In this document: positions 1-27,778 of the stretch, piece after piece
Layout: each line of letters begins with the position of its first letter
How positions within the stretch are numbered: the stretch's first letter is position 1
Position numbers and translations under genes: made by a program
IMG/VR virus record: IMGVR_UViG_3300033571_008366
Span: 1 to 27,778 of that record
From: a virus
Length of the DNA stretch: 27,778 nucleotides
Direction: 5' to 3' (one strand)
Notes under the pieces: generated by a model
Database searches by the model: none
What the model was told of the DNA's origin: nothing
Seen by the model: only the letters and a program-made list of their open reading frames with translations

Positions 1-62
1 AGTTGAATCGCTATTCTGTTCCTAGCTGGGCAGTGCCCGCAAGCCGTTACCCCTGACCTGCC

Positions 63-836
63 ATGCCCGCAACCGTTCTTTCCGGCGTTTCTGGCGCCTT
101 TGCTTACAAGCCTGCCAGCACTAGCGCTAACTTTCTTCCCGCTAACGTCGCTTTTGCTAGCGCTGAAATTACCATTGATGCTTATCTTAATTTCAAGGTT
201 GGTGATCCCGTCAAGTTTAGCGTTTACAATGCTCAGGGCGGCACTGTTGCTGGTACTTTGCCCGCTGGCCTGGTTGCTGGTACAACGTACTACGTCCTTT
301 CTTATGTTCACGCTACCGGCGTTCTCAAGGTTTCTGCCACACTTGGCGGCACTTCGGTAACACTTACTACCGCTGGCACCGTTTCCGCGCCAAATGAATT
401 CAATGTTCATTATTCGGATTACGCAATTGTAGCGCAAGTTCGTGACTGGACGTTTGAGATTACTCGTAGCGAGATTGACGTTACGACTATTGGCCAGGCT
501 CCCGGTCAATACGCTCCCTTCAAGAGCTACATCACTGGTTTCGCTGATGGCACGGGAAGCGCGACCGTTTACATGACGGACGAAGATTCCGCACTTGCAA
601 ACCGGATGATTGAAGACGTTCTTCAACGCAATCAGGTAGGTGCTGCGGTTCGTCTTTACGTTGATCGCATTGTTTCTACTGGCACTACCACCGATGAAAC
701 CAAGTCACGCTCCATCGCTATGGATGTTGTGCTTACAAGTGCAAGCATGAACGTAAATCCCGATGACGCAATTAGCGTTTCGATCAACTTCCGTCCTGCT
801 GGTCCTCCAACGATTGATCTTGCCCAAGCGGCTTGA
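63..836 (+). CDS. Major tail tube protein (copy A of three related proteins)
   Basis: This 257-aa protein most likely forms the tube of the tail. Its position fits: directly before the gpG-type chaperone and the tape measure, as in lambda-like tails. The C-terminal core (about residues 118-250) contains the pattern RDWTFEITRSEIDVTTIG, then a Gly/Ser strand ending in TVYMTDED, then a final strand SVSINFRPAGPP. The same pattern occurs in the proteins at 13724 and 14119. Residues about 46-110 form an inserted beta-rich module (VGDPVKFS, LPAGLVAGTTYYVLS, LGGTSVTL) that is also seen in the protein at 11039. The ATG is preceded by CCTGCC with no Shine-Dalgarno sequence. A strong terminator follows within 30 bases, so this gene may end its own transcript, which suits a highly expressed virion protein. 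Being the first of the three paralogues and next to the chaperone, it is the best candidate for the main tube subunit. Confidence 0.8.
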   Translation: MPATVLSGVSGAFAYKPASTSANFLPANVAFASAEITIDAYLNFKVGDPVKFSVYNAQGGTVAGTLPAGLVAGTTYYVLSYVHATGVLKVSATLGGTSVTLTTAGTVSAPNEFNVHYSDYAIVAQVRDWTFEITRSEIDVTTIGQAPGQYAPFKSYITGFADGTGSATVYMTDEDSALANRMIEDVLQRNQVGAAVRLYVDRIVSTGTTTDETKSRSIAMDVVLTSASMNVNPDDAISVSINFRPAGPPTIDLAQAA

Positions 837-861
837 TCACAATCAGCTACGGATTAAGACT

Positions 862-884
862 GCCCCGCCTATGCGGGGCTTTTT
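862..884 (+). terminator. Rho-independent terminator after the tail tube gene
   Basis: A perfect 7-bp stem GCCCCGC/GCGGGGC with a CTAT loop is followed directly by TTTTT. It lies 26 bases after the tail tube stop codon and just before a promoter-like sequence, so it separates tube transcription from the chaperone and tape measure. Confidence 0.9.
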
Positions 885-885
885 A

Positions 886-914
886 TTGACCGTTTTGCTT
901 TGATGCGGTAGAGT
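886..914 (+). promoter_or_regulatory. Sigma70-type promoter upstream of the tail chaperone gene
   Basis: TTGACC (886-891) and TAGAGT (909-914) are separated by exactly 17 bases, the optimal spacing for a housekeeping sigma factor. The pair starts at the tail of the terminator and ends 22 bases before the ATG of the gpG-like gene. It would restart transcription after the tube gene terminator. This is a sequence match only. Confidence 0.6.
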
Positions 915-936
915 TCCTTAGAACGCTTCTCCTTTT

Positions 937-1311
937 ATGAGCGCACCCCAGGCTTCCCCGGCTGCCACGATCAGAGCGATTGATCGCCTTCGCAAGGCTG
1001 CAAATTTTGAACCGATCAGACAAGTTGTCACCCTTGAGAATGGTGACGAGGTGACATTTTACGCTGCTCCGCTTACTGCTGCAGAGCGTGAACGGGCGCA
1101 AAAAGATGCCAAGTCTGACAGCGCTGGTGATTTTGCAATGCAATTGCTAATCGCAAAGGCACTTGATGAAAACGGTCAAAAGCTGTTCAAGCCTGGCGAC
1201 ATTCCCGTTTTGAAGATGGAAGTTGAGGACGAGGATCTACAGAAAATGATTCTGTGTGTACTGAGGCCGAGGGGTTCAAACAGCGCAGAGCCAGACGCCA
1301 AAAGTAATTGA
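937..1311 (+). CDS. Tail assembly chaperone, gpG-like (short frame)
   Basis: This 124-aa acidic, helix-rich protein sits between the tail tube and tape measure genes, the position of the lambda G gene. In siphoviruses this protein coats the tape measure during tail assembly and is absent from the finished virion. The N-terminal part (VVTLENGDEVTFYAAPLTAAERERAQ, read as two shorter pieces VVTLENGDEVTF and APLTAAERERAQ) is typical of phage tail chaperones, with a beta hairpin followed by a charged helix. It ends RPRGSNSAEPDAKSN before TGA. A second, start-less frame opens at 1265 and continues to 1495, so a minority of ribosomes probably shift to make the longer gpGT form. The start is preceded by CTCCTTTT, with no Shine-Dalgarno sequence. 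Confidence 0.75.
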   Translation: MSAPQASPAATIRAIDRLRKAANFEPIRQVVTLENGDEVTFYAAPLTAAERERAQKDAKSDSAGDFAMQLLIAKALDENGQKLFKPGDIPVLKMEVEDEDLQKMILCVLRPRGSNSAEPDAKSN

Positions 1312-1495
1312 GAGCGAGCTAGAGTCTGACGGCAGACTTTATTTTCAGCTTTCTCTCGCTGAAGTTCTTCACTGTACCCTTTCCGAGCTTAAGGGCAAGG
1401 TAACAGATGAAGAGATGAGTCTCTGGGCCGCTTACTTTGCAATTAAAAGCAAGCGACAGGCCGCAGAGATGGAAAAAATCAAGCGTCAACGATAA
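1265..1495 (+). CDS. T-frame extension of the tail chaperone (gpGT by +1 or -2 frameshift)
   Basis: This frame is offset by +1 from the gpG-like gene. It is open from 1265 to TAA at 1493-1495 and has no ATG, GTG or TTG before the ATG at 1415, so it is unlikely to be translated alone. It reads IESELESDGRLYF, then LAEVLHCTLSELKGKVTDEE, then MSLWAAYFAIKSKRQAAEM. The pattern of a short helix, LxxLxxxxxxEE and LWAAYF is that of lambda gpT-type chaperone tails. The best slip point I can see is AAAA at 1300-1303, where lysyl-tRNA on AAA can move +1 and re-pair perfectly, two sense codons before the gpG stop. That would give a fusion of about 185 aa (122 + 63). A -2 shift near AGGGGT (1270-1275) is the alternative. 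A sequencing error is possible but unlikely given the gene order. Confidence 0.7.
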   Translation, partial: GRGVQTAQSQTPKVIESELESDGRLYFQLSLAEVLHCTLSELKGKVTDEEMSLWAAYFAIKSKRQAAEMEKIKRQR

Positions 1496-1517
1496 CCGCC
1501 TTTCGGGGCGGTTTTTT
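1494..1517 (+). terminator. Rho-independent terminator after the chaperone gene
   Basis: A 7-bp stem AACCGCC/GGCGGTT with a TTTCGG loop is followed by TTTT. The stem starts inside the stop codon of the gpGT frame. It would reduce read-through into the tape measure gene, which begins 45 bases later. Confidence 0.85.
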
Positions 1518-1527
1518 CGTGCTTAGC

Positions 1528-1533
1528 TAGACT
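1528..1533 (+). promoter_or_regulatory. Possible -10 box upstream of the tape measure gene
   Basis: TAGACT lies in the gap between the terminator and the tape measure start, 28 bases before the GTG. No good -35 box is visible at the right distance. It is listed because TAGANT hexamers recur in the gaps at 909, 15029 and 20051. Confidence 0.25.
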
Positions 1534-1561
1534 CCTGGAACGGGGCGGGGATTTTACAGCA

Positions 1562-4500
1562 GTGGCAAGTTACGAAGCTCAAATCAATGTAATTCTGAAT
1601 GGACAGAGAAGTATTGATGCACTTGCCTCTAGCTTGGGTGAAGTTCAAGCAGCAATTGATCAAATTGAAAGAAGGTGGCGTAGCGCAACCCAACTAATTC
1701 AAAGAACTCAAATTCGACTCAATGCTATTGGAACAGAGCCTCCCCGTGGGCAGGGCGGAAGATTTACAGGAGATCCAAATAGGCAGGCAAGATTTGAGGC
1801 TTATGCAGTTCAAAGAAGAGCTAGGGGGGAAGAGTTTCTTTCAAGAAGAGCCATAGCAAGGGGGCGATCAGAGGAGGCGATTGTAGGAAACCAGATCACC
1901 GGCCAGAGGGAGGCCATTAAGCTTGCGGAAAGAAGAGCAGAAATTGAATCAAGGCAAAATTCTGCTGCCATACTTTTTGAAAGACAATTGCAAGCTTTTA
2001 GGAGGGGCGGCGGTGGTACTCGCCTAGATCCGCAATTACAGGAAAGAGCCAGGGAGGCTCAAGCGGCTTACAACGCGATTGGCGGCGCAGCATCAAGAAA
2101 TCGTGGACTTGTATCGGCTCTTGCTACCGAAATGGGAAGAGTGGTGCAAGCGCAAAATGAAATGAATAGGGGAGGCTCGCTCAGAAGTAAAGCATTTGAA
2201 ACAAGCAGAAGAACGCTTGAAAGAATTTCTGCAGTAGAAGACCAGGGAATGGTTTCTGGATCAAGATTAAGGAGAGCCAGAAATCTTGCTAATCCGATCA
2301 CGGAGGCGGCAAATTCAGGTGATCAATTTGCCTTTTCTGAGGCCACTCGCAAAGCCAATGCTTTTATTTCACGCCTAGAGAGAGAATCGCAGGCTTCAGT
2401 CAGGAGGGCGAAAACACAAGCCCCGATGCAATCTGCCCTTGGTGCAATGGAGGGTCGCGGTTCAAATCCATTTGGAATTTCCGATAAGCAAATAAACAAA
2501 GTATTAGATGCAAGAGCTAGCGATTACATGAAAGGGCTTGCTGAAACAGAAAAACTTCAGCAAGTGTTAGGTGGGATGGAAGGCAAAAAATACAATCCAT
2601 TCGGAATCTCCGATAAACAGATCAACGAAGGATACCAAGTAAGAGCAAGTAATTTAATTGAAGCAGAGAAAGCAACCAAAAAAGCTACTATCGAAGGGCT
2701 GAAATCCGCAATTGCGCTTGAAAAGCAAAGGCTCACTGCAGTAGAAAGGATATTGCAAGTTGAAGAAAAAATTAAATCAGCAAAAAGAATAACAAAAGCC
2801 GAAGCTCTTGACTATTACTTCCAGGGTGGACTGCAGCAGCTTGCACTTCCCTTTGGGGATGAAAGTCTTCCTGGTATTCGCGGTGGCGCAAGGCGTGGAG
2901 CCGGAAGAAACATTGAAAGACTTGGTGGAGCAAGAACTGCCGATCAGGCTCAGTCTACTTTGCGCTTTGCACAAGCGAACTCACAGCTTGCAAAAAGCGT
3001 TAGCGCAGTGGACACGGAATACAATCGCTTTTTACCTGACACAAAAATGCTTAACGCTACTGGGCGTGGCATACAGAGACTGAAAACAGATCAGGATCAA
3101 TTTAATGAGTCTGTAAAAAGCGGTACGCGATTCCAGCAAAAGTACAACGAAGAACAGGAGCGTCAAAGAAAAATCTACGGCAATCGCTATCCAGTTGGAA
3201 CAGTGAAGCCCGATGGTATGGCAAAAGGCGCCCCAATTGATGGGCAAAAAAAGCTAACTTCTATTTACAATGCTAACAGAATACTGCTTGGAAAAGTAGT
3301 CGAACTTGAGGCAAGGGGGCTTAACGCAGCAAGCGAAAGAATTGCAATTAGGAATCAGGAGAATAGAATTTTGTCTGGGACGTTTAATATTACCTCAAAA
3401 AATCTTGATGCTGAATACGAGGCTTTGTCTGTTATCTCACGAAGCATACAGCTTTACGGACAAAGAGAAAAAATACTTAAGAGCCAAAGCACCGGCTATC
3501 CGTCTTCGCCAATTGGTGGCGGCGTGAATATGCCAGGGAGCCCCATCTTCAATCAAACACCGTTCCTTGAGCGTAGATTTGGTGCGAGAGGCGGTGCTGC
3601 CATTAGTGAGGGCCTGATCGGTGGCGCCTTCCCGCTGCTCTTTGGCCAGGGAGTCGGTGCAGCCGCTGGCGGTGGCTTGGGTGGTGCCCTGGGCGGCTTT
3701 GCCGGGGGCGGCCTTGGCTTTGGCCTGTCCCTGATTGGAACTGCAGTGGGATCGGCCCTGGACGGTGTTACAGCCGCTGCCAAGGATGCCGCTGCTTCAC
3801 TGCAAGACCCAATTACAAACTTTCAAAAACTGGCAGATAGCGGTCTAGCCCTTTCCAATGCTTCCTTAAAAGCTGATCAAGCACAGCAGCTACAAATCAG
3901 AAACCTAATTGAATACGGCAACTCAACAAAAGCTGCTGCCATAATTCAAGGAGAACTTGCTAAGAAGATTGGTGTACTCGCCATGCGAGATATGGCAAAT
4001 CTTGACAATCAAAGCGTAAGGCTTGGAAAAGCTTGGGCGGAGCTAAACCTGCAGATACAGGCAGCTATCGCCGGTCCGCTTGCGGGTTTGCTTGAATGGA
4101 CGGCAAACATGATTAATCTATTCACTAGCGGAACTAGAAAAAAAGTAGATGAGCAAAACTTTATTGATTCTCTGCCAGCAGATGTAAAAAAAGAATACAT
4201 AAGACAAAAGCAGGCAAACCTGTACGGCGCACAACCGGATGCTGCGATAAGAGCAAAATTCCAAGGGCAGGCTGGACCGCTTAATCTGCCAAAAGCAAAC
4301 ATTGATCCGTTAAAACTGCAGGAAGAGCAGGATAAGTTGCGCCAGGAAGACAGAGACAAGGATGACAAGCTATTACAGAGAAAAATTGAAGCGGAAGATT
4401 TAATCAGAAATTCACAGAATCAAAGTCGTCAATTTGAATATCAACTTATTGACCTTAGGAGACAGGGTATTGATTTGCAGCGTCGCGTTAACGACGATAT

Positions 4501-6937
4501 TTTCAACAAACAGCAACAAATCCAGCGTGATCAAATTTCAAATGATCGCCTCAGAAAGCAAATTGCAATTGATACCGTAGACCTCCAGTACAGCAAGATG
4601 ATCTCCAATGAAGAGGGCAGGGCCGCTGCTGTTCTTTCAGCGGAAGCCGATCTGGTGAAGATGCGTAGTACAAATGCAGCCGAGATTGAAGTAGCTCGTC
4701 GCAGTCTTGAGATTGACATTGCAAAACAACAGCGCGATACGCAAAACTACATTTACGGACTCGCCCGTGAAGCTGACTCAATTCGCCGCGCAACCCTGAA
4801 CTACGAAGTTCAAATTGAAGATTACAGAATTGCACAGGAGAGGAAGATTGCGGAAATCCGTAGGAGTGTTATGAGGGAAGAAGAAGACATACAAATCAAG
4901 CGTGATCGCGGTTCGCCCGTCTACCAGGGGCAGGCGATGGGCGATGGGGCCTACGCGGGGAAGACGGGTGGTGGACAGCTAGATGCAAGCGCTGGAAGAA
5001 GCTCGGGGCCTCACTTACATGCACAGGGTGGCCCAAGTATAGAGGCATTACGCCGTTGGGTCGATAGTGCGCTCAGCTTTAATGGAATGACCGCTTCACA
5101 ATTAAGCATCAAAACTTCTGGACGCTTGGGGCGAGGGGCTTACGGGCCTGGCGGGCATGGATACATTGGACAGGATTATTACATTGATCAAGCAACACCA
5201 TTTGCTTTGCGCCCTGGCTGGCAGTCAACTGATATGGGAATTCGCGGTGCGCTGGGTCGCGGGTTGGCAGTTAAAGGGCCAAATGGGGAATCTTTTCAGC
5301 TTGGCCACCTTGTCGATGCAGTAACTACTGCTGCTAGGTCTGGGGCAGCGCAATCTGCAAGCGCTGCACCCGCCGCTGGCCGCACAAACACAGAGGCCGC
5401 CATTGTAAAAGCAAATACTAACGATGCTGTAGTTCAAGCCCGTCCAGCAATTCCCGGTGTTCCTGTCTCTAAAATTAGCGGACAGCAGACAGCACTTGAC
5501 AATCAAGGTAACAAGATCAAGCAGGATGCAATTGCTCTTCAGGAAAAATTAAACAAACTTGGCGAAGAAGGTGCGCTTCAGAGGGTACTTGATGCTGCAA
5601 GAGGCGAGAATACTGTCAAACAGAAGAACCGTGAGCTTGACATACTCAAAGCAGAGGCAATGTCAATTGATGCAACGGCTTCCGAAAAGCAGGCAATTGC
5701 AACACTTGACGCAAGATCGGCGGAGACGCTGAAGCAAGTTAGAAGTGAGAACGAAACTATACTAAAAAATACAAAGCTAACCGGCAAGGAAAAGGAAAAG
5801 CTTGTTGAGGCAACCGCAAAATATCTGGCAAATACAGAAGCTGCTCTTGCCGTAGACAAGGCAATGCTTGAGACTCAGCAGGAAATGCGATTTATTTCTG
5901 AAATTGCAGAGAAGCGACTACAGCTCAGGAATCGTGATGCTGCTATAAATGTTGGATTCTTTGGCGCTGGAGCACAGGCCTACAATCAAGAGCTTACAGC
6001 CGGAAGTGGCGATTCAGCAAAGGCGGCAGAACAAGCTCGATTAACAAGAGCGTCTGAGGTTCAAAATGAGATTGTCCAAATTCGTGAAAATATTCAAAGC
6101 TTAATTGATCCAACGAATCAAGTTATCGGAGGTGCGAAAGCAATTGGCGGCGCTTTCAGCGATAGCTTCAAGGCTGTATTCCTTGGTGCGAAATCTGGAA
6201 GAGAGGCTTTGGCTGATTTCTTCCAGAAAACTGGCGAGCATTTCCTTGAAATGGCAACCCAGATGATGGCGCAAAAGATAATTCTTGATTTGATTGGTTT
6301 TGGCCTAAGTAGCTTTGGCCTTAGTGGTGCGACTGGCAGTATCGCAAGTGGCTTTCAGTTGCCGGGCCAAGCCTTTATGCCAGCAGGCGGTAGTTTTAAG
6401 TTTGCAAATGGTGGAGCGTTTACAAACTCTGTTGTTTCTTCGCCAACACTATTTCAGTTCGCCAACGGAGGAGCCCTCAGTAACGGCGTGATGGGCGAGG
6501 CGGGGCCAGAAGCCGTCATGCCTCTTTCAAGGGGGCCAGGGGGGCGTCTGGGCGTCGATGCGAGCGGAATGGCAACAGCCTCCCGCGAAGCGTTGCAGCA
6601 GGCTGGCCAGGAGGTTGCTGCCTCCCGCGAAGCGTTGCAACAGGTATCGCAAAGTGATAGCAGCAAAGGAGCGGTCGGGACTAATGGCTTTGCACCGCAA
6701 AGTAAAATGTTTGCTGAATCAAGGCAAGCACTTGCAACCTCTACTAGATCGCAGGAGACAGCCTCTTCTGAGAGTCCTGCGCCACTTAGGATTGAAACTA
6801 TTCAAGTTGGCAAGCTTGATGTTGTTACTGTTCAACAAGCAAAAGCAATTGCTGATGCAAGCTCAGCTCGCGGGAACGCCAAGCAAACAAGGCTGCTACA
6901 GTCAAGTCCTGCGGCTCGCAGGTCAATGGGGATCTAA
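1562..6937 (+). CDS. Tape measure protein with an M23-peptidase-like segment
   Basis: At 1791 aa this is the largest product in the window. It sits directly after the chaperone, so it should set tail length and pass through the tube at DNA ejection. It starts with GTG. Long stretches are charged coiled coil, rich in Lys, Glu, Arg, Gln and Ala. Residues about 678-744 are a Gly/Ala-rich hydrophobic segment likely to enter a membrane. Residues about 1115-1250 carry peptidase M23-type motifs in unusual order: GPHLH (H1151, H1153), then HGYIGQD (H1199, D1205), then GHL (H1249). The C terminus has FANGG repeats and MGEAGPEAVMPLSRG, typical of tape measure tails. Two tandem-like internal repeats lie near residues 293-363, and ASREALQQ is duplicated near residue 1675. 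The stop codon overlaps the next start by one base (TAATG). No lambda gpK-type NlpC/P60 gene follows, so this segment may be the tail's wall-degrading activity. Confidence 0.92.
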   Translation: MASYEAQINVILNGQRSIDALASSLGEVQAAIDQIERRWRSATQLIQRTQIRLNAIGTEPPRGQGGRFTGDPNRQARFEAYAVQRRARGEEFLSRRAIARGRSEEAIVGNQITGQREAIKLAERRAEIESRQNSAAILFERQLQAFRRGGGGTRLDPQLQERAREAQAAYNAIGGAASRNRGLVSALATEMGRVVQAQNEMNRGGSLRSKAFETSRRTLERISAVEDQGMVSGSRLRRARNLANPITEAANSGDQFAFSEATRKANAFISRLERESQASVRRAKTQAPMQSALGAMEGRGSNPFGISDKQINKVLDARASDYMKGLAETEKLQQVLGGMEGKKYNPFGISDKQINEGYQVRASNLIEAEKATKKATIEGLKSAIALEKQRLTAVERILQVEEKIKSAKRITKAEALDYYFQGGLQQLALPFGDESLPGIRGGARRGAGRNIERLGGARTADQAQSTLRFAQANSQLAKSVSAVDTEYNRFLPDTKMLNATGRGIQRLKTDQDQFNESVKSGTRFQQKYNEEQERQRKIYGNRYPVGTVKPDGMAKGAPIDGQKKLTSIYNANRILLGKVVELEARGLNAASERIAIRNQENRILSGTFNITSKNLDAEYEALSVISRSIQLYGQREKILKSQSTGYPSSPIGGGVNMPGSPIFNQTPFLERRFGARGGAAISEGLIGGAFPLLFGQGVGAAAGGGLGGALGGFAGGGLGFGLSLIGTAVGSALDGVTAAAKDAAASLQDPITNFQKLADSGLALSNASLKADQAQQLQIRNLIEYGNSTKAAAIIQGELAKKIGVLAMRDMANLDNQSVRLGKAWAELNLQIQAAIAGPLAGLLEWTANMINLFTSGTRKKVDEQNFIDSLPADVKKEYIRQKQANLYGAQPDAAIRAKFQGQAGPLNLPKANIDPLKLQEEQDKLRQEDRDKDDKLLQRKIEAEDLIRNSQNQSRQFEYQLIDLRRQGIDLQRRVNDDIFNKQQQIQRDQISNDRLRKQIAIDTVDLQYSKMISNEEGRAAAVLSAEADLVKMRSTNAAEIEVARRSLEIDIAKQQRDTQNYIYGLAREADSIRRATLNYEVQIEDYRIAQERKIAEIRRSVMREEEDIQIKRDRGSPVYQGQAMGDGAYAGKTGGGQLDASAGRSSGPHLHAQGGPSIEALRRWVDSALSFNGMTASQLSIKTSGRLGRGAYGPGGHGYIGQDYYIDQATPFALRPGWQSTDMGIRGALGRGLAVKGPNGESFQLGHLVDAVTTAARSGAAQSASAAPAAGRTNTEAAIVKANTNDAVVQARPAIPGVPVSKISGQQTALDNQGNKIKQDAIALQEKLNKLGEEGALQRVLDAARGENTVKQKNRELDILKAEAMSIDATASEKQAIATLDARSAETLKQVRSENETILKNTKLTGKEKEKLVEATAKYLANTEAALAVDKAMLETQQEMRFISEIAEKRLQLRNRDAAINVGFFGAGAQAYNQELTAGSGDSAKAAEQARLTRASEVQNEIVQIRENIQSLIDPTNQVIGGAKAIGGAFSDSFKAVFLGAKSGREALADFFQKTGEHFLEMATQMMAQKIILDLIGFGLSSFGLSGATGSIASGFQLPGQAFMPAGGSFKFANGGAFTNSVVSSPTLFQFANGGALSNGVMGEAGPEAVMPLSRGPGGRLGVDASGMATASREALQQAGQEVAASREALQQVSQSDSSKGAVGTNGFAPQSKMFAESRQALATSTRSQETASSESPAPLRIETIQVGKLDVVTVQQAKAIADASSARGNAKQTRLLQSSPAARRSMGI
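2438..2650 (+). repeat. Internal 129-bp-period repeat in the tape measure gene
   Basis: The segments at 2438-2521 and 2567-2650 encode related peptides with the shared core NPFGISDKQIN, preceded by GAMEG or GGMEG and followed by a RAS motif. Corresponding bases lie 129 apart (43 codons), so the reading frame is kept. DNA identity is partial, showing an old duplication. Confidence 0.8.
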
Positions 6938-7410
6938 TGGATTACGACATTAGCGAAGGCGTCTATGTGCAGTTTTTAACGAAAGCTGGCACACCAACTG
7001 GATATGCGTTTCAACAATTTCATCAGGGTGAAATACGCACCTACAAGGGTGTTGAATTCTTATTTGCTCCATTTGAGTATAGTGGCGCAAGTATTGATTT
7101 AGGTTTTCCAAATGCGGAAGCGGTGCTGGCATTTCATACCAGTGTGCTTGGCTTAAATATTTGGAAGCAAGCATCAGATGATTTTTGGATTGCTAGGGTA
7201 CGCACTGTATGGCTTGATCCGTTAACACTTGATGAAACTGGAGTCGAGATGGTCGATAACTATGCTGTTACCGGCTTTGATCACGATCTTCAAATAGTAA
7301 GCTTGCGCCTTGGAAGTCCATTGGACGCCATTGGCTCCGACTGGCCACGTAGAGTATTGACACAGGCAATGGTCGGTGCATTGCCACCAAATGGAGAGGT
7401 CAGCTTCTAA
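6937..7410 (+). CDS. Minor tail protein at the gpM/gpL position (DUF1833-like)
   Basis: This 157-aa protein lies between the tape measure and the gpJ-like gene, overlapping each neighbour's start or stop by one base (TAATG at both ends), so translation is probably coupled. The C-terminal part reads SLRLGSPLDAIGSDWPRR followed by VLTQAMVGALPPNGEVSF. This resembles small tail-tip proteins that connect the tube end to the tip complex. The earlier part is mixed beta with FAPFEYSGASIDLGF. There is no signal peptide or Cys cluster, so it lacks the iron-sulfur half of lambda gpL. I infer a distal-tail/tip connector role from position and a loose family resemblance; the exact family is not certain. 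Confidence 0.6.
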   Translation: MDYDISEGVYVQFLTKAGTPTGYAFQQFHQGEIRTYKGVEFLFAPFEYSGASIDLGFPNAEAVLAFHTSVLGLNIWKQASDDFWIARVRTVWLDPLTLDETGVEMVDNYAVTGFDHDLQIVSLRLGSPLDAIGSDWPRRVLTQAMVGALPPNGEVSF

Positions 7411-10400
7411 TGCTTGGGAAAAAGCGCCAGCGACTGCTGCTTCCAGCCGATAGAGAAATTATTTCAATACTTGGCGTTACGGAGCAGGAGTATAGAGACT
7501 TCCTGTTGGAACAAGAGCGATTTCATAGGCAGCGACCGGCAAAGGGGCCAGTTGCTTCAGCAGTTCCCTTTACCGCCCCTTTGGCTGCGGCTGGCCCACC
7601 TGGACTTGTCGCATCTATATTAATCAATTTAGCAATTGCCGCTGTACTCACTGCTGTTTCGTATCTACTTCGTCCCAGGCAAACGCAACCCAAGAAGCCG
7701 GGAGAGCTGAGGCAGCAACAGCAGCAAGGACAGTCTATTGTAAGTAGAACTGAGTTTACACCAAAGCAGGGAATTTCCAGCACTCAAGATGTAGTTGAGC
7801 TTGGCGCAACCATTCCCGTCGTTTGGGCTAACCGTGAAACCATTGGTGACTCAACTTACGGCGGGGTGCGTGTTAACTGCCCAATGATTTGGTCGCAGAT
7901 GTACTCTCTTGGCGGAAGTCAAATGCTAAGAGCGATTTACCTTGTTGGGGAGGCTTCTGTTTCTGGTATTGATCCCCAGCAGTGTGCCTTTGGCGAAAAC
8001 TTATTAAGTGCCTACGATCTTGGTGCTGCTGGCGAATCGAGCGCAAGGATCACGATTTATCATCGGCCTGATGGTGGCCGCATTCGTTCAACTGATCGGA
8101 TTGCTGGAAGGCTTGCAAGCAGTGATCCAGGTAACTCTGAAAATCTTGGAGCGGCTGACGTATTTCAAGTTCGCGGACTTAATAATGCTTGGGTTCCTGC
8201 AACCAGCTATACATACCGGCCAAGCAGTCAAAACATATTTGGTGTTTACTCGCCAATTGGTAACGGCTTAGCTTATCGACTCAATCCGTCGATGCGCCCA
8301 GCTCTTAACGTAAACATTGTCCAAGCTTCACAGTATTGGACTGCTAGAGGGTATTCCCAGATTCAGTGCTCTCCCGATAATTCAGCATTGGTTCAGCGAC
8401 AAAAGAACGATTCTATCAACCAGAGCCGAGCCGGACTTATCACGCTTCGCCGCAATGGTTCAGTCATTACCGACAGCAACTTACTTGTCGATGACGAATT
8501 GGACTACCTGCTTGATTCTGCCACTTCGGCTGCAGAATCTTTTACTAGCGGTAATTTCTCAGAACTAAAAGGTGACATTGGCGCTGCCGTTGCTGGCAGG
8601 CAACGTCAATGGGATGACTCGATCATTGTTGGAGAAACCTATCGAATCGGGTCTGCAATTGGAATTTGCAAGTCCAGGACGCCATCAGATGATACATTTT
8701 ATTCTGATGTAGAAAATCAGCCGATTGGTGGTGGCGTTTCTGTCGTTGCAACCTTCATAATTGTATCTCCAGGAATATGTGATGTTCCTGGCTCTGGCGG
8801 GACAAGATGTGGCACGGCTGCACCGCATATTATGCGACTAGCCAGGGCAACGATTGCCATACCACAACCGGCTCAAGTTGTGGAAGTGGGCGGCAAATCA
8901 ACAGTTGGCATCAGGGTCAGTGGATTCTGCAACATTAAAGACTCTCCTAGCTACGAAAGGATCGACCTGAACGCTTGTCTTATTTACGACACCTTGCTGT
9001 TGGCGCCCAGGCAAATTCTTGACGTAACAATATTTCAGTCTGGTACAATTACGCAAATCGAAACTCGTTACAGCTTTTGGCGTTTGCGTTACAGGATTGC
9101 TGGTAGCTCTTCTAGTTGGTCTGAATTTCCGCAGTTGTTTGGCGTATCTGGAAGTACGCAGCAGCAGCAATACTGGTATAACCGCATTGAATTTCCTTCT
9201 CGTCAGCGCTGGGAACTTGAGTATTTACCAGTAAGTGGATGGGAAGTTCGTAGCAATGTTGCCAGCGGTCAGCTTGTGGTAATTGATGCACGGCTATCAA
9301 GCTTGTTGACGGTTACCGATGGCGTTGCCGTTGTCAGAGTACCCGGCACTTTTCTTGATCGTCAGAAATCAGAGTTTCAAATGCCTTGTACGATTCCATC
9401 AAGCGGAAACTTTGGAATTCCTTACGTTGATGGAGACAATATCGTAGATGACTGGGCGCGGTTAGCCGAGCAGTTCGTTTATGAGGAATTTTCCGCTAGC
9501 TGCACAAGTCCAGAGCATGAGATTTCTTACGTTAATGTTATTGATAATTCACCAGTTCCAGCAACCTACGACAATCTCACCCTTGTTGCTGTAAATATTC
9601 GTAGCTCAACAGAAGTATCAAACCTGGGCCAGTTTAGTGTTTATGTAAACCAAGGACTTGCAGCTTCTCATTCTTTCCCTGATTTACTTCTGACTGGTCT
9701 TACGAATACTCGCTACGGTGTTGGTACGATTGTAAGTCCAGAGCAAATTAACTACCCTTCTTTTGCTGCTGCTACAACCTGGACAAGAAACAGAAAATAC
9801 TTTTGGGATGGTGCATTGTCAAATCCAGTCAATATGCGTTCATGGGGAACAGATACAGCCGCCCTCTTCCTTCTTGATCTTGTAACAAAGAATGGAATAA
9901 GCTATCTGCAACCCGCTATCCTGTTTGACGAGACTGAGGAAGTAAAAGGATTGTTCAATGCTGGCGTTATTAAAGAAGGTACATTTAAGGTCAATTACTT
10001 TGATCAGGCTGATCGTCAACCAATTAGGGTGTCGGTCAAGTGGCGTGAAGAAAGGCGCTCAGAAGGCGATGGAAGCAATCGTGGTCTTTTTCCCGTTATT
10101 CGTGAAGTTACCGTAAGAGAAGCTGGCGTAAGCGATGCGGCACCTCTTGAAACAATAGACATGACAGATTTTTGCACCAGCGAAAAACATGCAATTGATG
10201 CCGCAAAGCTTAAGACAAGATTCAAGAGATTAATGACGCATCAGGTAACTTTTGAAGTTCCGCCACAGCAGGCAACTCTTGTTCCTGGGCGATGCTTCAA
10301 GCTTGCAATGGAAACAGTTAGCTACGCCGCTCCACGCAATGGTGTAATTCTAAAAGATGGTACAATTATCAATAATGATTCCATTACGGATGGCACATAC

Positions 10401-11021
10401 GATGTACTACTTTGGACTGGAGTTGGCGCTGTTCAGGAGACTCAGATAACAATAGTCAATGGTAAAGCTTTGAATCCGACTCAAGCTGTTTTTTGCATTG
10501 CTGAGGTTAATTCTGTTGAGCCTGTTTACAAAGTTCAAAGCATGGGATTTACGGAAGAAGGAACAATACAGGTTACTTCAATGTCGTGGCCGCTTGATGA
10601 AAGTGGATATAGCCAGGTGATTACAGGCTGGGATATTCCTGGCAACTGGGTGATAGACGGTGCAATCGGCACAACAGATCAACCGGGAATTATTTTGCAA
10701 TCGTTTGACGGGGTAACACTTATCGGTCCATCAACGCTAACCATTAACTCACCAGAAAACTATTCAGCCATAGTCAACGGTACTGGTGCTGGCTTTACTT
10801 ATTTCTGGTCTGGAGCTGGTTTAACGTTTGGAACGCCATCGGCTTCAATTACGACTATTTCAGCAACAAGCACAGGAGCCAAGACAGCAAACTGTGCCGT
10901 GACCCGTAACGGTGTCACGATTACCGCCAGCCATCCAATTCTGGCAGTATCAGCGTCCACATCTACAACGATTGGTGGTGTAACTGTTTCTGGCGCCGCG
11001 TCCCTCTCTCCTGGTTCCTAA
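7410..11021 (+). CDS. Tail tip attachment protein, gpJ-like, with C-terminal Ig-like domain
   Basis: This 1203-aa protein is close in size to lambda gpJ (1132 aa) and has the same place at the end of the tip genes. After a charged N terminus it has a hydrophobic segment (about residues 65-88, LVASILINLAIAAVLTAVSY), reminiscent of the gpI-type region of tail tip proteins. It is followed by a Gln-rich linker and then ELGATIPVVWANRETIG and GVRVNCPMIW, the entry motif of gpJ-family hub domains. The middle is a long series of beta-rich domains. The last about 90 residues (TLTINSPENYSAIVNGTGA onward) read like a PKD/Ig-like domain. It should form the central hub and carry adhesion domains. The start overlaps the previous stop (TAATG). 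The next gene begins 17 bases downstream in another frame and itself begins with an Ig-like domain. Confidence 0.75.
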   Translation: MLGKKRQRLLLPADREIISILGVTEQEYRDFLLEQERFHRQRPAKGPVASAVPFTAPLAAAGPPGLVASILINLAIAAVLTAVSYLLRPRQTQPKKPGELRQQQQQGQSIVSRTEFTPKQGISSTQDVVELGATIPVVWANRETIGDSTYGGVRVNCPMIWSQMYSLGGSQMLRAIYLVGEASVSGIDPQQCAFGENLLSAYDLGAAGESSARITIYHRPDGGRIRSTDRIAGRLASSDPGNSENLGAADVFQVRGLNNAWVPATSYTYRPSSQNIFGVYSPIGNGLAYRLNPSMRPALNVNIVQASQYWTARGYSQIQCSPDNSALVQRQKNDSINQSRAGLITLRRNGSVITDSNLLVDDELDYLLDSATSAAESFTSGNFSELKGDIGAAVAGRQRQWDDSIIVGETYRIGSAIGICKSRTPSDDTFYSDVENQPIGGGVSVVATFIIVSPGICDVPGSGGTRCGTAAPHIMRLARATIAIPQPAQVVEVGGKSTVGIRVSGFCNIKDSPSYERIDLNACLIYDTLLLAPRQILDVTIFQSGTITQIETRYSFWRLRYRIAGSSSSWSEFPQLFGVSGSTQQQQYWYNRIEFPSRQRWELEYLPVSGWEVRSNVASGQLVVIDARLSSLLTVTDGVAVVRVPGTFLDRQKSEFQMPCTIPSSGNFGIPYVDGDNIVDDWARLAEQFVYEEFSASCTSPEHEISYVNVIDNSPVPATYDNLTLVAVNIRSSTEVSNLGQFSVYVNQGLAASHSFPDLLLTGLTNTRYGVGTIVSPEQINYPSFAAATTWTRNRKYFWDGALSNPVNMRSWGTDTAALFLLDLVTKNGISYLQPAILFDETEEVKGLFNAGVIKEGTFKVNYFDQADRQPIRVSVKWREERRSEGDGSNRGLFPVIREVTVREAGVSDAAPLETIDMTDFCTSEKHAIDAAKLKTRFKRLMTHQVTFEVPPQQATLVPGRCFKLAMETVSYAAPRNGVILKDGTIINNDSITDGTYDVLLWTGVGAVQETQITIVNGKALNPTQAVFCIAEVNSVEPVYKVQSMGFTEEGTIQVTSMSWPLDESGYSQVITGWDIPGNWVIDGAIGTTDQPGIILQSFDGVTLIGPSTLTINSPENYSAIVNGTGAGFTYFWSGAGLTFGTPSASITTISATSTGAKTANCAVTRNGVTITASHPILAVSASTSTTIGGVTVSGAASLSPGS

Positions 11022-11038
11022 TTCCTGGATCACCTTTT

Positions 11039-11938
11039 ATGGCATCCGTAACTTCAACATATACAGCTACAATTTCTGGATCTGCCGCCGATGTAGCCTA
11101 TTCTTGGTCTGTGCCGGTGGTGCCAGCGGGCGGATTGGTACAATTCAGCACAACCAATACAAGGAGCGTTGTTGCCACATTTAGTGCTAATGGGGTCTAC
11201 GTTCTGCAGTGTCGCGTAACAAGCTCTTCGGCTGCCGATCAATCCCTTAATTTACCTGTTACCTTTAATACAAGCACCAATACATGCAACATTGCTAGCC
11301 ATTCTTTTTCAATAGGCAACGAAATCAGTTTCTTGTCTAATTCCGGCATACTACCTATTGGGTTACTTGAACGCACTCCTTACTATATTCTCTCAAGCGG
11401 TTTTACGTCAAATGCTTTTACGGTTGGAGTTGAACCAGGCGGCTCAGTTATTGATATAAGCGGCTCGGCTTCCGGCACCTACCGAGTAGTCAGGGTTGGA
11501 AGAACAGCTCTTTATACGGTTACAGTAAGTGGCATTACTGATTTAATTTCTGGAGGGCGAATTAGTATCAGCTTCACAACCGGAGTATTAGCGCAATTTG
11601 GTGTAGCTGATTTTACCATGAATGTCGGGAAGCTGGCGGAATTGCTGTCCGTACAGTTGTCTGAGCCGTCTTGGGTAAGGCTCTACCGATCAAGCGCACA
11701 GAGAGCGGCGGATACCAGGAGCAGTCCTGGCGGCACCTTGCAAGCAATGATAAATTTAAGAGACAACAAGCCTTATTCTGAAAACGTAACAACAACAGCA
11801 GGGCAAACAATTATCCAAAACCCAGTCTCAATACAGCAAGGAGACAGCTCTGGCCTTGTCTATGTTAGACTAATTAAGCAAAGTGCTGGGTCTTCGGTTG
11901 TTACGTTGACCATCACGATCTTCCCCCAAGAGGCTTAA
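11039..11938 (+). CDS. Ig-domain tail protein
   Basis: This 299-aa protein has three recognisable parts. Residues 1-75 look like a PKD/Ig-like domain (YTATISGSAADVAYSWS, FSANGVYVLQCRV), similar in style to the C terminus of the preceding gpJ-like protein. Residues about 82-150 carry the module IGNEISF, LPIGLLERTPYYILSSGF, EPGGSVIDISG, which matches the inserted module of the tail tube protein at 63. The C-terminal third (about 195-299) contains WVRLYRSSAQRAADTRSSPGG and ends VTLTITIFPQE, a pattern I associate with cyanophage tail proteins. It probably decorates the tail tip or links fibres to it. The start follows CACCTTTT with no Shine-Dalgarno sequence. Confidence 0.6.
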   Translation: MASVTSTYTATISGSAADVAYSWSVPVVPAGGLVQFSTTNTRSVVATFSANGVYVLQCRVTSSSAADQSLNLPVTFNTSTNTCNIASHSFSIGNEISFLSNSGILPIGLLERTPYYILSSGFTSNAFTVGVEPGGSVIDISGSASGTYRVVRVGRTALYTVTVSGITDLISGGRISISFTTGVLAQFGVADFTMNVGKLAELLSVQLSEPSWVRLYRSSAQRAADTRSSPGGTLQAMINLRDNKPYSENVTTTAGQTIIQNPVSIQQGDSSGLVYVRLIKQSAGSSVVTLTITIFPQEA

Positions 11939-11940
11939 TC

Positions 11941-12933
11941 ATGGCTGTTGTTGAAATTCCCCGTATCGCTCAGGCCCCGTGGAACATCGGGCAGGTTTGC
12001 GATGCAGTGAAGCAAGCGTTTATTGATGCCGGTCTGATGACCGACTGGTTTGATAGTTTCACCAATGGTGGCTACGAACATCGAGTACTGGAGATTACCT
12101 ATAACTCTAGTAAGACTTATGGTAAAACATATTACCAGTTTGTTTTTGGCGCTGATGGTGGCCAAGGTTCTGGTATCTGGGTTTTAACTAGTACGGGATG
12201 GAACGCTACCACGCATTACCCACGGGGGGCGGGTACTTCTGTTGGTACACAAGGGGTAGACTGGCGGGAGAATAGTGGCACTCTGAATCCCGGTGAAGGC
12301 ACTAAACTTATAAATCTTTCTACATCAATAAGTTTTTCAGTTACTAGCTACACATCAGGTGGTCGCGCTTTCTTCACGTTAAGGACGGGAACCGGGTGGG
12401 GTACTTTTACGATTGATCCAGCAGGGACAACGTTCCGGTCTTTCTTCGACTTAAACCTTGGATACCATAGTGGTATCTATGGCCTCAACATGGAAGATAG
12501 GAAACTTAATGTTGTTGCTCTTCATAGAAATACACGCGAGCTTTTGATTGGATCTTCAGTAGGTGGCATTGGCGGCGCCAACTATGGAGTGACAGTAAAC
12601 ATGTTTTGCTTACCAGTTAACTATCCCAATAACTACTACACTGCTTTCCCTGCAGCTGGTTTTGTCTTACCTGGCTGGACAACCAATCGAAACCCAAGCG
12701 CTGGCTCAAACTTCAACCCAATCTTCACTGGGCTCCGACTTACATCCATCCATGCCGCTGACCTTCCTTCAGATTTTGGCATAACAATGATCAAAAATAG
12801 CAACATCCTGGCTATCCAGGATAACGCAACAGTGACTCCTGGGGTAGAGGAGTATGAAATCCTTGCTTTCACTAATGGGGATGGCGGTGGCGGCGTCACG
12901 AACAGCCCAGCCTTCCTGGCCAGGACTATCTGA
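11941..12933 (+). CDS. Tail-associated protein of unknown fold
   Basis: This 330-aa protein is rich in Gly, Thr, Asn and aromatic residues, as expected for a beta-rich virion protein. The N terminus (APWNIGQVCDAVKQAFIDAG) is a helix that could anchor it to the tip, followed by VLEITYNSSKTYGKTYYQFVF. No catalytic motif, signal peptide or membrane segment is visible. It starts two bases after the stop of the Ig-domain gene, and its own stop overlaps the next start (TGATG), so it belongs to the tail operon. Its function is not recognised; a tip or adhesion structural role is inferred from context only. Confidence 0.6.
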   Translation: MAVVEIPRIAQAPWNIGQVCDAVKQAFIDAGLMTDWFDSFTNGGYEHRVLEITYNSSKTYGKTYYQFVFGADGGQGSGIWVLTSTGWNATTHYPRGAGTSVGTQGVDWRENSGTLNPGEGTKLINLSTSISFSVTSYTSGGRAFFTLRTGTGWGTFTIDPAGTTFRSFFDLNLGYHSGIYGLNMEDRKLNVVALHRNTRELLIGSSVGGIGGANYGVTVNMFCLPVNYPNNYYTAFPAAGFVLPGWTTNRNPSAGSNFNPIFTGLRLTSIHAADLPSDFGITMIKNSNILAIQDNATVTPGVEEYEILAFTNGDGGGGVTNSPAFLARTI

Positions 12934-13232
12934 TGGCTACAATCACCCACGAAGCGACTCAGGTAAACATCTCAGCAGGCCGGTGGGATGCAGCTATCTA
13001 TGCTGGCACAATTGCAGTCCAACGAGAACTTGGGCCTCAACAAAGGGTGGCCCCTACTGGGTCTACCGTCATAATCAATGGTGTCAATCCCGTAACCCCT
13101 GGCTATCAGACTGCTGGGGGGATCAACTATGTTACCGCTGGCTTTGACCCTGTTCTCCAGGCATATTTTCAGCAGCTATACGAAGTAAGGCTCCTTACAA
13201 CTGGGCAGATATGGCCAGTTGGGTACGGCTAA
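12933..13232 (+). CDS. Small tail-operon protein, unknown
   Basis: This 99-aa protein has no family I recognise. It is beta-rich in the middle (STVIINGVNPVTPGYQTAGG) and ends with a helix-like DPVLQAYFQQLYEVRLL. The ATG overlaps the upstream TGA (TGATG) and it reads in the same direction as all flanking tail genes. It is likely a small tail protein. Confidence 0.55.
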   Translation: MATITHEATQVNISAGRWDAAIYAGTIAVQRELGPQQRVAPTGSTVIINGVNPVTPGYQTAGGINYVTAGFDPVLQAYFQQLYEVRLLTTGQIWPVGYG

Positions 13233-13270
13233 AAATACTATTACACTTAAACCTCTGCGAACCCGATCCA

Positions 13271-13648
13271 ATGAGCGTCAACTTTCCAGCAATCCGACCC
13301 AGCAGCCGGGAATACCGTCCCCCAGCCGTCCCCATCACGGAAACCCGTTCGGAGGCTGGCACGACCTTTAGGAGGCGGCGTGGGAGCCTTGCGGTCGATG
13401 CTGGTGTCTCCCTGCGGTTTGATGTGCGCCCAGAGGCCGACTGGGAAGCGATAGAGGCAGCCTGGCTTGATTCTGATTGCGGGATGATTGACCTTGATCT
13501 GCCGTCAGAGATTTGGAAGCCTGGAAACGCACCTACTCTTCCTGGTTTGCGGTGGAGATTCATTCCAGATCAGCCGCCAGAAAAGTCAAGCGACAAGGAG
13601 CAACGCGCAAAGGTAAATATTACTGTTGAGCTGCGAGCTATTGCTTAG
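13271..13648 (+). CDS. Minor tail protein of the SSRxYxPxxxP type
   Basis: I start this at the internal ATG giving MSVNFPAIRPSSREYRPP (125 aa), because that is the usual N terminus of this family. An upstream in-frame ATG at 13211 would overlap the previous gene by 22 bases and add an unrelated 20-residue leader. The protein shows PSSREYRPPAVPITETRSEAG, then GVSLRFDVRPEADWEAIEAA and a C-terminal strand VNITVELRAI. Small proteins with this plan occur among tail genes of cyanophages. Their role is unknown, but they are probably structural and located at the tail tip. Gene order supports this: tip genes before it, tube-like paralogues after it. Confidence 0.6.
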   Translation: MSVNFPAIRPSSREYRPPAVPITETRSEAGTTFRRRRGSLAVDAGVSLRFDVRPEADWEAIEAAWLDSDCGMIDLDLPSEIWKPGNAPTLPGLRWRFIPDQPPEKSSDKEQRAKVNITVELRAIA

Positions 13649-13723
13649 TGAAAAATACATCAATTCCTTGCGCCTCCTTGGCCTCGCTATCATGTGGGCA
13701 GAGTCAATAAATGAGGTTCCACA

Positions 13724-14119
13724 ATGGCAGTGATCACCGGCTCTGGTGGGCAGCTTCGATTCAACGGAACGAAAGTTGCAAAGTGCAAGGACTTTAGCCT
13801 TGATGTTAGTCGAGACGCTATTGAAGATACAGCGCTTGGCTCGGATGATCGTACATTTGTGTCTGGACTGCGTGGAGCCAGTGGAAGCGCAACAATTATG
13901 TACGACCCAGAAGATACTGCAACCAGGAATCTTCTGAATTCAATCCTAAGCGATTCCAGTAGCACGGAACAAGTTGAATTCGTGCTCAATGCTGCACTTG
14001 GCAAAACAATGAAAGCATCGGCACTGATCACTCAGGTTGGTACGCCTGTTTCGGCGGGGGAAATTATTGCCTGCAGTGTTAACTTTCAAGTAACTGGCCC
14101 AATCGTTGGCACCTACTAA
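13724..14119 (+). CDS. Tail-tube-fold protein (copy B, minimal domain)
   Basis: At 131 aa this is the smallest of three proteins sharing a tail-tube core. It reads KDFSLDVSRDAIEDTALG, then SGLRGASGSATIMYDPED, then ATRNLLNSIL and finally IIACSVNFQVTGPI. These align in order with DWTFEITRSEIDVTTIG, ITGFADGTGSATVYMTDED, LANRMIEDVL and SVSINFRPAGPP of the protein at 63. It starts with a glycine-rich MAVITGSGGQLRF strand. A GAGG Shine-Dalgarno sequence lies about 8 bases before the ATG. It could be a tube terminator or initiator ring, a tip collar, or a second tube subunit. Its place after the tip genes argues against its being the main tube protein. Confidence 0.65.
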   Translation: MAVITGSGGQLRFNGTKVAKCKDFSLDVSRDAIEDTALGSDDRTFVSGLRGASGSATIMYDPEDTATRNLLNSILSDSSSTEQVEFVLNAALGKTMKASALITQVGTPVSAGEIIACSVNFQVTGPIVGTY

Positions 14120-15021
14120 TGGCAGTTCTTGGCGCTGGCGGAATCGTAAAACTTCGCCGAGATGCACCAGATCCGGTAACAATTGATTCTGATGCAATTA
14201 ATTCTGCATCCAACACGTTATCAAACTCAAGTATAGGTATTTGGAATGGTGACAGGGTAACCATTACTTGCGAGCGTGGAATCCCGTTTAATGCTGATGG
14301 AGACGGATTCGACTCCCCAGACGGACACGCAATGTACTTTGGGTCCAAGTGGCAACTCGGCCCAAATAGAATTCATATTACTAGCGACTCAAGTGCTTTT
14401 TATTCTCAAAACGATAACGCATTTTTTTATGTTACCGGACCAGTTGGTGAACCTACGACTTCTGCTGTTTACTACGCAAATAGAGATCAGCTAGATAGGC
14501 TGAGCTTTTATAGAAATCGAGGTGCTGCGCTTTCCGGCAGGATGGCTGATCGAATTCCCATTGGTAGCCTTGACTTTGGAACTCTTGAAATTAATGTAAA
14601 CATAAATGATACTGATTGGATGATTCAAGGAATGCTTGCTGAATGGTCACTGAATTTAACAGCTTCCGAGATTGACACAACTTCTGTCGGTGAGCGATTT
14701 GGCGATGCCGTTAAGTCAATTGTAAGTGGTAGCGGAACCATGGACTTTTTTATTGAAAGAGAAAGCAGTAGCACTCTCAGTGATGCAACCATGCTTTTGA
14801 ACCTTCTTCTTCTTACGGAAAAGGGATGCAAGGCGGACGGTGAGTTCTGGATGATTGACAATCGCTTGAGTCATAGAAAGCTCCTGCCTGGCGATTTGTA
14901 TTATGCTAGCGATTTAATGGTTACCAACGTAGCCATCAACACTCGCGCCGGGGAAGCGATTGTCGGTTCATTGAATTTCGTAACCGTTGGCGAGATTGCC
15001 CTGAGACAGGGAATTGAGTGA
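14119..15021 (+). CDS. Tail-tube-fold protein with N-terminal extension (copy C)
   Basis: This 300-aa protein shares its last 130 residues with the tail tube core: AEWSLNLTASEIDTTSVG, then SIVSGSGTMDFFIERE, then LSDATMLLNLLL and IVGSLNFVTVGEI. The first about 150 residues are a different beta-rich region (GIWNGDRVTITCERGIPF), in the place where the tube protein at 63 carries its insert. The ATG overlaps the previous stop (TAATG), so copies B and C are translated together and may form a heteromeric ring or cap. It is a structural tail protein by homology within the window; the exact position is inferred. Confidence 0.65.
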   Translation: MAVLGAGGIVKLRRDAPDPVTIDSDAINSASNTLSNSSIGIWNGDRVTITCERGIPFNADGDGFDSPDGHAMYFGSKWQLGPNRIHITSDSSAFYSQNDNAFFYVTGPVGEPTTSAVYYANRDQLDRLSFYRNRGAALSGRMADRIPIGSLDFGTLEINVNINDTDWMIQGMLAEWSLNLTASEIDTTSVGERFGDAVKSIVSGSGTMDFFIERESSSTLSDATMLLNLLLLTEKGCKADGEFWMIDNRLSHRKLLPGDLYYASDLMVTNVAINTRAGEAIVGSLNFVTVGEIALRQGIE

Positions 15022-15047
15022 TCACTGCTAGAGTGAACCAGCAGTGA
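15022..15047 (+). promoter_or_regulatory. Inverted repeat enclosing an extended -10 box upstream of the large fibre gene
   Basis: TCACTGCT (15022-15029) and AGCAGTGA (15040-15047) are perfect complements with a 10-base centre. TGCTAGAGT (15026-15034) has the form of an extended -10 element (TG, one base, TAGAGT). A second, nested 5-bp palindrome TCACT/AGTGA occupies 15022-15036. No T run follows, so it is not a classic terminator. It could be an operator over a promoter or a transcript hairpin ahead of the GTG start at 15059. Confidence 0.45.
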
Positions 15048-15058
15048 GTTAAAGCGGC

Positions 15059-18000
15059 GTGGCACAGCTCGTTCCAGGTGGCCAGACCGGAGCCGTCGAT
15101 AACCTTTCGGTATCACAGGCTGGTTTTCGCTCTCAAATTGCAACAGCGGTTGAGGGATTGCGTCAACTAATTGGTGCGGCAAATATTGCAAGTGGTAGCA
15201 GCGAATCGACAGACCCATTAACGGCTCCTTTCGTTCTGTATGTTAATCCATATATTGGTAAGGATACTTTCGCGTCTGGCTCCTACAATACCAAAGAAGC
15301 TACTGGCACAACAGAAGAGATTGTTGCTCAAAAACTAAAGCGGCTGGAGAACCAGCGACTTACGTGTGGCTATACGCGCCACGCACCATTTAAAACGATC
15401 AACCGTGCTGTCATCGAAGCGGCAATTATTACCAGCAAAAACTGGTATATCAGCGATCCCCTTGCACACGTTGACTGCGTTTGCATTGTACTGGCTCCAG
15501 GCCTGCACATTGTCTATAATAATCCATCGACAGACTCTTCGGCCATTGCGGTTTCTTCGTGGGCGAATAATTTTGTTCCGACCTGGCAGCATTTAATTAA
15601 GTTTAATCCGGTTGAAGGTGGCGTACTTCTTCCGCGTGGCGCCTCAATCATTTCCGAATTTGGTGATTTGCGTCACACTATTGTCAGGCCAAGCTGGGTT
15701 CCTGATGGAAACGTAGACGAAACTCCGACCTATTCAAATGGAGTTGCTACCTACGCACTGCGTAGGCAAATATTTAAGACTACTGGTGGTGGCTATGCTT
15801 ATGCTATCACTGCTATGGACAAACTTGGTCTTGCGGAATCGCATCACCTTTTGTCAATGTTCGGCCATGCTACTCAAGCTGAACTAAATACGTTCTACGG
15901 AAACGTTTTCACAGCTTGCGGTACTGGCGGCAACTTAAGCCAAGCTTTACTTGTAGCTCGCGGAACAGAGTACATTATTGCTGCGCCTGTTAGTGGCACT
16001 CCTACTCAGGCTTGGGATAGCACGTCTTCCGCATCCTTTTACATTTTTCAATGTTCTGTTCGTTCCAACTTCGGAATGGGGCGACTCTGGGCTGACGGCT
16101 CTAAGGTCCAAGGCTTTAAGTCATTTGTACTGGCTAACTTTACTGGCGTCAGTTTGCAAAAAAGCATCTCCGAGAATGGGGACATGCGTTGCTGGCAGAA
16201 GTATTCCGGTGGTGACTGGATAGCGGTTTCCAATTACGCAGACTACATTTCGCAAGTACCTGACAATATTCGACAAAATCCAGCGCGACGCAGCATTGGC
16301 GTTGCCGCTATCAACGAAGGCTTTATTCAAAAAGTTTCGATCTTTGACATTGGAGAAGGTGCTCAAAGCTTTGTTGATGCAGGCGGCGAGATCGACAGCA
16401 ATAATGGCAACTCATCGTTCGGTGGAGTGGCTGGACTTGCGAAGGGATACAGGGCTTCGTCATTTCCAAATGACAAAAACTGGCAGATTAACGCAGTCAA
16501 GGTGCCGCTTAGCCCTGAATTTAAAACAGGCAATATTCAGCGATATTACCTGGGAACCGTTAGTGCAATTACCCCTAACGCTGTAACGTTAACAAGTGCG
16601 CTTGCGGCCTATGGCACTAGCTCAACGATTCCAGATATTCTAGGTCAGGCTGGCTACACTCTGCCTGCTTCTACTTATTTGTGGATTGAGAATCCGCAAG
16701 GTACGGACTGGCGGGCTTTGGTTACAGCTAGCGCTTGGTCGTCTGTTGCTCCAGCAGCACTCAATATCAGCGCAGCAGCTACGACGCCAAACGGCTTCGC
16801 CATTGGCTTAGATACCAACGGCATTTCTCTAGCAGTTGGCTGCCGTGTTTACGTTCGTCGCCTTGTTGATACTCGTACACCCGCTGAGCGGCGTATGTCG
16901 CTTAAGCTTGTAAATACAACCGCAGCTCGCATCCCAACATCTAGCTACGTTCTTCAGACCAGTAGCACTTCAGCATCTATTGCACGTCAACTTAGTCCAA
17001 CTACCGAGTTGCTACTTGTTACCTCCTCCGGCACTGGTGATGCTTCTAGTGGTGGACTCAAGACCGCAGAAATTACCTTGCGGCGCGGCGGAACTGCAAT
17101 TAACTACGCAAACAATACGTCCTATAGGTCTGGCACTGTTGTTCTTCACAACAACAAGCACTACATCAACTCCAGGGATCTAACAACTTCAACTACTGCA
17201 CCAGATCCGGCTCTATGGCAAGAAACATATGTGCACATGGAGTCGTCGTACGCGCCAGAGGATAACCTTAAAAACGAAGCTCTTACGCTTGTCTTTGATA
17301 CTGACACTGACGGTGCCGAAGTAACGGCAACTTGCGGTATTAATTGGGCAACTGCCTGGACGACTTCTGCCGCAATTTATAGTCAGTATCGCTCCAGCGT
17401 TGACTATCTGGGCGCCTTCCTGTTGCTGACCGCACTGGGGTACGGCTCCAGCGATGCTCACGCCGCCCTGATTCCCCGCGCAGAGGCATCCAGGAGCCGC
17501 AACACGGCACTTACATCGAACCCTGCTACTAGCCTTGCCCTTAGCAGCGTCTCCCCCTCTGGCGGGGCCGCAAACGCGGCTGCGAATTGGCCGATTGAAT
17601 TCCGTCGCCCGTCAACTCTGTGGATGGGGTCGCATCGTTGGTTCTCTTCTGGTTCCGGTAACTACTCAAAATCTGTGCCTGCTGCAGCACAGGATATGAG
17701 CGCTCAGAACCGATTTACATATTATTTTACCAGCCAAGGTGGCGGTCGTGTTATTCCACAAGGAAGCCAAGAAGATGGGCTGTTGGTTTCGCCGCGTGGA
17801 CTGGAAGATACAACAACTGGTCGGACGCTTAGTGTTGAAAGCATTGGCGCTGGTGATGTTGCTCAGAGTAGCGTCTTCCCAACACTTACCGTAACAAGTG
17901 AGTTTACTGTAGACGGAGCGGCTAACTTCAGGGGTCCAATTAACTTTGAAACCACTCAACAGGCTCAAACGACAAGACTTGGCCCAGCCAAGCTGGCACG

Positions 18001-19852
18001 TTATACCGAGGTAATTAAGACCGGACCCGCCGCTTCGATTGCTATAAACGATGCGTCAATCGACGGCTCGCCTGAGATTGTGACAGTACCGGCTTTAAAT
18101 GCTTGGAAGAATGCAAACCAGCTAGTTAGTGCTTTAACGGGGGAAATTTTTATATTCGTCAATAGTGAGGCTACCGATCGTGACCTAAACAGCATGAAGC
18201 TGAGGCCGCCAACAAGCTCCGATGATGCTATTCCAAGTCTTGCCCGTGCTGCTGAATATGCAAATTACGTGCTTGCCGGTTCAGAGCAGACTGCAGTAAT
18301 TAAGGTATGCCCCGGCTACTACCACTCGGGGTCAAATTGGACATGCAAGGTAAGGCTTGAGGCGTGGAACAGTACATTTACGGCAATGCCGTTTCCAAGC
18401 AATAGCCTAGGCTCAGCGACTGTGCCAAATAACTATTACGACGGTACAGGCTACGATAACGCATCGCTGATTCCGCAAATACTTTGCTTGCGCCTTGTTC
18501 TGCGTTTTGGTCCTCAAGCGGGCATGACGGGTGGAAGTTACAATTTGCATATTGCGAATTACAATAATACAATGGTCTTTGAGAAAAGCGTTAAATTTCT
18601 TGGTGGATTCGCGTTTCTTGGGTTAGCGGAAACGATTAAATACGTTGGCGTAAACGCGGCTCAGAGGGCGGGATTGTTTATGTTTTCCGGTAGTCCACAG
18701 TTGACGACAGCACAAATCAATAACCTGACCTATTCAAGCATTGTTTCATCCAATGTTGACGCATTTCTTAGTAGCGTCAGGAATACAACAGGCTTCACGG
18801 GTCAGTTCTCCACATGGTGCGACTATCCTGTTATACAGATTAAATCACGGGCGACTGATCTCATAGAACTTCAGGATTGCATTTTTGGTCCTGGTTTGCC
18901 ATCGCACAAGGAAAACCTTGGCGGCGGCAGGCCCGCATACATTGATGTGTCCACCGAGGTTCCACTTGAAATCCGAAACATTTACCTGAGAGGTAACACG
19001 ACAATCACAAGCGCTGGAATCAGTGCTGGCAATGCTACCGCCATCACGACCGCGCTTGATGGTTCTGGAGGTTATCACTACGGAGCCCTCGTCCCTGCCC
19101 CCTGGACACACAGACAGTTCTATCATACCTTTATTAGCACAATGACAGTCAATAAGCTCAACATCAGAGCACTTGGCTCTTACGGTAACTATGTAGTGCG
19201 GACAGCAGATGCCGGTACGATAAGCGAGGGAGTTAATGATTGGTATGCTGACCTCACGGGCAAGCTACTGCCAAACCATATCCACCTTTTGGCGAGTAGC
19301 ACAGCATCAACTGCTCCCAATAGTTTTACCCCAGCCGCAGGGTTGGCGTACCCAGCGACAGGGGATTACGACAGCGGACCATTCCTTGATCAATTTATTC
19401 ACGCAAAGTATGGCATTTCTTTTGAGTGGGTTTGGCTTAATATTAATGGCATCAGTAGCACCAGGCCGGTATGGCAGGGGTTCTTGGGTCGGTTTGGGTC
19501 CAACGGCCATAACACCGTCAAAACTAGAGGCATTTTACTCGGCAACACCCTAGGTGAGGTAGAAGGAGGATGTGAAGTCACCCTTGGTAACAGGTGGCAG
19601 AGAGGATCTTCACCATTCCTTAAGGCAGGCATCTTGGACCCAAATACCAACATTTCGGTTGCTCCTTTTGTTCAAGGTTCAGCCACTTACGGAGAGGCCA
19701 ATCCCGTAGTCAAAACGAATGCAACTAGATCTATTACTACCAGAGACAACAACTCAACGACACTAGACTTGAACCTTGGCCTGGTTAGCTGGGTCAGGGG
19801 CATCAGCCCTGAATACGGCACCAACATCCGTCCTGCTAACTTCGCCGCCTAA
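15059..19852 (+). CDS. Large tail fibre with pectate-lyase-like beta-helix segments
   Basis: This 1597-aa virion protein starts with GTG; no ATG lies near. The N terminus (MAQLVPGGQTGAVDNLSVSQ) is short and may dock to the tip. Residues about 109-150 (APFKTINRAVIEAA, ending CVCIVLAPGLHIV) and about 1053-1085 (IPSLARAAEYANYVL, ending AVIKVCPGYYHSG) are two versions of the cap that opens right-handed beta-helices. Residues about 682-725 (NTSYRSGTVVLHNNKHYINS, then DPALWQE) resemble a small carbohydrate-binding module. The rest is Ser/Thr/Asn/Gly-rich. This is the size and style of the very large fibres in cyanophages, so I infer attachment to host surface polysaccharide. No catalytic residue pattern for a depolymerase is obvious. 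A palindrome with a -10-like box lies just upstream. Confidence 0.75.
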   Translation: MAQLVPGGQTGAVDNLSVSQAGFRSQIATAVEGLRQLIGAANIASGSSESTDPLTAPFVLYVNPYIGKDTFASGSYNTKEATGTTEEIVAQKLKRLENQRLTCGYTRHAPFKTINRAVIEAAIITSKNWYISDPLAHVDCVCIVLAPGLHIVYNNPSTDSSAIAVSSWANNFVPTWQHLIKFNPVEGGVLLPRGASIISEFGDLRHTIVRPSWVPDGNVDETPTYSNGVATYALRRQIFKTTGGGYAYAITAMDKLGLAESHHLLSMFGHATQAELNTFYGNVFTACGTGGNLSQALLVARGTEYIIAAPVSGTPTQAWDSTSSASFYIFQCSVRSNFGMGRLWADGSKVQGFKSFVLANFTGVSLQKSISENGDMRCWQKYSGGDWIAVSNYADYISQVPDNIRQNPARRSIGVAAINEGFIQKVSIFDIGEGAQSFVDAGGEIDSNNGNSSFGGVAGLAKGYRASSFPNDKNWQINAVKVPLSPEFKTGNIQRYYLGTVSAITPNAVTLTSALAAYGTSSTIPDILGQAGYTLPASTYLWIENPQGTDWRALVTASAWSSVAPAALNISAAATTPNGFAIGLDTNGISLAVGCRVYVRRLVDTRTPAERRMSLKLVNTTAARIPTSSYVLQTSSTSASIARQLSPTTELLLVTSSGTGDASSGGLKTAEITLRRGGTAINYANNTSYRSGTVVLHNNKHYINSRDLTTSTTAPDPALWQETYVHMESSYAPEDNLKNEALTLVFDTDTDGAEVTATCGINWATAWTTSAAIYSQYRSSVDYLGAFLLLTALGYGSSDAHAALIPRAEASRSRNTALTSNPATSLALSSVSPSGGAANAAANWPIEFRRPSTLWMGSHRWFSSGSGNYSKSVPAAAQDMSAQNRFTYYFTSQGGGRVIPQGSQEDGLLVSPRGLEDTTTGRTLSVESIGAGDVAQSSVFPTLTVTSEFTVDGAANFRGPINFETTQQAQTTRLGPAKLARYTEVIKTGPAASIAINDASIDGSPEIVTVPALNAWKNANQLVSALTGEIFIFVNSEATDRDLNSMKLRPPTSSDDAIPSLARAAEYANYVLAGSEQTAVIKVCPGYYHSGSNWTCKVRLEAWNSTFTAMPFPSNSLGSATVPNNYYDGTGYDNASLIPQILCLRLVLRFGPQAGMTGGSYNLHIANYNNTMVFEKSVKFLGGFAFLGLAETIKYVGVNAAQRAGLFMFSGSPQLTTAQINNLTYSSIVSSNVDAFLSSVRNTTGFTGQFSTWCDYPVIQIKSRATDLIELQDCIFGPGLPSHKENLGGGRPAYIDVSTEVPLEIRNIYLRGNTTITSAGISAGNATAITTALDGSGGYHYGALVPAPWTHRQFYHTFISTMTVNKLNIRALGSYGNYVVRTADAGTISEGVNDWYADLTGKLLPNHIHLLASSTASTAPNSFTPAAGLAYPATGDYDSGPFLDQFIHAKYGISFEWVWLNINGISSTRPVWQGFLGRFGSNGHNTVKTRGILLGNTLGEVEGGCEVTLGNRWQRGSSPFLKAGILDPNTNISVAPFVQGSATYGEANPVVKTNATRSITTRDNNSTTLDLNLGLVSWVRGISPEYGTNIRPANFAA

Positions 19853-19854
19853 TC

Positions 19855-20031
19855 ATGCCACTCCCATTTGACCCTGATTACATCTGCACCGCCCCTGAGC
19901 GTGTACGGAAACATTCTGTTCTACTCAAACAGTTTCTAGCTGCTGGCACTGATCCTTACGCATCTCACTCTTATTCCTTAGATATGATCAGGGAAATTGA
20001 AAACAGCCTAGTGGTTCCTCCCGGCGAATAG
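19855..20031 (+). CDS. Small protein after the large fibre (58 aa)
   Basis: ATG at 19855 begins two bases after the fibre stop and runs to TAG at 20029-20031. The product begins MPLPFDPDYICTAPERVRKH and contains SVLLKQFLAAGTDPYASHSY and a final helix SLDMIREIENSL. It is mostly alpha-helical and has no membrane segment. Tight spacing and the same direction support a real gene. It may be a fibre chaperone or adaptor, but no family is recognised. Confidence 0.5.
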   Translation: MPLPFDPDYICTAPERVRKHSVLLKQFLAAGTDPYASHSYSLDMIREIENSLVVPPGE

Positions 20032-20050
20032 CTCCACGCGCTTCTGTTGG

Positions 20051-20062
20051 TAGAATGCCGTC
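20051..20062 (+). promoter_or_regulatory. Possible -10 box for a leaderless transcript
   Basis: TAGAAT (20051-20056) is followed by six bases and then the ATG at 20063. If it acts as a -10 box, the transcript would begin at or next to the A of the start codon. No convincing -35 box is seen. Confidence 0.3.
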
Positions 20063-20401
20063 ATGGCCATCTCTCCTGGGAAGTACAACACTGAACTTCA
20101 GCGCAGAGCAGACTTTGACCTGTCGCTTCAGTTCACGGATGGGGCATCTAATCCGATTGTTTTAATCGGATGGAACGTTATTGCTCAAGCATGGAACGAA
20201 GATCGCACTACTAAATACGCTGACTTTGCGGTTAACTACAGAGATCGAGTAACTGGATCAATTACAATTTCACTTACCAGCAATCAAACAAGTGCATTTC
20301 CTAGTGAAGTCTTTTATGATGTAATGCTTGTCAATCCAGGCGGCTTGAGAGAGTATTACCTTGAAGGAATTCTTTTTGTTAGCGAGGGCTACACAGCATG
20401 A
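20063..20401 (+). CDS. Fibre adaptor / baseplate-upper-like small protein
   Basis: This 112-aa protein has the plan MAISPGKYNTELQRRADFDL, then DGASNPIVLIGWNVIAQAW, and a C-terminal YYLEGILFVSEGYTA. It is a compact beta-sandwich type often found before a tail fibre gene and related in style to N-terminal domains of upper baseplate or fibre proteins. It overlaps the following fibre gene by four bases (ATGA), which implies translational coupling and a shared complex. There is no ribosome site; a -10-like TAGAAT sits seven bases before the ATG. Confidence 0.6.
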   Translation: MAISPGKYNTELQRRADFDLSLQFTDGASNPIVLIGWNVIAQAWNEDRTTKYADFAVNYRDRVTGSITISLTSNQTSAFPSEVFYDVMLVNPGGLREYYLEGILFVSEGYTA

Positions 20402-21711
20402 CTTCTACTTATTTTGATCCCAGCAAAGTTCTTGTTATTAAGGTCGAGTCCGCTGGCCCCCCTGGTATTGGCCTGCCCGCTGGCACTGCTGACGCCGGAA
20501 AGTTTGTACAAAAGGACGGAGTAAACGCATACCAATACCGGCTGGTAACCCTTGATCAGGTATCTGTTCAATCGGTAGCAGGAAGAACAGGCGCTGTTAC
20601 GTTAGTCAAGGCAGATGTTGGACTAAGCAATGTTGACAACACCGGCGACCTTGCCAAGCCAATATCTACAGCTACGCAAACAGCGCTTAACCTGAAAGCC
20701 AGCCCGGCAGAGGCAGCAGCGGCAGCCCCTGTTCAGTCTGTGGCGGGACGCACTGGAGCGGTGGTGCTCGCTGTTGCCGATGTTTCAGGCGCAGCATCCA
20801 GCTCTGCGCTGTCCTCAGGTCTGGCCAGTAAAGCCGATCTGGTCGGCGGTCTGGTGCCACCAGCCCAACTTCCTGGTTTTGTTGACGACGTTCTGGAGTT
20901 TGCCACGTTTGCGGCGTTCCCGGTAACAGGCGAAACAGGGAAGTTATACGTCAGCTTGGCAACCAATCGGATTTGGCGCTGGTCAGGCTCTATCTATGTG
21001 GAGGTTGTTTCATCTCCTGGATCTACCGATGCGGTGGCAGAAGGGTCGGTCAATCTCTATTTCACGACTGCCAGAGGCGAGGCGGCGGCGGCTTCGTGGT
21101 GGACTGGATCGGCGCCTAAGACCAAGCTCGATGGCATTGCCGCCGGGGCCACGGCAAACAGCTCAGACGCCACCCTGCTGGCCAGGGGGAATCACACCGG
21201 CACCCAGGCGTTCTCGACGATCACCAGCACGCCCACCACGCTGAGCGGTTACGGGATCACTGATGGCTTCACCCAGGCCAACGTCCGCGCAACACCAATC
21301 ACTGGCTTTACCAGCAGCGCCGGGACTGTTGCCGCAACAGATTCGATCCTGCAGGCGATTCAGAAGCTCGACGGCAACGACGCCGCAAAATTGCCAATCA
21401 CCTTCACCGCCAGCACGATCACCTATGCCTCCACGGTTGATCTCGATATGTTATCGCTGGCCGGTAAGTATTGCACAATCAGTCTAACTGGAAACTTAGA
21501 GTTGACGGCCCTGAACCGTGCTTCAGGCCGCCAGGTGACGCTGCGCCTGGTCTGCGATGCCACGAATCGCACCCTGACTTTCCCGGCGGCGTGGGTGTTC
21601 CTGGGGACCAAACCCAGCAGCCTGGCAGCTAGCAAGACGGCTGTGCTTAGTCTTACGTTCTTCGGTGCTAACAATGCCGATTGCGTTGCAGCTTATGGGG
21701 TGCAGGGATGA
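20398..21711 (+). CDS. Tail fibre with repeated SVAGRTGAV elements
   Basis: This 437-aa fibre begins MTSTYFDPSKVLVIKVESAG and then SAGPPGIGLPAGTADAGKFV. It carries the well-known phage fibre repeat VQSVAGRTGAV twice (about residues 56-67 and 112-123), the first followed by LVKADVGLSNVDNTGDLAKP. Further fibre motifs are KTKLDGIAAGATAN and LARGNHTGTQAFSTI. The last about 100 residues form a beta-rich tip (YCTISLTGNLELTALNRASG). Bases about 20700-21620 are clearly richer in G and C than the start of the gene, suggesting module exchange. The start overlaps the previous stop by four bases, and its stop overlaps the next ATG (ATGA). It is likely a trimeric host-range fibre. Confidence 0.8.
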   Translation: MTSTYFDPSKVLVIKVESAGPPGIGLPAGTADAGKFVQKDGVNAYQYRLVTLDQVSVQSVAGRTGAVTLVKADVGLSNVDNTGDLAKPISTATQTALNLKASPAEAAAAAPVQSVAGRTGAVVLAVADVSGAASSSALSSGLASKADLVGGLVPPAQLPGFVDDVLEFATFAAFPVTGETGKLYVSLATNRIWRWSGSIYVEVVSSPGSTDAVAEGSVNLYFTTARGEAAAASWWTGSAPKTKLDGIAAGATANSSDATLLARGNHTGTQAFSTITSTPTTLSGYGITDGFTQANVRATPITGFTSSAGTVAATDSILQAIQKLDGNDAAKLPITFTASTITYASTVDLDMLSLAGKYCTISLTGNLELTALNRASGRQVTLRLVCDATNRTLTFPAAWVFLGTKPSSLAASKTAVLSLTFFGANNADCVAAYGVQG

Positions 21712-22496
21712 CAACGCTGAGCCTGCGGGATCTAGGCTTTTTGGGAGGGCTAAATGGCTACGACACCGACGCGCAGACTTACATCACAGCGGTCGAAGCG
21801 GCAGACGGTCAATCATTAGAAGCAGCAACGAAACAAGCTATCAATGATTTTGTCGTTGGCTGCAAGGTAGACAACATCTGGAGCGCGATTAAAGCCAGCT
21901 GCATTCTTGCTGGTGCAAGGACGCTGGCTGGTGCGCTTGTGCCGCTGGTAGGAACTGCGCCAACCAATAACAATTTTGTTTCTGGTGATTACAACCGGAA
22001 GACGGGGCTGGTGGGAGATGGCACCACTAAGTATCTGTTTAGCAATCGGAATAACAATGCAGACGGTCAAGACAGCAAGCATATCATGGTTTACGCTACG
22101 ACTCCAGACACAAGAACAAGCACTAGAGGCTACATAGGCGCTTCGTACACTGGCGCCGGCTGGAGTGCAATTATTGAGGGTGGAACCTCATTATCTAACC
22201 AGATATATGTCAATGGTTCGCAGGGCGTGTATAGAATAGGGAACACTGCCGGGTTTATAGGCTGCAACCGTGGCAGTGCAAGCATCGTGCAAGGTCGTAA
22301 TGGTGGCATAACGACTAGCTTTGCTAGAACAAGTGAGACGCCAAGTTCAGGTCCCATCTTTGTATACGCCACTAACCCCTCTGGTGAGCGAACATCAGCT
22401 CGCATTGCTTTCTATTCAATCGGTCAATCCCTAGACCTTACGCTGTTTGATAACAGAGTTACGGCCTTAATCACCGCCATAGGGGTGGCGTTCTGA
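21708..22496 (+). CDS. Putative receptor-binding tail protein
   Basis: I use the ATG at 21708, which overlaps the upstream TGA (ATGA), giving MTTLSLRDLGFLGGLNGYDT and 262 aa. An ATG 27 bases upstream lies inside the fibre gene and adds an unrelated leader. The protein has a helical segment (INDFVVGCKVDNIWSAIKAS, then GARTLAGALVPLVGTAPTNN) followed by a Gly/Ser/Thr-rich part beginning SGDYNRKTGLVGDGTTKYL that looks like a jelly-roll or lectin-like domain. I recognise this combination from phage and prophage tail fibre regions. Its place between a fibre and a fibre-assembly-type gene supports receptor binding. Base composition is lower in GC than on both sides. Confidence 0.6.
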   Translation: MTTLSLRDLGFLGGLNGYDTDAQTYITAVEAADGQSLEAATKQAINDFVVGCKVDNIWSAIKASCILAGARTLAGALVPLVGTAPTNNNFVSGDYNRKTGLVGDGTTKYLFSNRNNNADGQDSKHIMVYATTPDTRTSTRGYIGASYTGAGWSAIIEGGTSLSNQIYVNGSQGVYRIGNTAGFIGCNRGSASIVQGRNGGITTSFARTSETPSSGPIFVYATNPSGERTSARIAFYSIGQSLDLTLFDNRVTALITAIGVAF

Positions 22497-23062
22497 TGCT
22501 CCCCATCCTCCGCCTACGCCCCACCGGCCCGCAGTGGCCCTATTCAGCGGCGCAGCTCCGGGCAGACGAACCACGCCTATCCGTCAGCAGCAATCCGCAC
22601 CCTGCCGAGCTGGCCAGCTATGCCGCCCTGGATCCGCCCATCCTGCTGATCGTCTACGCCCGCACACCGCAGCCTGATCACGACTCCTCGTTGTTCCAGG
22701 CCGTGGAGGTTGATCCAGTGCTGATCAATGGCGCCTGGCGACAAGCCTGGGAGCTGGTGGAGCTACCCACGGTTACACCACAGCCCCGCTGGGTCGAGTT
22801 CGGCGCTGCAGTTCAGGCCAGCCCGGCGATCAATACCCTTCTCGGTGCAGCCCTGCAGCAGGCACCAGCCCTGGGCCTGGGCCTGGGCGTTGGCCTGGGC
22901 AAGGCGGCTGACGGCGATGCACGCGTTTTCCTGTCGTCCTGGAGTATGGCCCTCGCACTCAACCTGATCTCAGCCGAACTGCTGGCTGCCGTGCAGGCGC
23001 TGGCCGAGCAGTTTGATCTGCCTTCGGATTTCGTGGAGGCGCTGGGGGCTCGGGAAAACTGA
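22496..23062 (+). CDS. Fibre-assembly-type protein (LRLRP family)
   Basis: This 188-aa, GC-rich gene begins MLPILRLRPTGPQWPYSAAQ, followed by LRADEPRLSVSSNPHPAELA. That plan (short basic strand, PYS, LR-DxP, LAxY) is seen in small proteins encoded next to phage fibres, and the middle ALINGAWRQAWEL-like stretch (VLINGAWRQAWELVEL) fits the same group. The second half is hydrophobic and helical (ALGLGLGVGLGKAADGD, then FLSSWSMALALNLISAELLA). It could be a fibre chaperone or a fibre C-terminal piece. The ATG overlaps the previous stop (TGATG), and AGGGGTGG upstream can serve as a ribosome site. Eighteen bases from the start of this gene recur at 23140. Confidence 0.6.
   Translation: MLPILRLRPTGPQWPYSAAQLRADEPRLSVSSNPHPAELASYAALDPPILLIVYARTPQPDHDSSLFQAVEVDPVLINGAWRQAWELVELPTVTPQPRWVEFGAAVQASPAINTLLGAALQQAPALGLGLGVGLGKAADGDARVFLSSWSMALALNLISAELLAAVQALAEQFDLPSDFVEALGAREN
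22505..22522 (+). repeat. Copy 1 of an 18-bp direct repeat (ATCCTCCGCCTACGCCCC)
   Basis: The 18 bases encode ILRLRP at the start of the fibre-assembly-type gene. The identical sequence, in the same frame relative to a nearby ATG, is found at 23140-23157 downstream of the gene. Confidence 0.9.
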
Positions 23063-23127
23063 GGTAGAGGGCCATCTTAAACATGTCACCGGAAAACGTC
23101 TCTCACCGCGCCATTCGCTGACTTTTG

Positions 23128-23160
23128 ATGACAAACTATATCCTCCGCCTACGCCCCTAA
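23128..23160 (+). pseudogene. Relic start of a second LRLRP-type gene
   Basis: ATG at 23128 gives MTNYILRLRP followed by TAA. It matches the beginning of the neighbouring protein (MLPILRLRP), and 18 bases are identical (23140-23157). This looks like the surviving 5' end of another fibre-assembly-type gene, or of an earlier version left after recombination. It could also be a short leader peptide, but the amino-acid match to the upstream gene favours a relic. Confidence 0.6.
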
Positions 23161-23181
23161 GTCGATTGCGTTAACAGTCAC

Positions 23182-23202
23182 AAGGCGCAAGCCTTTTGTT
23201 TT
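23182..23202 (+). terminator. Weak Rho-independent terminator at the end of the fibre module
   Basis: The stem AAGGC/GCCTT with a GCAA tetraloop is followed by TTGTTTT. Five base pairs is short, but the T-rich tail and the position between the fibre genes and the lysis-type genes fit an end of late transcription. The 23063-23273 gap also contains the relic at 23128 and the palindrome at 23228. Confidence 0.45.
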
Positions 23203-23227
23203 GCAAAAAGCTCCTGCCCTATCAGCG

Positions 23228-23246
23228 CAGGCAGCTATACTGCCTG
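23228..23246 (+). promoter_or_regulatory. Palindrome overlapping a -10 box before the lysis genes
   Basis: CAGGCAG (23228-23234), CTATA, CTGCCTG (23240-23246) is a perfect 7-bp inverted repeat. TATACT (23236-23241) lies across its centre and is a good -10 box, 32 bases before the ATG at 23274. No strong -35 box is present, so activation or repression by a protein binding the palindrome is plausible. A small transcript hairpin is the alternative. Confidence 0.5.
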
Positions 23247-23273
23247 AGACAGGGACTGGCAGCCTACCTCGCC

Positions 23274-23600
23274 ATGGCAGTAAACGAGCCAACACACGGC
23301 GATATTCTCGTCCAGATTGGTGAACTTAAGGGGCAAGTTGCTACCCTAATTACGCTTGTCGGTGAAAAACGAGATGACATTAACGCAGCGTTTACCAGAA
23401 TCGGTGTTTTGGAAAAAAGCGCTGTTTCCCGTGACGAGTTAACTGCAGCAGAAAACAAGATTAGCAATGTTGAAAAAGATATTGCTAAATGGACTGGTAT
23501 ATGCCTAGCCTTAACTTTTTCACTTCCCTTTGTTGCGCCTTACATCACTAAGGCATTGACACATACTGAAAGCCATTCCATCAATAAGTCTGCACCATGA
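23274..23600 (+). CDS. Coiled-coil protein with one C-terminal membrane segment; holin candidate
   Basis: I start at the ATG giving MAVNEPTHGDILVQIGELKG (108 aa); the longer frame would begin at a TTG inside the terminator-like hairpin. Residues about 10-70 form an amphipathic coiled coil (LKGQVATLITLVGEKRDD, TRIGVLEKSAVSRDEL). Residues about 73-90 (WTGICLALTFSLPFVAPY) are a membrane segment. This plan resembles XhlA/hemolysin-type holin partners of other phages. It lies upstream of a C39-like peptidase, and the next gene overlaps by four bases, so a lysis cassette is likely. The function is inferred from topology and context, not from a sequence match. Confidence 0.55.
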   Translation: MAVNEPTHGDILVQIGELKGQVATLITLVGEKRDDINAAFTRIGVLEKSAVSRDELTAAENKISNVEKDIAKWTGICLALTFSLPFVAPYITKALTHTESHSINKSAP

Positions 23601-23815
23601 ACTGGATTACTGCTGGAATGCTGGCGAGCTACATCGGGATCTGCGAATACCGCGCCCCAAGCCCTTGGGTGGCCTGTGAGAGCCGATGGAACTGGGCTCT
23701 GGGTGTGTTGGTGCCCAGTCCCATCCAAGGTGCATTGCCAGCCGCTGGGAAGCTCCTGGGGTTCGGCCAGCGCCGCCGACCTGATACCACTTCCAAGAAG
23801 GGCGAACAGTCCTGA
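23597..23815 (+). CDS. Small protein in the lysis cassette, unknown (72 aa)
   Basis: It starts by ATGA overlap with the holin candidate and begins MNWITAGMLASYIGICEYRA. The N terminus is moderately hydrophobic, a Trp-rich section follows (ESRWNWALGVLVPSPIQGAL), and the C terminus is basic (QRRRPDTTSKKGEQS). It is perhaps weakly membrane-associated. A second lysis component is possible, but nothing specific identifies it. Confidence 0.5.
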   Translation: MNWITAGMLASYIGICEYRAPSPWVACESRWNWALGVLVPSPIQGALPAAGKLLGFGQRRRPDTTSKKGEQS

Positions 23816-23832
23816 GCGGCGATACAATAACG

Positions 23833-23997
23833 ATGTCACATCATTTTGTTCGTTTAATTTGCGAGCAACCAACACCAAGGGGCCAAGACGGACAACCAGT
23901 CGTCTTTGACCTAGAACCAAGCCAGGCTGTAGCAAAAATTGCACAGCTAAAATTGCTTGGATGGAAAACAATTACACAGGTCACCCTTCAAGCATAA
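23833..23997 (+). CDS. Small protein before the peptidase gene (54 aa)
   Basis: ATG at 23833 runs to TAA at 23995. The product MSHHFVRLICEQPTPRGQDG continues QPVVFDLEPSQAVAKIAQLK and ends LLGWKTITQVTLQA. The pattern of a strand, a proline-rich turn and a helix followed by LGWKxITQV is that of a compact folded domain. It lies 17 bases after the previous gene and 6 before the next. A -10-like TACAAT is at 23823-23828. No family is recognised. Confidence 0.55.
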   Translation: MSHHFVRLICEQPTPRGQDGQPVVFDLEPSQAVAKIAQLKLLGWKTITQVTLQA

Positions 23998-24003
23998 ACA
24001 GCC

Positions 24004-24588
24004 ATGACTCAACCAGCGCCGAATCAAATGCAATCTGAGTGGGGTACAAGGGTTCATGCTTTGAACCTATCCCAGCCTGATGGCAGCACCTGTCAATCTG
24101 CCTGCATTGCAATGGCAATTGGCACAAAAGATATTTACGACATTAGGAGCCAATTAATTCGATTGGGCGAAGCTGGCCATCCGTCGAATATGGGACAAGT
24201 TCTCAGGCGCTTTAAAGGGAAAAAGTATATCTACGATGAAAGCGCCTCCATTGATGACATGGTAGGATACCTAAAAGCCGGTGAGTTCTTGATTACTCAC
24301 GGCTGGTTTACTGGTAGCGGTCACGTTATTGCACTTGATGGTGTAAAGCTACACGAAAACAATCGTGCAAGCTTTAACGTAAAAGATCCGTGGAGTGAAT
24401 TTGACGGCCCTTCCTGGAGTTACAACAAGCCAACCGTAAAATTCTTTGATGGCTTTTACAGCGATAGAATTATCTATGCCGCCTGTGTTGCCGGAACAAG
24501 TAGATGGGATGCAAGCAACCTTTATCGCAGCAAAGAAATCCCAAATGTCAATCTTGGCCAAGCCTGGGTTCACCGTATTCTCCCATAG
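24004..24588 (+). CDS. C39-like cysteine peptidase; endolysin candidate
   Basis: This 194-aa protein has the arrangement of papain-like C39 peptidases: DGSTCQSACIAMAIG with Cys30 as likely nucleophile, GSGHVIALDGV with His107, and NVKDPW with Asp128 as third residue. The distances fit a single catalytic domain covering most of the protein. No signal peptide is present, so it would rely on a holin to reach the cell wall. C39-like domains are used by some phages as cell-wall peptidases, and its place after a holin candidate suggests the endolysin. A virion-associated or processing peptidase is an alternative. Its 3' end overlaps the convergent gene by 41 bases. Confidence 0.65.
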   Translation: MTQPAPNQMQSEWGTRVHALNLSQPDGSTCQSACIAMAIGTKDIYDIRSQLIRLGEAGHPSNMGQVLRRFKGKKYIYDESASIDDMVGYLKAGEFLITHGWFTGSGHVIALDGVKLHENNRASFNVKDPWSEFDGPSWSYNKPTVKFFDGFYSDRIIYAACVAGTSRWDASNLYRSKEIPNVNLGQAWVHRILP

Positions 24589-24748
24589 CTACACCTAAGG
24601 CTTTAAATGCTTCCTTGCCGCCCGAAAATCTCGTTATCTTTTCTCCTTCGATAACGACCCAGCAGACCGAACCGCTTTCGTCTGTGCCAACGGTGACATA
24701 GGGCATTTCGTTGTTTCGATTAGACTGAATTGACTGTGGCTGTGTCAT
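24548..24748 (-). CDS. Small conserved-looking protein, unknown (66 aa)
   Basis: I start at the ATG at 24748, giving MTQPQSIQSNRNNEMPYVTV, because AGGGGA lies 7 bases upstream on this strand. A start at 24706 (MPYVTVGTDES) is possible. The body GSVCWVVIEGEKITRFSGGK continues EAFKALGVAMGEYG, a small beta-beta-alpha fold. It converges with the peptidase gene (41-base overlap) and diverges from the gene at 24747, sharing the CATG that holds both start codons. Function unknown. Confidence 0.55.
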   Translation of the reverse strand: MTQPQSIQSNRNNEMPYVTVGTDESGSVCWVVIEGEKITRFSGGKEAFKALGVAMGEYGEPRLGQD

Positions 24749-25064
24749 GGCTGATCCCCTGGAGACTTGCGGTAAGTGGTTCACACCTCCTGAGCCCAGT
24801 CTGACCGCTCTACTGGACCGCGAAATGGACCGGCGGAAAGCGGCCAAGCTTGGCAGGGATGAATTAAACGAATTGACAGATAAACTTTTAGTTGACTGGT
24901 ATCAACACGAAGCTACTATAAATATGCTTTTAGGTAGGGTCCGCCATCTGGAGGTAGAGCTTGTGCTAGCGAAAGGCGAGCCCTTGACCGAAGAAATTAG
25001 CGCTACTCATCTACAAATGGCAAAGGATCTCCTGCAGGATAATTTACACTGTTCCAATTTTTGA
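24747..25064 (+). CDS. Small coiled-coil phage protein, unknown (105 aa)
   Basis: The product MADPLETCGKWFTPPEPSLT continues with a helical section LGRDELNELTDKLLVDWYQH and EATINMLLGRVRHLEVELVL. The helices have regular hydrophobic spacing, and the style (a helix ending DWY followed by a coiled coil) occurs in small accessory proteins of cyanophages. That is why I accept it although it lies against the direction of its neighbours. The start codon shares CATG with the divergent gene, and its end overlaps the convergent alpha-CTD-like gene by 62 bases. No ribosome site is seen; TAGACT at 24721 may be a -10 box. Confidence 0.6.
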   Translation: MADPLETCGKWFTPPEPSLTALLDREMDRRKAAKLGRDELNELTDKLLVDWYQHEATINMLLGRVRHLEVELVLAKGEPLTEEISATHLQMAKDLLQDNLHCSNF

Positions 25065-25347
25065 TTGATCTTGCGATTACAGGAATAGACCTTTCTCCTA
25101 TTCCGCGAATTGAGAGTATCTGTTCCTTCCTAAGCTTGACAAGCTTTTCTATCGTATCACAGCCTGATCGCATTAGTGCATTTTGAACTCCAGTCGGAAG
25201 TCCGATCCACTTCAATGGAGTCCTCTCGTCTTCATCCATTAGCAAGTCATCTACCTGTCGGAGCAGGTCTCTGTGCTCCCAGAACTTTTCACTTGCCGCC
25301 AACGCATCCCTAAGCTTGATTGAAATCGCCCTCCAGTCTGTTGTCAT
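25003..25347 (-). CDS. RNA polymerase alpha-CTD-like helix-hairpin-helix protein
   Basis: The 114-aa product has an N-terminal helical region (MTTDWRAISIKLRDALAAS) and, at about residues 50-95, a domain that aligns without gaps to the C-terminal domain of RNA polymerase alpha. GLPTGVQNALMRSGCDTIEK matches the first two helices and ILSIRGIGERSIPVIARSI matches the helix-hairpin-helix. Relative to the E. coli domain, N268, G296 and S299 equivalents are kept and K298 is Arg, but the key DNA-contact Arg265 is Gly. It may bind DNA or interact with the host polymerase. It begins with a GGAG ribosome site and overlaps the upstream gene by 4 bases. Confidence 0.65.
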   Translation of the reverse strand: MTTDWRAISIKLRDALAASEKFWEHRDLLRQVDDLLMDEDERTPLKWIGLPTGVQNALMRSGCDTIEKLVKLRKEQILSIRGIGERSIPVIARSIKNWNSVNYPAGDPLPFVDE

Positions 25348-25679
25348 GCTTGCTCTCCAATTGCGCTATATGCTCCACAACCGCGAGCCCACGTTGAACC
25401 TTCAGATACACACTCTGGGATACCAAGGGTACAGCTTCCCTGGAATTCTTCTGTACCTGGCTTCCATTGAACGCAGTGGTAGCATTTTTGCCTGAAGCTT
25501 TTAGGGTCAAGGCGGGGTAGGCTTGGTAGTATGTTGTCGAATTTTATTCCAAATCTAATCTCTCTAATCATTTCACGATGAATACCTGTCAGGCGCGATA
25601 TTTCAGCGTGACTGGTAGTCAATGGATAAGAGAGAACTGCTCTCACATTCTCCTTTGTTTGCTCAATTGTTAGTGTCAT
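25344..25679 (-). CDS. HTH-like protein with C-terminal Cys cluster
   Basis: This 111-aa protein carries a helix-turn-helix-like stretch at about residues 22-42 (SHAEISRLTGIHREMIREIR). It ends in a Cys-rich unit: KCYHCVQWKPG, then SCTLGIPECV and GCGAY. The unit recurs at the end of the protein at 26340, so it is a shared domain, probably metal-binding. A DNA-binding regulatory role is plausible but unproven. It lies between the alpha-CTD-like gene (4-base overlap) and the dCTP deaminase gene (5-base gap) in one operon. Confidence 0.55.
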   Translation of the reverse strand: MTLTIEQTKENVRAVLSYPLTTSHAEISRLTGIHREMIREIRFGIKFDNILPSLPRLDPKSFRQKCYHCVQWKPGTEEFQGSCTLGIPECVSEGSTWARGCGAYSAIGEQA

Positions 25680-25684
25680 TTCCG

Positions 25685-26347
25685 TTAGATTCTCGCCAAA
25701 GTAACAACATTCCCCTGATCCTGATACTTTCCTTCGCCATAAGGGTTATCGCAAACACTGCCTTCCATAAAGAGCGCTTGGGCAATTCCCTCATTCGCGT
25801 AGATTCTACAGTCAGCACCAGAGCTGTTGCTGATCTCAAGCGTCAGAAACCCCTCCCATCCAGCTTCACCAGGGGTTGTATTTACAATAATCCCACAGCG
25901 AGCGTAAGTGCTTTTACCAATGAATAGTGCTGTAATGTTAGGTGGAAGTTTAAGTCGTTCAAGCGTTACGCCAAGTGCATAGGTGTGAGCGGGAAGAATA
26001 AAATACTCACCGAACCCGTCGGCATAAAGCTCCGTTGATACCAGACAGCGATCATCAAAAGCTTTTGGGTTTACAATTAATCCAGGGACATGGTGAAAAA
26101 TACGAAAATCGTGAGGCGCGAGCCTAAGGTCGTAACCGTAGCTACTGCACCCAAAGCTAATAGCTGGAGCGGAGCACTTGTTTACCAGGCCGGTGCGGGG
26201 ATCTCTGTACAAACCTGTTTGCGAAAGATCCCAAGAATCAAATTTAATCTTGCGAACTTTATCGTACTCAAATGGAGTAATCATTCCTTCTTCCGCAAAG
26301 GAACGAATGTAGCGATCAGAAAGAAAACCAGTTTGTCGGTTAGTCAT
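25685..26347 (-). CDS. dcd: dCTP deaminase family enzyme
   Basis: I start at the ATG at 26347, giving MTNRQTGFLSDRYIRSFAEE and 220 aa. The frame is open for 45 further codons upstream, but these lie in the neighbouring gene and are unlike the family. Family motifs are clear: LSDRYI at the N terminus, SSYGYDLRL (68-76), KSTYARCG (145-152, with the catalytic-site Arg), TLEISN containing the likely catalytic Glu171, and GKYQDQG near the end. The enzyme deaminates dCTP to dUTP, a route to dTTP; some relatives also hydrolyse dUTP, which cannot be decided here. It is slightly longer than the usual about 190 aa because of residues 30-65. The start overlaps the upstream stop by 8 bases. Confidence 0.88.
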   Translation of the reverse strand: MTNRQTGFLSDRYIRSFAEEGMITPFEYDKVRKIKFDSWDLSQTGLYRDPRTGLVNKCSAPAISFGCSSYGYDLRLAPHDFRIFHHVPGLIVNPKAFDDRCLVSTELYADGFGEYFILPAHTYALGVTLERLKLPPNITALFIGKSTYARCGIIVNTTPGEAGWEGFLTLEISNSSGADCRIYANEGIAQALFMEGSVCDNPYGEGKYQDQGNVVTLARI

Positions 26348-26672
26348 GGTTTTGGGGTTGAAATAAATTGCAAATAGTAGCAAAGGACGGATCGTCAATA
26401 GCATCGGGAAATCCGAAGCTACAACTTTCTTTATAGTGATGGCAATTGTAGCATAACTGAGAAACGCTTCCCTGTCGAGCACCCATGGCTATGGCCTCCT
26501 GTCGAATGGAATGTTTCGATCTTGAACCAATAAACTCACTCCAGCGATGGTTGCAGCTTTCGGAGAGACATTTGTACCTACGTCGCCTGCTTCCATTTAA
26601 GTGAGGTCTTGTTTCGATTAGCTTTGCTTTTGCCCCACAGACCTTGCAATGAAGTTTTCTCGGATTACCCAC
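26340..26672 (-). CDS. Zinc-ribbon protein with C-terminal Cys cluster
   Basis: The 110-aa protein starts with GTG (MGNPRKLHCKVCGAKAK), with GGAGGT three bases upstream. Its N-terminal ribbon has C-x2-C, then IETRPHLNGSRRRRYKCLSE and SCNHRWSEF. This resembles the zinc ribbon of NrdR (CxxC, RP, G, RRRRxxC, RWxxFE) or Ogr-type activators, but there is no ATP-cone. The C terminus, QLCYNCHHYKE, then SCSFGFPDAI and ICNLF, matches the Cys-rich end of the protein at 25344. Lying next to dCTP deaminase, it might be a regulator; this is inference. It overlaps both neighbours by 8 bases. Confidence 0.6.
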   Translation of the reverse strand: MGNPRKLHCKVCGAKAKLIETRPHLNGSRRRRYKCLSESCNHRWSEFIGSRSKHSIRQEAIAMGARQGSVSQLCYNCHHYKESCSFGFPDAIDDPSFATICNLFQPQNHD

Positions 26673-26883
26673 TAACCTCCAGTTCGTCTAAGTTCACGGT
26701 TGGCACATCGTTCCATTCGATACCACTTTCCTTGCCTTGAATCCACATGCTTCCGGCCTGGAGGATCAGCTCACCATTGCGGCGGGCTAGTCGCCAGGCA
26801 GCGGGAGAGCAGGTAACCTTCTCTGCGGAGATCGCTGACATTACTTTGTCTGTCACGGTTACTTGGGTCCCTTGGTTGTTCAT
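26665..26883 (-). CDS. Small phage accessory protein, unknown (72 aa)
   Basis: The product begins MNNQGTQVTVTDKVMSAISA and continues SPAAWRLARRNGELILQAGS, MWIQGKESGIEWNDVPTVNL. The pattern of Arg-rich helix, LQ, aromatic, G and EWxDxPTV is one I associate with small early proteins of cyanophages. It has a GGAGAG ribosome site. Its start overlaps the upstream stop by 4 bases, and its stop overlaps the next start by 8. No function known. Confidence 0.6.
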   Translation of the reverse strand: MNNQGTQVTVTDKVMSAISAEKVTCSPAAWRLARRNGELILQAGSMWIQGKESGIEWNDVPTVNLDELEVSG

Positions 26884-27155
26884 GGCTGGCTCTCCAATTC
26901 GTCGGAGATGCCTAAAATAACATCAAGAGCATCTTTCCACCCATCAACATAGTTTTGATGGGTGTAGGCAATGTTTTCAATGTGAGCCTTGGGATGCGCC
27001 TGATTCGCAGCGGCGCGGAGGGCGGCGGCGGCAATGATTCGGCGTCGCTCAAGGCCTGGGACGCTGGCAACTTTTAGGATGGCGGCTTCAACCGCCTGCG
27101 AGGCGCGGGAGAGCGTACTGTTCAAACCGTAAAAACCCTGCGATTTGCTACACAT
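26880..27155 (-). CDS. Small helical accessory protein, unknown (91 aa)
   Basis: I start at the ATG at 27155 (MCSKSQGFYGLNSTLSRASQ) because it overlaps the upstream stop by 8 bases, as at other junctions, and has GGAGAA upstream. A longer frame would add 31 residues from inside the neighbour. The product is helical and Ala-rich (LERRRIIAAAALRAAANQAH), then YTHQNYVDGWKDALDVILGI. No membrane segment or catalytic motif is seen. Confidence 0.55.
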   Translation of the reverse strand: MCSKSQGFYGLNSTLSRASQAVEAAILKVASVPGLERRRIIAAAALRAAANQAHPKAHIENIAYTHQNYVDGWKDALDVILGISDELESQP

Positions 27156-27579
27156 TGGCCCCGTTCTCCAGCTCAGCGGCGATCTTCTCCAGAAAATCCA
27201 CCGATGCTTCGATGCCCTCCAGATATTTTGGGTGGTAAATGTCGCCAAGCAGGCGGCTCATCATTCGATCCGCAACAGCGCGGAGGGCGGCACCGAGGGG
27301 TTGGCCCATGTCCTCCAATGGTCCCTGCGCTTCGTAGGCATCGTTCCAGGCGTCCCAGACAGCCTGCGCGGCGGGGCTTAGGGGGATAGGGTTAGCAGCG
27401 ACGGAGGCCGGTTCCCTGCTCTCGGGCACAGCCGGTCCATCGGTCAGCCACGGCAACCCCAATTGCGGGGCTGGCATCCGGATCCAGGGGCCAACAGATC
27501 GCCGCTGATACTGCCAGGATCCATCCGGGTTTTGGCGGATGGTCGAGCCGGCGGGGATGTCCGGGAGGCATTCAGACAT
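27148..27579 (-). CDS. Small accessory protein with Trp/Pro-rich start and helical end (143 aa)
   Basis: I start at the ATG at 27579 (MSECLPDIPAGSTIRQNPDG), which has a strong GGAGGT ribosome site and the recurrent 8-base overlap. The longer frame adds a Pro/Arg-rich leader that is the shadow of the next gene. Part one (SWQYQRRSVGPWIRM) is beta-like. Part two (SPAAQAVWDAWNDAYEAQGP, then LGAALRAVADRMMSRLLGDI) is helical and resembles the adjacent 91-aa product in style. Function unknown. The gene is GC-rich. Confidence 0.55.
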   Translation of the reverse strand: MSECLPDIPAGSTIRQNPDGSWQYQRRSVGPWIRMPAPQLGLPWLTDGPAVPESREPASVAANPIPLSPAAQAVWDAWNDAYEAQGPLEDMGQPLGAALRAVADRMMSRLLGDIYHPKYLEGIEASVDFLEKIAAELENGANV

Positions 27580-27775
27580 TGGACACCTCCCCGGCCTGGG
27601 GCAGCGGGATGGCGTGGGGCAGCGGAATGGCGTGGGCGGGGAGCAGCCAGCCGCCGTAGACCATCGCCGGGTTGGCCATGCTCCAGTAGGCCGGACCATC
27701 CGGCGGGCACCACCAGCATTCGCCGTCCAGGTCAGTCCAGCCGCCTTTCTCCCATGGCCGCTCACTCACCGCCAC
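27572..27775 (-). CDS. Small Trp-rich accessory protein, possibly partial at the window edge
   Basis: The frame runs from 27775 (GTG; another GTG at 27769) to the stop at 27572 and stays open to the window end, so the true start may lie outside. It reads SERPWEKGGWTDLDGECWWC, then PPDGPAYWSMANPAMVYGGW, and ends with a duplicated HAIPLP. The GxCWWxPPD style is typical of small early cyanophage proteins. Function unknown. Confidence 0.5.
   Translation of the reverse strand: MAVSERPWEKGGWTDLDGECWWCPPDGPAYWSMANPAMVYGGWLLPAHAIPLPHAIPLPQAGEVSNV
27598..27633 (-). repeat. Tandem 18-bp repeat inside the Trp-rich gene
   Basis: Two adjacent 18-base units differ at one base (27598-27615 and 27616-27633). 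They encode the duplicated HAIPLP peptide and keep the frame, which points to replication slippage. Confidence 0.85.
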
Positions 27776-27778
27776 CGG

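Follow-up and report, generated by a model that had tools for sequence, protein, structure and literature searches.

Introduction

Rings of tube-fold proteins in tail tips are already known, represented by gpM, Dit and the T4 proteins gp48 and gp54. In lambda, gpM is topologically identical to the tube protein gpV, and the N-terminal domain of gpL resembles gpV as well (PMC10721106). The N-terminal domain of the 80alpha Dit protein adopts the tube fold, which is found in both Dit and Tal (PMC7048315). The distal tail protein of JBD30 is a tip adaptor containing two tube-protein-like domains, each with an inserted domain (PMC11445458). In T4, gp48 and gp54 are present in six copies each at the baseplate-tube junction, where they provide a platform for the tube (PMC3004832, PMC8718954). 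Two annotated major tail proteins have also been recorded in actinophage clusters AM, AU, AW, BI, CC, DJ and EL (PMC11080557).

The window analyzed here covers a virus record of 27,778 bases from end to end and, judged by its genes, represents the tail half of a siphophage. Its genes are ordered A, chaperone, tape measure, a 157-aa protein, the gpJ-like 1203-aa protein (J), proteins of 299, 330, 99 and 145 aa, B, C and a fibre (Table 1). A first-pass annotation had described A, B and C as three tail-tube-fold paralogues within one tail cluster and had raised the possibility of a tube made of, or capped by, several related subunits. It cited as precedent the tube fold shared by distal tail and tail terminator proteins; this precedent holds, and gpM, gpL and T4 gp48/gp54 can be added to it.

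Results

The window and its probable host

All three open reading frames are present as first described (Table 1). By A, the closest isolates are the cyanophages KBS-S-2A, whose protein at the equivalent position is 62% identical, and S-2L (34%). By J, they are S-LBS1, S-CBS1, S-CBS3 and Mic1, with matches to the tail proteins of S-LBS1, S-CBS1 and Mic1. Because the nearest isolates by both proteins are cyanophages, the host is probably a cyanobacterium.

Other genes lie beyond the tail cluster. Positions 25685-26482 on the minus strand encode a dCTP deaminase (PHROG 1663, 1e-52), and positions 24004-24585 give a weak C39-like peptidase match under the Pfam cut-off. A PHROG 17104 protein is encoded close to the fibre genes (21681-22493); KBS-S-2A has two homologues of it, positioned 5' of the head closure gene (28450-30085), and the different placement in the two genomes indicates that this gene is mobile inside the structural region.

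Table 1. Tail genes of the window and the evidence for each assignment.
Feature	Position	Strand	Basis
A, main tail tube protein, 257 aa	63..836	+	PHROG 1407 major tail protein 2.7e-5; directly 5' of chaperone and tape measure
Tail assembly chaperone-like protein	937..1311	+	PHROG 20784 5e-28; PHROG 344 tail assembly chaperone 1.4e-6
Tape measure protein, 1791 aa	1562..6937	+	PHROG 32885 and 1716 tape measure
Tip protein, 157 aa, gpL-like	6937..7410	+	Position; relation to Mic1 'Phage tail L'
J, gpJ-like tip (hub) protein, 1203 aa	7410..11021	+	PHROG 27845 tail protein 9e-17
gpM-like minor tail protein	13211..13648	+	PHROG 15525 minor tail protein 2.8e-8
B, tube-fold protein (predicted), 131 aa, first of coupled pair	13724..14119	+	PHROG 10528 2.7e-11; predicted fold
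TAATG, B stop / C start overlap by one base	14117..14121	+	Sequence
C, tube-type protein (by homology), 300 aa, second of coupled pair	14119..15021	+	Profile-profile 97.7-98.0% to A and B
Long tail fibre, 1597 aa, directly 3' of C	15059..19852	+	PHROG 529 tail fiber protein 1e-59

Sequence relationship of A, B and C

The shared motifs quoted in the first-pass annotation were found in all three sequences: RDWTFEITRSEIDVTTIG ... SINF in A, KDFSLDVSRDAIEDTALG ... SVNF in B and AEWSLNLTASEIDTTSVG ... SLNF in C. A tblastn search of the window record with B recovered A at E 1.2e-5. Family HMMs built from relatives of each protein recovered the other two window proteins in every direction: the B model matched A (1.8e-17) and C (3e-8), the C model matched A (8e-16) and B (3e-11), and the A model matched B (4e-7) and C (7e-5). 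As a control, 9,460 reversed ORFs gave no match to any of these models at E<=10. In profile-profile alignments with hhalign, probabilities were 98.6% for A-B (E 5e-16), 97.7% for A-C (E 2e-12) and 98.0% for B-C (E 1e-13), and five neighboring tail proteins used as controls scored no higher than 1.1% against A, B or C. Chance resemblance between beta proteins is ruled out by the reversed-sequence and neighbor controls. Judged by these profile comparisons, A, B and C are homologous.

The homologous region common to all three is the tube domain, which spans approximately residues 115-250 of A and is preceded there by an inserted domain. C also carries a large insert past its first strands. The A-C alignment (212 columns) extends across the insert, which lies past the first strands in both proteins and is missing from B. 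The 299-aa protein of the window (11039-11935) was matched by the A model at 3e-4, apparently via the inserted domain of A, which suggests a decoration domain common to these two proteins.

The tube-domain tree places C in one group (98/94) and A in another, with S-2L beside it (weak, 78/46 support), while B falls near the tube proteins of other phages; internal branches are long. The underlying alignment is short, with few columns, and the deep forks are therefore unsure. Recent local duplication is ruled out by the separate A and C groups, the position of B near other phages' tubes and the long internal branches. The tree thus places the split of A, B and C as an old one, and B may derive from the tube gene of another phage.

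Family assignment and predicted folds of B and C

Profile searches against tail tube families place neither B nor C among unrelated families. Of 59 relatives of B, 56 match PHROG 10528, as does B of the window; C of the window has no such match, and 20 of its 67 relatives do. Across both families, matches are almost exclusively to major tail families. No profile match to a distal-tail or gpM family was found for B or C, and none to the terminator (gpU) family. The two genes are placed 3' of the tip genes, and in relatives the terminator sits 5' of the tube gene. Sequence searches of the PDB with profiles returned only weak matches to the SPP1 and PBSX tubes for B (E 0.02-0.2) and only unrelated matches for A and C.

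AlphaFold2 models of B and C were made from alignments of the window protein with related proteins and reached pLDDT values of 70.7 and 75.4, respectively. The B model superposes on the RcGTA tail tube with Z 11.9 (rmsd 3.2, 124 residues) and on the tubes of monocin (Z 11.5), lambda V (Z 10.7) and R4C (Z 10.4), and Foldseek matches it to tail tubes at E ~1e-6. B is therefore predicted to be a compact single domain with the tail-tube fold. For C, the best match of a middling-confidence model is to the tube protein CD1364 (Z 7.6, rmsd 3.8, 107 residues). Most of its structural matches are tube-fold proteins, including tubes, Hcp, Dit and tube-type baseplate chains, and no Foldseek match below 1e-3 was obtained for it in the PDB or in BFVD. 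The proposal that both proteins share the tube fold thus held for the model of B, while for C, with Z up to 7.6 and no strong Foldseek match, the model weakly suggests the same fold. Homology in sequence is the stronger evidence that C is a tube-type protein.

The B-C gene pair

B and C had been noted to follow the tip genes and to be translationally coupled. Their position was confirmed, as was the one-base overlap (Table 1). Relatives recovered by scanning viral contigs numbered 80 for A, 3 for B and 80 for C. In each of 86 distinct pairs, B lies directly 5' of C on the same strand, and the stop codon of B overlaps the start codon of C in 75 of the 86 (by one base in 45 and by four bases in 30). 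Within the B-C family, either gene was seen without the other at contig ends only; the B model also detects the canonical tube proteins of isolates, which were left out of this tally. B and C are an obligate pair.

The pair always lies between J, or J and the gpM-like gene, and the fibre gene, so that the gene 5' of B is either J or the gpM-like gene. Compared with relative L001, dN/dS is 0.05 for B and 0.19 for C, values at which both genes are evolving under purifying selection. These ratios and the conserved overlap rule out that B and C are decayed genes. No relatives of C were found among phage isolates, and neither a profile search for further B loci nor a search with A for prophage copies in bacterial genomes returned anything usable.

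Standard tip proteins beside the pair

The gpM-like protein of the window has no sequence similarity to B or C detectable by hhalign. Its family, PHROG 15525, is encoded right 3' of the tape measure in some relatives and 3' of J in others. Two or more copies of this family are present in the tail clusters of S-LBS1, Mic1 and S-CBS1. Iterated searches joined the 157-aa protein to S-CBS1 gp16, S-LBS1 A22 and Mic1_31. The gpM and gpL identities of these two window proteins are putative and rest on position and family name. Since the gpM-like protein belongs to a separate family and the 157-aa protein groups with the Mic1 'Phage tail L' protein, B and C are extra to the lambda-like set. Read from its genes, the tail tip has gpM-, gpL- and gpJ-like proteins plus B and C, which are encoded next to the fibre.

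Inheritance of B and C with the tip

Across 17 contigs, mean pairwise identity is 72% for A and 76% for the chaperone, compared with 32% for J and 38% each for B and C; the 157-aa protein also falls within 32-38%. Identities correlate at 0.93 for B-C, 0.87 for B-J and 0.83 for C-J, and at 0.33 for both A-B and A-C, across contigs that are related, so that the pairs compared are not independent. Physical linkage accounts in part for the way B and C track J, because the genes adjoin.

More telling than correlated divergence are three records in which B-C is present and the family of A is absent. Two of these encode an unrelated PF18906 tube protein 5' of the tape measure (E 1e-27 and 6e-26), and the third has a 192-aa protein at the place of the tube gene. 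The first of them has the order tape measure, gpM-like, 157-aa-type, gpK-like, J and B, the same as in relatives that carry A. Conversely, the isolates KBS-S-2A and S-2L have A and lack both B and C. The occurrence of B-C without the family of A, and of A without B-C, indicates that B and C belong to a tip cassette that can be exchanged. The place just 5' of the chaperone and tape measure is that of A, while B and C follow J.

The suggestion that all three proteins make up or cap the tube was not borne out, as the divergence of B and C tracks that of J but scarcely that of A, and as B-C and A each occur without the other. Tip-linked inheritance of the pair provides no evidence for a mixed tube and points instead to two additional tube-fold proteins in the tail tip.

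The fibre gene and the C-terminal tail of C

Wherever the gene 3' of C could be read (67 loci), its product begins with one of two fibre N-terminal types. Some relatives of C outside the group of the window have a C-terminal tail of ~32 residues with LLQED..LLLE-type repeats (e.g. L100, 11585-12478), which is missing from C of the window. Relatives with the tail are followed by one fibre type and tail-less relatives by the other. This association fits a contact between C and the fibre, and it cannot be counted as independent support because it reflects a single evolutionary switch. The first N-terminal type also occurs on fibres of KBS-S-2A, which lacks B and C, so that these two proteins are not needed for that anchor. 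The same observation weakens the idea that B and C are a general fibre socket.

Discussion

B resembles siphophage tube proteins (lambda gpV, RcGTA, R4C and monocin; PHROG 10528 and 1407; PF16460 and PF18906) in both profile and predicted fold, and C resembles them via the PHROG 10528 matches of its relatives. However, siphophage tube genes sit 5' of the chaperone and tape measure, whereas B and C are encoded 3' of the tip genes, in genomes that have a second, normally placed tube gene, and the pair evolves with the tip. Lambda gpM and Dit are likewise tip proteins with the tube fold, as predicted for B, but the gpM-like gene here is a separate one. JBD30 differs in that a single trimeric protein contains both domains as a fusion, whereas B and C are two genes. 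More than one tube-type protein per siphophage is also seen in the actinophages, where the likeness comes from annotation (PMC11080557), and in Synechococcus phage S-H1. S-H1 has two tandem tube-type genes (32532-32945 and 32951-33370), annotated as hypothetical and positioned 5' of the tape measure; both were matched by the B and C models, and no third tube-type copy was found in that genome. The S-H1 genes adjoin 5' of the tape measure, in contrast to B-C, which lies in the tip cassette beside the fibre gene.

On balance, we favor a structural role for B and C in the tail tip. By analogy with known tips, they would form ring or adaptor layers next to the hub and the fibre, and the coupling of their genes would fit one joint complex. 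Their presence in the virion, ring formation and copy number, and the fibre rather than the tube as their partner, are what we infer. A more specific proposal, which we put forward tentatively, is that the lambda-like siphophage tip has an additional layer, a two-protein tube-fold adaptor probably built of stacked or mixed rings, and that the cassette containing it along with hub and fibre moves between phages with unrelated tubes, letting fibre-bearing tips swap tube types.

The pair might instead act as initiator rings placed where the main tube meets the hub, supplying a first ring for the tube and adapting it to the tip. This reading takes its appeal from T4, in which gp48 and gp54, two tube-fold proteins whose genes belong to the baseplate set, likewise supplement the main tube protein (PMC3004832, PMC8718954), though in a contractile tail. 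The C model does match tube-type chains of contractile baseplates, but plain tube proteins score equally well. The gpM-like and gpL-like proteins, which do that job in lambda, are present here too, and B-C occurs with at least two unrelated tube proteins and does not follow A in its divergence, so that we regard an initiator role as unlikely. It is less plausible still that B or C copolymerizes with A or caps the tube. The tube domain common to the three proteins and the two major tail proteins annotated in some siphophages (PMC11080557) would suit such a mixture, but conservation of A at ~72% against ~38% for B and C, the weak correlation with A, and the occurrence of B-C where A is absent and of A where B-C is absent speak against it.

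Proximity to the fibre gene would also suit a role in assembly, with B and C acting on the hub or fibre, for instance as scaffold or chaperone, and not being retained in the virion. This is improbable given that B is predicted to have the tube fold and that both proteins are related in sequence to structural tube proteins. The most far-fetched of these readings, in our view, is that B and C build a second, short tube or stalk that is either distal to J or surrounds it and holds the fibre away from the hub: tube proteins are able to polymerize, B is by prediction a compact single-domain tube protein and the fibre gene comes next, but no tape-measure-like or terminator gene accompanies B-C.

Annotation pipelines would tend to give A, B and C one and the same label, 'major tail protein', and under it a widespread group of uncultivated, probably cyanobacterial siphophages seems three-tubed. 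The comparison made here assigns two of the three tube-type proteins to an exchangeable tip cassette. If confirmed, B and C would be an extra layer undescribed for lambda-like tips in the cited literature and an example of tube proteins reused as tip adaptors. These phages would also be a natural set in which one tip is carried on at least two unrelated tube types, which would inform what a tip requires of its tube.
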